This document shows positions 1-64,000 of a stretch of DNA of 64,000 nucleotides, one piece after another. A program made the position numbers and the translations under genes. Within the stretch, counting starts at the first letter, position 1, and each line of letters opens with the position of its first letter. Origin of the DNA: Nitrososphaera sp. GTDB lineage: Archaea > Thermoproteota > Nitrososphaeria > Nitrososphaerales > Nitrososphaeraceae. A model generated the notes under the pieces. The model was not told the DNA's origin, did not search any database, and saw only the letters and a list, made by a program, of their open reading frames with translations. Location: positions 1 to 64,000 of the forward strand of contig JAJUFP010000007.1 in NCBI GenBank assembly GCA_029263715.1, written 5' to 3'.

Positions 1-43
1 CCTCCGGGCCCGCTCCTTTGGTTGTTCTTAAATCGGTTTCAGA

Positions 44-199
44 AATGATGATTGGCGAGTGTCAATATCCGAGACCGAAGCATCGGAAGTCTTCCTGTGT
101 GCCATCAAGAGACATGCAACCCGGTCCAGTTATCTGAATGTACTGAAGAAATTCTTTGACTATCTAGACATTTGCTTACGCCTGTTTACCGGACTTTAG
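44..199 (+). pseudogene. Possible remnant of a tyrosine recombinase/integrase N-terminal (SAM-like, core-binding) region
   Basis: Open frame reads NDDWRVSISETEASEVFLCAIKRHATRSSYLNVLKKFFDYLDICLRLFTGL*. The segment SSYLNVLKKFFDYLDI resembles integrase core-binding domains. It stops quickly and no catalytic domain follows. Confidence 0.3.
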
Positions 200-405
200 C
201 ATAATTAAAGCTGGAACAAATTGGCGGAACCAAAAAAATTCGAACAGTTGGTACCTGATCTGCAGATGTCAGCCCCATCGAGTTTGTAGACGAGGCGTAA
301 AAAGGGAGGCTCCTCCTCACACTTGTTTTTGTGTCGCGTTTGCTAGGCAGCAACATAATGCATGCAGTGCAATATAGTGTAATCCTCCGTGTTATATGGC
401 TGTAA

Positions 406-1518
406 ATGCATCTCAGGATAATGACACGACAGCACCAAAACTACGTTATAATTGCAATTGCAATAGTAGTACTTGCAGTACCGTTTAGCTTGCTAATCCA
501 ACACCCGGTAGCGGCATCGGAATCATCGGACACCATAAGAAGCATTTCTGTAACTGGAGTTTCTACGACAAAGGTGACGCCTGACAGAATATCGATCTCT
601 TTTGCTGTAGAGACGCAGGAAAAGACCGCGCAGCAGGCGGCCGGAGCCAACGCAGAGATCGCAGACAGGGTCATTACGTCGCTGGAGGCAGCTGGTGTCC
701 CAGAATCAGAAATAAGCACTTCGTACTATAGCATCTATCCTGTCTACGAGTACCAGGAGGAGCCGGTATCATGCTATGTCGAGAACGACAAGACTTACTG
801 CCCGCCTCCAGTTGGCAGGCAAGTCCTGGTGGGCTATAGGGCTATCAATAGCATAGCAGTGGAAAGCGCAGTATTGGACAAGACCGGGCAGTGGATCGAC
901 GCCGCAGTCGAGGCAGGTGCAAACAGAGTCAACTCACTTTATTTCTCACTTTCACCAGAAAGACAGGACGAGATAAGAAACAGCCTCATCCCTATGGCAG
1001 TGGAGGATGCGAAAAGTAAGGCACAGGCTGCACTTGATCGTCTTGGAGTTTCAATAACAAACGTGCTTACAGTCAACCTTGACAGCTATCCGTCAGTGAT
1101 ATATCCGAAAAGAGGATTTGAATATGCAGCCGGCGCTCCCGCGGCAACGCCTGTAGTACCAGGATCACAAGAAGTCTCAGCAGGCGTACACGTGACATTT
1201 GAAATAGGTGGGCTCCCAGAATCGAGCTCGACAGCCGTGACGGCGTCGGCAGGAGAGAACTTCTCAATCACACTGGATTCAAACCCATCCACGGGTTACC
1301 ATTGGGAGGTGTCTTCAATCGCAAACAACCAGCTTGTGCGGCTTGTCAAGTCCGAGTTCGTGGAAGCAGGCTCTGGTCTTTTGGGAGCAGGTGGTAAGGA
1401 GACTCTTACATTCCAAGCTCTGAAGGAGGGCAAGACAACCATTGTGCTGGACTATGTCCGGTCGTGGGACAAGGACCATCCTGCAGATACCTACATCATC
1501 CAACTGGTTGTGAAATGA
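406..1518 (+). CDS. Exported SIMPL (DUF541) domain protein with C-terminal chagasin-like (I42) inhibitor domain
   Basis: N-terminal hydrophobic segment. 'ISVTGVSTTKVTPDRISISFAVETQEKTAQQA' is SIMPL-like. The C-terminus carries NPSTGYHWEV, GAGGKETLTF and YVRSWDK, matching the three chagasin loop motifs. Confidence 0.8.
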   Translation: MHLRIMTRQHQNYVIIAIAIVVLAVPFSLLIQHPVAASESSDTIRSISVTGVSTTKVTPDRISISFAVETQEKTAQQAAGANAEIADRVITSLEAAGVPESEISTSYYSIYPVYEYQEEPVSCYVENDKTYCPPPVGRQVLVGYRAINSIAVESAVLDKTGQWIDAAVEAGANRVNSLYFSLSPERQDEIRNSLIPMAVEDAKSKAQAALDRLGVSITNVLTVNLDSYPSVIYPKRGFEYAAGAPAATPVVPGSQEVSAGVHVTFEIGGLPESSSTAVTASAGENFSITLDSNPSTGYHWEVSSIANNQLVRLVKSEFVEAGSGLLGAGGKETLTFQALKEGKTTIVLDYVRSWDKDHPADTYIIQLVVK

Positions 1519-1693
1519 TCCCCGTGTGACGGAACAGGTGTCCGACCGCCCCAAGGAGATTGGAGGCTGCAGTGCCCACTATTGCTAGGTGCATGTACTG
1601 GGGGCCTCTAGCAACCACGATTGGCAGGTCATTTTATCTGCAGCCATGAAACCGGAAAAGCAATCAACGTACTGCTAAGCAAGTCCGCGCATG

Positions 1694-2755
1694 TTATGCC
1701 AGTTTTTCACCACAGTTACCGCAGAATTTGCTATCTGCAGAATTTTTAGTGCCACATCTTGTACACGTCTTCTCGGACAGGGTTAACGGATTTCCGCAAT
1801 TGCTACAGAACTTTGCCCCTGCAGGAACTTCGGAATGGCATTTTGGACAGTGGGTCTTGGGTGGCGGAATAAGGCTCGATCCGCAGTTACCGCAGAACTT
1901 GTTACTGGCCGGATTCTTTGAGCTGCATGACTGGCAGACGATCAATGGTTGTTGCTGCCCCTGCTGCAGCTGCTGCGCCATCAAAAAGGGCATGGTAAGG
2001 CCGATGCCTGCTCCAAGGCCTGCTGCAGCTGCGCCTCCTTCAGAACCTTTCAGCTCTGTGGCGGTTTCCTTCATGTATTGCATGGTCATAGCTTGAGGGC
2101 CCATTCCAGAAGCAAACCTTCTTGCCTCTTCTGGGATCTTTACGCCTTCAAAGATGCAATCTATTATCTTCAGGCCCATGCGTGCGCCTTCGTTGCTGAT
2201 TATTAGCGCTACTTTGTCGGTAGTCTCGTCCACGTTTTTAACAAGGGCAAAAATATCATGGTTACCAAATTCATCGATTACTCGTTCGTTTACGAATCCT
2301 CTGATGTAGTTTTCTACATCCTTTGAGGTGCTTGCCCCACGGTTGCCAAAGAATTCTATTACAAAGAGTTTTGGATCCTCCACCTTGTACAGTAGGTAGC
2401 CAAAAAATCCTATCTCTGCCTGGTATTTTATGTCGCCGCTTGGGGCAGAGTATCCATTTCCGCCAAAATTGCCGCGGAACTGACTGTTGCTGACGAAAAC
2501 CACTTCGCAGTCAAAAATATCCCCGATTATGCCAATGGCCCTCAAGGCACCCGTGAGCAACGGAATGTTAGCGCTTGTTATCGTATGCCTACCTGGGCCA
2601 AAGACGTCGTATGCCTTTCCATCCCGGAAGAAGACTGCCCATTGGTTTTCCTTGACTATGACCTGGCTTCCGAATTTCAGGTTCAGCTTTTGGAACCTGT
2701 AGGCCATGTCGTTTGGCTCAGAGTAATCCCACGCCACTCTTTCTATTATGGCCAT
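1694..2755 (-). CDS. SPFH-domain (virion-core-protein/YdjI-like) protein with C-terminal zinc ribbons
   Basis: SPFH-like N-terminal sequence (VKENQWAVFFRDGKAYDVFGPGRHTITSANIPLL) followed by tandem CxxC...CxxC zinc ribbons (CQSCSSKNPASNKFCGNCG, CPKCHSEVPAGAKFCSNCG, CTRCGTKNSADSKFCGNCG). Confidence 0.8.
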   Translation of the reverse strand: MAIIERVAWDYSEPNDMAYRFQKLNLKFGSQVIVKENQWAVFFRDGKAYDVFGPGRHTITSANIPLLTGALRAIGIIGDIFDCEVVFVSNSQFRGNFGGNGYSAPSGDIKYQAEIGFFGYLLYKVEDPKLFVIEFFGNRGASTSKDVENYIRGFVNERVIDEFGNHDIFALVKNVDETTDKVALIISNEGARMGLKIIDCIFEGVKIPEEARRFASGMGPQAMTMQYMKETATELKGSEGGAAAAGLGAGIGLTMPFLMAQQLQQGQQQPLIVCQSCSSKNPASNKFCGNCGSSLIPPPKTHCPKCHSEVPAGAKFCSNCGNPLTLSEKTCTRCGTKNSADSKFCGNCGEKLA

Positions 2756-2756
2756 G

Positions 2757-3260
2757 CTAATCTTCGCCTCCCTTGGTCAAGATTTCTTCTCTCCTGTTCC
2801 ATTTTGACTCAAGGGCAAGTATTAAGGATTTGATGTTCCTAACTTTGGCTACAAAGTCATCCGTATTCTGACGTTCGCTGTCTGCATACATTTCCTCGAT
2901 TGCCTTCTTTATCTCTGCAATATCTTGTTCAAGGGCCTTGTCATGGTCAAGTATCTTTTGCAGCTCTGTCTCTCTTATATGGCCCGTTCTATCAAAAAGT
3001 CCCGCATAGCCGTAATCCGCGTGATGAACTTTTTCTGCAATCCTGTCGATAACCTGGATGACTTTTTTGAATTCATCGCCGGCCATGCCTCTTTTTAATG
3101 CCGACAGGTAGATCTCTTCCCAGGTCTTGCGCATTGCCTTAAAGTCTGCAAAATAACCGTCCCGAAGCTGCTTGTCAAGATCGCGAAGGTCTTCCTTTGT
3201 TGCATAGCCTGCTCCAAAAAGGTTTTCAATCTTTGCCAGTATTCCAGTTTTTTCAGACAA
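2757..3260 (-). CDS. Hypothetical coiled-coil protein in the SPFH operon
   Basis: 167-aa ORF, charged and helical, one base from the neighbouring SPFH gene on the same strand. Confidence 0.7.
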   Translation of the reverse strand: MSEKTGILAKIENLFGAGYATKEDLRDLDKQLRDGYFADFKAMRKTWEEIYLSALKRGMAGDEFKKVIQVIDRIAEKVHHADYGYAGLFDRTGHIRETELQKILDHDKALEQDIAEIKKAIEEMYADSERQNTDDFVAKVRNIKSLILALESKWNRREEILTKGGED

Positions 3261-3271
3261 GTTCTGTCCCC

Positions 3272-4456
3272 CTAAAACAGTTTGACAATCGGTCTTCCTC
3301 CACCCAACACTTTGCCTTCAGATCCATCTACCAGAATCTGGTAATTATCTCCTTCTAGTGAGTAGTGGACAAACCAGATTGGCGCATGGATAAGCTCGCC
3401 GTCGCCCAATCTGATGTCACACCCACAGTCGTACAGCGAATCGACTCTGCTTGCTGCATGCCGCCTTTCTTTTGCATCCACCTCCGCTCTGGTCTTGTCC
3501 CTTGCCTCTTGCTCGTCAAGCTCCATGTTTAGAAATTCCGCGTCTTCTGGAACCTTGCCTACATCAAAGGGGATCTTTTTCGTAATTGGTATGTTAAAGT
3601 ATGTTATCTCTGAAATGGACACGTTTCTTGCAATGACCGTCCACGTATAGTGCGAGGAAAACGAGTCTGAAACCCTCCTTGAATGGTTGCCCTTCTGCTG
3701 CATCTCCGAATATGCGCTTACCGCAGCCAAAAGCACCTTACCAAATCTGGACAGCTTGCCGGATTTCTTGTCAGAGATGGCTTCCTGTGCCTGATGTATC
3801 TCGCCAGAAATGCCAGCTCCGGCAATACCGCTGAACCGTGTTGTGGCGTCAACTTCAAACACCCAGAACGGGACAAAGCGCAATTTCGTGCGTATGATCT
3901 TTGCCTCTTTTGCGACGCCGGTCCTGAATAGCCCCCGGTCCATGTATCTCTGTGCGGCCTCGACGGCCTGCTGTACAAAAAGATGGTTCTCAAGCATGCT
4001 GTGTTTTCGGATCTTGGCCAGCAGACCCGATATTATTGTCAGCTTGCAATAATTGCATGTCACTACGAGGTATTCTTGGCTCACGTTCAGAGGCGCTCCG
4101 CATCGCGTGCAGTTTGTGGGCAGGGTCTGAACATCTGCATCTGGATTTTTTGTCTCCGTCTTCATTTGTGATTCCATTTGGCGCTGTATTTCCGCGAGGT
4201 CTTGTTTGATTATCTGCTGCAACTGCTCGTCATCTTCAATACCAAAAAAGGAGAACGTATCGGCGTCTTCCTTGATGCTAATCGATCTATCTTTCCCAAA
4301 ATTTCCGGGTTCTTTTAACTCAATGGTCATCCGCGAGTCGTCTTCCTTTACAAAGGAGTGGATCTTGTAGCCGTTTTCTTCCAGCGAGGATTGCAGCTGT
4401 TGCTGCAAATACGTGATATCTGATCCTTTCTTTTTATATTGAATCATGGATCCCAC
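3272..4456 (-). CDS. Zinc-ribbon protein of the SPFH operon
   Basis: 394-aa ORF with CTRCGAPLNVSQEYLVVTCNYC ribbon. Same strand and tightly packed with the two downstream genes. Confidence 0.7.
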   Translation of the reverse strand: MGSMIQYKKKGSDITYLQQQLQSSLEENGYKIHSFVKEDDSRMTIELKEPGNFGKDRSISIKEDADTFSFFGIEDDEQLQQIIKQDLAEIQRQMESQMKTETKNPDADVQTLPTNCTRCGAPLNVSQEYLVVTCNYCKLTIISGLLAKIRKHSMLENHLFVQQAVEAAQRYMDRGLFRTGVAKEAKIIRTKLRFVPFWVFEVDATTRFSGIAGAGISGEIHQAQEAISDKKSGKLSRFGKVLLAAVSAYSEMQQKGNHSRRVSDSFSSHYTWTVIARNVSISEITYFNIPITKKIPFDVGKVPEDAEFLNMELDEQEARDKTRAEVDAKERRHAASRVDSLYDCGCDIRLGDGELIHAPIWFVHYSLEGDNYQILVDGSEGKVLGGGRPIVKLF

Positions 4457-4724
4457 GCCGATGTTTCCTGCAGTCTTTGTAATGCCGCAAGTCTCAGAAA
4501 TATATTCTGGTTACAAGTCCGCCATCGGTGGGGTGATGGTAACTGCCACGCAATCCGGCAATGCGAGATATCCGTCCTAAAACGCAACAACATAAAACAG
4601 TCCAGTACTTGAATAATAGCATATAGTGTACTTTGTCTTGCACATCATTGCTAGATGACCGTGCTTGGCCTTGGGCGACGACGTATCAAGACATCAAATT
4701 GGGTGTCTATTCAATTCTGGATCT

Positions 4725-6986
4725 TCAGCCTGTCCCTTTGCCTTTTCTTCCGGTTCTTTTCGATGTATCGGTAGGCCTTTCAGTTGCAACAGTGGAGAAT
4801 GAAACACTGGTCTCGCTGCGTCCACCGCTGTCCTCTACGACCAATTTGCATTCATGCTTGCCCCTGCCGGGTGCAACTGTCCAAACATCAAGGCCGCGCC
4901 CAACTTCCTTGCCGTCCACAATCCAAACACAGGATTTGGGCTCTATCAACTGGCCTGTAGATGTGCTGACTGCGGCCAACAGTCTCAGCGGCGAGCCAGC
5001 AATCAACTCCGATCCGTTTGCCGGGTGAAGAATGGAGATTGTGGGGGCGCGCCTTGGCAGGTTGACTGGTTTTGAATCCATGGTGCTGGTAAAGAACCCG
5101 TCATGCACCAGCAGTCTGAAAACAACCGGCCCGGAGGGCAGGTCTGAAAGGCTGAATTTGTATTTGTTATCCTTGATGCCCACTGCTAGGCTGTTCCATG
5201 ATCTTCCTTCGTCTTTGGAAAACTGTAGCGAGAATTCGGCAGTTTCAGTGCTGCGCTCTGCCGTCCATGACGCATGGCCAAAGGACCGCGCGACTTTGAC
5301 GTTGAATTCAGAGATCTTGGGTTCTCTGTCTGGAGCATTACGGGTCCAGATTATCCTACTGGGCTCCTTTTCCTGTCTCTGGACTATGCGCAGCGCGGCT
5401 CCCGGCTCGAGATCCGGGACAAGGGCCTGAAAAGAGTAAGGTTCACGATCGCGATGCGGACCCTTGTCGTGGCAACAATGGCAGCCATGCGATTCCAGTT
5501 GCATCACCGGCGCGCTGGCAACCACCTTTCCTTCCCTTCCAATCAGCTGCGCTGTCAATTCGGTCTGGACAGCATCGCTTACTACCGGGATGGCCATGAC
5601 GCGCATTACGCTTTGCACCTGTATCTCGCGTTCCTCATTTACCACGCCTATGATAGAGATAACCTTCCTAGCCTTCATTCGCAGGTCTCCTGGACCGATT
5701 TCCCAGGGCGGTGGATCCGGTATGTACTCCCAAGGCCATAAGAATGGATCCACCAATTTCGGTATCCTCCATTTGGGGCCCACATCCTGCGGGTCAAACT
5801 TGGCGTTGTCGATAAGCCGCGCATGATGGTAAAGCGAGATCCATCTTGGAGAGCAATAGGACATGTAGTCTTTTTCCGATGGGGGATGAATGATCCCGTT
5901 GTTGATGTCAAGGCCGTATTCGCCCAGGGAGGCTGTCGGCGAATTTACCGGGTCGTAGGGTTCGTAGGCTGGATAGTTGGGGTCACCGGGCGTCCCGCAT
6001 GGTCCATGGGCCAGACCAGCTCCGTGGCCGACTTCGTGGGCCATGGTAACCTGCCGGCCGTTGGGACCGGTGCTTACGCCGCTTGACTCGCATCCACCTA
6101 CGTTCTGGATGGGCGTTCCAGCCGGCAGCAGACCGTAATAGATAACATCACTGCGGTTGCCGTCGTTGGCCTTTATCTGCGCCACGGCCGCGTTGAGGTT
6201 GAGCCACTGCGTTGAGCAGCCGCCGGGGTTCGTGGCCATCCCCGTCAGTGGCGTGCTCCACTGCATCGTGCCGGCGCTGGAAAATATCCCCTGCGACTGG
6301 ACTGGATTGGTGGTAAGAGTCCATGCCGCCGTTGCCTGCAGGTCTGCCAGGGTTGGGGCCGGCAGGTTGATATTTGGCGGGTTATTGGGGTTGACCGTCG
6401 GATCCGGCCCGTTGTAGCTTATCAGTATACCGCGCAACCGCAATGTCTGCAAAAGAGTGACGTCCAGCATTATTTCATGCGTGTCAAGGGGGCTGTCGGA
6501 TGCGCCTCCCTGCTGCCATATCCGTGCGCGGATGCGAAGTTTGCCCCACATGATGTCTGCCGGGATGATAAAGTTAAGGGATGAAAAAATGGAGGAGCGC
6601 TCTGTGGCATAGTCCGGGTTGCTCTGCGTTGTTACGGATCCCGGCGACAGCGGAGACAGCGTGGCGACGTTATCCCATATGGCGCCGATGGGCGAAATGT
6701 TTCTGTCAATCACTAGTTCACCAGTCACGGTCTGATCGCCTCCAAGAATGCCGCTTCGAACATACACCCGAGCCCACGCCGGCTTTTTTGCCACCAGTGT
6801 TGCCATGTTATCGTTGCCGCGGTCGTTTGGGTCTGTCAGATGGCGGCTTGCCTTGTAATACTGGATGCCCTGGGTAACCTCCACCCCGTCTATTATTGGG
6901 TTGAAAAGATTTCTGATTCTAAGTATGGCGCGTGCAAGTTCCACCCGTTCAGTCAAAGTATCTGGGAATCGGCCTGATACCCACAT
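4725..6986 (-). CDS. Metzincin-like zinc metalloprotease with C-terminal Ig-like regions
   Basis: 753-aa ORF containing HEVGHGAGLAH (HExxHxxGxxH) and a downstream Met-turn-like DYMSYCSP. The C-terminal half is beta-rich (APTISILHPANGSELIAGSPLRLLAAVS). No obvious signal peptide at the predicted start. Confidence 0.75.
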   Translation of the reverse strand: MWVSGRFPDTLTERVELARAILRIRNLFNPIIDGVEVTQGIQYYKASRHLTDPNDRGNDNMATLVAKKPAWARVYVRSGILGGDQTVTGELVIDRNISPIGAIWDNVATLSPLSPGSVTTQSNPDYATERSSIFSSLNFIIPADIMWGKLRIRARIWQQGGASDSPLDTHEIMLDVTLLQTLRLRGILISYNGPDPTVNPNNPPNINLPAPTLADLQATAAWTLTTNPVQSQGIFSSAGTMQWSTPLTGMATNPGGCSTQWLNLNAAVAQIKANDGNRSDVIYYGLLPAGTPIQNVGGCESSGVSTGPNGRQVTMAHEVGHGAGLAHGPCGTPGDPNYPAYEPYDPVNSPTASLGEYGLDINNGIIHPPSEKDYMSYCSPRWISLYHHARLIDNAKFDPQDVGPKWRIPKLVDPFLWPWEYIPDPPPWEIGPGDLRMKARKVISIIGVVNEEREIQVQSVMRVMAIPVVSDAVQTELTAQLIGREGKVVASAPVMQLESHGCHCCHDKGPHRDREPYSFQALVPDLEPGAALRIVQRQEKEPSRIIWTRNAPDREPKISEFNVKVARSFGHASWTAERSTETAEFSLQFSKDEGRSWNSLAVGIKDNKYKFSLSDLPSGPVVFRLLVHDGFFTSTMDSKPVNLPRRAPTISILHPANGSELIAGSPLRLLAAVSTSTGQLIEPKSCVWIVDGKEVGRGLDVWTVAPGRGKHECKLVVEDSGGRSETSVSFSTVATERPTDTSKRTGRKGKGTG

Positions 6987-7235
6987 GACTTTGAATAGTT
7001 GCTCAACTATTTGAGGATTTTGTGTTAAATCAATATTTCTGGATTATTGTTTCGTATTTTTATTCCGGATCCAAAGAGATGCTGAGATTGATGATATCCT
7101 CGGTCGCTTCATGGTGGAAACCAGCTAATGGCAAATCCAAGAATACAAAGTAGAAACGGATGAAAAAACCTATTACAAAATCTGGACATACCTATATTGT
7201 TGATGCTTTGGGTTACAAAGGCATAAAGAAGCAAG

Positions 7236-7526
7236 GTGCAAGGTGGTTTGACTAGCGGGCAAACATCAAGACAGAAGCCGGGAACAACGCCAAAGAGTCA
7301 GCAGAGAACCTTTGCCTACGAAAACCTGGTCAATCCATTAAAGCCATCAACGTTTGAAGTACGGATTCTGGACAGCGAACTCAACCCCTTCACTGATATA
7401 GAATTTAATGTAAAGATAGGTGCCGCCACTGTAACAAAAAAGACCGGTTCGGATGGAATATTTAGAGTGCCAAAACCAAAGGGTGGAGAAATCGGGCTGT
7501 CTTTTAGAGAAGAGCAGAACGTCTAG
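7236..7526 (+). CDS. Small protein with carboxypeptidase-regulatory/transthyretin-like region
   Basis: STFEVRILDSELNPFTDIEFNVKIGAATVTKKTGSDGIFRVPKPKGGEIGLSF has the pattern of TTR-like beta-sandwich repeats. Start uncertain. Confidence 0.5.
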   Translation: MQGGLTSGQTSRQKPGTTPKSQQRTFAYENLVNPLKPSTFEVRILDSELNPFTDIEFNVKIGAATVTKKTGSDGIFRVPKPKGGEIGLSFREEQNV

Positions 7527-7556
7527 TTGCAAATACAACGAATTTTCTGATTATAA

Positions 7557-9308
7557 TCACGGGATACTTACCAGCACTGCCTGTCTGTCTATTCCTTCGT
7601 CTGCAGGATCGAGTTTGATTATGTGAATATCTTTAAACGGCCCGTTATGGAGGTCGTATCCTCCGGTAGTCCTTCCTGCAGTAGTATCTGTTGTCCAGTA
7701 AGGCCGCAAAGGCCTAGGTACGGCGTTGCCACCGTCACGAGTAAGTCTCCAGACCTTGTGCACCCGTACCGCCCCACGTGAGCTGGTGGCCTCCCATCCG
7801 GCATAATCGATTGCTAAAATTCCGCTGTTGCCGCGAGGGGTATTCGGAGTGTCGATCAACAGTCTATGAACCGACCGTATAATTCCCACATGCCCTGATC
7901 TGCTGTTATTCACATTATGAGCCACGAGTATCATAACGTCACCGTCTGAGATTCGATCGTTGATCTGTGTTTCAAGAGTTCTTGCCCTGTTTTCTGGAGC
8001 AGGATCAAAATTACTTACAAGCTCACCATATTTCTGGCCAAATACGTCTTCCAGATCGGTTCTGTCGTGTTCCCTTGCATCTTCCGCAATGCGCGTTAAC
8101 ATGTTAGCCAGTGGGTAGCTTAACACGCGATGATTCGCTATATTGGCAGCACTATCGCATGCTCCAGTATGGTTCGGGACGTTGCGCATTCGGAACACGG
8201 GAACTTTAATTCCAGATCTCCAGCATATATCGAGAGCAAAGATGTTGCATTTGTTAAAAGTACCATATCCGCCTTTGGGACGAAAGCGCAGGTCATGCCC
8301 GTTATGCGTTATTGGAGTCATGTCCCCCGGCTCGTCTATTCGCAAGAGTGGTAGAGTACCGGCTGGCAGTGAAGGACTCGTCAAACTCCTATCGGCGCGC
8401 CACCTGTCCTGAAAGTTGGCGGGGTCTACGGCGGACTCGGCCTCAGAATCAACTGTCTGCATGGGCTCACTTAGAGTAGTGCTGTCATTTACCACGACCT
8501 TGAATCTTTTTGCAGCAGTAAGGGGTCCAGAGTTGCCAGAACCTAAAATAACATTGCCAAGCTGGTGAAAGTTCTGGGGGTCTTCAGTATCAAAGGTCGG
8601 TGCGCCGGGAGAGGCAGGAACAGTACCATTGGCCCAGAACGGGTACACAGAGATGGAGAAATTGTCATCATCGGCTAGATTTTCTCCTCTCCCGTCATAA
8701 AACTTCAGTTTTCCTTGGTCTGAAAGGTGCCCCTCTATGTCTGCAGCAAATGTCCTTGAAGTTGTTCCGACAAGGACAGTAAAATCTGTGAAATGGAAAA
8801 CTGCGGAATCCCGTGGTCTTGCATTTGAGCCCGAGTCAACGCAGACCAGCACCGGCGATGTTTTTGCAACAGGCTGTGTAACGACTCTGTCAGGTGGATT
8901 TGGAGGAAAACGCTGGACGCCCCCGGCAAAAATTCTAAAACCAATATCATAAACAATTTCGTGGGGCTCATCGGGATCTTTTAATACATTTATCGTCACA
9001 AAATCCGAGTCGTTCTGCCCCTGAAATTTAAACTTGAAAAAATCCCCTGTCTTGCTGTCGTCGTTACTGACGCTCTGAATGGTGGGAGGCGAGGCTGGCG
9101 TAAAGGTGAAGCGTGGTGCGCTGGCATTTCTGTTGATAGTCCCGTTGAAAATTGCAAGAGGATCTTCTGGACCTGTCTGGCCTCGACGAAGTTCTGTTTC
9201 AAACAGCCTCACTTCAACATTTTCCGGAGCGCCATTCCACCGGTCGATCCGAATCTCGACCTTTCTTTCAGCCTTGTTTATTACGTGCCAGTGGGCCCGG
9301 AAACTCAA
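7557..9308 (-). CDS. Large protein with NlpC/P60- or CHAP-like cysteine hydrolase-type C-terminal region
   Basis: 583-aa ORF with GGYGTFNKCNIFALDICWRSGIKVP ... ISDGDVMILVAHNVNNSRSGHVGIIRSV, the Cys...His arrangement of NlpC/P60-CHAP folds. No signal peptide is obvious. Confidence 0.6.
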   Translation of the reverse strand: MSFRAHWHVINKAERKVEIRIDRWNGAPENVEVRLFETELRRGQTGPEDPLAIFNGTINRNASAPRFTFTPASPPTIQSVSNDDSKTGDFFKFKFQGQNDSDFVTINVLKDPDEPHEIVYDIGFRIFAGGVQRFPPNPPDRVVTQPVAKTSPVLVCVDSGSNARPRDSAVFHFTDFTVLVGTTSRTFAADIEGHLSDQGKLKFYDGRGENLADDDNFSISVYPFWANGTVPASPGAPTFDTEDPQNFHQLGNVILGSGNSGPLTAAKRFKVVVNDSTTLSEPMQTVDSEAESAVDPANFQDRWRADRSLTSPSLPAGTLPLLRIDEPGDMTPITHNGHDLRFRPKGGYGTFNKCNIFALDICWRSGIKVPVFRMRNVPNHTGACDSAANIANHRVLSYPLANMLTRIAEDAREHDRTDLEDVFGQKYGELVSNFDPAPENRARTLETQINDRISDGDVMILVAHNVNNSRSGHVGIIRSVHRLLIDTPNTPRGNSGILAIDYAGWEATSSRGAVRVHKVWRLTRDGGNAVPRPLRPYWTTDTTAGRTTGGYDLHNGPFKDIHIIKLDPADEGIDRQAVLVSIP

Positions 9309-9311
9309 CTC

Positions 9312-10160
9312 TTATGAAACCTCCGTGCTTTCATCTTCCAGCTCTGCAGACTCGTCGGCTGTGACTTCCTCGCCGGTCTCATCTTCGTCCTCGCTTACCT
9401 TTATTGCTGGTATTCTTTGATGGCAGACCGACACATCTGAAATAGAATGGATTAAAGCAGAACTGTCGTTTACCTTCACTTTGTAAATACCCGGCTTTAC
9501 ATTGGTGTGTTCAAGGCGTCCGTCGTCGTCAGTTACGCCGGTCAACAGTTCTCCGTCAGGCCCTTCTAACTCGTAGGGCACATTTGATAAGACGCTGCTA
9601 TACTCATCATCAAATAACGTTGCAGATAGGGTCTCATTTAAAACCAGGACTATGTTTAGTTTATCGACGTCGCCAAAATTAATGGCCGTCTCTTCCTGAA
9701 GTGCCTCCCTTGAAGCAGTTACCAAAAGAAAACTCTCCGTCAGGTCCTTTGGTGTTATGTACATGTCATACCGTTGTCCAACCAATGCCCTGTTCAAGGC
9801 ATCAGAAGTTCTTGGGCCAACCAGCCCGTCGCTCTTTAAGGGCTTTCCCTCCCAGTCCTTGTTCTTCTCGTCCCTCTGAAACTTGATTATTGCTTGTTCA
9901 GTGTGTTTATCGAACTTGCCATCCACCTCCAGAGGCTTGTTCTCCTCATCAGTGTAACCCAGTACATTGAGCATCTGCTGAAGTGTCTTGACCATATCTT
10001 CCTTATCTCCATCTTGGTTATCGTAATGCATCTTTCCCCTAGCCTCGTTGCCAAGAGGGCCACGTCTCTTGTCTTGAGGAACAGAAGGACAGTTAACCGG
10101 CGCGGATTTATTGCATAACTTCTCTGCAGGAAGGGGCTCTTTATTTACATCTTCAGGCAC
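9312..10160 (-). CDS. Peptidoglycan-binding-domain-like (PG_binding_1) protein with TTR-like region and acidic tail
   Basis: MVKTLQQMLNVLGYTDEENKPLEVDGKFDKHTEQAIIKFQRDE...DGLVGPRTSDALNRAL matches the PG_binding_1 pattern. VPYELEGPDGELLTGVTDDDGRLEHTNVKPGIYKVKV is TTR-like. Confidence 0.75.
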   Translation of the reverse strand: MPEDVNKEPLPAEKLCNKSAPVNCPSVPQDKRRGPLGNEARGKMHYDNQDGDKEDMVKTLQQMLNVLGYTDEENKPLEVDGKFDKHTEQAIIKFQRDEKNKDWEGKPLKSDGLVGPRTSDALNRALVGQRYDMYITPKDLTESFLLVTASREALQEETAINFGDVDKLNIVLVLNETLSATLFDDEYSSVLSNVPYELEGPDGELLTGVTDDDGRLEHTNVKPGIYKVKVNDSSALIHSISDVSVCHQRIPAIKVSEDEDETGEEVTADESAELEDESTEVS

Positions 10161-10365
10161 TTTGCCTACCTGTGCTATTTTACCATGGTTTCATTAAAAG
10201 GATTTACTGAAGGAGGTTGCTGCCTAATTCAATATTGCATACTGTTTCGCGTGATTATCCAACACCGTTTCTGGACAGTCATCGATTGCTGCATGGCTAT
10301 GAAAATCCGATTCCTTCATGGTCTGCCGTGATGCAGATGCTTGCGAAACTATCGATGAAGGATAC

Positions 10366-10521
10366 TTAAGCGCAGCACAGGTTCTTCTTTAGCTGCTTTG
10401 TTCTGTAAAAGATGTTGCAGGTACTGCAGGTCCAAACCGGTTCCTTGCTTGCCACCCAGTAGCCGCCGTCAAAGTACTTCATGTTCAAAACACCACTGCA
10501 CTTTGGGCAGGTAAAGGACAT
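10366..10521 (-). CDS. Small zinc-ribbon protein
   Basis: Manual translation: MSFTCPKCSGVLNMKYFDGGYWVASKEPVWTCSTCNIFYRTKQLKKNLCCA* (51 aa), with two CxxC pairs. Below the length cutoff of the ORF track. Confidence 0.6.
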   Translation of the reverse strand: MSFTCPKCSGVLNMKYFDGGYWVASKEPVWTCSTCNIFYRTKQLKKNLCCA

Positions 10522-10908
10522 AACAAAAAGCGGCTTTTGAAATATATCAATTAATTACAAGGAAAGTTTTGCTGTTATGATATATTGATCGATTTGCAAA
10601 ATAATGTTTTTTTTGAAACTTGATTTCTGTGCAATGTGTTATAGGACCTTTTGGATCTTGTGACTTTGCCAATTTTTTTAAGTCAAGCGCTGCGGTTTGA
10701 AAAGTAAAAAGGAACTTGTTGACTGCTTTTAAGGAATTAATCTCAAAAGTTGGTTCAGCCTTGTAGACAAGACTGGCGCTGCCGCATGGGACAGAAAAAT
10801 TCCTGTCTATTTGCCCGATACACGAATACCTGCAGATGCTATTCGTAGGAGAACAGACCTGGTGTTTTTGCCTAGAATGCTTATTAGCCAGCTTCCCAAC
10901 TTTGGAGT

Positions 10909-11220
10909 ATGGCTACAGAAGTAAAGAATTATCACATACTTGTGTACGGAAGTCCAGAAGGATATCAAACCAACAGAGCGCAGATCACCCTGTACGGAGA
11001 CAACGACAAAGTTCTTGCGTACGTGAGGTTCAACGACCCAGGAATGTTTTTTGAAGCCGACGACATGCTTGGAGACATAATCCGGATGCATCTTCCAACG
11101 GTAATGTTCGAAAATGTGTTGGATGTTCTGCGAAACGAAAAACCTGTCTACATTTACTTTGCGCAGAACAGAGGCTTCCTGTCTACCTCTAAAGAACCGG
11201 TTGGAGAAGCAGAAGCATAA
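10909..11220 (+). CDS. Hypothetical protein
   Basis: 103-aa ORF (MATEVKNYHILVYGSPEGYQTNRAQITLYGD...) with typical coding composition. Confidence 0.6.
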   Translation: MATEVKNYHILVYGSPEGYQTNRAQITLYGDNDKVLAYVRFNDPGMFFEADDMLGDIIRMHLPTVMFENVLDVLRNEKPVYIYFAQNRGFLSTSKEPVGEAEA

Positions 11221-11640
11221 CTACAACGGTCCTGTAGCAGTAGGAAGAACAAAGCCTACCAGTGTGGCTGCTATCCATACTATCACAGCTATGCCAAATG
11301 CCTTGAGCCATCCAATGTCATACAGTCCCCGCAATGCAATCAACCATACAAAACCGCCTATGATTGATGCAAGCCAGCTGTTTCCAAACAGAAAATAGGA
11401 TATCGAATAGACGATAGTACCAATTATGGCAGTTAGAAAGGCTCTCCCTATCCCTTCTTTTTCTCCAAAAAGTTTGGTCACGACATAGATTATGATGGTG
11501 GAGACGATCAGGCTGATGACAAATAGTATTATTGATCCTATTGGACTTGCCCTGACCGTTTGGATACCGATAGGCTGCGCATAAGCCAAAGGTATCAGCG
11601 ACAATAGCAAAACAAGAATCACAGAAACGACAACAAGCAA
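11221..11640 (-). CDS. Hypothetical membrane protein
   Basis: 139-aa ORF with several hydrophobic segments, convergent with the preceding gene. Confidence 0.65.
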   Translation of the reverse strand: MLVVVSVILVLLLSLIPLAYAQPIGIQTVRASPIGSIILFVISLIVSTIIIYVVTKLFGEKEGIGRAFLTAIIGTIVYSISYFLFGNSWLASIIGGFVWLIALRGLYDIGWLKAFGIAVIVWIAATLVGFVLPTATGPL

Positions 11641-11838
11641 TTTTATCTGTAAATTGGCAACAATGGTATTTACATTCCATGTATTATCTGATTGCAGAAA
11701 ACATCAAAAATTGCAATGCATGAAAAAAGCTGCAAAGAGGTAAGACCGTCCAGAAAATATGGTGATGAAACTACCAAATCCGCGTTGAAAACGATTACAC
11801 AGATCTTAAATACGATTTTTGGGATCTTTATAATTGGG

Positions 11839-12636
11839 ATGGCAGCCAGAAGTATCTGGAAGGGTAGCATCTCGTTTGGGCTTGTGAACATTCCCGTGAA
11901 ACTATATTTAGCTACCGAAAACAAAGAGTTCTCATTCAACCAATTGTGCGAGAATGCGCATAGAATCCATTACAAGCGTTGGTGTCCTGTAGAGGACAGA
12001 GAAGTATCGTGGAACGAAATAAAGAAAGGATATGAAATCTCGAAGGACCATTACGTCCTGATAGAAAAGGAGGACCTGGAAAAAATTAAGATAAGGACAA
12101 CAAAGACCATCGACATAACAGAGTTTGTCGAGGCAAAAGACCTGGATCCCGTGTTCATCGAGAAGAGCTACTATGTGGCACCGGACACCAAAACTGTCGA
12201 CAAGGCCTACGTGCTGTTTGTCAGAGTTCTCCACAGTACAAACAAGATTGCTATTGGCAAGGTAGTCTTGAGAGATAAGGAGCACCTCGTCGCCTTGCGG
12301 GCCTACCAAAGAGGCATAATCATGCATCAGTTGTATTATCTAGACGAAATCAAGCCGATGGACGAGATAAAGGGAATTGAATCCACCGATTCGGCAAAAA
12401 TCAAGATAGACGAGCAAGAAATATCGTTGGGTAAAACACTGGTAGAAAACCTGACAGCAGACTCGTTTGACCCTGGCAAGTACTCGGACGCTTACGCTTC
12501 TCAGCTGGAAGAATTGATAAATGCAAAGGCTCAGGGCAAAACGCACGTGATCAAGGAGCCTGAAGCTGAAATAGGCGCAGGCAAAGACCTTCTTGAAGCT
12601 CTCAAGGCAAGCGTGCGCAAAAGCAAGCAAAAGTAA
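11839..12636 (+). CDS. ku: Ku-like DNA end-binding protein (bacterial/archaeal type)
   Basis: MAARSIWKGSISFGLVNIPVKLYLATENKEFSFNQLCENAHRIHYKRWCPVEDREVSWNEIKKGYE matches prokaryotic Ku. The start is placed at the internal ATG because the longer ORF adds an unlikely N-terminus. Confidence 0.93.
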   Translation: MAARSIWKGSISFGLVNIPVKLYLATENKEFSFNQLCENAHRIHYKRWCPVEDREVSWNEIKKGYEISKDHYVLIEKEDLEKIKIRTTKTIDITEFVEAKDLDPVFIEKSYYVAPDTKTVDKAYVLFVRVLHSTNKIAIGKVVLRDKEHLVALRAYQRGIIMHQLYYLDEIKPMDEIKGIESTDSAKIKIDEQEISLGKTLVENLTADSFDPGKYSDAYASQLEELINAKAQGKTHVIKEPEAEIGAGKDLLEALKASVRKSKQK

Positions 12637-12639
12637 GTA

Positions 12640-15348
12640 CTATAGAGAAGATACTTTCTCAAGGAGCTTGGCTACGTCTTGCTTGTCTTGAAGGATATTT
12701 TTCCATGGGTCGCCAGATTTTTTTATGATGTTTGGGACAGTAATCAGCGTGAAATCTGTCGGCAGTACGTCTGCCAAGTCCTTCCACTCTACGGGCATCG
12801 ATACCGTCGCCAAGGCGGTGGGCCTGAGCGAAAATACTGACGCCAGTGTCTTGCCCTTGGCATTTTGATTGTAATCAAAGAATACCTTTCCCTTCCGTTG
12901 AGCAGTGTTCCATTTTATGGTGATGTCGTCAGGTTTTCTTTTGATCATTATTTTTCCTATTACTTCGGCAAAAGCCCTTGTCTGATCATAGGAATAATCC
13001 GGTGTGACAGGCACGAAAACATGCAGCCCTGTCTTTCCTGACGTCTTGACGTACGACTTGATTCCAAGCCTGTCTAGGAGATCTTTGAGGTTGTAAGCCA
13101 CGTCCACGGCCGCCTTGAAGCCTTTGTACTCTTGCTTCTGCTCCTCTCCAGATATGTACGGGTCAAGATCAAAAACGATGAAATCTGGAGTTCCAAGGCC
13201 GCAGCGATCCGATACATTTGAGCGTAGTTTGTTGCTTTCTGCCTCAGCCAGACATGCGTTGTAATCGCGAACCCGGCTGTACCAGGGATGCATCTCTATG
13301 CAACCCAGGTTTGCCAGCCAGAGCAAGGTCTCATGGTTGTTGCAAATGATATGGTTGATGATATCATTTCTGGCTTCTGAGAACACCTGAACTGTTTTGA
13401 CAAAATCAGGAGCGGCCTGGTTCCAATCCTTCTGAAAAAAAGACTTGCCAGAAATGCCGTCAGGATACCTACTAAGCGAGAGGGGCCTGTCCTGCAAGTG
13501 AGGGGCAATATACTTGCTAATCTTCTCGTAGTAACCTATCAGGTCGCGTTTCTTAAGCTCGAGATGTTCTGCCGTGGCGGGCCAGAATACCTTATCCAAG
13601 TTCGTGAGGTTCGATGATTCGGGTTTGACTGTCTTGGGTGGAATTACCTTTTTAGTATCTTTGGGGCTCTCAACGATGCATTCTTTGGGGGATTTATCGT
13701 CCCTAAGTCTGACAAAAATCGGGGCTCGCATTATCTTGTCTCTGGTCCAGCCATTGAATTTTACTTCAACTACCATCTCCGGTTTGACCCAGAACGGTGT
13801 TCTGTTAACGTAAGGAACATGGGCGATAGGGCACTTTTCTGTTCTAAGTTCCTGCAATTTCTGATAAAGTTCTTGAAGCTGACTAAAGCCAAAACCGCTT
13901 CCGGAATGTCCCATAAAGCGAAGCCGGTCACCGTGGTACGCGGCCAGTATGAGAGATCCAAAGTAGCCTTCACGGTTGCCTTCTCCCCTCGTATAACCGA
14001 TGACGACGCAGTCTTGAGTCAGTATTCCTTTTATCTTTAGCCAGTCATCAGACCTTTTGCCTTGCTGATAGCTGCTGTACTTGTATTTTGCCATAATGCC
14101 TTCTAGGCCCATCCTCCGGGTCTGTTCAAAGAGAGCCGTGCCTTTATCTTCGATATAGTCTGAAATGCGGATTCGTTTTGTTTTTCCTATTACATCTGAC
14201 AGAATTCTTCTGCGCTCGATAAAGCTCTTCTCTTCCAAGTTGTTTCCATCCCGGTATAAAATATCAAACACAAAGTAGGTGGCCGGAGAATCGCGTGCCA
14301 GATTTGCGATATCTCTTGAAGAGTCAACATTCATTCTCTGCTGATGCTTCTGGAAGTCCGGTTGACCATTATCGCCAAGCACGACAATCTCTCCATCCAA
14401 GATCACTGAATCGTTGCATTTGATGGCCGAATCTGCCATGTCCATTATCTCAGGATACCGGCGAGTGATTGATGTACCACGTCGGGATCGAAGTTCGTGT
14501 ACGCCCTTTGCCTTGTTCCGAAAGTAAATGCACCGGATACCGTCCCATTTTACTTCAAAGACCCAATCTTTGCTGTCAAAGGGCTTATCAACGGACATTG
14601 CGAGCATGGGCCTTACCGAGCTAGGGAATTCCTTTAGCCGCGTGTTTCCTTCTGGCAATAATCCCTTGGCTGGTTCCAACTGGCGGTTGGTTCTGCCCGT
14701 GAGTACTGATTCAGGCCTGGTTTGAGTTGGGTCTTCGGATGAGGCGAATTCGTCATTGGCCTTTATCAGGAGCCACTGTTTGTCGCCTGACTTTTGATCT
14801 TTCATCTTCAAAAGTGAGAAGGAGCCTTTTACTTTCGTACCATGCAACTCAAACGAAATCTTGCCCTCCTTGAATTGTTGCTCAAGACTATGACTTGTTG
14901 TGTATGTGCCGGTGTCCCAAACGGTGACTGTGCCTGCACCATAGTTCTTTTCTGGGATAACCCCTTCAAACCGGATGTAGTCTAGGGGGTGGTCTTCAGT
15001 TAGAATTGCTAGTCTCTTGACCTGGGGGTTAAGAGAAATCCCCTTTGGAATGGCCCATGACCTCAGGACACCGTTCTCTGTTTCTAGACGAAAATCATAG
15101 TGCAATCTTGTAGCATCATGTTTTTGGATCACAAACCTGTGAGTTCGATTTTCCGATGAATATGTACCACTAGGCCCTTTTGGCTCTGGTGTACTAGAGA
15201 ACTTTCTTTTTCGTCTATATTCGTCCAGCGACAATAGAGAGAATATAAATTTCGTCTTTATCGAACTTAAACCTGCCGCAGGAGGCGTGCTTTTTTGAGA
15301 AACTCGGCTAGCAACCAAGAAGAGGACAAGGAAATTTATTGTACGCAA
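12640..15348 (-). CDS. ligD: Multidomain ATP-dependent DNA ligase D (phosphoesterase-ligase-polymerase)
   Basis: PE domain (HRFVIQKHDATRLHYDFRLETENGVLRSWAIPKG), ligase domain (FEVKWDGIRCIYF), and POL domain (LTNLDKVFWPATAEHLELKKRDLIGYYEKISKYIAPHLQDRPLSLSRYPDGISGKSFFQKD). Start codon is uncertain within the first ~40 codons. Confidence 0.93.
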   Translation of the reverse strand: MRTINFLVLFLVASRVSQKSTPPAAGLSSIKTKFIFSLLSLDEYRRKRKFSSTPEPKGPSGTYSSENRTHRFVIQKHDATRLHYDFRLETENGVLRSWAIPKGISLNPQVKRLAILTEDHPLDYIRFEGVIPEKNYGAGTVTVWDTGTYTTSHSLEQQFKEGKISFELHGTKVKGSFSLLKMKDQKSGDKQWLLIKANDEFASSEDPTQTRPESVLTGRTNRQLEPAKGLLPEGNTRLKEFPSSVRPMLAMSVDKPFDSKDWVFEVKWDGIRCIYFRNKAKGVHELRSRRGTSITRRYPEIMDMADSAIKCNDSVILDGEIVVLGDNGQPDFQKHQQRMNVDSSRDIANLARDSPATYFVFDILYRDGNNLEEKSFIERRRILSDVIGKTKRIRISDYIEDKGTALFEQTRRMGLEGIMAKYKYSSYQQGKRSDDWLKIKGILTQDCVVIGYTRGEGNREGYFGSLILAAYHGDRLRFMGHSGSGFGFSQLQELYQKLQELRTEKCPIAHVPYVNRTPFWVKPEMVVEVKFNGWTRDKIMRAPIFVRLRDDKSPKECIVESPKDTKKVIPPKTVKPESSNLTNLDKVFWPATAEHLELKKRDLIGYYEKISKYIAPHLQDRPLSLSRYPDGISGKSFFQKDWNQAAPDFVKTVQVFSEARNDIINHIICNNHETLLWLANLGCIEMHPWYSRVRDYNACLAEAESNKLRSNVSDRCGLGTPDFIVFDLDPYISGEEQKQEYKGFKAAVDVAYNLKDLLDRLGIKSYVKTSGKTGLHVFVPVTPDYSYDQTRAFAEVIGKIMIKRKPDDITIKWNTAQRKGKVFFDYNQNAKGKTLASVFSLRPTALATVSMPVEWKDLADVLPTDFTLITVPNIIKKSGDPWKNILQDKQDVAKLLEKVSSL

Positions 15349-15502
15349 AAAATCTACCGCTGAGCGTAGACATAAAGTCCGCAGGAAGGATGAAACGGTA
15401 CAAGTTATAATTCGCGAACCATTGTGTGTCAGGGTGAAAAAGCTGCCGGTGTTGATTTTAGTTAATTCATCAACTAGAAATTGCTTTTCCAGAGCTGTTT
15501 AG

Positions 15503-15676
15503 TTACCGCTTTTTCGCTTTTTTCTTTTTAGGAATGCTGTAGCCTTTTTTTCTTGCTTCAGAGTACGCCGCAGCAACAGCTCTTTTCTGTTCCATTCCTT
15601 CTTCAATGTGCTTCTTGATGTGCCTCTGCATAAAACTTCTAGCACTCTTTGTTGTTTTTGCCTTTCCTTTGGGCAT
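15503..15676 (-). CDS. Small basic Lys-rich protein
   Basis: Manual translation: MPKGKAKTTKSARSFMQRHIKKHIEEGMEQKRAVAAAYSEARKKGYSIPKKKKAKKR* (57 aa). Absent from the ORF track. Confidence 0.6.
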   Translation of the reverse strand: MPKGKAKTTKSARSFMQRHIKKHIEEGMEQKRAVAAAYSEARKKGYSIPKKKKAKKR

Positions 15677-15741
15677 TTTACATCAATGTTTAATTGTCAT
15701 TTAATATTCTTAAATATTGTCCATTGAGGTTCCGCTTCACA

Positions 15742-16248
15742 TCACATGCTCTCTTCACGCCTGGCCGCCCAATGAAATGCGTCCTCTGAGCTAAAACGGG
15801 CAGTACAATTGCTGCCATCAAATAGCCTGTACGTGATCTCTAGAGCAAACAAGTCTCCTTTGCTCTTTGGAGTCCACGACCCAGTCCGCTCATAAGTTCT
15901 GGTTCCACCTTCAATCCAGCTGACAGGAATGCTTAGCTCCCCAGTCCATCTATTTGGCCGCCGGCCGTCTTGCATGAGGTTGGCCGAGAGCAAGGTCTGG
16001 CGCTTTAGCCGGCTTGAACCATCTACCTTGTCAAGGTTTTTCTTCTTTGCCTTGTTGACCAGCCTGACTGCAACTGCCTTCACTTTTGCTGCATAAGCGT
16101 CGCCTTTCAACCGGACTGTTAGCATCAGCCTTCCGGATTCAAGCGAGTTGATTGTTTTAGCCGGGGCAGGCTTGCATTTAAAGTCAATAGAATACGGGCA
16201 GGCATCTCTATCATCCGGATCTGGCCCATTCCAGAGTACGTCCCCCAT
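15742..16248 (-). CDS. Hypothetical protein
   Basis: 168-aa ORF. Confidence 0.55.
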   Translation of the reverse strand: MGDVLWNGPDPDDRDACPYSIDFKCKPAPAKTINSLESGRLMLTVRLKGDAYAAKVKAVAVRLVNKAKKKNLDKVDGSSRLKRQTLLSANLMQDGRRPNRWTGELSIPVSWIEGGTRTYERTGSWTPKSKGDLFALEITYRLFDGSNCTARFSSEDAFHWAARREESM

Positions 16249-16297
16249 AGAAAAAGAAATGCTTGTTTGGCTCTTAAACTTTCAAGGTCGACAATTT

Positions 16298-17005
16298 TCA
16301 TGCCTCGCTGCTGTGATGATTCAGAATCCTCTGCCAGCTGCGGCGAAAGATCAAGCCAGGTTCTGTTTCGTCGCGCTTGATGTCCGTGGCATCCTGCTGG
16401 CCCTTTACTATTACTATCCATGTACCAATAACTGAAGAGTTGGCGATCAGCATTTCATCAACGTTATTTTCTAAAACAAGCAGCCGAGTGTGCAAGAGGC
16501 TGATATCGACAACCCTGCCCTTCTGTCCAAATATCGTGATGGTATCGCCTATCCTGAACGGCCTTGTTATTGCAAGGTACATCCCGGCTATGACATTTCC
16601 TATCAGGTTGGCCGCGGAAAAGCCAATGACAAGCCCGGATATTGTAGTCATAGACGCAGCAATTATTGGGTCTTGGATCAGGTACGATATGATAAAGGCG
16701 ATGACAATGATTGCGCCACCAAGCCGCACCAGGGTCTTTATTGAATCGGCTGTCGGTTTAGAGTGAATGAGCGCAAGCCGGTAAAAGATCTTGCTGAGCA
16801 TCTGTATTATGAAATATCCTACAACTGCCACTTCAGCCACCTGAAGGTATACGAGGTACTGGACGGGCAGAAGTGGCTCAAGCACGTACGTGCTAATTAC
16901 AAGGACTGCTGCAAGTACTGCAGCAAGAATCAGGATCCACAGGATGGCGGATTTCTTGACCTTTTGTCGAGAAATTCCTTTCTCCTTACTTTCATGAATT
17001 CCCAA
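16298..17005 (-). CDS. MscS-family mechanosensitive ion channel
   Basis: TTISGLVIGFSAANLIGNVIAGMYLAITRPFRIGDTITIFGQKGRVVDISLLHTRL is a typical MscS pore/beta-domain sequence. Confidence 0.85.
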   Translation of the reverse strand: MGIHESKEKGISRQKVKKSAILWILILAAVLAAVLVISTYVLEPLLPVQYLVYLQVAEVAVVGYFIIQMLSKIFYRLALIHSKPTADSIKTLVRLGGAIIVIAFIISYLIQDPIIAASMTTISGLVIGFSAANLIGNVIAGMYLAITRPFRIGDTITIFGQKGRVVDISLLHTRLLVLENNVDEMLIANSSVIGTWIVIVKGQQDATDIKRDETEPGLIFRRSWQRILNHHSSEA

Positions 17006-17192
17006 AATCCATCATCTGTGAGTACATGACTGGCAAATTCTAAAAGACTTACTATTTCATGCGAGATTAAATGCCAAATCGCCTATCAAGTAGGGGTATG
17101 CGTTACGGATACTGCCGGAGAAAATACTTGTTTCGTGTAGTTGACATCTGGTACTGCATTCTTACCATCCTAGATGTTTCGATTAGATATTT

Positions 17193-17432
17193 TCAAAGTT
17201 CACGCAGCATCATTTTGCATAGGCGAACCTGCTGCTGATAGTAGAGTGCTGAAATGAGATCTCCCTCCTTAATTGCCTTGTCCATCTGCTCAATGCCTTG
17301 TAATTTCATTTTTCGTATATTGGTGTCAAATGTATCCATGACTTTCTTTGGACCTTTGGCTAATTCCTCTTCTAGTCTCTTGCTCAATTCATCATATCTT
17401 TTGTTCTCGTCAGACTTTTCTGACATAATCAT
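17193..17432 (-). CDS. Hypothetical protein
   Basis: 79-aa charged helical ORF. Confidence 0.5.
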   Translation of the reverse strand: MIMSEKSDENKRYDELSKRLEEELAKGPKKVMDTFDTNIRKMKLQGIEQMDKAIKEGDLISALYYQQQVRLCKMMLREL

Positions 17433-17511
17433 TGTTAGAACTTCAAAGATTTAAAGAGATACTGTCTTGGAGCGTGAAAATGCTTACTGGCCAAACGATC
17501 GAACTGCCACA

Positions 17512-17721
17512 CTAACTAATAGTTGCTTTTGCTTCTTCTTCGTATTTCTCGCCGTTTTTGGCGTATGCCGTCTTGTAGTCCTGAAACATTGACTGTTTGA
17601 TGTTATCCGCCAGTTCGTTAAGTTCTACTTTGTCATTCAGATCATTCACTCTTTTTGGGTCAATACCCAGAGACTCCAATTCAGCAATCTCTTTTGATGC
17701 GCTTTTGTTATGGTGTCTCAT
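17512..17721 (-). CDS. Hypothetical protein
   Basis: 69-aa charged helical ORF. Confidence 0.5.
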   Translation of the reverse strand: MRHHNKSASKEIAELESLGIDPKRVNDLNDKVELNELADNIKQSMFQDYKTAYAKNGEKYEEEAKATIS

Positions 17722-18118
17722 ACTTCTTCACTCCGTCATGAATAAGTCCACATAATTAAACAAAAACCTTTTGGTAACGAATGAACTTAGAGTCGCGTCA
17801 GCATATAGACTCAACACAAGGTCCGGTACTGTTGAAATATTACACCTCTTTCACAAAATCGCCAGGATCAGCAGAAACGTCTTTTGTTTCTGATCTTCAC
17901 ATGCCCAAGACGGTTACGCTGGAAGCGCACAGTCCATAACTCATTAAAATAATCATCGCATAATATTACCATGAGAATCATGGATGCTTGTTGCCAGTTA
18001 ATTACTGGTAGTTGGTTTTGGAGTGGGCACGCCCCATTATCTATCATGGCGTGAGGTAGCCATGTGAGTCAAGAATCTAAAATTTTACTGACGCTAATAC
18101 ACGATGGGTGCATTGACT

Positions 18119-18283
18119 ATGAGGATGAAAGAATGTTTACATCAATGCAGAAATTGTGGAATGCTACTTGACTGTGGAAAACTGTGTACAGAAAGATTCC
18201 AGAACGGAAGGATGTGCGAGCTATGCATGATATTTTCACGCCGGCAACTGTTGGTGCAGGAACAGGCTACTATCAGTTCATAG
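18119..18283 (+). CDS. Possible small Cys-rich protein
   Basis: Manual translation: MRMKECLHQCRNCGMLLDCGKLCTERFQNGRMCELCMIFSRRQLLVQEQATISS*, with seven cysteines in the first 36 residues. Confidence 0.35.
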   Translation: MRMKECLHQCRNCGMLLDCGKLCTERFQNGRMCELCMIFSRRQLLVQEQATISS

Positions 18284-18423
18284 TGGATACCCAATGGCCG
18301 CCGATAAACATACGATTCAATACGCCTTGACACTGATATTGCTTGACGGCTCCAAGAATTTAGGTTAGCGAAGGAGCGGAATCTGTATTTGATTACCCCG
18401 CTTCAATTCAGAAGCGCACGGAA

Positions 18424-19773
18424 TTGACGAACACCAGTCCGGCTGCTTCCCCAGAAAAGGATTCGAAATCCAAGAAAAAATCCTTTTGGAGTATTCTGGG
18501 CCCGGGTGTTATAACTGGTGCCTCTGACAACGATCCATCCGGCATAGCTACATACTCTCAAGCTGGGGCCAAGTTCGGATACGGCCAGCTATGGATGTCC
18601 ATAGTTACATTTCCTATGCTTGTAGTGGTGGAGGAAATGTGTGCAAGAATTGGGCTTGTCTCCGGTAAGGGATTATCTGAACTCATAAAAGAAAATCATT
18701 CAAAAGAACTACTCTATATGATAACCTCGCTTCTAGTGGTGGCCAACACTATCAACATTGGAGCGAATATCGGTGCGATGAGTGCGTCACTGAGGCTTAT
18801 AATTCCTCAGATCCCATTGGTCTTGTCCACTTTGGTATTCACCGGCATTATCTTGGCTGCTGAAATATTTGTGCCGTATAAAACATACTCGAATATTCTC
18901 AAGGGCCTCACTTTTTCACTTTTCTTTTATGTAATAACAGCTTTTTTAGTTGTTCATAGCAGCTCAGAGTGGATTAATATTGTAAAAGCCACTCTCATAC
19001 CACACTTTGAAATAAACAAAGATTTCGTCCTGATGGTCAGTGCTATATTTGGAACGACCATCTCGCCGTATCTTTTCTTTTGGCAGGCATCTCAGGAAGT
19101 TGAGGAGGATGTTAAAGTCGGGAAAGTAAAGGAAATGGGAAAAGTGGGTATTCGCAAACCTAACATCACAAAAAAAGATGTGGCAAATATGCGAATTGAT
19201 GTAATCGCTGGAATGAGTCTTTCTCAGACGATATTCTGGTTTATAATTATCACCACTGCTTCAACATTACATAATAATGGTATCACCGATATTTCATCGG
19301 CTCAGCAAGCTGCGGAGGCTCTTGAACCGCTTGTTGAGGGGTCCCCATATTCAGGACAGATAGCAAGCGTGTTGTTTGCCTCAGGAATAATAGGAACCGG
19401 ACTTCTTTCAATACCAGTACTCGCAGCTAGCACATCGTATGCAGTATCCGAAAGCCGTGGATGGAAAGAAGGGTTATACAAAAAATTCTTGCAGGCACCA
19501 AGATTTTACGGCGTGATCATTGCCTCTACTATTATAGGATTATTGATAAATTTCTCCAATATTAACCCGATTCAGGCTTTGATATACACTGCAGTAATCA
19601 ATAACTTTGTTTCAATTCCGCTCTTGGTGGTAATTTTGAAAATTGCTAATAACAAAAAAGTTCTCGGTAATCAAGTAAACAGAAAGATTTCAAACACCAT
19701 AGCTGCCATTACAGTTATTGTAATGAGTTCCGCAGCTGTTGTAACGGTGGTATACGCATGGATTATTAGATAA
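18424..19773 (+). CDS. Nramp-family divalent metal transporter
   Basis: GPGVITGASDNDPSGIATYSQAGAKFGYGQLWMSIVTFPMLVVVEEMCARIGLVSGKGL is diagnostic of Nramp. Confidence 0.9.
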   Translation: MTNTSPAASPEKDSKSKKKSFWSILGPGVITGASDNDPSGIATYSQAGAKFGYGQLWMSIVTFPMLVVVEEMCARIGLVSGKGLSELIKENHSKELLYMITSLLVVANTINIGANIGAMSASLRLIIPQIPLVLSTLVFTGIILAAEIFVPYKTYSNILKGLTFSLFFYVITAFLVVHSSSEWINIVKATLIPHFEINKDFVLMVSAIFGTTISPYLFFWQASQEVEEDVKVGKVKEMGKVGIRKPNITKKDVANMRIDVIAGMSLSQTIFWFIIITTASTLHNNGITDISSAQQAAEALEPLVEGSPYSGQIASVLFASGIIGTGLLSIPVLAASTSYAVSESRGWKEGLYKKFLQAPRFYGVIIASTIIGLLINFSNINPIQALIYTAVINNFVSIPLLVVILKIANNKKVLGNQVNRKISNTIAAITVIVMSSAAVVTVVYAWIIR

Positions 19774-19815
19774 AATTAGTGGAATGCGGGGCCTCGTCTA
19801 ACCCAACATCCCTAT

Positions 19816-20019
19816 CTAGAGGCTCTTGTGGGCTTGTTGCATATGCACATCAAGTAAATCCTTTGAAGGAAACGGCGTACCGCATGCATTACATCTGAAA
19901 CGTCCTACCTGGCTGCCTGAAACGTCTGCTGGACCCGCTGGACCTGGAGGAATCGATGATCTTGGCCGCTTTACTTTGCTTTTGACCTTCCTCTTCCAGA
20001 TGGTACCTTTTGCTGCCAT
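19816..20019 (-). CDS. C2H2 zinc-finger protein
   Basis: FRCNACGTPFPSKDLLDVHMQQAH. Confidence 0.65.
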   Translation of the reverse strand: MAAKGTIWKRKVKSKVKRPRSSIPPGPAGPADVSGSQVGRFRCNACGTPFPSKDLLDVHMQQAHKSL

Positions 20020-20149
20020 ACTATATGGTCTTCTGCATAGTATTAATGAGTTAAGTATCTTTGAATAACGTACATTTTTCTACAGATCTAGACTAGATCA
20101 GCATGACAGCTTGGTTATTGATGCGAAACTGGCTGTTCGTTGGAGCTAG

Positions 20150-20635
20150 TCAGATTCCAACAGGCCCTTTGTGTATTTCTGCGCGATGCTTTTGCAGACT
20201 ATTGGCATCATCAAACTTTTCTGCACACATATCGCAGCTGTATTCAATATTTTGTGGCAACCCTTCAGTTGGTGGTGCAATAGCGATATTCTCTTCCAAT
20301 GGTTTCATCGCTTCATAATGGATTAACTGCTTTTCGAACGGGACTTTGGGCTCTGATTCTTCTTCGCCACTAACAAATTCAGAGTTCGGTTTACCTTTTA
20401 CAAATTCGTAGCCATGTTTAAGTTGATCCTCGGTTAATGCAAGTCTTACGATGGAGGCGTCATCATTTGCGGGTTGAACAGATGATATGGCGTCAAGTGG
20501 AATACGATATTCTTCATCGGTGACAAGACCTTTCTTGTAGGTTGTAAAATATTCAGTATTCACTTTGGTTATTTTGCCAGCGCTCTTTCCATCCGATGTA
20601 TAGACTTTCGAGTTTTCAAGCACTATACCTCTCAT
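20150..20635 (-). CDS. PRC-barrel-like protein with C-terminal C2H2 finger
   Basis: N-terminal RGIVLENSKVYTSDGKSAGKITKVN is PRC-barrel-like. C-terminal YSCDMCAEKFDDANSLQKHRAEIH is a C2H2 finger. Confidence 0.7.
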   Translation of the reverse strand: MRGIVLENSKVYTSDGKSAGKITKVNTEYFTTYKKGLVTDEEYRIPLDAISSVQPANDDASIVRLALTEDQLKHGYEFVKGKPNSEFVSGEEESEPKVPFEKQLIHYEAMKPLEENIAIAPPTEGLPQNIEYSCDMCAEKFDDANSLQKHRAEIHKGPVGI

Positions 20636-20885
20636 ATCTTATTGGCATGCATAGCTATTATGTCTTAACCCTTGGCCACAATATTTCCGGACGATGCTAT
20701 TAGAGTAGTCTATTTGCACAAAATTCAAGCAGTTGATCCTTAAGACCTCCCACGATTATGATGATAGTGCTGCCTGCGCCCATGAATAGAACATACGGAT
20801 TTTAAGCATGGTGTCAGATATCGGACCGTGTCTGGAGTTCAATGCACATAGAGGAACAAGACTAAAGAAATGTTCCTCTTTTGAT

Positions 20886-21317
20886 CTACTGCTTCTTGCT
20901 AAAGCCCTTGGGATACCGGACCTTTTGCTTACCTTTGAAGCTGCCTGCAACTTTCTTGCTCAATTCAAGCGCGTGCTCAGACTTTTGTGGGTCAGTTGTT
21001 TTGAAGAACACCTGCAAGGCGCGCAATTCGCCCACAACCTTTCTTTCGCCCACCTTTTCTGCGCGCTCAAATATTATCCGTTCTTGTTCCTCATTTGAAC
21101 GATCAAAGAAACCAGCTCCGCCCAACGCGCCTTCCTTGAGGGGTGGGACGACTTTCGGTCCTCGACCCGGTTTTCCGCGATCACGAATCTTAAATGTCGA
21201 GGGCTTTATCCGCGTTTCGGCGACTCTTACTTTCTTACCACCTCGCTTCGCGGTAAATGCCTTTCTTGTGTGCCCCTTCCGACGGACAGTCAGTTTCGCC
21301 ATGTTTATCCTAACCAT
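20886..21317 (-). CDS. Conserved hypothetical basic protein
   Basis: 143-aa ORF with repeated basic motifs (RRKGHTRKAFTAKRGGKKVRVAETRIKPSTFKIRDRGKPGRGPKVVPPLKEGALGGAGFF). Confidence 0.7.
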   Translation of the reverse strand: MVRINMAKLTVRRKGHTRKAFTAKRGGKKVRVAETRIKPSTFKIRDRGKPGRGPKVVPPLKEGALGGAGFFDRSNEEQERIIFERAEKVGERKVVGELRALQVFFKTTDPQKSEHALELSKKVAGSFKGKQKVRYPKGFSKKQ

Positions 21318-21377
21318 ATTTTAGCGTTCAAGATACAAAAGACTATCTCTGTGAATCAAACACTTGTTAGCGCACCG

Positions 21378-21593
21378 CTATGAAGGAACAGGTATTCCGC
21401 CAAACAGCAGGATCACCATCACAATCGCTACCACAGCTGCTATTATGAGCGGGATCAAGAATCGAAATACTGCCAGCACAACAATAGCTATTAACGCAAT
21501 TACCAGTAGGCTGAGTGTCGATCCTGGGTATGGCAGGACATCAAGCATTGCGACCATCGATAATAGTAAAACAAAAATCGTGAGCACAATCAT
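21378..21593 (-). CDS. Small membrane protein
   Basis: 71-aa highly hydrophobic ORF. Confidence 0.55.
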   Translation of the reverse strand: MIVLTIFVLLLSMVAMLDVLPYPGSTLSLLVIALIAIVVLAVFRFLIPLIIAAVVAIVMVILLFGGIPVPS

Positions 21594-21767
21594 CAGCTCA
21601 GCTAATTTTTCACATTTATGTTATTAAAGAGTTAAGATACCCGTCTGGTCTTTACAAAGTTTGCTTATTTTTCACATGAAATCTCTTTACATTCCATGGG
21701 GTCAAATGTTGACTGTCCTGTCTGAACCATGTAAAGATTAAATTGTGTCCAAATATGGCGCATCCCA

Positions 21768-22637
21768 ATGAATACCACACATGCAATGACGGTGGCTGCA
21801 GCAGCATTTGCCATCCTTGTGCTGGGCATAATCCTGGTGCAGAACCCCTATGCAACATTTTCAGAAGCAAAGGAAGAAAAGATCTACCTGATTGACACGC
21901 AGAAAGGCTGGACAAATGTCCATTCAAACGTAAAGACAGACTTTAACCCGGCTGTCAAGTTCCCGGCGATACAGCAAGACGCGTTCATCCACCCCTTTGC
22001 GGTGGTGATAGGCGACTGCTACATCGGCAAGATGGTGCTTGTGGCTCCCACCGCCGTCTGCAGGGGCGATGAGGGAACCCCAATCCATGTGGGCGACTAC
22101 TCTAACATGCAAGACGGCGTTGTGCTGCATGCCCTTGAAACCACCGAGGAGGGCAAGAACATTGATGGAAGGCGGTTCTCTGCCGATGGCCAAAGGCTCA
22201 ACGGCGACGACGCAAGATTCTCTGAAGGCTACGCCATATGGGTAGGCGAGCGTGTAAGCCTTGCCCACGGCTCCATGGTCCATGGACCGGCTTGGATTGG
22301 AAACGATACCTTTGTAGGGATGGAGTCTCTGGTCTTCAACGCCAAGGTCGGCAACAACGTGGCAATTGGCGTGGCCAGCACCATCACCGGCGGCGTCGTT
22401 ATCCCTGACAACAAGTTCGTCCCACCTGGAAGCGTCATCACCACGCAGGAACAGGCCGATGCCCTGCCGTCAAGAATCGGAAGCGCGTACGAGAACATCA
22501 ACAAAGGCGTCATACACGTCAATGAGAACCTGGCGGAAGGGTACGACGAGCTGGACATTGAAAAGATAGTCCATGACAGGGAAGTGGAAATGGAAAAAGG
22601 GATGATGGAAACCGGGCAGAACTCGCCAGAAGGCTAG
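21768..22637 (+). CDS. Gamma-class (Cam-type) carbonic anhydrase with N-terminal signal/anchor
   Basis: Left-handed beta-helix pattern with the three zinc His contexts DGVVLHALE and VSLAHGSMVHGPAWIG. Cam-specific acidic loop after HALETTEEG. Hydrophobic N-terminus. Confidence 0.9.
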   Translation: MNTTHAMTVAAAAFAILVLGIILVQNPYATFSEAKEEKIYLIDTQKGWTNVHSNVKTDFNPAVKFPAIQQDAFIHPFAVVIGDCYIGKMVLVAPTAVCRGDEGTPIHVGDYSNMQDGVVLHALETTEEGKNIDGRRFSADGQRLNGDDARFSEGYAIWVGERVSLAHGSMVHGPAWIGNDTFVGMESLVFNAKVGNNVAIGVASTITGGVVIPDNKFVPPGSVITTQEQADALPSRIGSAYENINKGVIHVNENLAEGYDELDIEKIVHDREVEMEKGMMETGQNSPEG

Positions 22638-22785
22638 TCCGCTTCTCTTTTATTTCTTTGATGTTGATTTCTAAAGATTTTGGTTCTTGCAGGCTCTTTT
22701 GTAGAATTAAAGCACAAAACTGACCGCAATTGAACTAACTGCAAAATAAGTCTAGGCAAAACTTAAATATTTTGCAAATGCAGAA

Positions 22786-23010
22786 TTGTTGTTGAGAAAG
22801 AACATCAGACCAGTCCTCCAAGCGTGTGTAACGAGTTCTCTTCAGGTACTGATTTACGAAGTTGGGCTGCTCAACAACCATACCCATAGTCGTGAGAGTT
22901 GTATCAGTAACGTAGATGCGATACTTGATTCACTTTCACGTGTGGAAAAGGCTGTCGTAGGAGCGCGGCAATCTTTTCTCGAATTAAAGTCAGAGTTAAG
23001 AAAAAAATAG
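22786..23010 (+). CDS. Small protein, paralog of 24138..24353
   Basis: LIYEVGLLNNHTHSRESCISNVDAILDSLSRVEKAVVGARQSFLELKSELRKK aligns with the other copy. Confidence 0.6.
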   Translation: MLLRKNIRPVLQACVTSSLQVLIYEVGLLNNHTHSRESCISNVDAILDSLSRVEKAVVGARQSFLELKSELRKK

Positions 23011-23389
23011 ATGCACTAGGCGTGATTCAGGGGGACTGTACCCATTCAAACCGGACAAATCTCTAGGCGACGATTTGTCCATGTCACAAGACAAAGAACG
23101 TCAAGATTCATCCTGGAACATTGATGTTGAAGCTAAAGATGGTCCCAAAGAGGGCACCAAATTTCAATCCCGTGGAAAGGTTGAACATCCCCTCAAATCG
23201 GTCGTGTGCACCAACCACTCCTACTATGGGCACAGATTCCTATCTAGACTTTCGGAACTTGATTTTATGGGCACATAATTTGTATATTCAAGCCAACATA
23301 ATTCTAAATTGTTGTCATTAGCAGGTGACACACCTTAAGGTTTTACGAAATTGAGAAAATCTTATATATTTTCTCTCCAATATAATCTC

Positions 23390-24103
23390 ATGAAAAATGA
23401 ACTGCTTTCTCACGTTATCACACAAACTGGCTTTCATCAACGCTTCGACCCGCATCCATTAGGCCCGTTAACTGAGGCGCCAGAGGCAGGCAGATGGTTT
23501 CTCATAAGTGGAAGACCCATGGTCGTTTTAAATAAATTCGAACCAATTCCCGGGATACCCTTTAACCCCAAACACGCGCTCATGTTCCCTAAAGGCTGCC
23601 ACTATATCATGCTGCCAAATCAGGTCTTCAAAAATGGTATTATTAGGGCTCATTGTTGCAGACCTGCCGAACCGCAGCGCCGCCGACCGCGTACTGGATC
23701 AGAGCAGGCTGAACATGATGAAGACTATGCTGTACGATTCACACTAGAAAATCAATTCAATGAGGTACTTGCGAGTCTCCGATACGGACCAAGAAATAGC
23801 GTCCAAATCTCACAGGATGGATCCGCTTCTTCCTATATTCCCTGCGGTATAAGTTGGGTTCCATATTGCAATAATTTCTTTTCATTTACAGTTGATCTCG
23901 ATAGGCTAAGCTGGCACATCTACTTCAAGAACGCACACGGAGAGGAGACAATAAGTCAGTCCATGGTGATCCCAGAATCCATACGGGCGGAGATATCCCA
24001 CATGAGAATGATTAACAATAAAAATTTGGCAGCATCTTATGCGCTTGAGATAGGGATAGGAAGGGCAAATACACAAAACGAGGTGGAAATCCTATATGCT
24101 TGA
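23390..24103 (+). CDS. Hypothetical protein between the two small paralogs
   Basis: ORF listed as 23351..24103; internal ATG at 23390 (MKNELLSHVITQTGFHQRF) is a plausible start. Confidence 0.6.
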   Translation: MKNELLSHVITQTGFHQRFDPHPLGPLTEAPEAGRWFLISGRPMVVLNKFEPIPGIPFNPKHALMFPKGCHYIMLPNQVFKNGIIRAHCCRPAEPQRRRPRTGSEQAEHDEDYAVRFTLENQFNEVLASLRYGPRNSVQISQDGSASSYIPCGISWVPYCNNFFSFTVDLDRLSWHIYFKNAHGEETISQSMVIPESIRAEISHMRMINNKNLAASYALEIGIGRANTQNEVEILYA

Positions 24104-24137
24104 TTTTCTATCTCCAAAAGGAGGTCGGGCAATTTAG

Positions 24138-24353
24138 ATGAGCAAAAGTCATGATCAAGTTGACGACTGCGCCTCTTGTCTGGGTGAGCTTATGTATGAA
24201 GTTGGAATACTTAGTAAGAAGACCGCTAGCTTCAACAAGAGTGTTAAAAATTTAAACAGCATAATCGAATCACTTGATCGGCTGGAAAAAGCCACAGAAG
24301 GTACGCGCAAATCTTTCATGGAATTAAAGGCTAAGCAATCCCGCAAAGATTAA
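24138..24353 (+). CDS. Small protein, paralog of 22786..23010
   Basis: LMYEVGILSKKTASFNKSVKNLNSIIESLDRLEKATEGTRKSFMELKAKQSRKD. Confidence 0.65.
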   Translation: MSKSHDQVDDCASCLGELMYEVGILSKKTASFNKSVKNLNSIIESLDRLEKATEGTRKSFMELKAKQSRKD

Positions 24354-24469
24354 GGCTATTGACCAATTATAATGGGTTCGATCCGATTCTAGAAGAGCTG
24401 ATCCTTTTGATTTCTTAATGAAATATGTGCAATCATAGGTGCCATCAGATTATTTTAGGATAGAATAGC

Positions 24470-25198
24470 CTACAGCTGCGAATCTTCAGGAAGTGGGCCT
24501 TTTTTTCCAACCCAGATATTGACAGAAAATCTGCCTTCACGAAATTTATCAGATGAGCGTGTTGGCTTGACGCAATGTACGGTACGTGAATTAAAAATTA
24601 GCATTCTATCATTACAAGGTTCCAATTCTGTAATTTCTCCTTGTCCGATTAGTTTTCCCTGCGAATGCAAACCATTGGTTAAGCATAATTCGCCGCCCTG
24701 AAATCTTTTGGGAATGCTGTGGACATAATATACCATGGTCACAAACCTTCGATCATCCTCAAAATTGTCTGTGTGCCAAGTATAAAATTGTCCTTCGTTT
24801 CCATATCTACTGATTTGAGCACTCCATGTATTTGCATGACGGAATTTGCATAGAGGAAAGGGCGCTGAATCCATCATGTCTTTCGTCCATTCGGCTTCAA
24901 TCATGGTATCTATTGCGCGCAGCAGCGGAGACCTAGCTCGATGCTTCTTGTGATCCTGCCAATCCTTCCTGCCGTCTCGGACAGAATAGCCATTCTTGCT
25001 GTATAATAGGTCTATGTAGCAATTAATATTTGTCCGATATTTTTCAATGACCTTCTTGTTCCTGCCTATTTTTGCTATCTCAAACTGATCCTTTAATGAC
25101 GTAATATGTTCAAAAATATCACGATTAATTTTCTTCCCAAAGCAATTATCGATAACAATATGAAATACGGGTTTCTGAAAAACTCTTATCGCGCGCAA
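24470..25198 (-). CDS. 2-oxoglutarate/Fe(II)-dependent dioxygenase-like protein (prolyl-4-hydroxylase type)
   Basis: FYTWHTDNFEDDRRFVTMVYYVHSIPKRFQGGEL...DRMLIFNSRTVHCVKP...REGRFSVNIWV: HxD...H ligands plus downstream Arg. Confidence 0.85.
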   Translation of the reverse strand: MRAIRVFQKPVFHIVIDNCFGKKINRDIFEHITSLKDQFEIAKIGRNKKVIEKYRTNINCYIDLLYSKNGYSVRDGRKDWQDHKKHRARSPLLRAIDTMIEAEWTKDMMDSAPFPLCKFRHANTWSAQISRYGNEGQFYTWHTDNFEDDRRFVTMVYYVHSIPKRFQGGELCLTNGLHSQGKLIGQGEITELEPCNDRMLIFNSRTVHCVKPTRSSDKFREGRFSVNIWVGKKGPLPEDSQL

Positions 25199-25332
25199 TA
25201 AAGCAATAACATCTGTTTCTGCCTAATAATTTTTCATGCACCACAATCCAGCAGATTTTGCCATTCCGGTCCCGTTAACGTCAAGCCGGAAGTCGTTAGA
25301 AATCCATGAAAGTATCATAAAAATATCAAAAG

Positions 25333-25557
25333 ATGTGCAAATCACTAAAATACAACAGCTGGCGACTAGTGGCGATGAACGCCAAGAATTGTCCAGTCTG
25401 CAAAGCAGAGATGAAATTGCTACCCGGCTCGTTTAAATTCACTGCATCGATAGAAAAAACCAAGAGCTTTTCCGTGCCTTCAACAATGTTCGTGTGTACA
25501 ACGTGCGGAAACGTCCAGCAGTTCCTGGATATAAAAGAGATACGGCCCCTTCTGTGA
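25333..25557 (+). CDS. Small zinc-ribbon protein
   Basis: NCPVCKAEM...FVCTTCGNVQQFLDI. Confidence 0.55.
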   Translation: MCKSLKYNSWRLVAMNAKNCPVCKAEMKLLPGSFKFTASIEKTKSFSVPSTMFVCTTCGNVQQFLDIKEIRPLL

Positions 25558-25822
25558 AACGGTTAGATAAGTAACTCATGGAATAACGCATTCTGTCTAT
25601 TTTTACTGGATTAAGGACATGCGCAATTGCAGTGCATACTAGATTCCATTTCGACAGTGTAATACGTCACTGCAGCTGCCAATGGAAACGATTGCAAGAC
25701 CGCGGATCTGTCTGGCAATTTCCTGAGAATCTGTTAAGAACATCCCCGAAGACCTTAGACCAAGACGATATGCAAATTGTTTTTATGTAACCCATGTCCT
25801 TTGTTGCTAGGAGGTAGGTAAC

Positions 25823-26029
25823 TTGCCTTCGCTGCTACGTAAAGATGAAAAATCTAAAGTTAAATTGAGTTTTGTTAGTCGTGAACAGGTTGATGCTGAA
25901 ATGGATGAGTTGCTTAGACACTACGGAGCAAACAAATCGCAAGCTAACTTGGATAAGACGCGCAAGATATTGAAGAGATTCGGCAATGTCACCGATGAGT
26001 TGGTCGCGATGCGTGACGAAAATCGGTGA
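25823..26029 (+). CDS. Putative antitoxin of a PIN-domain (VapBC-like) pair
   Basis: 68-aa ORF overlapping the start of a PIN-domain reading frame by 4 nt. Confidence 0.6.
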   Translation: MPSLLRKDEKSKVKLSFVSREQVDAEMDELLRHYGANKSQANLDKTRKILKRFGNVTDELVAMRDENR

Positions 26030-26534
26030 AGAAATTAGTATACTTTGATACGTCTGCCATAATCAAAGAATTCGTGCCTGAAGTGGGCTCGGACTTGATA
26101 GACGACGTATCAAATGCTGCAGAGGCCGGTAACCTCCAAATCATCACTTCGACATGGTCGATTAACGAAGCAGTTGCAGTCATTGATAGATTGACAAGAA
26201 ACCCCGCGATCCTTTATTAAAAGCAGAACAACAACAAATCATTGCCACGTTTGCAAAGCGTATTAAAGACAGTAATGAACATGCCGCTTTCAGAATAACT
26301 CCAATAGAGCATGCAATAGTTGCCAATTCGAGGTTAATAATAGATCAATTACATGTATCTGCCGATGACGCACTACATGTCTACACTGGATGGATTTACG
26401 ATTGTGACTACTTCTTTATTCATGATAACAAGATAGTGAAGGGACTTAAAGCTGCATCCATTGAAGATATGCAAGTAATAGACTTGGGTGATGAGAAAGA
26501 CCGCGCTTTAGCTAGGACGCAGCTATCACTTTGA
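26026..26534 (+). pseudogene. PIN-domain (VapC-like) toxin with a frameshift
   Basis: KKLVYFDTSAIIKEFVPEVGSDLIDDV...RLTRNP, then in the next frame DPLLKAEQQQIIATFAKRIKDSNEHAAFRITPIEHAIVANSRLIIDQLHVSADDALHVYTGWIYDCDYFFIHDNKIVKGL. Adding one C to the CCCC run near 26203 restores one continuous PIN domain. Confidence 0.8.
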
Positions 26535-26604
26535 ATCATCAGTTGAACTGCAACGGGTCTCTACCACAAGCATGTAAAGTTTTTTTAAGTTTACACAGAT
26601 GCGG

Positions 26605-26919
26605 CTACCTCTTTAGCGACACTCCGGCCGCCTTTAGCTGCCTTATCACGTACTCCACCTCGCCGGCACTGACGTTTTCAATTGTCATGGGCTGCCCCTT
26701 TACGGCGCTGGACCGGATCATCGAGTTGAGGAGCTGCGAGAGCATCTGGGCATCGTAAAACGCGTAGGTCTCTGTCAAGAGCTCGGCCACCTTGGCCGGA
26801 TCGGTGGCTCCTGTGATCCTGCCGGATGTTATCAGGCTACCGAACTTTTGCACCGACTCAAAAACGCCGATGTTGTAGGCGATAAAAGCCACCTTTTCTG
26901 CTGGCACAAATTCTGCCAT
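26605..26919 (-). CDS. Hypothetical protein
   Basis: Start set at MAEFVPAEKVAFIAYNIGVFESVQKFGSLI; the longer ORF overlaps SfsA on the other strand. Confidence 0.6.
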   Translation of the reverse strand: MAEFVPAEKVAFIAYNIGVFESVQKFGSLITSGRITGATDPAKVAELLTETYAFYDAQMLSQLLNSMIRSSAVKGQPMTIENVSAGEVEYVIRQLKAAGVSLKR

Positions 26920-26971
26920 TACAAAATCTAGGTGCGCTTGGCATAATAAATCGTGTCTGTATGGTATACCG

Positions 26972-27670
26972 GTGCAGGTCTGCCAAAACATTGTGCAAGG
27001 GGTTTTCATAAAACGCGTAAACCGGTTTTCTGCACAAGTCGATATCGATGCAAGCCCGTGCCTGGTCCATGTGCCAAATCCGGCGCGCCTGTCAGAGTTG
27101 CTTGTGCCCGGCGCGCAGGTCCTGCTCTGCAAGGCCAGCGGGATGAAAACCTCCCACAAACTGTACGGGGTGGTGCAGGGAAAGACCATAGTCGGCATCG
27201 ACTCGCGTTTTCCCAACGCGCTTTTTGAGCAGGCCATAAAGGAATCAAGCCTGTTGGAATTTGCCGGCTGGACCATTCAGAAAAAGGAATTCGCTTTCAA
27301 CGACTCAAGGATAGACTTTCTCTTGGGCAAAGAAAAGAAGAAGAGGCTTGTGGAGGTCAAGTCCTGCAGCCTAGTGATGGACGGCGTGGCGCTTTTTCCA
27401 GATGTCCCAACGGAACGCGGCCTGCGACACGTCAGAACGCTTACCGATTCTGCCGGCCATGGCTTTGAGCCCTGCGTGGTCTGGATAGTGCAGCGGCCTG
27501 ACGCAGAGTTCCTCACTCCCAATGTGCGTGTGCAGCCTCAGCTGCAAGACGCGCTCAAAGAGGGGTTGGTAAGGGGCCTGAGGCTTTACGCGTACAAGGC
27601 CTGCATCAACGGTTTAGAAATGAGCATCACCGGCAGGATACCTGTCCGCGTTGCTGGCATTACAGTCTAG
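26972..27670 (+). CDS. sfsA: SfsA family DNA-binding/nuclease-like protein
   Basis: RFSAQVDIDASPCLVHVPNPARLSELLVPGAQVLL...KLYGVVQGKTIVGIDSRFPNALFEQAI...RIDFLLG...RLVEVKSCSLVMDGVALFPDVPTERGLRHVRTL. Confidence 0.92.
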   Translation: MQVCQNIVQGVFIKRVNRFSAQVDIDASPCLVHVPNPARLSELLVPGAQVLLCKASGMKTSHKLYGVVQGKTIVGIDSRFPNALFEQAIKESSLLEFAGWTIQKKEFAFNDSRIDFLLGKEKKKRLVEVKSCSLVMDGVALFPDVPTERGLRHVRTLTDSAGHGFEPCVVWIVQRPDAEFLTPNVRVQPQLQDALKEGLVRGLRLYAYKACINGLEMSITGRIPVRVAGITV

Positions 27671-27782
27671 GATCTGCTTATTGTAACATGCGGACTTGCA
27701 AATCTTTATCACAATACATCTGTACGTGATGGCCCGGCAAGGTTTCCCAAACCAATATGTAGAGCTGGCTGCTATATTGTTT

Positions 27783-28892
27783 ATGGCAGCCTTTAACGGT
27801 TTTCACACGCCCCTTTGTGACCTTTTTGGGATAAGGTATCCTGTTGTTCTTGCTGGTATGGCCGGCGGTCTGACCACGCCCCTGCTTGTTGCTGAAGTGT
27901 CAAATGCTGGAGGCCTTGGCATACTGGGGGCTGCAAGGCTTTCACCGGAGCAAACCCGGGAACAGATCCAGGCCATCAAGTCGATGACTGACAAACCCTT
28001 TGGGGTCAACTTTCTTGTCGCGCCTCCCCAGCCAAACGATCAGGACATAAGGGCGGTCCAGAAAACCCTGGATGCGTTCCGCCAAGATCTTGGGATCAAC
28101 CCGTCAGGGCAGGATAACATTACAGTACCGCCTTCCCACCTTTCAGAACAACTCGAAATAGTCTTTGAGGAAAAAGTTCCAATTCTTAGTTTTGCCCTTG
28201 GCGACCCAAGTCGATTTGTCAAGCAAGCCCATGTGGCTGGATCAAAAGTCATGGCCATGGTCACGACGGTAGAGGAGGCAAAAAAAGTTGCCGATGCCGG
28301 CTGTGACGTCATCGTTGCCCAAGGTTCTGAAGCCGGCGGCCACCGCTCTACCTTTGAAATTCCGAAGGATGGTTCAGTTCCGCTAGTTGGAACCATGGCC
28401 CTTGTTCCGCAGGTTGTCGATGCTGCAAAAAACGTGCCTGTAGTGGCTGCCGGCGGCATCATGGACGGCAGGGGAATTGCCGCCTGCCTTGCCCTGGGTG
28501 CGCAAGGTGTGCAGCTTGGAACGCGGTTTCTTGCCGCCAACGAAAGCGGGGCGTTTCTGGCCTACAAGTTGCGCATGCTTGGAGCCGCAGAAACCGATAC
28601 TGTCATCACCAGCGCGTTTACTGGCAGGCCGGCGCGCAGCATCAGGAACAGGTTTATCACAGAGTTTGAAAAATCAGGCGTTTCTCCACTATCATGGCCG
28701 CTGCAGGGCCTTGCTGCCGACGACATATACCGGACAGCCTGGGCAAAGAACAACGCCAATTACTTTCCAATTTTGGCAGGGCAAGGGCTAAGACTGCTCA
28801 AAAGCGGTCAGGGCGCGGCCGAGATCATGGAAGATCTGGTAAAAGAAACTAGAGAATCGGTAGTCAAGTTGACAAAGCTGACAAACCTCTAA
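27783..28892 (+). CDS. Nitronate monooxygenase (2-nitropropane dioxygenase family)
   Basis: TPLCDLFGIRYPVVLAGMAGGLTTPLLVAEVSNAGGLGILGAA; DVIVAQGSEAGGHRS; VPVVAAGGIMDGRGIAACLALGAQGVQLGTRFLA. Confidence 0.92.
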   Translation: MAAFNGFHTPLCDLFGIRYPVVLAGMAGGLTTPLLVAEVSNAGGLGILGAARLSPEQTREQIQAIKSMTDKPFGVNFLVAPPQPNDQDIRAVQKTLDAFRQDLGINPSGQDNITVPPSHLSEQLEIVFEEKVPILSFALGDPSRFVKQAHVAGSKVMAMVTTVEEAKKVADAGCDVIVAQGSEAGGHRSTFEIPKDGSVPLVGTMALVPQVVDAAKNVPVVAAGGIMDGRGIAACLALGAQGVQLGTRFLAANESGAFLAYKLRMLGAAETDTVITSAFTGRPARSIRNRFITEFEKSGVSPLSWPLQGLAADDIYRTAWAKNNANYFPILAGQGLRLLKSGQGAAEIMEDLVKETRESVVKLTKLTNL

Positions 28893-29030
28893 AGGACTGC
28901 GACTGTGTCTGATGCCCAATGTCTGAAAAAGACATTCTCACAGTCCTTTTCTAATGGGATGTTCGGCCGTAACAGGACCAATAGTATTCCCTTTTGCTGT
29001 GGCAGACAGTGGCTGTGTACTAGGTTTTTT

Positions 29031-29651
29031 TTACGGTCCTTTCCAAAAGGTTTTCTGGAAGCTTCCATACGTGCCATCATACTTGAAGTTAAAGTAACCG
29101 TCGCTTGCCATGATCTTTTTTGTTGACGAAAGGTTCATCCGCGTCGCTTCAAAACCGGAAGGAAGCTCAATTATTGCACGATGAATCTTGCCGGTCACCG
29201 GATTTCTCATAGGTTCAAGGTGTGCCTCTGCGATCTGTCCTATCTTGACGCGGCTGTTGATCCCCTTTGCCTCAAAGGTGATGTGCGCCCTCTTGGGTCC
29301 CTGAAATTCGTCCATAACGCTTCGGTAAACGGCAAACGGTCCCCCGCCTGCTTCTCCTGTAATGATTTTTGAGAGGGCTTCAAACTGCTCTTCGTCTGCG
29401 CGTTCATCGATGTAGAAGGAAGCCTTCCCATGACCCTCGTGTACTGGTCCAGGCCATGAGCCTATCCATGCCATGTTGAGCCTATCGAGTTTGACATTTC
29501 CGTAATTACCCTTTATGATACGGACTCCCATGACACCTTTGCAGTTGCTGTGTGTGGGTTTGGCATTGAACTGGCACGGGCAGCCCCAGTCGCAGTTACA
29601 GCTGTCAAGGTAGTAAACCTGCATCTGCCATTTTGTTTTCAATGGCCTCAA
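29031..29651 (-). CDS. DUF1326 domain protein
   Basis: YYLDSCNCDWGCPCQFNAKPTHSNCKGV motif. Paralog of 30478..31176. Confidence 0.8.
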   Translation of the reverse strand: MRPLKTKWQMQVYYLDSCNCDWGCPCQFNAKPTHSNCKGVMGVRIIKGNYGNVKLDRLNMAWIGSWPGPVHEGHGKASFYIDERADEEQFEALSKIITGEAGGGPFAVYRSVMDEFQGPKRAHITFEAKGINSRVKIGQIAEAHLEPMRNPVTGKIHRAIIELPSGFEATRMNLSSTKKIMASDGYFNFKYDGTYGSFQKTFWKGP

Positions 29652-29679
29652 TGCTGATCTTACATACTATTGCCCGGTA

Positions 29680-30474
29680 TTAAGACTTCATGCTAGTCAT
29701 AGTATCTTCCATACCTGCATTTTCCACCACTGCGCTGAAAGGGATAACCTGTGCTGCAACAAGGATGCCGGCCAGCAGCAATCCAACTCCTGCAACCCTT
29801 GCGATCCAGATCCCTTTGGACCAGATCTTTTCTCCAAAGATTATTGCGGCAAACAATGCCATCCAAAGAAGGTTCATCCATCCAAGGGCCACCATGAGCA
29901 AAAAGTACGGCCAGCAGCATCCAAGGCAGTACAGGCCGTGGTAAACGCCCATCCTGATGGCTCCGGCTGTGCCACTTTTCCACCTTCTCATGAAAAAGCT
30001 GAGGGGCGACTCGCAGTAGCCAAGGCACTTGGTCTTAAGCGAGCTGAACTGGTAGATGCCGGCAATGATCAGGACAGCGCCGTAAAGGTAGCGCAATTCC
30101 AGGATATCCATCGCCCCGTTCATAATGGCTGACCAGCCCAGAAACAGGGTCAGTCCAGTCAGGGACCATACAACAAGGTAGCAGCCGACAAAAAGAATGG
30201 TTCTAAAATGATACGGCCTTTCCAAAGACGTTGTCTGACTGCCAGACGAATTGGCCATCCTGTTGTAGAGAAGCACCATGGGCGTGATGGCCGGAAACAT
30301 CATGGCAGCCATGCCCACAGTCCAGATGGCAACAAAAAACAAGACAGACAGTGGGTCGTAACGCCCCATGACTGTCATGCCGGTCTGAAATACCTGTGAA
30401 GCAAGCCAGCTGGCTGCGGACACTGAAAAAAGCGATGCTATGATGACCTGCTGGGTCCTGTTCACCATCTTCAC
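29680..30474 (-). CDS. DUF2182 integral membrane protein
   Basis: Multi-TM; FVAIWTVGMAAMMFPAITPMVLLYNRM and MGVYHGLYCLGCCWPYFLLMVALGWMNLLWMALFAAIIFGEK are diagnostic. Confidence 0.85.
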   Translation of the reverse strand: MKMVNRTQQVIIASLFSVSAASWLASQVFQTGMTVMGRYDPLSVLFFVAIWTVGMAAMMFPAITPMVLLYNRMANSSGSQTTSLERPYHFRTILFVGCYLVVWSLTGLTLFLGWSAIMNGAMDILELRYLYGAVLIIAGIYQFSSLKTKCLGYCESPLSFFMRRWKSGTAGAIRMGVYHGLYCLGCCWPYFLLMVALGWMNLLWMALFAAIIFGEKIWSKGIWIARVAGVGLLLAGILVAAQVIPFSAVVENAGMEDTMTSMKS

Positions 30475-30477
30475 CGG

Positions 30478-31176
30478 TTATGGTCCCTTGTACTCCACCA
30501 TTGCGACGTAGGCGTTTCTACCTGATTCATCAAAGTTGAGGCTTGGCGTTACAATCCTCATCACCGCGGTCTTGGCTGCATCGGCCAGCTTCCAGGCGAA
30601 GCCCTTTGGAAGCTGCACCTTTACTTCGTGTTCTTCGCCGGTGACTGGGTTCTTGAAACTCTCCAGCTGAACATCCATTACGCCGGGGACCGAGAAGCTG
30701 CTCTTCTTGCCGTCTATCTTGACGTTGATGTCCACAAACTGTGGCTCAAGCACATACTTTAGCGTGGATGCAAAGATGGCAAACGCTCCTTCTCCTTTGG
30801 CCTTGCCTGAAAGGATGTCCAGCAGCGCGGCCCTCTGATCCTTGCTGGCCCGGTTTGTGATGAAAAGCTGCATGATGCCGTTTCCTTCATGGATGGCTTT
30901 TGGCCATGATGCAGCATACACCACGTCCAGGCCGTCAAGTCTGACATCGCCGTAGTTGCCAGTCCTTATGTGGTACAGGACCAGGGCCCGGCAAAAGCCG
31001 TTGGATGGAAATCCGTTAAAGTTGCAGGGGCAGGCGTAGTCGCAGTTGCAAGTCTCGACATAGTCGCATTTCATGCTCCACTGCGGAATCTGCGTGGTAG
31101 TCATGAAGTATATACTTGCAGCATGTAAAAAGGCATTTCTGTAGTCTTGATTGTCCCTGACTGCAAAATGTTTCAT
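30478..31176 (-). CDS. DUF1326 domain protein
   Basis: CDYVETCNCDYACPCNFNGFPSNGFCRALVLYHIRTGNYGDVRLDGLDVVYAASWPKAIHEGNG. The first ~29 residues may not be translated. Confidence 0.8.
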   Translation of the reverse strand: MKHFAVRDNQDYRNAFLHAASIYFMTTTQIPQWSMKCDYVETCNCDYACPCNFNGFPSNGFCRALVLYHIRTGNYGDVRLDGLDVVYAASWPKAIHEGNGIMQLFITNRASKDQRAALLDILSGKAKGEGAFAIFASTLKYVLEPQFVDINVKIDGKKSSFSVPGVMDVQLESFKNPVTGEEHEVKVQLPKGFAWKLADAAKTAVMRIVTPSLNFDESGRNAYVAMVEYKGP

Positions 31177-31196
31177 GAACCGGCGCTATAACTTTA

Positions 31197-31703
31197 ATGG
31201 CATCTTGTGTTATTGAAATACCAGGGAACATGGGAAAAGAATCGTCAGCAAGAATGTCTGTAGGCGAGTTGATGACCGAAAAGCTGGAGACGATAAACGT
31301 GCTGAACACGGCGCAGGAGGCCGCCATCAAGATGACCGACAGAAACGTGGGCTCGCTGGCAGTCCTAGATGACGAGGGCCAGGCGCTGGGCATAGTGACT
31401 GAAAGGGACCTGGCCCGGCGCGTATGCACGACTGAGAGTAGCAGCAACAGCATCACAGTAGAAAAGATAATGTCGTCCCCGGTGATCACCATCCGGCCAG
31501 ACTACTCGCTGGATGAGGCTGCCGACATCATGATCCAAAAGAAAGTCCGGCATCTTCTGGTGGTTGGCGACAACAACGAGCCGGTGGGGATAATCACGCC
31601 GACAGACCTGGCAGCCTACCTCAAAGAAAATGCAGACGTGCAAAGGGAGAAGTTAGACAGCGTGATCCTGAAGGTTTTGCGTGAGCATGGGCGGTACAGA
31701 TAA
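31197..31703 (+). CDS. Tandem CBS-domain protein
   Basis: Two CBS repeats: VGSLAVLDDEGQALGIVTERDLARRV and VRHLLVVGDNNEPVGIITPTDLAAYL. Confidence 0.88.
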   Translation: MASCVIEIPGNMGKESSARMSVGELMTEKLETINVLNTAQEAAIKMTDRNVGSLAVLDDEGQALGIVTERDLARRVCTTESSSNSITVEKIMSSPVITIRPDYSLDEAADIMIQKKVRHLLVVGDNNEPVGIITPTDLAAYLKENADVQREKLDSVILKVLREHGRYR

Positions 31704-31880
31704 AGGCACTCGTATTGGCGGATTGTCTGCAAAGGCATCGCTTACATCATTTCATGATGGTCTGCAATATTGTTATCTTGACAGCTACAAAAGTTGATAG
31801 CATCAGAAATTCTTCTGCTTCTCCAGATCTTCAACTGGGATGATGGCGTGTAATGTGATTGGGCCGGCAGTTACAACGAT

Positions 31881-32282
31881 GTGCCGATCTATATAATACC
31901 AGTATGCATATACTTAAATAATATGCGCGCTTATGGTACAACATCTTTGAGAACCATTACAGCATCCGATGATCGGCACAGGAAAATCAAAAAACCAACA
32001 GGCCGCGGGCATTCTCGGCCATCAGCACAGCGCATGCCGCGTCTGGATACTATCATTATGGTAGAAGACGCGCTCAAAAGCGACAGGGTTTTTACATCGA
32101 AGAATCAATTGTGGCGCAAATTGCCAAGGCAAGTTCAGTACCCAACTTTTGTAACAATCCTAGCTTATCTTGAGGAAAGCAACAAGATAACGTATGCAAA
32201 AGATGGTAGCATCGTTTGGACTTTCATGGACAAGAACAACCAGGCAACCAGAAATTCATTGGCAAGAGCAGTTACACTCTAA
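31881..32282 (+). CDS. Hypothetical winged-helix-like small protein
   Basis: SDRVFTSKNQLWRKLPRQVQYPTFVTILAYLEESNKITYAKDGSIVWTF. Start uncertain. Confidence 0.5.
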   Translation: MPIYIIPVCIYLNNMRAYGTTSLRTITASDDRHRKIKKPTGRGHSRPSAQRMPRLDTIIMVEDALKSDRVFTSKNQLWRKLPRQVQYPTFVTILAYLEESNKITYAKDGSIVWTFMDKNNQATRNSLARAVTL

Positions 32283-32635
32283 CTTGTTTTGTAGCCAAAC
32301 AAAATATCATATTCTTTGTGTGTGAGAAGGTCCAAGAATTGATAGATCTTTGTGGATTCGTCTGTCCTGATAGTGTAGACTATGCGGTGAGTGTTTCCTA
32401 TATCGTATACAAACAAGTTATCAACGCCGTGACTTTTGCGGTACTTGTCTGGGTATGGTTTTTTCTTTACGTATTCTCCTTTGTTAATGTCCTTCTTTAT
32501 GTCGATCAAGATCTCGTTGTAGAAAATTATCTTGATACGTTCATTTTCTTTTAGATCCAATTTATTCAGATAATCGGGATCAGCCTTTACTATGATTTGA
32601 GTGTCTTTTCTTCTCTTCCGTCTGTTCTTGTCCAA
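32279..32635 (-). CDS. RelE/ParE-fold-like toxin-type protein
   Basis: KKPYPDKYRKSHGVDNLFVYDIGNTHRIVYTIRTDESTKIYQFLDLLTHKEYDILFGY follows a RelE-like 'R/K...L..YRIVY.I' pattern. Confidence 0.6.
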   Translation of the reverse strand: MDKNRRKRRKDTQIIVKADPDYLNKLDLKENERIKIIFYNEILIDIKKDINKGEYVKKKPYPDKYRKSHGVDNLFVYDIGNTHRIVYTIRTDESTKIYQFLDLLTHKEYDILFGYKTS

Positions 32636-32836
32636 CTAGCCCTTGCAGTTTTATGGGAAATAGAACATGAATAAAAATACCTCTGTTGAGCGATGATACA
32701 AACATCTGTGCAGGGATTGGTGCTGTTGCACCGCTCCATACAAACTGTCTGAATATCGTTCTTGCACATCAGCGTGTTTGCCTTGTATTGCAAAGTAAAC
32801 ACATCTGCTAAATATGAAGGGCGTGTATAGATAGCC

Positions 32837-32971
32837 ATGACCAGTTCAAAAGAATCAGTGGCATGCCCGTACTGTCAGTCCAAGTTTGCAAACAATGAAG
32901 AGCTCTCAAAGCACATAGACAGGATACACCACGGCTCCGGCCTGCTTGAAGGCGATACGAGAAGGTGGTAA
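32837..32971 (+). CDS. Small C2H2 zinc-finger protein
   Basis: Manual translation: MTSSKESVACPYCQSKFANNEELSKHIDRIHHGSGLLEGDTRRW* (44 aa). Confidence 0.6.
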   Translation: MTSSKESVACPYCQSKFANNEELSKHIDRIHHGSGLLEGDTRRW

Positions 32972-32992
32972 GCCGGCTTAAGAAGCCTTTAA

Positions 32993-33544
32993 TTGAATGA
33001 CAAACAAAACCCGGATATCTTGCCTGATGAAAAGAAGACAGAGACAGTCACCTTCAGGCTTCCTTCCAGCATGATCGAAGAACTAAGGGCAGACGCAGAG
33101 ACAGAAGGCGTGAGCCTCAACAACTTTGTTGCCAAGATATTTTCAAACCACCTCCAGTGGGAAAGGTACGAAAGAAAGGTGGGCCTTCTTCCCATGACTG
33201 AGGCCTTTATCAAGGAAGTGCTGGACCAGCTGACCGACGAGGAGGTGGTAAACCTGGCCCAGAAAGTGGAGAAGGAAAAGTTCAAGAACATCCTGGCTTT
33301 CATGAAGGACGAGCAGGGTGTATCTGATTTCATCGAGATGCTGCGGGCGTGGCTTACAGTGTCATGGATGCAGCAGAGCATCGAGGTCCGGGACGGCAAG
33401 TACCACTTCAAGATCCAGCACAGCCTTGGTGCCAAGTGGTCGCTTTACGTAAAGACGCTCATCACAGAGCTTTCGCAGGACGTGCTGGGCAAGAAGGTAC
33501 AGGCCAAGACGGTGGGAAACACCCTTTCCTTTGCCTTTTTGTGA
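32993..33544 (+). CDS. Hypothetical protein with ribbon-helix-helix-like N-terminus
   Basis: TVTFRLPSSMIEELRADAETEGVSLNNFVAKIFSNHLQWERYERKVGLLPM. Confidence 0.7.
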   Translation: MNDKQNPDILPDEKKTETVTFRLPSSMIEELRADAETEGVSLNNFVAKIFSNHLQWERYERKVGLLPMTEAFIKEVLDQLTDEEVVNLAQKVEKEKFKNILAFMKDEQGVSDFIEMLRAWLTVSWMQQSIEVRDGKYHFKIQHSLGAKWSLYVKTLITELSQDVLGKKVQAKTVGNTLSFAFL

Positions 33545-33646
33545 TTGTTTCTAACGCTAGAATCGTAACCGTGTTCAAATATTAGGCCAGCCTAATTAAT
33601 CACACCCATTCCTTGGGAAGTAAAGCGGCATGTACTGCAAGTCACT

Positions 33647-33677
33647 GCCTACCCGGCTCGGGATTGGCTGGGTAGGC
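33647..33677. terminator. Inverted repeat / possible hairpin between convergent genes
   Basis: GCCTACCC (33647-33654) and GGGTAGGC (33670-33677) are perfect 8-nt complements, in the gap between a + gene ending 33544 and a - gene ending 33768. Confidence 0.35.
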
Positions 33678-33767
33678 TAAATTTTATCGTCGGTAATTCT
33701 ATTACGTTCTTGTTTATTCTGTTTAGGCCGTCATTGATCGCTGCTACCACTACCTCTAATGCCGCCA

Positions 33768-34268
33768 TCAGCCTTGGAGATAAGCGAGTCGCACCAAGAA
33801 TAGAATTGCTACAGGCCCGTAAGTTTTGGCTACGTTAATGAATGCATCGATAATCTCGTCTTCCGTTCTGTCTTTCAATTTCTTTCTTAGTGCTTTCAGC
33901 TCTTTTTTAACAGCGTTACTGCCTTCTGTTTTATCGATGATTTTATCATAACTGTCGTTTACAATCGCGGTAGCGAGGGGTTTCAAGAATTTACGGAATA
34001 CTATAATTCCGTTGGTCGTAATACGGAAGTAAGCATCAACATCGAAGCCTGAAAAATATCGTAACAACCCCTTTTCATTTAATTGGTATAATCTTCTTAC
34101 TATATCTTGGTCGTTTTGAATGTGTGTTAATATTGACTCTGGCATAACCTTTGCCAGCTGATCGGCCGTGAATAGGGCATGAGAGTCATAACGTTCCATG
34201 TCGGTTTCGAATTGTCTTACACCTGCATATGACAGCATCCATTTTTCCACCTCATCCAATTCAACCAA
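33768..34268 (-). CDS. Hypothetical protein
   Basis: 166-aa ORF with C-terminal hydrophobic segment. Confidence 0.55.
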   Translation of the reverse strand: MVELDEVEKWMLSYAGVRQFETDMERYDSHALFTADQLAKVMPESILTHIQNDQDIVRRLYQLNEKGLLRYFSGFDVDAYFRITTNGIIVFRKFLKPLATAIVNDSYDKIIDKTEGSNAVKKELKALRKKLKDRTEDEIIDAFINVAKTYGPVAILFLVRLAYLQG

Positions 34269-34616
34269 TGCATCTTTTTAACCTGAATCAGATATATTAA
34301 AAGCTAATAATAACAAACAAATTTTTCCAGCTCCACCGAACGATCGTGAATTTAGCAGAATTCCTTAGCGCCAAACTCGGAGTCCATCCCCCGAAAGGCG
34401 CACAAGGGGGATGGACCCGTTGGTCCTGCCCCTGATGACTGGAGACCTGCATGGGACAGGACCGGTATTCTGCCCTCTGTCGAAAGCATCGACTTGTGGC
34501 TGTGATATAATCAGTAGGTGTACACTGCAGTGCAAATTGGCAGATTACGCGTCTTTTCAGGTGTTGCCTGATGTGGGAACAAAGTTCCCCGGTGTTTATA
34601 AAACACAAGTCCGTCG

Positions 34617-35024
34617 TTGGTAGCGATGATGGCACAAAGAGGACTATACTACGCGGCGGCCGCTGCCATTGCAGTAGCGGGTTTGCTGCACATGGTATCG
34701 TTTTCAAATGCTGTCGGATCAAACATCAACAACGCCATCCTGTTTGGTGTGGGCGGGATGGCCCAGATCTTCTGGGTGGTTCCAATGATACGAAGGTGGG
34801 GCCTGCCGTGGTACCTTGTGGGAATTGGCGGAACAGCCGTGTTCATCGCCATATGGGCGATAACCAGAATACCGGACAACCCCATAACCGGGAGAGGGGG
34901 TCCTGTCAGTTCCATGGGACTTGCCGTCGAACTTGCACAGCTGGCGTTCATCGGCCTGACTGCGGCCATAATAGCCCTTGAAAAAAGGATGAAACAAACA
35001 AGTAACGTGCCGGAAGCAAAATAA
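34617..35024 (+). CDS. Small multi-TM membrane protein
   Basis: 135-aa ORF with four hydrophobic segments. Confidence 0.65.
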   Translation: MVAMMAQRGLYYAAAAAIAVAGLLHMVSFSNAVGSNINNAILFGVGGMAQIFWVVPMIRRWGLPWYLVGIGGTAVFIAIWAITRIPDNPITGRGGPVSSMGLAVELAQLAFIGLTAAIIALEKRMKQTSNVPEAK

Positions 35025-35028
35025 CGAG

Positions 35029-35592
35029 TCATGACCGGAGAAGTGGTTCTCTGCTCCTTATTTGGTCTATCAGCTGCTCCACCCTTGAGAGGCTCTGCTC
35101 AAGGTAGGGTATCAACTCCATGTCCATGCGTACACTATACTGCTCACGAGGGTTTTTCTTGAGGTACAGCCTTGCAGGATGGCCTTCCTCGACCAGTATT
35201 GAGGCAAAGGACCGGTGAACCGAGTGGTTTTTCAGCTCACAAAGAGTCCAGTACCAGTTGCCGTACTGCCTTGCCGCATCCAGGCCGGCAAGCAGGTCAA
35301 AGTTCTTCGTCTTGGCTGAAAGCTCGCTTTGTACGCGGTTAAAGTCAACCTGGCTGACCGGTATGTTCAGGTCCAACCTTTCATTTATCTGCACCAGAAG
35401 GGAATCGACGGCCCCGGTCACCTGCGACAGAAAACAGTCAAGGTCCATCTCTGCCTGCATCCGCACGCTTGCTGCCACAAGGCTGCCGTGCTCTGCCTGC
35501 AGCGATTTCAGGTTGTCAAGATGCTGCTCTGCCGCATACAGCTTGAACATGGGCCTGTCAGACAAGAGCCTTGCCGGGTCGCCAGAGGACAT
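35029..35592 (-). CDS. Helical protein, possibly HEPN-like
   Basis: LDCFLSQVTGAVDSLLVQINERL ... WYWTLCELKNHSVHRS resembles HEPN-like helical bundles. Assignment is tentative. Confidence 0.55.
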   Translation of the reverse strand: MSSGDPARLLSDRPMFKLYAAEQHLDNLKSLQAEHGSLVAASVRMQAEMDLDCFLSQVTGAVDSLLVQINERLDLNIPVSQVDFNRVQSELSAKTKNFDLLAGLDAARQYGNWYWTLCELKNHSVHRSFASILVEEGHPARLYLKKNPREQYSVRMDMELIPYLEQSLSRVEQLIDQIRSREPLLRS

Positions 35593-35676
35593 CTGGCTGC
35601 TTGCCAGTGAATCTTGCTTAAATCGTTTCCCTAGTCAGAGGACAAGATTTATCCTGACAGTCCACGACAAGAACCC

Positions 35677-36438
35677 ATGAGCGTACTGGCTGAAATGAAC
35701 GCCCGCCAATTAAGGGAGGCTGTAAAGGACGACACCGTCGCAGTCCTTGTCTTTGGCGCGTGCGAAAATCATGGCGATCACATGCCCTTTGGCGCTGACT
35801 TTATCATGCCCTTTGAGCTGGCCAAGAGGGTTGCCAGAAAACACCAGAACTTGATTGTGCTGCCGCCCATGCCGTACGGCGTCAGCTCGCACCACCGGGA
35901 TTTCCAGATGACCATGACTCTGGAACCAGAAACCATGGTTGCAGTAATACGCGATATCCTCCAAAGCCTGGCGGACAACAGGATACGCCATATCCTGATA
36001 ATAAACGGCCATGACGGAAACATTGCTCCTATAGAGCTGGCGGCAAGAACCGTCAAGGAAAAGAATCCTGACGTTGTGATATGCTGCCTTGAATCATGGT
36101 GGGTATTGATAGGCTCGCTGGCCCCGGGGCTTTTCAGCGTGTGGAGCGGCCTTGGGCATGGCGGTGAGGCCGAGACATCGGCCATGCTGGCTCTCCGGCC
36201 CGATCTCGTGGATATGAAGTTGGCCCCAGAGCCGGTGGTCCCAAGACTGCCAGAAAACGTAAGGATATACTGGAAGTTTAGCGAGTTGACTGATACTGGA
36301 GCCACCGGCGCTCCAAGAGAAGCGACTGCCCAAAAAGGAGAAAAGATAGCCGAGATCCTGGAAAATGTCTTGATAGATTTTCTGCAAGAGATGGACAGAA
36401 ATGACTGGAAGTATGGAAAAGAAATGAAAGGGGCTTAG
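35677..36438 (+). CDS. Creatininase/MftE family amidohydrolase
   Basis: VAVLVFGACENHGDHMPFGADFIMPFELAKRVA; NGHDGNI; GHGGEAETSAMLALRPDLVD. Confidence 0.9.
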   Translation: MSVLAEMNARQLREAVKDDTVAVLVFGACENHGDHMPFGADFIMPFELAKRVARKHQNLIVLPPMPYGVSSHHRDFQMTMTLEPETMVAVIRDILQSLADNRIRHILIINGHDGNIAPIELAARTVKEKNPDVVICCLESWWVLIGSLAPGLFSVWSGLGHGGEAETSAMLALRPDLVDMKLAPEPVVPRLPENVRIYWKFSELTDTGATGAPREATAQKGEKIAEILENVLIDFLQEMDRNDWKYGKEMKGA

Positions 36439-36674
36439 GCCTCAACGCGGCGGGTTTCAGACGGCGCAAGTCCCTTCCTTGCCTGCTCTTCTTCGATTCT
36501 GTGCCACTCCTCCACATGCCAGTCCTGCTCCTTCTTTCTCTTGTAAGAGGAGTATGCTACAAGGGCTCCAAGGATCCCAAAAACGATCATGCCAGCCGTT
36601 ATGGCCCCGATGCCTACCGATGTCATGGGGTTGGCTGCAGGAGCCTGCAAACTGGGGGCATTGGCCACTATCAT
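36435..36674 (-). CDS. Small single-TM protein
   Basis: 79-aa ORF with one TM segment and a charged tail; 4-nt convergent overlap with the creatininase gene. Confidence 0.55.
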   Translation of the reverse strand: MIVANAPSLQAPAANPMTSVGIGAITAGMIVFGILGALVAYSSYKRKKEQDWHVEEWHRIEEEQARKGLAPSETRRVEA

Positions 36675-36736
36675 GGCTATAAAGTCGACCAGCCTACTTC
36701 ACCTCTGTAATTATTATGCACACCAATTAGATAAGA

Positions 36737-36979
36737 TTATCTGCATTCAGGGATCCTGGTAAGGGTAATTCGGCCATTCTTGTAGAGCCAGTCGGACTTG
36801 AGCGAGTCATTTTTTTCAACGGGTTTGCGTCCAAGGTACTGGTCTATGGTCAACTTCCACACCTCACCCAGAAACCCGACATGGGCCAGATGCTCTCTGT
36901 GGGCTGACTGAAACTCTATCATCTCATCTTCGTTGTTGCAGAAACGGCTTGCCCTGCACGTTTCGCAGCAGACATACAT
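36737..36979 (-). CDS. Hypothetical small Cys-containing protein
   Basis: MYVCCETCRASRFCNNEDEMIEFQSAHREH. Confidence 0.5.
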   Translation of the reverse strand: MYVCCETCRASRFCNNEDEMIEFQSAHREHLAHVGFLGEVWKLTIDQYLGRKPVEKNDSLKSDWLYKNGRITLTRIPECR

Positions 36980-37069
36980 GGTGATAATATGCCATTTCCG
37001 AGCAATATGATTTTCTCAACCTGTGCTACATGTACTTTCGGCATGGCATCTTTGCTAGTCATGGCCCAA

Positions 37070-37366
37070 CTACCGCTGGTATATCTTGGTCCTTGTCACA
37101 ACTACTACTAGACCAATTATTGCGGCAATCACGCCTACCATTGTGACTGGAAACTCTGGTATGACCACTGTTCCCACTACAACGACATCGTGTGCATCAT
37201 ACGAGTAACTCCCCACCATTGTAGATTGACCCGTGGAATCCTCAAGGATATCAAAGTCTGTGGAAACACCGTCTGCGGTTACGATGTACGGTCCTTCAAG
37301 CACATTGCTAACCTTTATGAATGAAGTGCCCCTGGTACTGCTTTCTCCTTGCACTGCAAAGGACAT
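37070..37366 (-). CDS. Small surface protein with PEF-CTERM-like tail
   Basis: C-terminal VVIPEFPVTMVGVIAAIIGLVVVVTRTKIYQR: PEF motif, TM helix, basic tail. Confidence 0.55.
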   Translation of the reverse strand: MSFAVQGESSTRGTSFIKVSNVLEGPYIVTADGVSTDFDILEDSTGQSTMVGSYSYDAHDVVVVGTVVIPEFPVTMVGVIAAIIGLVVVVTRTKIYQR

Positions 37367-37378
37367 CTGCCGGTCTTC

Positions 37379-37552
37379 CTAGTTGAATTCAATGCCGGCG
37401 ACACTTGAGCTGCTGGCGACCTCTATCTCGTACGGTTTGTAGATGTGGTAGGCAGCACCAATTATTATGATAGCAATGGTGAGAGGCCATAGAAAATAAA
37501 TTACAACAGCGGCGATAATCAAATAGTCGAGAATTCCCCGCCGACGAGCCAC
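37379..37552 (-). CDS. Small membrane protein (GTG start)
   Basis: Manual translation: VARRRGILDYLIIAAVVIYFLWPLTIAIIIIGAAYHIYKPYEIEVASSSSVAGIEFN*. Confidence 0.45.
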   Translation of the reverse strand: MARRRGILDYLIIAAVVIYFLWPLTIAIIIIGAAYHIYKPYEIEVASSSSVAGIEFN

Positions 37553-37929
37553 CGTTACGATTTGCAGAACAGATATCGTGTATACCTATTGTAAACTTGC
37601 TTCTTCAGCGCGATTTTTTTCAGTGAGTTTCGTTTGGGTTGTAGAATTATTGTGGACCTCCCTGTGATGGAAAAATCTCCTTTCCAAAGAGACACATTTT
37701 AGTAAATCACGATTCAAAAACTGCGTTAATGGCTTCCAAAATGCAGAATTAGAACCTAGGAAAATTAGAAACCAGAGATCTCCGTGTATCAATACAGTGC
37801 TCTTTATTGATACAGATCTGCTGGATTTGCGTCGTCATGAAAATTTTGCATGATTTTGCGAACAAGAGTATTGTGTCTACCCACTAGGATGGCAGTAGAG
37901 ATCTTGTTTCAGATTTGCTAAAAAGTATG

Positions 37930-38016
37930 ATTAATAAAAATTATTACGAAACATAGAAATTAATAGAAGTTATTGTGAAACTGGGAAATTAATAGAAATT
38001 ATTGTGGTTTTGAGAC
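37930..38016. repeat. Three 29-bp imperfect tandem repeats upstream of the exported 843-aa protein
   Basis: Units start at 37930, 37959 and 37988: attaataaaaattattacgaaacatagaa / attaatagaagttattgtgaaactgggaa / attaatagaaattattgtggttttgagac. Confidence 0.75.
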
Positions 38017-38055
38017 TACACTAAGATTATTATTAACATTCTACCATAATGATCA

Positions 38056-40587
38056 ATGTCTGGAAAAGACAGAAAGAAAATCTGGTCCGCGGCCCTAGCG
38101 GCGATTATTTTGGCCGGGCTCTTGATAGGTTTTCCAATGATGACTGCTATTGCAGTACACAACGACAACCTATTTGAACTTGGAGACGTGCAGGCTGCAG
38201 ACATACTAGGTGACGACAACGCTGCAAATGGACCTGACTGGGGTTTTGTAGATGGTACTTCAGATGACGGTCTCTTCGATGCTACTGGAGAACCAGTCGG
38301 ATTAGCTAGTTCTGGTGGCATAGCCGCAACATTCCTCAAGGATGAGACCTCACAGAAAAGTGAAGTTGATCGGACTACATTCTCCGGTGCCGGAGGCTCT
38401 AACAAGAATAACGACCCAATATTTGGCGCAGGCGATACATGGCATTGGGACTCTGGCAACGTACCTGCCAAAGACGACCTTGTCAACATCTATGCATATG
38501 CGACAGTCAACCCTGACAACGACCACCTGGTTATCTACGCTGGGTTTGAAAGACTCGACCCATCAGGCGACAGCCACATAGACATCGAGTTTCTACAAGA
38601 CAACATTGCGCTTGATGAAGCCGTGCCATGCAACGATCCCGGTTCTGACACTACACCTTGCTCGTTTACCGGTTCTACAACGAATGGCAGAACTCCAGGT
38701 GACCTCATTGTTTCAATGGACTTTACCACCGGTGGGGACATCGGCGAGTTTAGCATCCGTGAATGGACTGGCACCGAATACATTCTGGTCGAACCCGCCT
38801 TAACAACGGAGGGTTGCGATTCTACAGACAGCGCTTGTGCTTTCAACAATGGCGTGAGCATTAACGGCGGTCCGTGGGTTAACCTGGACAGACAAGGTGG
38901 TGAAATCACAGACATCCCACAGAATGGCTTTACAGAATTTGGAATTGATGTAACAGGACTGATCGGTGAAGGTGAGGAGATTCCATGTATAACCACATTC
39001 ATGGGCAAGACCCGTTCATCTCAGTCATTTACCGCAGAGCTAAAGGACTTTGCCGGGCCGGCAGGCTTTGACATATGTGGCGCGAGCATCAGTATAGCAC
39101 CCGACGATGTTAATGAAGTTGGCGAAGACCACACCTTTACAGTTACCGTCAATAAGCAATTTGGAAGTGTTGAAGAACCAGCTGATGACGGCACAATAGT
39201 CAGCGTAACGCTGACCGACGCCAACGGTGCTGTCAGCGAAGTCTCCAGTGACACATGCGCTTCGCCGGGAACCTCTGGTGGTACATGTAGTGTGACGTTC
39301 ACTTCAAACACACCAGGAACGGTGACGGGGCATGCTTCAGCCGAAGTCCAAGTTGGTGACACGACAATTACAGTTGAAACTGATGGAACTGACAGCAATT
39401 CTGGTGATGCCGTAAAGCGCTTTGTTGATGCCTTTATCATCATAGCACCGGACGATGTGAACAGTGTAGGTGAAAGCCATACTTTTACTGCAACTGTAAA
39501 GCAGAACGATGGTCTTGGAGGCGGCTTTGTCAACGCCCCTGATGGCACGATAGTCACCGTCACTTTGACTGACTTATCTGGTGCGGTAAGCAGCGTATCG
39601 AGCGACGCATGCGCTTCACCTGGAACGTCTGGTGGTACATGCAGCATCACGTTTACTTCCAACACTGCGGGTACTGTAACTGGACACGCTTCAGTCACAT
39701 TAACCATCGGTGGCGTGAGCTTGACCCGTTCCACTGATGGCACGGGTAGCAACTCTGGAGACGCAACAAAGCAATTCATAGCAGGCACCCTCCGCTGGAC
39801 TAAGGTGGACAATGCGGAACAACTGCAAGGAGGAGCCACATTCCAAGTGTGTCGCACACATAACTTCAACAGCGCAACTTCAGCATTTGACCCAATTACA
39901 CCTGTCTGTGTCAACGTAGTAGACGACACTGACGGCACAGTGGGTCCAGGACTTGACCAGGATCCGGATGCTGGCCAGTTCCTGCTAAAGGACCTCCGTT
40001 TAGGCAGATACACGGTACAGGAGACAGTTCCGCCTGCTGGCTTTGCAGCCGACCCTGATACAGTCACCGTGGACTTGACTGTCAGCAGCCCCAATGCCAT
40101 AATCGCTGAAGCATTTGTCGACCAGAGGCCGATACTAAAGATCACAGAGTTTGGCTACACCAATGAGCCCACAGGAACACCCACAAGTGGAGTGGTTTCA
40201 GGAACTACTGTATACACTGCAAAAATGAAGAACTTTGGTGAAGCAACCGCACTCTTGGACATTTCATTGACGGCAAGCATTCAAGGCGGGACTCTGAGTA
40301 GTGGCACATTCACATACGTAAGCTCTACTGGGCCTGCTGGTGTCAGCCAGCCCTCTGCAGGGTCTAGCTGCGTTGCAGGCTGCACCGCGTCATGGACAGA
40401 TGTTTCCTTGGCTCCAGGAGCTGAGCTCACGTTCGTCATTACCGTCCAATATAGCGGAGTTCCAGATGGCACTGTGGTCAAAGCAGACCTAGCATCTACC
40501 TATACCACAAATGTTGCAGGTGATGTCCTGACACGTACCGCGTCCGGGTCACCAGCCGCCATTACCTTCACTGTACAGAGCGACTAA
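38056..40587 (+). CDS. Large exported surface protein with two Ig-like repeats and a SpaA/prealbumin-like domain
   Basis: Signal-like N-terminus. Two repeats beginning IAPDDVN(E/S)VGE(D/S)HTFT and sharing CASPGTSGGTCS(V/I)TFTSNT(P/A)GTVTGHAS, then TLRWTKVDNAEQLQGGATFQVC...GRYTVQETVPPAGF (SpaA-like). Confidence 0.85.
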   Translation: MSGKDRKKIWSAALAAIILAGLLIGFPMMTAIAVHNDNLFELGDVQAADILGDDNAANGPDWGFVDGTSDDGLFDATGEPVGLASSGGIAATFLKDETSQKSEVDRTTFSGAGGSNKNNDPIFGAGDTWHWDSGNVPAKDDLVNIYAYATVNPDNDHLVIYAGFERLDPSGDSHIDIEFLQDNIALDEAVPCNDPGSDTTPCSFTGSTTNGRTPGDLIVSMDFTTGGDIGEFSIREWTGTEYILVEPALTTEGCDSTDSACAFNNGVSINGGPWVNLDRQGGEITDIPQNGFTEFGIDVTGLIGEGEEIPCITTFMGKTRSSQSFTAELKDFAGPAGFDICGASISIAPDDVNEVGEDHTFTVTVNKQFGSVEEPADDGTIVSVTLTDANGAVSEVSSDTCASPGTSGGTCSVTFTSNTPGTVTGHASAEVQVGDTTITVETDGTDSNSGDAVKRFVDAFIIIAPDDVNSVGESHTFTATVKQNDGLGGGFVNAPDGTIVTVTLTDLSGAVSSVSSDACASPGTSGGTCSITFTSNTAGTVTGHASVTLTIGGVSLTRSTDGTGSNSGDATKQFIAGTLRWTKVDNAEQLQGGATFQVCRTHNFNSATSAFDPITPVCVNVVDDTDGTVGPGLDQDPDAGQFLLKDLRLGRYTVQETVPPAGFAADPDTVTVDLTVSSPNAIIAEAFVDQRPILKITEFGYTNEPTGTPTSGVVSGTTVYTAKMKNFGEATALLDISLTASIQGGTLSSGTFTYVSSTGPAGVSQPSAGSSCVAGCTASWTDVSLAPGAELTFVITVQYSGVPDGTVVKADLASTYTTNVAGDVLTRTASGSPAAITFTVQSD

Positions 40588-40858
40588 CAAGAACAAGATG
40601 GGACATGTATGACGTGTCCCTTCCTCTCTTCTTTCTTTTTTCTTTTATACAACTTGAAGAGACAACTCTTTAAAAGGCAACTGTAGCTGAATTTTTCGTA
40701 CCGAAGTAATTATGCTATCAGGTCCAATCCGCTAGACATGATCGGATGGCAAATTTGAGAGAATATCTGCTAGAATGGTTTTACGGTCTGTCTAGAATGT
40801 GGAGTTGCCTGTAATGCCTTCCTATGATATTTGTCTATAGTGATGTTATCAGTACAAC

Positions 40859-41401
40859 ATGCACCAGCTATTAATATACCCCCATGTTCTTCGGGAGGCC
40901 ATGGAGAGGAAGCAGTCCAAAAACTGGTCGAAAAACCATACCACAAGACGGACCATAACCATGACTGCACTCGTCGCTATGCTGGCGATTGGTGTGGTCT
41001 TTCTGGCAATGACGCCTTCTACCGCAGAAGCAGCAAGAAAGGGTTCTTATGTCTACTCAAAGATGAAAGTGACATCTTCTGGCATAGACGGTATTCACCC
41101 TGAAAACCGGGTCTATTTTGCGTGGGAAAGCAACAAACCACTGAGGATAAACGTTGCAGACATGACAACAGGCCAAGTTACTCTTGCACAAGGAAGCAAC
41201 GTGGCGGTAACCAACAGCGATTCGAAAGTAACTATCCGCGCCACAATCACGGAATCAGGCGTAGTGGGATTGAATGTTGGTGATGTCGTGGCATATACGG
41301 CAGACCTCGTCACAAGTACTGCAACCTTTGTGAATGAGACCACCGGTCAGTCAGCGAACGGCCAACTAATCTACGCTAACGTGGGCTCTACAGGCAGGTA
41401 A
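40859..41401 (+). CDS. Small exported protein
   Basis: Signal peptide TITMTALVAMLAIGVVFLAMTPSTAEAA followed by a beta-rich domain. Start could be the internal ATG at 40901. Confidence 0.65.
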   Translation: MHQLLIYPHVLREAMERKQSKNWSKNHTTRRTITMTALVAMLAIGVVFLAMTPSTAEAARKGSYVYSKMKVTSSGIDGIHPENRVYFAWESNKPLRINVADMTTGQVTLAQGSNVAVTNSDSKVTIRATITESGVVGLNVGDVVAYTADLVTSTATFVNETTGQSANGQLIYANVGSTGR

Positions 41402-41995
41402 AGGCCTACAATATCTTTTATTTTATTCGCTCTCCCATTAACGCCCTCATTGAGATACTTTACAACATACTCATTTTGACAAGCGTGCAAGGTTAAAACA
41501 GGAATCGTGTGATTGGTGAATTGGAAGTGAGGTCGCTTTGCTCTGGGATTAAATATCCGTGAATAATGCTGACTGTGCCTCTCTGGCGGTATGATGTATG
41601 AGATATGATGATGTGATCTCGAATAGAAGTTCATCACTAGCTCAGAGGTACCTTCCTTTTCATGAAAATAAAGAGATGATTTGGATAAGTGGCGGCAAGG
41701 CACATTGTGATCAATATATACAAGGAAACAGTTGTGTGGACGATTGTTCGGGGAAGAAGGAAACTGGTAAAGAAATTCGAGATATCTCTAGAGTACATTG
41801 TCTTGCTGTGCATCCTGCCCTGTCAAAACCAACTAGATAAAAACAGCGTAGTAGCATCTTGGCATAGGACAGACGGGGTCTATTCCAAATACATTTCTGC
41901 GATATTCATGCAATCCGGATGTCATAACCGGAATCCTCTAAAGCATCCACCCCCTCACAGAAGATTCTAGATGCAGTCAAGAATCATTCTGCAGA

Positions 41996-43345
41996 TCACT
42001 GGCTTGACTCCCCTTTTTTGTCTTGCAACGGTTCAACAAGCAATGTGTCGCCTTGCTTTCCAATTATCTTTACCTTCTGGCCTTTGTTGATGTCCTGCCC
42101 AACACTCTTGGCTTTCCAGTACTCTCCACCCACAAACACAAATCCAGGCTTGCCTCCCACAATGGGATCAAGGGCAGTCCCTTCCTCGCTTTGGTATGCA
42201 AACTGCAAAGGTTTTCTCTTCTTTGCCTGCCATGCCTTGTATGTTAAAAAGCCAAAGAATGCGCCAAAGGGGACCGTCGTCAGCGTTGATAACAATGCAA
42301 GGTTTCCAAGGTGCTGTTCAGTGGTCAAGACCGGCTCCACCGGCTGCGTTATCATCAGCGAAGAGCCTATGGAAAGAACGATAATCCCGCCGATCCCTAT
42401 GGCCCCAAAACCCGGGGTGTAAAGCTCGTAGGCGACAAGCCCCACCCCTATTGCCAGCAGGGCAAAGGCGGCCCAGTTTATGTCAAATCCCTGGCCGGCA
42501 AGGCTGAGGATTATCAGAGTTGCACCGGCTATCTCGCCTCCAAAGCCCGGACTGGCAAGTCCGTAAATGAGGGCAAAAAAGCCTACTGTAAGAAACGTGG
42601 TGGCAAGAAGTGGGTTGGCCAGCACGCTGACAAGCAGGACCCGCAGGCTTGGCTCATGCCTTTCAATCTCTGCACCTGCGGTATCCAGAACCTTGGGGCC
42701 CTTTAGCGTCATCACGGTGGCGTTGTGAGCCTTTTGCAGCAGATCTTCAGGATCGCTTGCTATGGCCTCTATGACGTTTTGGCGCAGCGCGTTTTCTGGA
42801 GTCAGGTTGTCGTTATGGGTGATAAACCGGGCAGCCTGAGTTGCATTTCTGCCGTGCAGTTCTGCCAGTGAGACTACCTTTTCCGTAAGCGCATTTACTA
42901 TCTTGGTGTCATCGACCGGCACGCCGCCGGCTACCGGCTGGGCAGAACCGATGGTAGTGACCGGTGCCATGGCCGCATAGTCCGATGCCATAAGAATTAT
43001 CGTCCCGGCAGACCATGCGCTTTTCCCTGAAGGGTAGACGTAGCCTATAACCGGAACATCTGATTGCTGCATGCTTGTGATGATGTCAAGGGTCGCATCC
43101 ACCGATCCTCCGGGGGTATCCAGCGCCAAAATGATTGCTGAATGCCCGGACGCGCGCTCCACAGCCGAGGCGACGTGTTCTGAGGTTGCCGACGATATGA
43201 AATCTTTGACATCGACCCAGAGCACCTTTTTGTTCTCTGACTGGCTGGAAGCTGTGCCAGGAAATACTGCAAGAATCGTAAAGAAGACAGAGGCTGCAAA
43301 CAAAACATGTCTGAACTTGGATTGGCCCGATAAACTAGTCATCAT
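41996..43345 (-). CDS. NfeD-family membrane-bound ClpP-class serine protease
   Basis: ILALDTPGGSVDATLDIITSMQQSDVPVIGYVYPSGKSAWSAGTIILMASDYAAMAP; C-terminal NfeD OB-fold. Confidence 0.92.
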   Translation of the reverse strand: MMTSLSGQSKFRHVLFAASVFFTILAVFPGTASSQSENKKVLWVDVKDFISSATSEHVASAVERASGHSAIILALDTPGGSVDATLDIITSMQQSDVPVIGYVYPSGKSAWSAGTIILMASDYAAMAPVTTIGSAQPVAGGVPVDDTKIVNALTEKVVSLAELHGRNATQAARFITHNDNLTPENALRQNVIEAIASDPEDLLQKAHNATVMTLKGPKVLDTAGAEIERHEPSLRVLLVSVLANPLLATTFLTVGFFALIYGLASPGFGGEIAGATLIILSLAGQGFDINWAAFALLAIGVGLVAYELYTPGFGAIGIGGIIVLSIGSSLMITQPVEPVLTTEQHLGNLALLSTLTTVPFGAFFGFLTYKAWQAKKRKPLQFAYQSEEGTALDPIVGGKPGFVFVGGEYWKAKSVGQDINKGQKVKIIGKQGDTLLVEPLQDKKGESSQ

Positions 43346-43354
43346 CCGCCCCCG

Positions 43355-44284
43355 TCATTGCGCTTCTGTTTCCCGCCCCGTGTCTTTTGGCTCTTCTTGC
43401 TTTTTCTTTTCTCTCTTACTCTCGACCACGCTAAAGATCTCTTGTCTGGCTATTTCCCTTATCTGATTCTCGTCGAGATGCGGAACCGCCGGCGTCCTTT
43501 CCTTGACGATCCCAAGCAGGGTTCCAAGTTCCGTCGAGTCACCGCCGGTTACAACGATCATGTTCTTCTCCCTGGCGATCTCTGTCCATGTCTGCAGTTC
43601 TCGCAGCCGCATGGCGGCCATGTTCCTGACGTAAAAGTCTGCGGCCTGCGCCATCTTCTCGGCAGCCGTCAGCTCGCCTTCTGCTATTATTATCCGGCCC
43701 CTCTTTTCCCGCTCTGCTTCAGCCTGTTTGGCTATGGCCCTGTGCATGTTTTCTGGAAGCGAGACATCCCTTAACGCAACGGAGCTTACCTTCACGCCCC
43801 AGGGGTCGGTGGCAGCGTCCAGGACTTCCTGCATCCTTTTGTTTATCTCCTCTCTTTTTGAGAGTATGTCGTCAAAATTCGTCTGCCCTATGAGGTCCCT
43901 TAAGGTGGTCTGGGACAGCAGGCTTGACGCAACAAGGTAGTTGTTTACCTTGACGACCGCGTTGTTTGGGTCATTTACCCGAAGGTAAACTACAGCATCA
44001 ACATCCACAGTAACGTTGTCAAGGGTGATTATCTTTTGCTTGGGGACATCCAGGGTAACAACGCGCAGGTCGACCTTTACGGCCCTGTCTATGAAGGGAA
44101 CAAGTATTATCAGGCCAGGGCCCTTGGCACCAATCAGCCGGCCCAGCCTGAAGACAACCGCCCTTTCATACTCTCTTATGATTCTAATCGAAGAGGCGAT
44201 TATTACAAGAATCACGATCACCACTATTGCCACTCCAAAAATCTCGGCTAGCCCCAGTTGCAAGAGAATGTTAGAGGTTTCCAC
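43355..44284 (-). CDS. Stomatin/slipin-like SPFH protein
   Basis: IIREYERAVVFRLGRLIGAKGPGLIILVPFIDRAVKVDLRVVTLDVPKQKIITLDNVTVDVDAVVYLRV. Confidence 0.93.
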   Translation of the reverse strand: METSNILLQLGLAEIFGVAIVVIVILVIIASSIRIIREYERAVVFRLGRLIGAKGPGLIILVPFIDRAVKVDLRVVTLDVPKQKIITLDNVTVDVDAVVYLRVNDPNNAVVKVNNYLVASSLLSQTTLRDLIGQTNFDDILSKREEINKRMQEVLDAATDPWGVKVSSVALRDVSLPENMHRAIAKQAEAEREKRGRIIIAEGELTAAEKMAQAADFYVRNMAAMRLRELQTWTEIAREKNMIVVTGGDSTELGTLLGIVKERTPAVPHLDENQIREIARQEIFSVVESKREKKKQEEPKDTGRETEAQ

Positions 44285-44472
44285 GATATGTATTGGCTAT
44301 TTGAATATTTAACATTGAATCTCGTAGACTTGCGAAATAATGATTTTAATTGATTAAACGGTGTAAAGATTATATCTTCAACGCATTTAGAATCTATTAT
44401 TCTTACTCACCAGAGAGCCTTGCAAAGCGGATGAATCAACTTGCGGCAACATCAAAAAATTAAGGGGTTTGG

Positions 44473-44784
44473 TCAGCTAGTTTTTGGCTTTTCTTTTGCC
44501 GCTGTTTCGGAACTTTCCTTTTTTTTAACATCGGTTGTATCGGCAGCAGTACCGTTTGCTTTGATGGCCTTTATGGCCTCGATGCACGCTGCCTTGATGT
44601 CCTCATAAGCAGTTACGCTCAGGATCTCCTCCAGGGAGGGGATCGCTTCTTCGCCGCGGGATGACAATTCTCTGATGGCCGTCTTCTTTTCTTCAGCATT
44701 GTCTGACCACTTGGCTGCTACTTTCAGCTCATAGAATGTCTTGGCGTTAGACAATTTTCGATCGACCCATACTATAATGGGCAA
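44473..44784 (-). CDS. Small HEAT-like helical protein
   Basis: KKTAIRELSSRGEEAIPSLEEILSVTAYEDIKAACIEAIKAIKA. TTG start proposed because the longer ORF is antisense to the next gene. Confidence 0.5.
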   Translation of the reverse strand: MPIIVWVDRKLSNAKTFYELKVAAKWSDNAEEKKTAIRELSSRGEEAIPSLEEILSVTAYEDIKAACIEAIKAIKANGTAADTTDVKKKESSETAAKEKPKTS

Positions 44785-44872
44785 AGTAGTATTTATTGAA
44801 GCTGCTAAAAATGCAGATGTATATCGTCCAAATGTTTGAATTAAAAAAGAAAGGGAGGGATACTGGTGACTT

Positions 44873-45349
44873 TTACCAGTGGCGGAAATGACCTTCGCCC
44901 CAGTGGCCGAATCCCTTGCCGTATCCGTGCTTGAAGCCTCCGTGCATGAAGCCTTCTCCAAGCTGGAACTCGTCTGAGGCGTGCAGCACGCTTCCATTTC
45001 CTGCGTCGATTATTACCATCTTGCCGGTGTCGGTGTCTGTATTGACCACAAAGAATGTGTACACCAGGTATCCTTGCACTACGCCAAGGTGTCCGCTTAC
45101 TACCTTGCCATCGGTTACCTGTTGCTGGGCAGTTTCAGCAGCCGCGGTAAATGAGACCTTTAGGTTTTCGTCAATAAAGTTGCTCATCTGCTCCCTTACG
45201 TTTACCGAGCCGTTGATCTGCGGCATTCCGTTCTGCATGTCTGCCTGCTGCGCGCTTACTGATGCTACTGTTGCCAGCGAAAGCAGGCCGGCGGCAGCGA
45301 TGACAGCGGCTATCACCAGTCTTTTGTTGGTGAAGTTAGGCTTTACCAC
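44873..45349 (-). CDS. Exported PepSY-like small protein with Gly/His-rich tail
   Basis: Signal peptide; VSGHLGVVQGYLVYTFFVVNTDTDTGKMVIIDAGNGSVL (PepSY-like); tail GGFKHGYGKGFGHWGEGHFRHW. Confidence 0.7.
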   Translation of the reverse strand: MVKPNFTNKRLVIAAVIAAAGLLSLATVASVSAQQADMQNGMPQINGSVNVREQMSNFIDENLKVSFTAAAETAQQQVTDGKVVSGHLGVVQGYLVYTFFVVNTDTDTGKMVIIDAGNGSVLHASDEFQLGEGFMHGGFKHGYGKGFGHWGEGHFRHW

Positions 45350-45528
45350 AGGTATGATGACGATGAAAATTATATTAACCGTTGTTGACTATTGATAGGT
45401 AACAAAGTTACCTGAGAATTTCCCTGCAAGACCTTTGTCAGCATCTCAAATTCACTGGTAACATGATTTTCAGTTGTTCTTCTAAATCTACTACAATGAT
45501 GCGAGTGTAGATTTCTTGTCTGGCCGCG

Positions 45529-45762
45529 TCATTTCGTCACCATCATGGTCTGGGTGGCCTTGATCTTTTCAATTCTCCTAACGCGCCGGCTGATGATGTC
45601 CCTCAAACCACTCTCTGTGTCCGCTTTTATCTTTATAATTATGTCAAAGGTGGAGCCGTAGATCTGGCTGGCCTCCTGAACGCCGGATAGAGTGCGAAGC
45701 TCGTCGATGACGGCATGATCGCATCCCGGCTCGCAGCTGATAAGGACGTAAGCTGTCGGCAT
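45529..45762 (-). CDS. Lrp/AsnC ligand-binding (RAM) domain protein
   Basis: MPTAYVLISCEPGCDHAVIDELRTLSGVQEASQIYGSTFDIIIKIKADTESGLRDIISRRVRRIEKIKATQTMMV. Confidence 0.88.
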   Translation of the reverse strand: MPTAYVLISCEPGCDHAVIDELRTLSGVQEASQIYGSTFDIIIKIKADTESGLRDIISRRVRRIEKIKATQTMMVTK

Positions 45763-45769
45763 TTACCGG

Positions 45770-46078
45770 TCACGCTCCCTCTTTAGGCTGGAACGTTTTC
45801 TGCCACAAAGATTCTATTTCATTTGCCAGCGCAAAATCGCGCTCTGTGATTCGCTGAACGTCAAAGGATATGGAGGATATCTTGACCGTCCTCCAGATTA
45901 TGGTGATGACTGGGTGGTGGTCGCGCTCTTCGGCCACCTTTGCAACCTCGTTTACAAAATCCACGGCCTGCCTGAAGGCAGAAAAGCTAAAAGTCTTGAC
46001 TATCTTGCCGTCTTTTAAGCTCCACTGGCTGTCCAGCTGGCTTAGCCTTTCTGCTACCTCTTCATCGGATAATAGCAT
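45770..46078 (-). CDS. 4a-hydroxytetrahydrobiopterin dehydratase (pterin-4a-carbinolamine dehydratase)
   Basis: MLLSDEEVAERLSQLDSQWSLKDGKIVKTFSFSAFRQAVDFVNEVAKVAEERDHHPVITIIWRTVKISSISFD. Confidence 0.85.
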   Translation of the reverse strand: MLLSDEEVAERLSQLDSQWSLKDGKIVKTFSFSAFRQAVDFVNEVAKVAEERDHHPVITIIWRTVKISSISFDVQRITERDFALANEIESLWQKTFQPKEGA

Positions 46079-46503
46079 CAGCCTATAATATGCAGGGGGA
46101 ATAATTAAGCAGTCCTTTTCTCGACCAACCCTGAAAGCAGCAGCCAAAGTCTGAAATTCGGTTGGATATGGATTTGTGCAGCAGGTTTCCGCACCTCTGA
46201 CGTCTTTTAAAAAGCTACGAATTTCTTAAATATTAGAACGTGGATAATATGGCAGGGAAAAAATCGCAACCCAGCACAGGTGGTGATTTTCCGATCAGCG
46301 TTGGAGATCAAGTAAAGGCTTGGTCTGTCAAAGAGTCGGAAAACGTTGACGCACACCATCAAGCAGAGTGACCTGCTAATAACAGATCACGAAGTCATGG
46401 ACGCGTCAATGCGGGCCAACTAAGATAGTGAAGGGCCTAACTGCTCGTGAACACTAGGCGAGAAAGCCACATCATCGCTGAAATGTTGCGACTTTTCCTC
46501 TTT

Positions 46504-46704
46504 TTAATCTCCTGAAGCAATAATCTCTTGCCAGCATGGCGGGCAGATGGATGTGTCGTCAACCAGCTTTTGCTCAAAGGTGCGCTCCGACGGTCTGAAG
46601 GTGGCGGCGCAGATGACGCACGACAGGACTGCCGCGGCCTTTTCTTCTGTCTTTGGCAGGTTCTTGCCCTGATGCCGCCTCTTTAGATGCTGCCTGCTAG
46701 CCAT
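46504..46704 (-). CDS. Small zinc-binding protein
   Basis: CVICAATF...CPPCW. Confidence 0.5.
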   Translation of the reverse strand: MASRQHLKRRHQGKNLPKTEEKAAAVLSCVICAATFRPSERTFEQKLVDDTSICPPCWQEIIASGD

Positions 46705-46746
46705 TGACTGTATTTCTCAATCCGCCATTAAAAACTAGCTGGTGTG

Positions 46747-47043
46747 CTAGAGCTTGTCCAGCCTTCTGTTGACCGAGTCGAGGTTCTGTTCCAGGAATCT
46801 CTTGTACGCCAGGAGCAGCTTTTTCTGCTCGGCCTTTGTCACGTCGTCTATCCTGTCCAGCATGTATTCCATTTCCCGCGAAATGTTGCTGATGTGATCG
46901 TCAAGGGCAATTCTCTCTTCAATTGCCCCTGGTATGGAGTGTATCAGCTCCTTTACGGTCTCGGCCGCCTGCCTGGTCTTTGCAGAAATCTTTTCAAAGT
47001 CTTTTTTCTCGTCGGAATCCGTATCTTTCTTTCGCGCGGTCAT
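46747..47043 (-). CDS. Hypothetical helical protein
   Basis: 98-aa charged ORF. Confidence 0.55.
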   Translation of the reverse strand: MTARKKDTDSDEKKDFEKISAKTRQAAETVKELIHSIPGAIEERIALDDHISNISREMEYMLDRIDDVTKAEQKKLLLAYKRFLEQNLDSVNRRLDKL

Positions 47044-47332
47044 GCAATAAAATTAGTTGGTGGTTGCTAATTAATTTTTGAGCCGGTAATAAATTGCCTG
47101 TGTGGATGGAATAACCTCCATGCAAGTAGGGATCTTTTGAAAACGATTCCAAACTCTTGATATATAAGGTGGTAGACGATGTTGAAACAACCATGCTGTG
47201 GTGCAAAGAAAAGCTGGAATAGGCGTATCTAGCGTTTATTCTACAATTAGGCGTCGGCTAACTCATCAATGTCAACAAAAGTAAACATTTTTTCGTTGAC
47301 GTTTGTTTATCTCGAACTGGTTGTATAATTAA

Positions 47333-47902
47333 TTGCCCAATCCATTCATGCCGGGAAACGGCATTGAGCCCAAATACCTGGCCGGAAGGGATGAGTACCT
47401 TGAATCATTTGCAAGGTCCCTCCAATCATTCGAACATGGTCTGCCTAGAAACACGGTACTTTCAGGACTTCGTGGGACTGGCAAGACCGTTCTTTTACGT
47501 CGATTTAAGATTGTAGCAGAATCAAAAGACTGGTTAACGGTAGAACGCGAATTCAATGCAAGATTTTCAGATGAAAACACATTTGCCGAAGCAATAGTCA
47601 AAGACATTGTAACAAAAGCAACCGACGTTTCTCTGGCCAACAAGCTAAAAAAACTTGGCAAAAGGATGATTGATACAATAAAACCGGAAGAATTGGACGT
47701 GTATGGAATAACCTACAAGCCATTCTACAAGGAAGCAAGAAAGGAGCTTTTGGAAGATTATCTAAAGGAAATCCTTGTCAAGAACCGACTTATTTTGCTG
47801 CTGTTCTGGACTTTAAGGTTTCATCCAATGCCTTTGATTAGACCTTTTCGCGTAATTAATGTTGTCATCAGGTTAAACTATTATGAAGGAGTGCACCTAT
47901 GA
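47333..47902 (+). pseudogene. Truncated AAA/STAND-type ATPase
   Basis: Walker A VLSGLRGTGKTVLLRRF is present. The ORF loses ATPase character after LKEILVKN, before a recognisable Walker B. Confidence 0.6.
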
Positions 47903-48101
47903 AAAATATGCAGTAACGGTTGTTAAACGAGCTCGACCGACATCGTTAACTGCCTACTTGATCTTTGTCTTCTTCAGAAGAGTTTTCTCAATCAGGCGAA
48001 TTCTTGCTAAGTTATCTAATTCAAGGTAAAAGCCTTCCATAGGCCCACAATCAAGCTTTTATAATTCTTTCTACTATTGTCTAAGCGGGCAGAACCGATA
48101 G

Positions 48102-50903
48102 ATGGTAAAACGATGGACGTTATTAGCTGCGGCGGTCCTAGTCGGGTTTGCCTTCAGTCTGACCACGACCATCTTCTTGCAGTCCGGGTCTTTTGTTGCA
48201 TCCCTCGGTCTTCCGGCCGGTTCTGTGCAGCAGGCAGAAGCTGCCACTGTTTCCTTGACCCATAGTCTGGCAGCATTCAATTCCGCCGCCGGCTCTCCAC
48301 CTGTAGCAATTACCTTTGATGGTATGAATAGCGGAACAAATATCGGCGGTCAAAACATGTTGGGCGTAACATTTACGCAGATCGGCGCGCCGCTGGTAGT
48401 CGTTCGTAAATCCGAGACCTTTACGCCCACGGCGGAGTTCGATCCGGTAGACCACGACGTAGTTACATGCAGGTTGAAGTCTACCACCACGGGAAATGTG
48501 CTGTCTCCGGGAGGCGCAGAGCTGGGTGCGGGGCCCGACCCTCGTGTGGAGAATGATGACTTGCAGCTGACTTTTGACTCTCCAGTTAATGCAGTGGGTT
48601 TCGATATCATCTATCAGCTAGCCGATGGCTCGTCTTCTACATCCATCACGGTCAAGGATGTCGACGGAAGGACGCTTTTCGACCAGGAAATCACCGCGCC
48701 TGCGACCGGGTGCGGTCGTAGTCAGTTCATAGGATTGGTCTCAGGCAGCAACAACATCAAAACCATCATCGTAAACGAGCAGGATGATGACGCAGAAGAT
48801 ATCAACTCAAACATTGGATACGACACAATCCGCCTCAAATTCAAATTCGACCTCGATGTTGATACAGATCGGGACGGGGAGGTTGATGATGTTGATGATG
48901 AGGAAGATGAAGAAAAATGGTCCAAAACTCGCGGGGCAATCTATATGGTCAATTTCGACGACGATGACGGAAATGGAATCCCGGATGGAGGGAAATTCAT
49001 TGGGAAATTCATTGTTAAGGATGGCATGACTGAAGATGAGGAGAGCAGAATAATAAAGAATGAAGATGATGCAAAAGACATCTCGCAAATTGTATTCCGA
49101 ACGGTAATAGATGAAACCGCCGCAAGTGACAATAGGTTGGAGGTGTTCCTGAGGGCGGTTGGCTCTGACCCCTTAAATGATCTCCAGTCGGTGCACATTT
49201 TCGATGGCACTGGAGCTGGTTCGTTGGAAATTGCAAATAATTTCAGTGGTCCGGATGCAAGTGAAATAGAAGTCGAAATCACTGAAATATTAAAAAAAGG
49301 AGATACATCGTTCGGAATAGAGGGACTGCGTTTCAAGTTCACCGATGAATCTGCCTTTGCTCGCTTTGATGGTGAAATTGACTTGGAAGTTGTCGTAAAG
49401 AGGGATGACAAAGAATTGGCGACGGATAAGGTAAAGCTAAAGGTCGCACCCTTTATTCTGCTACCAAATAATCGGCCTTTCAAGGAAGTGTGGGAAAACG
49501 GGACAGGAAATCTGATACCAAATTCAAAGCATCATGATGAAATCGATCCACGCGATAAAGACCAGTGGACACAAGACATGATAGAGGTGGGCTATACGCA
49601 GGCACCGGGAAAGGAAAAGCACTTCGTTGTCCTGAGGTTATTGCATCACTCAGTTGTACGAGTTCATGAATGGCCTGTGAAAGGACTACTTGAAAGTGGT
49701 ACAGGCGTATTTAACCTAATTTCAGATCCTGATATGGAAAATAGTGGCGATTATGGCGGCAACATAGAAGTAATGCCTCCGACGAAAGACTGGCCGTTAG
49801 GCCGGATTGTTGTGGGCAACACCATTAGCCCCGAGCTTCTGAAGTTCTTCCAAGACCAGGAGGTGCAGATGCCCCTTGACATAGACAATTTCGATACGAG
49901 CTGGCTTGCAGTAGGACATGTGGATGAAATGATTAGTTTTGTTGGAGACGGCGATAGCTGGTCCGTGGTGGCAGCAGACACAGCCCTCGCCCTTAGCCTG
50001 TTAGAGCCGTTGCCTGAAGATGCGGTATTCTTTGCTGTCGGCGATACTACCGCAGGGATGAGCTTGAAGGCTGAAGGCGGCGACAAGAATAAGCTCATTG
50101 ATAATAATGTAGATTTCACAAGCCCCGAGTTTAAAGACAAGGATTTCAAGTATTTGCGAATTTATGAGGGCAAGGGAGCGGGTCAGGTCGCAAGGATCTT
50201 ATTTTTTACCAAAAATGAGATAATGATAACTGGAGTATTCCAGACCCCTACCAAAGTGGTAATGGGTCCCGCCGGATCTGATAAACCTGATTTTGCCACC
50301 TGCGTTGCTGACTGTATTGTGGAGAAGCCCATAAGAGTGAGTTACGGCTGGATTGACGAGCCGGATGGAACAAGTAAATACGTCTTGGTTTCAGACGCAA
50401 AGCGCTGGTTAACCAAGGTGACTGGGATCGATAGTAATACGCTTAGAGGAAAAGGGGTTCCTGCCATTATAACAGTAAAGGAAGTACTGGACGATGAGGT
50501 CTTTAAAGATCGTAACGAAGCAGCCCAAAAGCATATAGAAGATGCAGTCGAAGCTATCCTTGACGCAGCGGATCCCGATCCCACCATTATTAGGGTGCCA
50601 GACCTATACATGTGGTTTTTAGTCAAAGGTGTTCCTTATGGAGTTGCATTCGTTCCATCGCTGGTGAATCTTCAGCAAGTTGGCGACAAATTCTACTTCC
50701 CAGAAGGCTTTGGTCCCACTAATAAAGACGGAAAGGAGATATTCGAAGAGGAGGCAAGGAAGAATATGCCGGGTTCGAATGAAATATTCGTAGATGACTG
50801 GGATCTGTTCCACAGATGGATGGGAGAAGTGCACTGCGGATCATACGTAATACACGAGGCCTTCGACTTTAAGTGGTGGGAGAAGTTGCCTGAGTCACCG
50901 TAG
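48102..50903 (+). CDS. Exported protein with PAD_M- and PAD_C-like domains (protein-arginine deiminase family)
   Basis: Signal peptide; middle segment DVDTDRDGEVDD...KTRGAIYMVNFDDDD...AKDISQIVFRT; catalytic segments DQWTQDMIEVGYTQAPGK, GGNIEVMPPTKDWPLGRIVVGN, WLAVGHVDEMISFVGDG, GEVHCGSYVIHEAFDFKWWEKLP. Confidence 0.9.
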   Translation: MVKRWTLLAAAVLVGFAFSLTTTIFLQSGSFVASLGLPAGSVQQAEAATVSLTHSLAAFNSAAGSPPVAITFDGMNSGTNIGGQNMLGVTFTQIGAPLVVVRKSETFTPTAEFDPVDHDVVTCRLKSTTTGNVLSPGGAELGAGPDPRVENDDLQLTFDSPVNAVGFDIIYQLADGSSSTSITVKDVDGRTLFDQEITAPATGCGRSQFIGLVSGSNNIKTIIVNEQDDDAEDINSNIGYDTIRLKFKFDLDVDTDRDGEVDDVDDEEDEEKWSKTRGAIYMVNFDDDDGNGIPDGGKFIGKFIVKDGMTEDEESRIIKNEDDAKDISQIVFRTVIDETAASDNRLEVFLRAVGSDPLNDLQSVHIFDGTGAGSLEIANNFSGPDASEIEVEITEILKKGDTSFGIEGLRFKFTDESAFARFDGEIDLEVVVKRDDKELATDKVKLKVAPFILLPNNRPFKEVWENGTGNLIPNSKHHDEIDPRDKDQWTQDMIEVGYTQAPGKEKHFVVLRLLHHSVVRVHEWPVKGLLESGTGVFNLISDPDMENSGDYGGNIEVMPPTKDWPLGRIVVGNTISPELLKFFQDQEVQMPLDIDNFDTSWLAVGHVDEMISFVGDGDSWSVVAADTALALSLLEPLPEDAVFFAVGDTTAGMSLKAEGGDKNKLIDNNVDFTSPEFKDKDFKYLRIYEGKGAGQVARILFFTKNEIMITGVFQTPTKVVMGPAGSDKPDFATCVADCIVEKPIRVSYGWIDEPDGTSKYVLVSDAKRWLTKVTGIDSNTLRGKGVPAIITVKEVLDDEVFKDRNEAAQKHIEDAVEAILDAADPDPTIIRVPDLYMWFLVKGVPYGVAFVPSLVNLQQVGDKFYFPEGFGPTNKDGKEIFEEEARKNMPGSNEIFVDDWDLFHRWMGEVHCGSYVIHEAFDFKWWEKLPESP

Positions 50904-51312
50904 AAGCGCATCCCGTCTCTTATGCAATTTCCTGGCGCCTCGATCGCTCTTCAACCGATCCCACTCTATCCCGATTTTGCTGACTGGATGACAATTTCCC
51001 GACGCACGGATGGACTACCCCTGAAAAATGCTAAGCCTTCTATGATATACGGTGATCTTGCTCCAACAAAAAATACGCGGCTAATGACTTCAATAATAAT
51101 TCGATAAAATCATTGGAGATACATTCGTAGTCAATTTAACAGTAGTTACTGAATTCTGTTCTGTAAATGTGATCGCTGTTGCTTTTAAAGAGGTTTGTAA
51201 GAAAAATTTCTCGAAATTAGAGCCCAAACAGATACTACTTAAGTCCCCAGATACAGCGCTTTTCCGGAAAAACACAGATCTATTTTAGTTCAATTATCTT
51301 AACTGATTGCTT

Positions 51313-51789
51313 TCAGATCTTGCCGGCTTCCTTTAGCCGGAGCTCCATGCGCCTTTCTCCTTCCCTAAAACGCGCCTTTTCCTCCTCTGTCTGCACTAAA
51401 AGCGGCGGCACTTCGGTGGGCTTGCCGTACTTGTCCAGGGCAACCATGGTGACAAAGGCCGTCCCAGTCCTCACCCTGGTTCCGTCGTCAAGGTCTTCTG
51501 ACTCGACGGTGACTTCGACTTCCATCGAAGACCGCCGGACATAGTTGAGCCTTGCCGAGAGGATAAGGGCGTTGCCGATAAAGACCGGCTTAAGAAACGT
51601 CATCCTATCGATGCTGGCCGTCACCGCGTTGGCGTGCCCGGCATGCCTCTTGGCCACCAGGCCAGCTATGAGGTCCACGTGCTTGAGTATGACTCCGCCA
51701 AACACATTTCCCTTGGGGTTGGCGTCTGATGGAAGCATGATGACTGTCATCTCTGCCTTGGATTCCTCTGGACTTTTGGCCTTCTTCAA
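51313..51789 (-). CDS. Hotdog-fold acyl-CoA thioesterase (YciA/BACH type)
   Basis: MLPSDANPKGNVFGGVILKHVDLIAGLVAKRHAGHANAVTASIDRMTFLKPVFIGNALILSARLNYVRRSSMEVEVTVESED. Confidence 0.9.
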   Translation of the reverse strand: MKKAKSPEESKAEMTVIMLPSDANPKGNVFGGVILKHVDLIAGLVAKRHAGHANAVTASIDRMTFLKPVFIGNALILSARLNYVRRSSMEVEVTVESEDLDDGTRVRTGTAFVTMVALDKYGKPTEVPPLLVQTEEEKARFREGERRMELRLKEAGKI

Positions 51790-51812
51790 CCTGACTAAGC
51801 CAGTGTCTGCTG

Positions 51813-52850
51813 TTATAAAGCGTTTACCAGCCGCGTCATCTTTTCCAAGGTGACTTCAAAGCCAAAACGCTTCTCCTCTCTCTTCATGTTGCGGTACATG
51901 CTGAGAAGCAGGTTTGCATGCCTTACCGTGCTCAGCTTGCCGTCCATCTTTAGCCTGACGATCCTGTAGACGTCGTCGTAGTAGTTGAACCGGTCAAGCA
52001 CCTTCTTTCTGTATTTCTTGAAATCAAACTTGCTTTGGTCAAGGGCTTCAAGGAAGATGTCGCAGCATATCAGGGTAGGAATGATCCCCTCTCCAAGCAT
52101 CGGAAAGACGCAGCCGATGGACTCGCCGACACCGATTATGTTGCCGTCGTAAAACGGCTCCATCTTTTTTGGCGGTGCAAGCCGAATCGGCCGGCCAATC
52201 TTTTTGACTACCTTGGCTTCGGGGTGGTTCTGGAAGAACTCGCTGATGCCCTGGTATCTCTTTTCGACGTCGCCGGCACCCATGTATCCCCGGCCGTTGT
52301 CCAGCGGAAAGTACCAAAAATACCCCTTCGCGCCCTTGTAGCCGATGACGTAGAACTCGTCCATTCCCCGGACGTTTTCCAGCAGGTACTCGTAAGCAGG
52401 TATGATAAAGTCGTTCTCAGACCGGGGTAAAAGCGTGCGGTGAAGCCCCGTGCAGTCAAGCACGTAATCATAGTCGCCAAACGGAAATGATTCTTTTGTA
52501 ACCTTGACGCCGTAGTTTATCTTGACTCCCTGCATCAGGTCGTGCTCCCACTTGTGTTTGTTGTACGTCACAAGCCCTACAAGGTCAAGGTACTCCACGT
52601 TGTCGTTTGGAAGGTCCATCTTGAGCCGCTGGCCCACATGGAAGATATAGTCATCAAATTTCAAGCCGGCCTTTTCAGAAAACTTGGACAGCATGTGCCG
52701 CGAGGCGCCCCATGCGCACACCGGCCAGTGGTTCTCCGGTTTTGAGGCCTCGAAGATCTCGACTTCGTGGCCCCGTTTTTGAAGCATGTTGCCCAGATAA
52801 CTACCTGCGACGCCGGCGCCGGCGATGGCGAATTTCATGCCCCAATTCAA
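51813..52850 (-). CDS. FAD-dependent oxidoreductase, geranylgeranyl reductase family
   Basis: GxGxxG FAD motif (IAGAGVAGSYLGNMLQKRGHEVEIFEA), GRGYMGAGDVEK, GNIIGVGESIGCVFPMLGEGIIPTLICCD. Confidence 0.85.
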   Translation of the reverse strand: MNWGMKFAIAGAGVAGSYLGNMLQKRGHEVEIFEASKPENHWPVCAWGASRHMLSKFSEKAGLKFDDYIFHVGQRLKMDLPNDNVEYLDLVGLVTYNKHKWEHDLMQGVKINYGVKVTKESFPFGDYDYVLDCTGLHRTLLPRSENDFIIPAYEYLLENVRGMDEFYVIGYKGAKGYFWYFPLDNGRGYMGAGDVEKRYQGISEFFQNHPEAKVVKKIGRPIRLAPPKKMEPFYDGNIIGVGESIGCVFPMLGEGIIPTLICCDIFLEALDQSKFDFKKYRKKVLDRFNYYDDVYRIVRLKMDGKLSTVRHANLLLSMYRNMKREEKRFGFEVTLEKMTRLVNAL

Positions 52851-53328
52851 AGGTCGGTAAATTCCTTATTTATTTCCTATCGTGGCAGATTCAGGAGGAG
52901 TACTGGTCCTCGCCTCCAAGGGATTCCATGTAAGCAGAATGACACTCCTTGCACTGGTTTCCCACAAAATTGCTCTCATCGTATTCTCGTTTGCATTCAA
53001 CACATTTTTTCAAGGCCATACAGTTCGAATTAGCATTGGCAATTTATTCATAAGTCTTTTGATTTTGTGCTAATTTGAGCCATGCCTTAAAATATGCAAT
53101 ATTATCGGCTTTATGCGCGAATTCACAGCAAAAACCATCAGTTTTTGTCTTGCACTGCATGCATATCGCTTATTATTTTCTTGTCTGATGAATTTTCATG
53201 CCTAAAGCCACCTTACAGGACGAATGTGTTTGTAGATACAATCCTGCTTGGTTCAAAGATGAACACGGTTATGCAGGGGAAAATCGGGAAACCCCGCCTG
53301 CGGCGTCTCTAATGTATCACTTCCGGAG

Positions 53329-53925
53329 TTGCTTGATTTGAAATACAAAATCAAGGGAAAGGTAAAGAACGAGCAGGGAAATCCTGTTTCCGGTCTCTTT
53401 GTAGAGGCTTTTGATAGTGACTTGACGGCAGACGATTATCTTGGAAGCACGCTAACAAATTCTGAAGGCGAGTTTGAGATCGAGTTTGACGACAAGGTAT
53501 TCCACGAGACCTTCGAGCTTTTGGAAAGGAGGCCCGATGTGTACGTGGTTGTAAGAGACGCTTATCGAGTATTGCACAAGACTGACGTCCGTAGTGAGGC
53601 CAAAGATGAAGAGTTTTTCGATATCGTGGTAAAGGACACAAGGCCCTTTGATGACCCGTACGCCAATTCCTTCCAAAGAACAGTGGCTTCCTTTAATGAG
53701 ATAGGAGACACTGTCGATATTTCCCAGGCTGACCTGCAGAGGCTCATCACGCAGATGATTAGAGGCCTGGCCAGCTGGTCATACTACACAAGACCAAAGG
53801 TCATGCAATCGGTGGGATACCCCGGGCCACAGGTGCCCCAGTACCCAAAGCGCACACCACATGAGCACTCGCTTCCCTGGAATCCGCACGAGCATGATGA
53901 GCACGAGCACGGCGAGGAGGAGTGA
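53329..53925 (+). CDS. Carboxypeptidase-regulatory/transthyretin-like protein with His-rich tail
   Basis: IKGKVKNEQGNPVSGLFVEAFDSDLTADDYLGSTLTNSEGEFEIEF; tail HEHSLPWNPHEHDEHEHGEEE. Overlaps the GMC gene start. Confidence 0.75.
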   Translation: MLDLKYKIKGKVKNEQGNPVSGLFVEAFDSDLTADDYLGSTLTNSEGEFEIEFDDKVFHETFELLERRPDVYVVVRDAYRVLHKTDVRSEAKDEEFFDIVVKDTRPFDDPYANSFQRTVASFNEIGDTVDISQADLQRLITQMIRGLASWSYYTRPKVMQSVGYPGPQVPQYPKRTPHEHSLPWNPHEHDEHEHGEEE

Positions 53926-56441
53926 TGGTTGTGCCTGGAACAATCTTTGGTCTAGAAAACATCGAGAAGAGGAAGGAAAAGTACTCCCTGGTCACCCATG
54001 ACATTGTTGAAAACGCGGATGTCTGCGTTATTGGCTCCGGTGCTGCCGGCGCCATTATAGCCTGCAAATTAGCCGAGCAGGGAAGATCCGTTGTTTTGCT
54101 GGAAAAAGGCGGATACTATGATTCTGAAGACATGAATCAAAGGGAAGTCGACATGATCCCCCTTCTCTGGAAGAACGGGGGAGCCATCTTTTCTGACAAC
54201 CTGAGGATGGTCATAGTTCAGGGCCAGTGCTTGGGCGGTACTACAGTAATCAACGACGCTGTCTGCTTCAAGACTCCGCCCATAATCCGGGAGCATTGGA
54301 GATCCATGGGAGTCAACATCCCAGATGAGCGGTGGGAGGCAGCCCTTGACGAGGTGTGGAACGGCGTTCATGTAAGCCGGGTCCGGCCAGAAGAACTAAA
54401 CGAGAACAACCTGATGCTCAAAAAGGCATGCGCGATTAAAGGCTACAAGGCAAGTGAGAACGACAGAAACAGTGTAGACTGCATGAGGTGCGGCTTTTGC
54501 CACCTTGGATGCCATTATGAAACAAGGCAGGACATGCTGATAACCTACATCCACCGGGCTTTGCAAAACTCGGAGATCAAGATGTACTGCAACTGCGCGG
54601 TAGAAAGAATATCCCATTCTGACGGCCTCGTTGACGGAGTTGAAGGTGATTTCATTGACAGCGCTGGAACAACAAAGTTCAAGATCCGGGTAAACGCAAA
54701 GGCCGTTGTGGTTTCGGCCGGCGCCATCGCCTCTTCCCTGTTGCTGATGAAAAACAAGATCGCGCTGGGCAAAGCCGGCCGGGGGCTGAGCTTTCATCCG
54801 GCAGTCCACCTGCTTGGCAAGTTTGATCAAGAGATCAACGCTTACAATGGCATTCCCATGGCGTACACCTGTCATGAGTTTGGAGTGACAAACGGGGTAA
54901 AGGACAACAGTTTTCTTATCGAGAGCATCTTTCTTCCCATATTCCAGTTTTCAATGGGCCTTCCCTCGTTTCTTGCAGAGCATGCTGAGCTGATGAAAGA
55001 CTTTACCCACTATGCCATGGCCGGGGTTCTTGTAAAAGACGATCCAAACGGCACCGTGACTCTGACTGAAACCGGCCGGGCAAAAATCCACCACGCCCTG
55101 TCGCCAAATGACATCAAGACTGTGGCAAGGGGGCTGGCCACCCTGGCAGAGCTGTGGTTTGATGTCGGCGCAAACGAGGTCATAACCGAGCATGCCGACA
55201 TCACGAGGCTAAAGAGCATCGACGACATCCCAAGACTCGTGCACGCCGTTGAAACAAACCCGGACGCCCTTAACCTGGCATCGGCGCATCCTCAGGGTGG
55301 AAACAGGATGGGCGACGATATCGATCAGTGTGTCGTGGACTCGCACTGCCAGGTTCATGGCTTTCAAAACCTCTTTGTGTGTGATGCCAGCGTATTTCCA
55401 ACTTCAGTTGGCGTCAACCCCCAGATCACGGTGATGGCAATTGCTGCCATGGCAGCCGACCACATCAATTCTGTCTGGGATGCGCAGTTTTCCGGCCTGG
55501 GCGTAAAGCCGGCCCTTGGCGAGACGTGCTCCATTGCCCAGCCCATGTTCTGCACGGCTGAGAGGCTGGACACGATGTTCCGGCAGTCAGCAAACAAACT
55601 GCCGGTAGAGACCCTGGTCAATGCAGACGAGAATTCGCCTCCTGAAGAAAGGTGGCACTTTGACAAAGAAAGTTTGATGATCTACAACAACAAATACTGG
55701 AAAGGCTTCTTCCCCCTAGACCAGGACTTTACCCTTGTAAGGTACCTGGGAGGCTTTTGGAAGCGCTTCCACAAGCAGGGAGATGAAGTAAGAGGCATAA
55801 CTCACCCCTTTGAGACCAGCATAGACGCGCCCAACATAGCTGAGCTAAAAGCATTTGAGGGTTTTGGCGAGCTTGTCCACCTAAAGTACACCAGCCCCGA
55901 GTTCTCTATATTCTACGACCTTCTCAAAATAGTCGACAAGGACGTGGTGCTGGGAAAGGCTTTCTTTGGCCTGCCTCCCTTTGGCAACCACATCCTTGAC
56001 TTTTGCATGTCCAGGAATTACTCCGTTGATTTCATGACAGAGGATGACCATGAAACCATCTATCAACAGGCGCGTTCGCCGGCAGCCGGCGAGGTTTTGG
56101 GAAGGTGGACTGGAAGGCTGGTTTCAGACAGCGCACTGACGCCGGTAACGCAGGTCTTTACATACACACAGGACAACATTGGAAAATTGCAGATGGAGTA
56201 CCTCTTTGGCGGGTTGCTGAGGGGGATCTCAAGAATCACTCTGACACCGCAACAGATGAACATGTACGACTTTACCAGCTGGCATGACGAAGTAAAGATT
56301 GTTACCAGCGACTTTATGGTCGGCAAGTGGTGCTCTCCATGGACAAAGATCTCGCTGAACTTTGGCCCCAGCTTCCTAAGCGTTGAAACAGGTCCAGATG
56401 GAAACAGGTTCAGCCTGCGATTTACCTTGAGACGGGTCTAG
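53922..56441 (+). CDS. GMC-family FAD oxidoreductase with long C-terminal extension
   Basis: CVIGSGAAGAIIACKLAEQGRSVVLLEKGGYY; CxxCxxxC motif SVDCMRCGFCHLGCHYETRQ; ASAHPQGGNRMGDD...VCDASVFPTSVGVNPQITVMAIAAMAADHI. Confidence 0.88.
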   Translation: MMVVPGTIFGLENIEKRKEKYSLVTHDIVENADVCVIGSGAAGAIIACKLAEQGRSVVLLEKGGYYDSEDMNQREVDMIPLLWKNGGAIFSDNLRMVIVQGQCLGGTTVINDAVCFKTPPIIREHWRSMGVNIPDERWEAALDEVWNGVHVSRVRPEELNENNLMLKKACAIKGYKASENDRNSVDCMRCGFCHLGCHYETRQDMLITYIHRALQNSEIKMYCNCAVERISHSDGLVDGVEGDFIDSAGTTKFKIRVNAKAVVVSAGAIASSLLLMKNKIALGKAGRGLSFHPAVHLLGKFDQEINAYNGIPMAYTCHEFGVTNGVKDNSFLIESIFLPIFQFSMGLPSFLAEHAELMKDFTHYAMAGVLVKDDPNGTVTLTETGRAKIHHALSPNDIKTVARGLATLAELWFDVGANEVITEHADITRLKSIDDIPRLVHAVETNPDALNLASAHPQGGNRMGDDIDQCVVDSHCQVHGFQNLFVCDASVFPTSVGVNPQITVMAIAAMAADHINSVWDAQFSGLGVKPALGETCSIAQPMFCTAERLDTMFRQSANKLPVETLVNADENSPPEERWHFDKESLMIYNNKYWKGFFPLDQDFTLVRYLGGFWKRFHKQGDEVRGITHPFETSIDAPNIAELKAFEGFGELVHLKYTSPEFSIFYDLLKIVDKDVVLGKAFFGLPPFGNHILDFCMSRNYSVDFMTEDDHETIYQQARSPAAGEVLGRWTGRLVSDSALTPVTQVFTYTQDNIGKLQMEYLFGGLLRGISRITLTPQQMNMYDFTSWHDEVKIVTSDFMVGKWCSPWTKISLNFGPSFLSVETGPDGNRFSLRFTLRRV

Positions 56442-56518
56442 GTTTCTGCAGGCCCTGCCATGGCCTCTTTATTTTTAAACAAAATTCCTAATTACAAGAC
56501 CTGCGTATTCATCACAGC

Positions 56519-56689
56519 TTAGTCCTTGTCCTCGGATTCGTACCTCTCGGCAAGGCGGTACCTGGCATACTTGTCATCTGGAGAGTATTTTGCAGGATGC
56601 GGGTCCATTGTAAAGCCACCGCATTTGGGGCAATCCCTTTTGAGGGTGTAGACTCCGCAGGAAGAACACTTGCGTATGAGATGCTTCAT
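56519..56689 (-). CDS. nop10: RNA-protein complex protein Nop10
   Basis: Manual translation: MKHLIRKCSSCGVYTLKRDCPKCGGFTMDPHPAKYSPDDKYARYRLAERYESEDKD* (56 aa). Below the ORF-track cutoff. Confidence 0.93.
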   Translation of the reverse strand: MKHLIRKCSSCGVYTLKRDCPKCGGFTMDPHPAKYSPDDKYARYRLAERYESEDKD

Positions 56690-56694
56690 ATGCT

Positions 56695-57534
56695 CTACCC
56701 TTGATGGGATTTCTTGGATTCTTCACGGGTGACAGAAAACATGCCGTGCTGCTTTTCAATGCCGGAGCGCACCTTCTCGATGACGTTGTTCATGGCCTTC
56801 TCAGCCACCTTAAAGTTCTCGGCTGTCACCACCACCCTGTACCGCGGCGCCCCGATGTACGTGACCTCGGTCTTGGTGCTGCCCTTGCTGCTTTCTACCC
56901 CCGACATGATGTTTTTTATCATCTCGATGCCTTCTGGCTTTTTGGAAGTTATCTCCATGACGACTCGGACCTCGACGTGGGGGATCTGGATCTTGCTGCT
57001 CTCGTCTTCGATGGCCTTTTTGATCTCGTCGGGGATCTCGATCTTTTGCAGGACATCCGGGCCCTTTCTGGCCACATCCTCAAAGATGTCGTACACATAG
57101 TCGTACTTTTGCAGGATCTTGTCCTCTATTTCTGAGACCTGCTTGGGGTTCAGGTTCAGCTTGGCCTTGATGAGGTCCATAAAGGCCGTTGCCTTTTCGT
57201 TTTTCTTTACCTCTATCAGCTTGGACTTGCGCTCCTCGCCGGAGACCTGCTTTAAAGAGCAGTCGACCTCGCCCCTGGTCTTGTTGACGCGGATGACTTT
57301 GAGCACTGCCTTCTGCTTGGGCTTGACGTACCGCTCGATGTTGCGGATCCAGCCGGTGGCAATCTCAGATATGTGCAGAAAGCCGGTCATGCCGTTGTAC
57401 TCGTCCAAGATAACGTATGCGCCGTGCCCGGTGACTTCCCTGACGGTGGCTATAACAATCTCGCCTTCTTCTGGAAGTTTCTGGGTTTCTTCGGCAGCGG
57501 ACATTTGCGGTAGGGTAGACGATGCAAATGGCAT
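56695..57534 (-). CDS. Translation initiation factor aIF2 subunit alpha
   Basis: LPEEGEIVIATVREVTGHGAYVILDEYNGMTGFLHISEIATGWIRNIERYVKPKQKAVLKVIRVNKTRGEVDCSLKQVS. Confidence 0.95.
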   Translation of the reverse strand: MPFASSTLPQMSAAEETQKLPEEGEIVIATVREVTGHGAYVILDEYNGMTGFLHISEIATGWIRNIERYVKPKQKAVLKVIRVNKTRGEVDCSLKQVSGEERKSKLIEVKKNEKATAFMDLIKAKLNLNPKQVSEIEDKILQKYDYVYDIFEDVARKGPDVLQKIEIPDEIKKAIEDESSKIQIPHVEVRVVMEITSKKPEGIEMIKNIMSGVESSKGSTKTEVTYIGAPRYRVVVTAENFKVAEKAMNNVIEKVRSGIEKQHGMFSVTREESKKSHQG

Positions 57535-57557
57535 ACTTTAAGGTTGCCTTTTAGCCG

Positions 57558-58097
57558 TCAGTAGTCTATGCCTTTTTTGGCCTTTATTCCCAGCTTGTAG
57601 GGGTGCTTTATTTCCTTCATCTCTGTAACAAGGTCGGCGGCCTCTATCACCCTGTCATCAGCATAGTTGCCGGTGAGTATGAGGGTGGTCTTGTCCGGCT
57701 TGGACGCAATGACGTCTAGGATGTCCTGCACCGATATCAGTTTTAATTTTGCAGCATAGTTGATCTCGTCAAGCACCATGACATCGTACGCTTCTGTGAC
57801 CAGCTTTTCTTTTGCCAGCAGGATGGCGTGCCTGGCGGCGTTTTGATGTTCTTCTATTTTGTGGTCGTCGTCGATGATGCCCACAAAGCCCTTTCCTGCG
57901 GCAATCATCTCAAACTCGGGCTCAAGCCTCTTGGAGCTGGTCATCTCGCCGTAGTACCACTCGCCCTTGATGAACTGGATCATGCCCACCTTGTAGCCGT
58001 GGCCGACGGCCCGAAGCACCACTCCTAGTGCCGCGGTGGTCTTGCCCTTTCCCTTGCCGGTGTAGACTATGACCAGGCCCCTGTCAGAAGGCATCAA
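57558..58097 (-). CDS. Cob(I)yrinic acid a,c-diamide adenosyltransferase (CobA/CobO type)
   Basis: LVIVYTGKGKGKTTAALGVVLRAVGHGYKVGMIQFIKGEWYYGE...VMVLDEINYAAKLKLI. Confidence 0.94.
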   Translation of the reverse strand: MMPSDRGLVIVYTGKGKGKTTAALGVVLRAVGHGYKVGMIQFIKGEWYYGEMTSSKRLEPEFEMIAAGKGFVGIIDDDHKIEEHQNAARHAILLAKEKLVTEAYDVMVLDEINYAAKLKLISVQDILDVIASKPDKTTLILTGNYADDRVIEAADLVTEMKEIKHPYKLGIKAKKGIDY

Positions 58098-58164
58098 CTG
58101 CTAGTCCGCGGCCGTTGGAATAAAAATCCATCTGAAGGTCGCAAATGCTGCTCCTTTTTCTTCT

Positions 58165-58566
58165 CTACTTCCATTCCCATCCCTTGATGGTCATGTTGTC
58201 TGACGCATCTATTTCTACATCGACTACCAAAACAGCATTGTTTAGGAACGCGAGCTTGCCCGTCGCGTTTGCGTTAAAGAGGGCGCATCCTCTGTAACTG
58301 ATTGCCCCCTGTCCTGTAGAGCGGCCGATGCCTTTGGGGTTTGCCGATGCCATATCGCCTTCAGGAGTCGTTAACACAGCTTTAACCTCTCCATACATTG
58401 CGCCGCCCGGTCTCATTGTACTTGAAAAAGTGCCCATCTCCATGACCTCTATACCCTTTATTTTTCCCTGTGTCGAATAAGTCCCTTCAATAGTTGGCCC
58501 CTCGGTGTCTAGAACCCTCTTTCCAATGACTTTGCCCTTTGCTTCGTAGACGAGATCACCTAACAT
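58165..58566 (-). CDS. Hypothetical protein
   Basis: 133-aa ORF: MLGDLVYEAKGKVIGKRVLDTEGPTIEGTYSTQGKIKGIEVMEMGTF. Confidence 0.7.
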   Translation of the reverse strand: MLGDLVYEAKGKVIGKRVLDTEGPTIEGTYSTQGKIKGIEVMEMGTFSSTMRPGGAMYGEVKAVLTTPEGDMASANPKGIGRSTGQGAISYRGCALFNANATGKLAFLNNAVLVVDVEIDASDNMTIKGWEWK

Positions 58567-58626
58567 ATTCAGAAAGCATGCGGTTTTTTATTTAAGCATT
58601 TGATCTGCAAGGTAAGTTAATAAAAA

Positions 58627-60018
58627 ATGCCGAGGCAGACAAGCATGTTGTCTGGCATCCCAAGAATCGTCATTGCCGGCGTGACCAGCGGTGTTGGCAA
58701 GACCACCGTCTCCACTGCCGTCATGCACGGCCTTTGCAAGAAGGGCCTGCAAGTGCAGCCCTTCAAGGTTGGCCCGGACTTTATCGACCCGTCGTACCAC
58801 ACTGTTGTGACAGGCCGACAGTCTAGGAACCTGGATGTCTGGCTGATGAAACGGCAAGGCGTTTTGGACTGCTTTTTGAATTCCTGTGCCGATGCAGACG
58901 TTGCCGTCATCGAGGGCGTGATGGGGCTTTTTGACGGCATGTCCGGCAAGGACAACTATGCCAGCACGGCCCATGTGGCCGGGATCCTAGATGCTCCGGT
59001 GATACTCGTAGTTGACGCATCCAAGAGCGCGCGGTCCATAGCAGCCATTGTGCTTGGATTTCTGCGCTTTGATAAAAGCATCAGGATAGCCGGGATCATA
59101 CTAAACAACGTGGCCGGCGACCGTCATGCCGGCTACATCACCGACGCGCTGAATGGTAGGATAAAGGTGCCAGTAGTAGGGGTAATCCGGCGAAACAAAG
59201 AGATTCGGATGGAAGAGCGGCACCTTGGGCTTGTGCCTGCGTATGAACTGCAGCAGGAAAAACAGAGGGCAATAGTTGATGCTGCAAAAATCATCTCTGA
59301 GCAAATAGACATCGACGCGGTACAAGGATTGTGCGGAAAAAACCCGCTGAAAGCAAAACCTGCAAAGATCAGGCCAGCAAGGCTTGCAGCAAGGCTGGCC
59401 GTTGCCCTTGACGAATCCTTTAACTTTTACTACGCAGACAACCTGGATGCGCTGCGGGCCTGCGGCGCGCAGCTGACGTTCTTTAGCCCGGTAAACGACA
59501 AGCGCCTGCCAGAAAACATCGACGGCCTAATCCTTGGCGGCGGCTTTCCAGAAGTTCTTGCCGATCGGCTTGAGAAGAACCGGTCCATGATAAACTCGAT
59601 CTCAAAGGCCGCCAATTCGGGTCTTCCAGTTTACGGCGAGTGCGGCGGGCTGATGTACCTGACACGCTCAATAAGCGGGTACCGGGGCGACAAAAAGGCC
59701 AGAAGGATGGTGGGGCTGATAGACGCAGACACAAAGATGACTTCCCGGCTGACCTTGAACTACACCGAGGCAGGCTGCGAGGCGCCCATGTTTGGCAGGA
59801 CAAACCTGCACGGCCATGAATTCCATTACTCTGAAATTGAGAATATCGCCCATGATAGCCGGTTTGCATACACCCTGAAAAAGGGCAACGGGATAACCGA
59901 CGGCAAGGACGGCCTCTTGGTGGGAAACTGTCTTGCCGCATACATGCACCTGCACTTTGCCGACAGAAAACTTGCCCGGAGGCTGGCTGAGTTCTGTGTC
60001 AGGCAATCACGGCGCTGA
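58627..60018 (+). CDS. cbiA: Cobyrinate a,c-diamide synthase
   Basis: IAGVTSGVGKTTVSTAVMHGLCKKGLQVQPFKVGPDFIDPSYH; C-terminal class-I glutaminase segment GLPVYGECGGLMYLTRSI. Confidence 0.95.
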   Translation: MPRQTSMLSGIPRIVIAGVTSGVGKTTVSTAVMHGLCKKGLQVQPFKVGPDFIDPSYHTVVTGRQSRNLDVWLMKRQGVLDCFLNSCADADVAVIEGVMGLFDGMSGKDNYASTAHVAGILDAPVILVVDASKSARSIAAIVLGFLRFDKSIRIAGIILNNVAGDRHAGYITDALNGRIKVPVVGVIRRNKEIRMEERHLGLVPAYELQQEKQRAIVDAAKIISEQIDIDAVQGLCGKNPLKAKPAKIRPARLAARLAVALDESFNFYYADNLDALRACGAQLTFFSPVNDKRLPENIDGLILGGGFPEVLADRLEKNRSMINSISKAANSGLPVYGECGGLMYLTRSISGYRGDKKARRMVGLIDADTKMTSRLTLNYTEAGCEAPMFGRTNLHGHEFHYSEIENIAHDSRFAYTLKKGNGITDGKDGLLVGNCLAAYMHLHFADRKLARRLAEFCVRQSRR

Positions 60019-61431
60019 CCGGCTTTTGTACAGAAGCAGTATGGCGTTTATTATGGACGATGCAGCAGGGCTGCCGCCCTTTCGCCCGACGTTTGTTATG
60101 AAAGGTATGTCTGTCTTGGCCAGTTCTTCTTTTGACTCTGGTGCCGATACAAAGCCCACCGGTATGCCTACCACCAGGGCCGGTTTTGTCACCCCCTCCC
60201 TTACCATCTTGATTACCTCGTAAAGCGCGGTGGGCGCGTTTCCGATGACCACTATGCCGCCATCCATCTCTTTGGCTGCCCGGCGCATGGCCAGCTCTGA
60301 GCGGGTCATGTCCGTTTTTCTGGACTGCTCTGCAATCTTTGGGTCAGAGATATGGCAAAAGACGTCAAGTCCGAGCTCTGCGAGCAGTTTTTTGTTTATT
60401 GCTGCTGCAACCATGTCGACGTCTGTCACGATGTTGCATCGGTTCTTGATGGCGTTAAAGACAGACTCTATGGCCCGGTCATGGAACAGGATCCTGCCGG
60501 CACCGGCAAAGTCAAAGTCTGCAGTTGCATGTATCACGCGGCGGACTATCGGCCACTGCATCTCGCTGTAGCTGTGCGGTCCGACCTCCGCGTCTATCAT
60601 CTCAAAGCTCTTCTTCTCGATATCAAAGGCCCGCACAGCCATGGACCGGCTTGCTGCCGTCCCGCTGCTGTTGTCCGGCCTTGTCCTTTTCTCGACTTCA
60701 GAAGCACGCCCGATTATCAGATCGGCAAGTATCTCGTCGACGCCAAGATGCCTGGCCATGAAGGCGTTTTTGTAGCAATGCTTTTCCAAGGATGCGCTGA
60801 TCTCGATGGCAACATCTTTTTTGATGTGCGCGCCCTTGTGCAAAAAGTAGGGCATCACAAGAAGCGCCTTTGGATCTCTGGAAAGGGCCGCGCTTATGCC
60901 TTCTTCGATGCTTGGCTTGTCCAGCTCAAGGAAGCAGAACGTGACGTTTCTATAAAACGGCTTGATGGTATCTGTGAGGTGCACAAAGGCGTCGTGCGCG
61001 TTCTTGTCGCTGCTTCCATGTCCAATCACCAGGACATCGCACTCGCTGTCCGGATGCTGGATCCTGTTTTCCTTCTTTAGCAAAGTCAGCCGGTCAAAAA
61101 CAAGCCGCGTCAGGTCTGGATGGTAGCTGAGCGGCCTTGTTATCGAGATTCTCAGTTTCCTGTCCCGGCCTATGGCCGCGCTCTTTTTCACAGCATCTTT
61201 GAGCTTCATGCCGGGATACAGAAAATAAGGCATCACGGTTATCGTGTCCGCGCCGCTGGATACGCAGCGGCTTATGCCTTCCTCTATGTACGGCGGCAGA
61301 ACCTCTAAAAAGCAATAGTCAGCAAAATCGTAGCCGGCCTTTTGCTTGGCCATGGCGCAGAGCTGCTGCATCTCGTCTCGGACTTCTGTCTCTCTGCTGC
61401 CCCTGTCGATTATCAGTAGCGCCCTTTTCAA
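60007..61431 (-). CDS. Fusion of two CbiX-like domains and precorrin-8X/cobalt-precorrin-8 methylmutase (CbiC/CobH)
   Basis: CbiX repeat 1 (ALLIIDRGSRETEV...VMPYFLYPGMKLKDAV), repeat 2 (VLVIGHGSSDKNAHD...VMPYFLHKGAHIKKDV), then CbiC (RRVIHATADFDFAGAGRILFHDRAIESV...CHISDPKIAEQSRKTDMTRSELAMRRAAKEMDGGIVVIGNAPTALYEVIKMV). Confidence 0.93.
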   Translation of the reverse strand: MKRALLIIDRGSRETEVRDEMQQLCAMAKQKAGYDFADYCFLEVLPPYIEEGISRCVSSGADTITVMPYFLYPGMKLKDAVKKSAAIGRDRKLRISITRPLSYHPDLTRLVFDRLTLLKKENRIQHPDSECDVLVIGHGSSDKNAHDAFVHLTDTIKPFYRNVTFCFLELDKPSIEEGISAALSRDPKALLVMPYFLHKGAHIKKDVAIEISASLEKHCYKNAFMARHLGVDEILADLIIGRASEVEKRTRPDNSSGTAASRSMAVRAFDIEKKSFEMIDAEVGPHSYSEMQWPIVRRVIHATADFDFAGAGRILFHDRAIESVFNAIKNRCNIVTDVDMVAAAINKKLLAELGLDVFCHISDPKIAEQSRKTDMTRSELAMRRAAKEMDGGIVVIGNAPTALYEVIKMVREGVTKPALVVGIPVGFVSAPESKEELAKTDIPFITNVGRKGGSPAASSIINAILLLYKSRSAP

Positions 61432-61504
61432 TCTCGTTCAATCAGAGCAGTGCGGGATAAAATATCTTTATTGTCCAAAGATTTTAGTAAAAAAAGGGTG
61501 GTGA

Positions 61505-62971
61505 TCAGGAGCTCTGATCAAACACTTCTGTGATGCAGGTGCTGCCGTCTTGCTCTGTCAGCTGTATGGTCATCACCTCAGAGATGGAAGTGGCCGACGT
61601 CTCGCTGAGCAGAACAGCCTTGTTCTGGACGCTTGCCTCGCCGTCCGGCGTGATAGACGAGATGCAGCCATCCTCCAGCGTTACCTTGTGGGCATGCCAT
61701 TCGTTGTCTTCATGATCCTCGCCGGGCGTGTCGTTTCCAAGGTGCGCTGTTACGGCGTATGTTCCTGCATCGGTGACAAACACGTACCCGTAGATGTCTT
61801 GGCCTTCAGGGACCGTGGAACCTGCCTCTCCTTTCACGCTCAAAAACAGGTCTCCGTTGCTGTCAATACCAAACCTCTTGATATCAAAACTAGAGTCGTC
61901 GTTTGTTGCATCGTTCAGGTCGTCTTTTGACACCTGCTTGGGGTAGTATTCTCTGTCCCAGTACGGCGTGATGGTGGATTCTGTGGGCCTTTCTTCTTCA
62001 ATGAATTCAATGGTTTCTTTTGCTACCTGCTTTGCCCAGCTTTTGAACTCTTTTTCACCCAGCGGCAGCGGGCCTGGAGCCTCTACAAAGTCAATCCCTT
62101 CCTGCTCTAGGGCAGTGGCGACTTTGACAAAGCCGGATCCGCCGGTTGCGGGCACCAGAACAACTCTTTCAGCTCCTGTTTCTTCCAGCATTGTCTTTAC
62201 CTCGTCGACGGCTTGCTGAACTGCAGCCGGTGACAGGTTTGGCCAGTCTTCTCTTGCAGTCACTCCAATTGAATCTGCAAATCCCATCTTCATCTCCACG
62301 TACATTGCAGCATTAGAAAGCTCCTTTTCCTGGGCCGCGTCGTTTGTATCCGCCTTGGCGCCGTGTCCTACCAGAACAAGAACTTCGTTCTGCGGATTCT
62401 CGCTCACCTGTTTGGCCTGTTTTACAAAGATCTTTTTGAGTATGGGGTGGTCCGGTCTTGCCGGTTCTGCAAATACAAGAATCGTGTCGCTTACCTTGGA
62501 CGCTGGCTCGGTCAGCGCGCCCATGTACATGCATCCGTCTCCCATGGGAACGCCGGGACAGACATTGTATTCATCAATGCCGCCGAATACCCCGCGCGTG
62601 AGGTTGTGGATGACCGTTGAGTTTGGTCCAAACATGTCTGTGTACATGAATATGGCGTAGCTGACACCCTTCTCGTCAAGTCTTACCAGTCCATCGTCCC
62701 AATCGTAGGGCATGTGGAAGATCAGCTCTGAAGGTGTCTTGAAGTTCTTTTCCAGCATTCCGTCGATGGCCATCATCTTGTCCATGTTGGGCGTGCCTTC
62801 GTGGTTCATCATGTCGCCATGGGTGTATACCAGAACCCCGATCTCCCCAGTCAGGTCGTTTCCGGAGCCTCCATGGTCATCGTGGGCAGCCGATTGTTGC
62901 ATGGTCAGCAGTGATGACAGCAATATTGCTGCGGTTGCTATTGCAGAAATGCGTACTATGTCTGCTTTCAT
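61505..62971 (-). CDS. Exported protein with CbiX/CbiK chelatase-like domains
   Basis: Signal peptide; VLVYTHGDMMNHEGTPNMDKM and EVLVLVGHGAKADTNDAAQEKE resemble the two chelatase halves; C-terminal beta-rich domain. Confidence 0.65.
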   Translation of the reverse strand: MKADIVRISAIATAAILLSSLLTMQQSAAHDDHGGSGNDLTGEIGVLVYTHGDMMNHEGTPNMDKMMAIDGMLEKNFKTPSELIFHMPYDWDDGLVRLDEKGVSYAIFMYTDMFGPNSTVIHNLTRGVFGGIDEYNVCPGVPMGDGCMYMGALTEPASKVSDTILVFAEPARPDHPILKKIFVKQAKQVSENPQNEVLVLVGHGAKADTNDAAQEKELSNAAMYVEMKMGFADSIGVTAREDWPNLSPAAVQQAVDEVKTMLEETGAERVVLVPATGGSGFVKVATALEQEGIDFVEAPGPLPLGEKEFKSWAKQVAKETIEFIEEERPTESTITPYWDREYYPKQVSKDDLNDATNDDSSFDIKRFGIDSNGDLFLSVKGEAGSTVPEGQDIYGYVFVTDAGTYAVTAHLGNDTPGEDHEDNEWHAHKVTLEDGCISSITPDGEASVQNKAVLLSETSATSISEVMTIQLTEQDGSTCITEVFDQSS

Positions 62972-63259
62972 TGCTGTCTTGCGTTTGATTTAATTTTATT
63001 ATGGTACAGGCGTTTTTCGTTCCATGGGGCCAGAACAGAGACTGAGAATTCCAGTACAGTTAAAATGTCTAATTGAGTTTTGCCCAAAACCCTTGCAAAA
63101 CCACGCTACCCTGAATTCTTGGGCGCCAGAATGGCCATTTGTCAGGAAACGGCCTGACCTTGACGTCCCCAATGCCTGTAACAACATTGAATTGCTGCTA
63201 GCCGCCTGCAACCTGCTGGCCGAAATGGTTATTTTAAAGGGCCAGCTTAGTCGTGTCAA

Positions 63260-64000
63260 GTGACCAGTAACCTCATTAGCGGCATCTTGCTTTCAGCGCT
63301 GATCCTATCTTTCATCCTGGTCAGCGCGGCGGTTCCATCCTACGCTGCTCCAATTAATGAGAAGCTCACCTTCGTAAGAGACACGGTCCAGGGAAAGGAA
63401 ATCTATGTCATGAACGTGGATGGCTCTGACGTGACACGGCTTACAGAAAACAATGCCAGCGATCTGGATGTTGCCTGGTCGCCGGACGGCAGAAAGATAG
63501 CCTTTGCAAGCGACCGGGACGGCAACTATGAAATCTATGTTATCAATATCGACGGCACAAACCACGTCAGGCTGACAAGCAACAAGGCAGCGGATATTCA
63601 GCCTGCCTGGTCTCCTGACGGTAGTAAAATAGCCTTTGTCAGCGACCGGGACGGCACACATACAATCTACATAATGAATGCAGATGGCGGCAGCGAGAAA
63701 AGGCTGCTGCACAACCCAGCAAGTGATCAGCAGCCTAGCTGGTCTCCAGACGGCAAGAGGATAGCCTTTGCCGGCGACCGCGGAGACGGAAGCATAGAGA
63801 TCTATGCCGTCGATGTAGACGGAAGCAACCTGACAAGGCTTACGTACAGCGAATCGGCCGGCGATCTTGACCCGTCCTGGTCTCCAGACGGCCAGAAGAT
63901 CGCCTTTGTCAGCGACGGTGAAATCTACGTGATGGGCGCTGATGGTGCCAACATGACAAGGCTGACCAATAATCCGTACGAAGACAGCGATCACACTTGG
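63260..64000 (+). CDS. Exported TolB/PD40-type beta-propeller protein (partial, runs off the window)
   Basis: GTG start; signal peptide; repeated (A/P)WSPDG(R/S/K/Q)KIAF(A/V)SDRDG...IYVMNxDG units through to position 64000. Confidence 0.85.
   Translation, partial: MTSNLISGILLSALILSFILVSAAVPSYAAPINEKLTFVRDTVQGKEIYVMNVDGSDVTRLTENNASDLDVAWSPDGRKIAFASDRDGNYEIYVINIDGTNHVRLTSNKAADIQPAWSPDGSKIAFVSDRDGTHTIYIMNADGGSEKRLLHNPASDQQPSWSPDGKRIAFAGDRGDGSIEIYAVDVDGSNLTRLTYSESAGDLDPSWSPDGQKIAFVSDGEIYVMGADGANMTRLTNNPYEDSDHTW

Follow-up and report, generated by a model that had tools for sequence, protein, structure and literature searches.

The closest described systems to the protein reported here are the human protein-arginine deiminases PAD1-4 and the microbial PADs surveyed by Cummings et al. 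2021 (PMC8826395), which was the one broad PAD survey that our literature searches returned. In this survey, a PAD_N domain, a second calcium site (Ca2) and a D389 switch are traits of the animal and late-cyanobacterial proteins (Clade Ai), and Ca2 and the switch are absent from the fungal and actinobacterial PADs. It also met a single archaeal PAD, from Methanophagales, which was dismissed as a misattribution, and archaea were excluded. We found no report on archaeal citrullination or thaumarchaeal PADs in the literature after this survey. Regarding calcium control, loss of N373 (N373A) abolishes the activity of human PAD4 (PMC11402830), and activity is reported for fungal PADs, with El-Sayed 2019 cited for it.

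Analysing a window of 64,000 nucleotides (the whole stretch of DNA examined, from Nitrososphaera sp.), we identified a PAD gene of archaeal location (Table 1), whose reading frame contains zero internal stops over 933 codons and lies in a window with zero ambiguous bases. The earlier note on this DNA had proposed PAD membership and an HMM search as its check, and both Pfam families were recovered above their cut-offs, i.e. PAD (PF03068, E 4.4e-52, 177.8 bits for a cut-off of 25) and, N-terminal to it, PAD_M (PF08527, E 3.3e-7, 30.5 bits for a cut-off of 24.8), in the domain order that had been described. NCBIfam returned no match for the protein. Searched with phmmer against the PDB, the protein matched human PAD1 best (E 8.7e-32), followed by PAD3, PAD2, PAD4 and PAD6, and the family relation is therefore far beyond chance; a profile built from the window protein and 52 relatives reached PAD4 at E 4e-173.

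Table 1. Features of the PAD locus and its surroundings (window positions; res, residues of the PAD protein)
Feature	Position	Strand	Basis
Left anchor: NfeD, Band_7, further short genes with Nitrososphaera matches	41996..47043	-	Comparison with congeners
Short AAA_16 ATPase ORF 5' of the PAD gene, in the lineage-specific segment	47333..47902	+	ORF list, Pfam
TTTTATAA, putative archaeal TATA-box-like element, ~40 bp 5' of the start codon	48057..48064	+	Sequence
PAD-family gene, probably exported, 933 aa (ATG to stop)	48102..50903	+	ORF, Pfam, phmmer
Putative N-terminal export signal, res 1-48 (core res ~5-26, AEA-A)	48102..48245	+	Hydropathy, inferred
N-terminal region, res ~49-245, not PAD_N	48246..48836	+	Pfam null; AlphaFold2 low confidence
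PAD_M middle domain, res ~246-438 (Ca3-5 cluster N284, D286, D288, E407)	48837..49415	+	Pfam, alignment
PAD catalytic domain, first half, res ~439-636	49416..50009	+	Pfam, alignment
Insert, res ~637-790, shared only with the Verrucomicrobia protein L008	50010..50471	+	Sequence comparison
PAD catalytic domain, second half, res ~790-930, nucleophile C912	50466..50882	+	Alignment
Right anchor: 4HBT thioesterase and conserved reductase-like gene (no Pfam match)	51313..52850	-	Collinear in Nitrososphaera
Right anchor, continued: aIF2-alpha, CobO, CbiA, CbiX/CbiC	56695..61431	.	Collinear in Nitrososphaera

The predicted structure is consistent with this assignment. AlphaFold2 gave pLDDT values of 85-97 across most of the PAD core and did not resolve the N-terminus or the insert, the latter reaching a pLDDT of 36 when modelled alone. 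Foldseek against the PDB placed human PAD1 first (5hp5, E 5.8e-39), with PAD1-4 filling the top places, which points to the PAD-like alpha/beta propeller (pentein) fold anticipated by the earlier note, as judged from this overall match. Outside the core, the N-terminal region is probably beta-rich according to the model; residues 45-245 had no Pfam match up to E 10, PAD_N included, and this region had zero homologues in the 17 congeneric genomes. Neither this region nor the insert had relatives in Pfam or among plasmids. The insert, of ~150 aa, separates the His/Asp motif from the Cys motif, with a GHVDE-to-GEVHC spacing of 303 residues, where 87 PADs have a median of 186.

When the window protein, 52 relatives and human PAD1-4 were aligned (n=57), the catalytic quartet D350/H471/D473/C645 and W347 were identical in 57/57 sequences, corresponding here to D492, H606, D608, C912 and W489. 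The catalytic contexts read in the earlier note thus align with the PAD active site: WTQD at 49566-49577 (res 489-492), GHVDE at 49914-49928 (res 605-609) and GEVHCG at 50823-50840 (res 908-913), within a few bases of the positions it gave, and its flanking strings IEVGYTQAPGK, NIEVMPP, PLGRI and FDFKWWEKLP all occur in the protein. HMM search, fold and motif alignment, the points on which its reading was exposed to refutation, all returned PADs. The first half of the catalytic domain carries W489, Q491, D492, E495, E556, H606 and D608, of which Q491, E495 and E556 are the Ca1 ligands (Q349, E353 and E411). Within the Ca3-5 cluster, N284, D286, D288, D326 and E407 align, and D165, D168 and D176 are not reliably aligned. 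By contrast, Ca2 is lost (E351 replaced by M493, D369 by H516, and a gap at N373) and the D388 switch position, which also counts among the Ca3-5 positions, is occupied by G533. Two further positions, both following the nucleophilic cysteine, are also changed: N648 to Y915 (kept in 53/57 sequences) and R651 to H918 (kept in 55/57). The substrate-binding loop near R372/R374 is rewritten and its alignment is uncertain, with V469 and W347 kept and R374 possibly kept as R520.

The protein therefore shares with human PAD1-4 the PAD_M and PAD_C domains, the fold, the catalytic quartet, W347 and the Ca1 ligands, and differs from them by a putative signal peptide, the insert, the loss of Ca2 and D388, and a PAD_N domain that was not found. 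Accordingly, only part of the PADI-type reading of the earlier note stands: family and domain order hold, whereas the N-terminal region, the insert, the missing Ca2 and D388 and the N648 and R651 substitutions depart from it. These losses also weigh against the explanation favoured below, considering the inactivity of N373A human PAD4, as do the changes at N648 and R651, the rewritten substrate-binding loop and the restriction of the gene to a single genome. Nevertheless, fungal and actinobacterial PADs resemble the window protein in having neither Ca2 nor the D389-type switch, and since the fungal ones are reported active, activity of the window protein appears likely by analogy, if not certain. 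Calcium control, as read from the ligand positions, would probably differ from that of the human enzyme.

The same residues bear on two other readings. The protein could be an active pentein hydrolase of altered specificity, acting on other guanidino groups than those of intact proteins, such as small peptides, C-terminal or free arginine, or modified arginine. The quartet is intact, yet the R372 position, N648 and the backbone-gripping loop are changed in the window protein and in its closest relative, a Verrucomicrobia protein (L008), the former also differing at R651. On the other hand, V469, W347 and possibly R374 (R520) are kept within a whole PAD_M and PAD_C frame, whereas the known citrullinating enzymes that derive from free-arginine/agmatine deiminases have no PAD_M (PMC8826395), and we consider an altered specificity unlikely. 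Alternatively, the protein could be catalytically silent and serve in binding or structure at the cell surface, comparable to human PADI6, in which a PAD fold with degenerate calcium sites persists without activity; the loss of Ca2 and D388 and the unusual residues next to the nucleophile would fit such a role. PADI6, however, has lost its Ca1 ligands and its cysteine is displaced from the nucleophile position. Both features persist in the window protein, with the Ca1 ligands present and the cysteine in its GEVHCG context, which makes silence still less probable than altered specificity.

The export claimed by the earlier note is consistent with hydropathy and a cleavage-like site: the most hydrophobic stretch of the protein is residues 5-26, preceded by MVKR and followed by an AEA-A site at residues 45-48, and no C-terminal membrane segment was found by hydropathy. 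Together, these sequence features suggest that the protein is probably secreted or surface-attached. In sum, the gene product is a real, archaeal and divergent PAD that is probably exported.

The host is an ammonia oxidiser, as the earlier note had supposed: its genome of 1.92 Mb encodes archaeal AmoA twice (E 3e-118 and 5e-114). On the right of the PAD gene, the anchor genes of Table 1 are collinear with congeners, most of them at 71-82% protein identity and one lower, and on the left NfeD and Band_7 show at best 76-78% DNA identity to congeners. The nearest left anchor is the ORF 46747-47043; the lineage-specific segment thus spans ~47.05-51.3 kb and includes the AAA_16 ORF, probably truncated judging from its shortness. 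By amoA, Nitrososphaera-type flanks and composition, the gene is archaeal by location. A chimeric contig, in which a bacterial PAD would have been misjoined to archaeal DNA, deserves mention considering the incomplete assembly (14 contigs, 93.6%), the presence of the gene in one genome only and the published survey, which discarded its archaeal PAD on like grounds. But the gene sits on a 152-kb contig (contig 9 of the genome), with Nitrososphaera anchors ~1.1 kb to its left and ~0.4 kb to its right, ordinary 4-mer composition (26% of same-size windows deviate more), zero ambiguous bases and a TATA-like box 5' of the gene, which makes contamination highly improbable.

Across the genomes examined (18 for the genus, 70 for the family, 401 for the order and 400 for the phylum), only the source genome had PF03068; as the sole PAD among the 401 genomes of the order, the gene therefore looks like a lineage-specific acquisition. 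No signature of recent transfer was seen in 4-mers and codon use, both of which are ordinary. Upstream of the PAD gene, a ~90-bp stretch (47134-47219) is 87% identical to positions 88174-88263 of another contig of the same genome (G000:C5), a short match that accounts for nothing at the locus. A CarboxypepD_reg-like protein and a GMC oxidoreductase (53329-56441), between the reductase-like gene and aIF2-alpha, were unmatched in the aligned congener segments, and a creatininase family gene (35677-36438) may have an additional organic-nitrogen function.

Relatives were searched in genome contigs by pattern scanning, which gave zero loci with the whole window protein and 79 PAD loci when the pattern was based on alignment with human PADs; no PAD relative was found in phages and viral contigs. 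Fragmented and unannotated PAD reading frames of animal/cyanobacterial-like type were observed on the Bacillus bombysepticus plasmid pBb (L004, 3060-3818). In a maximum likelihood tree, of which the deeper branches are weakly supported, the window protein is sister to L008, a 2038-aa protein from a Verrucomicrobia MAG (PSRM01000225.1; support 100/99), and the two group with PADs from Nitrosospira, Nonomuraea and Actinomadura in a set of six sequences (99/97) that lies outside the animal/cyanobacterial clade.

The window protein and L008 share 31% identity over 841 columns, a secreted-type multidomain context and the losses of Ca2 and N648. Their inserts are homologous (E 1.9e-8; 36.6 bits, where 200 shuffles gave no more than 22.3), whereas homology of the insert was not detectable in the other PADs compared, including the long-spacing ones with inserts of their own (Nitrosospira, Nonomuraea, Thalassospira and L033). 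Unlike the window protein, L008 keeps an arginine at R651 and its N-terminal two thirds are composed of HYR, DUF11 and Ig-like domains, an architecture suggestive of a PAD lineage acting at surfaces. The PAD of a Nitrosospira MAG (L066, 3411-6473), another ammonia oxidiser of the same deep group, differs by several other insertions, not detectably homologous to that of the window protein. PADs of the actinobacterial/fungal type probably fall on a separate branch and carry a triple-histidine linker motif (...THHHL), where the window protein has APFILLPN.

This topology argues against the animal/cyanobacterial origin implied by the earlier note, i.e. a descent from a Clade A PAD. Such a descent could be defended by the linker, which resembles the APWIMTPN of this clade and is devoid of the triple histidine, and by the AU test, which tolerates the window protein as sister of the broad animal/cyanobacterial group (p 0.13). 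The AU test nonetheless rejected a clade uniting the window protein, human PADs and the Leptolyngbya PAD (p 8.5e-6), the grouping with Nitrosospira and Nonomuraea is well supported, and of the Clade Ai traits, PAD_N was not found by Pfam and Ca2 and the D389 switch are missing from the window protein, so that we hold a Clade A descent to be very unlikely.

The other archaeal PADs found here belong to Methanophagales, where near-identical proteins occur in three genomes (L041, L045 and L046), one of which is taken to be the source of the record rejected in PMC8826395. In contrast with the window protein, they have Ca2-type residues (D for N at N373) and no insert, and they adjoin a transglutaminase: in L041 (QENH01000144.1, 2350-8220) the island comprises the PAD, the transglutaminase (PF20085) and a 358-aa protein, and FmdE also adjoins the PAD on one contig. 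The genes that flank the PAD, coding for an rRNA dimethylase and a DHOD fusion, are immediate neighbours in two Methanophagales genomes devoid of PAD (93-94% identity; G789:C36 and G790:C126), ~117 bp apart in the one that was aligned in detail. Given this empty site in relatives, the archaeal PAD dismissed by the survey is in all probability genuine. A common archaeal origin with the window protein was rejected (AU p 2.8e-5); the Methanophagales PADs are a second, independent archaeal PAD island, which contradicts the published verdict of misattribution.

Taken together, we consider it fairly likely that the Nitrososphaera PAD is a horizontally acquired, exported and calcium-ordered enzyme that citrullinates arginine in proteins or peptides, with mechanistic steps carried over from human PADs. 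Its family, fold, catalytic residues, archaeal location and distinct phylogeny are shown here, while export, calcium dependence, peptidyl-arginine as the substrate and any biological role, including the extracellular citrullination put forward in the earlier note, are inferred. The lineage would have gained the gene horizontally, from a bacterial donor outside the animal/cyanobacterial PAD exchange, and the protein would leave the cell via its N-terminal signal. Extracellular calcium, which is plentiful, may then order the active site through Ca1 and the Ca3-5 cluster. The guanidinium group would be held by D492 and D608 and attacked by C912 as nucleophile, with H606 as acid/base; ammonia would depart, leaving citrulline in the protein or peptide that is targeted. 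Placement of the enzyme at the cell surface, on the matrix or on its substrate would probably fall to the N-terminal region and the insert. By releasing ammonia from the arginine of extracellular proteins, such an enzyme might even supply the energy source of an ammonia oxidiser, a long shot in our estimation, for which the Nitrosospira PAD offers a speculative parallel; if so, citrullination would be a feeding reaction and not, or not only, a regulatory modification.

The presence of two independent and chromosomally anchored archaeal PADs, in an ammonia oxidiser and in Methanophagales, brings the family into the third domain and reveals a movement of PAD genes wider than the cyanobacteria-to-animal story. 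With its own insert and its calcium-site loss, the lineage of the window protein provides a test of how much of the calcium switch activity requires. If the enzyme is active, extracellular citrullination in archaea would become testable.
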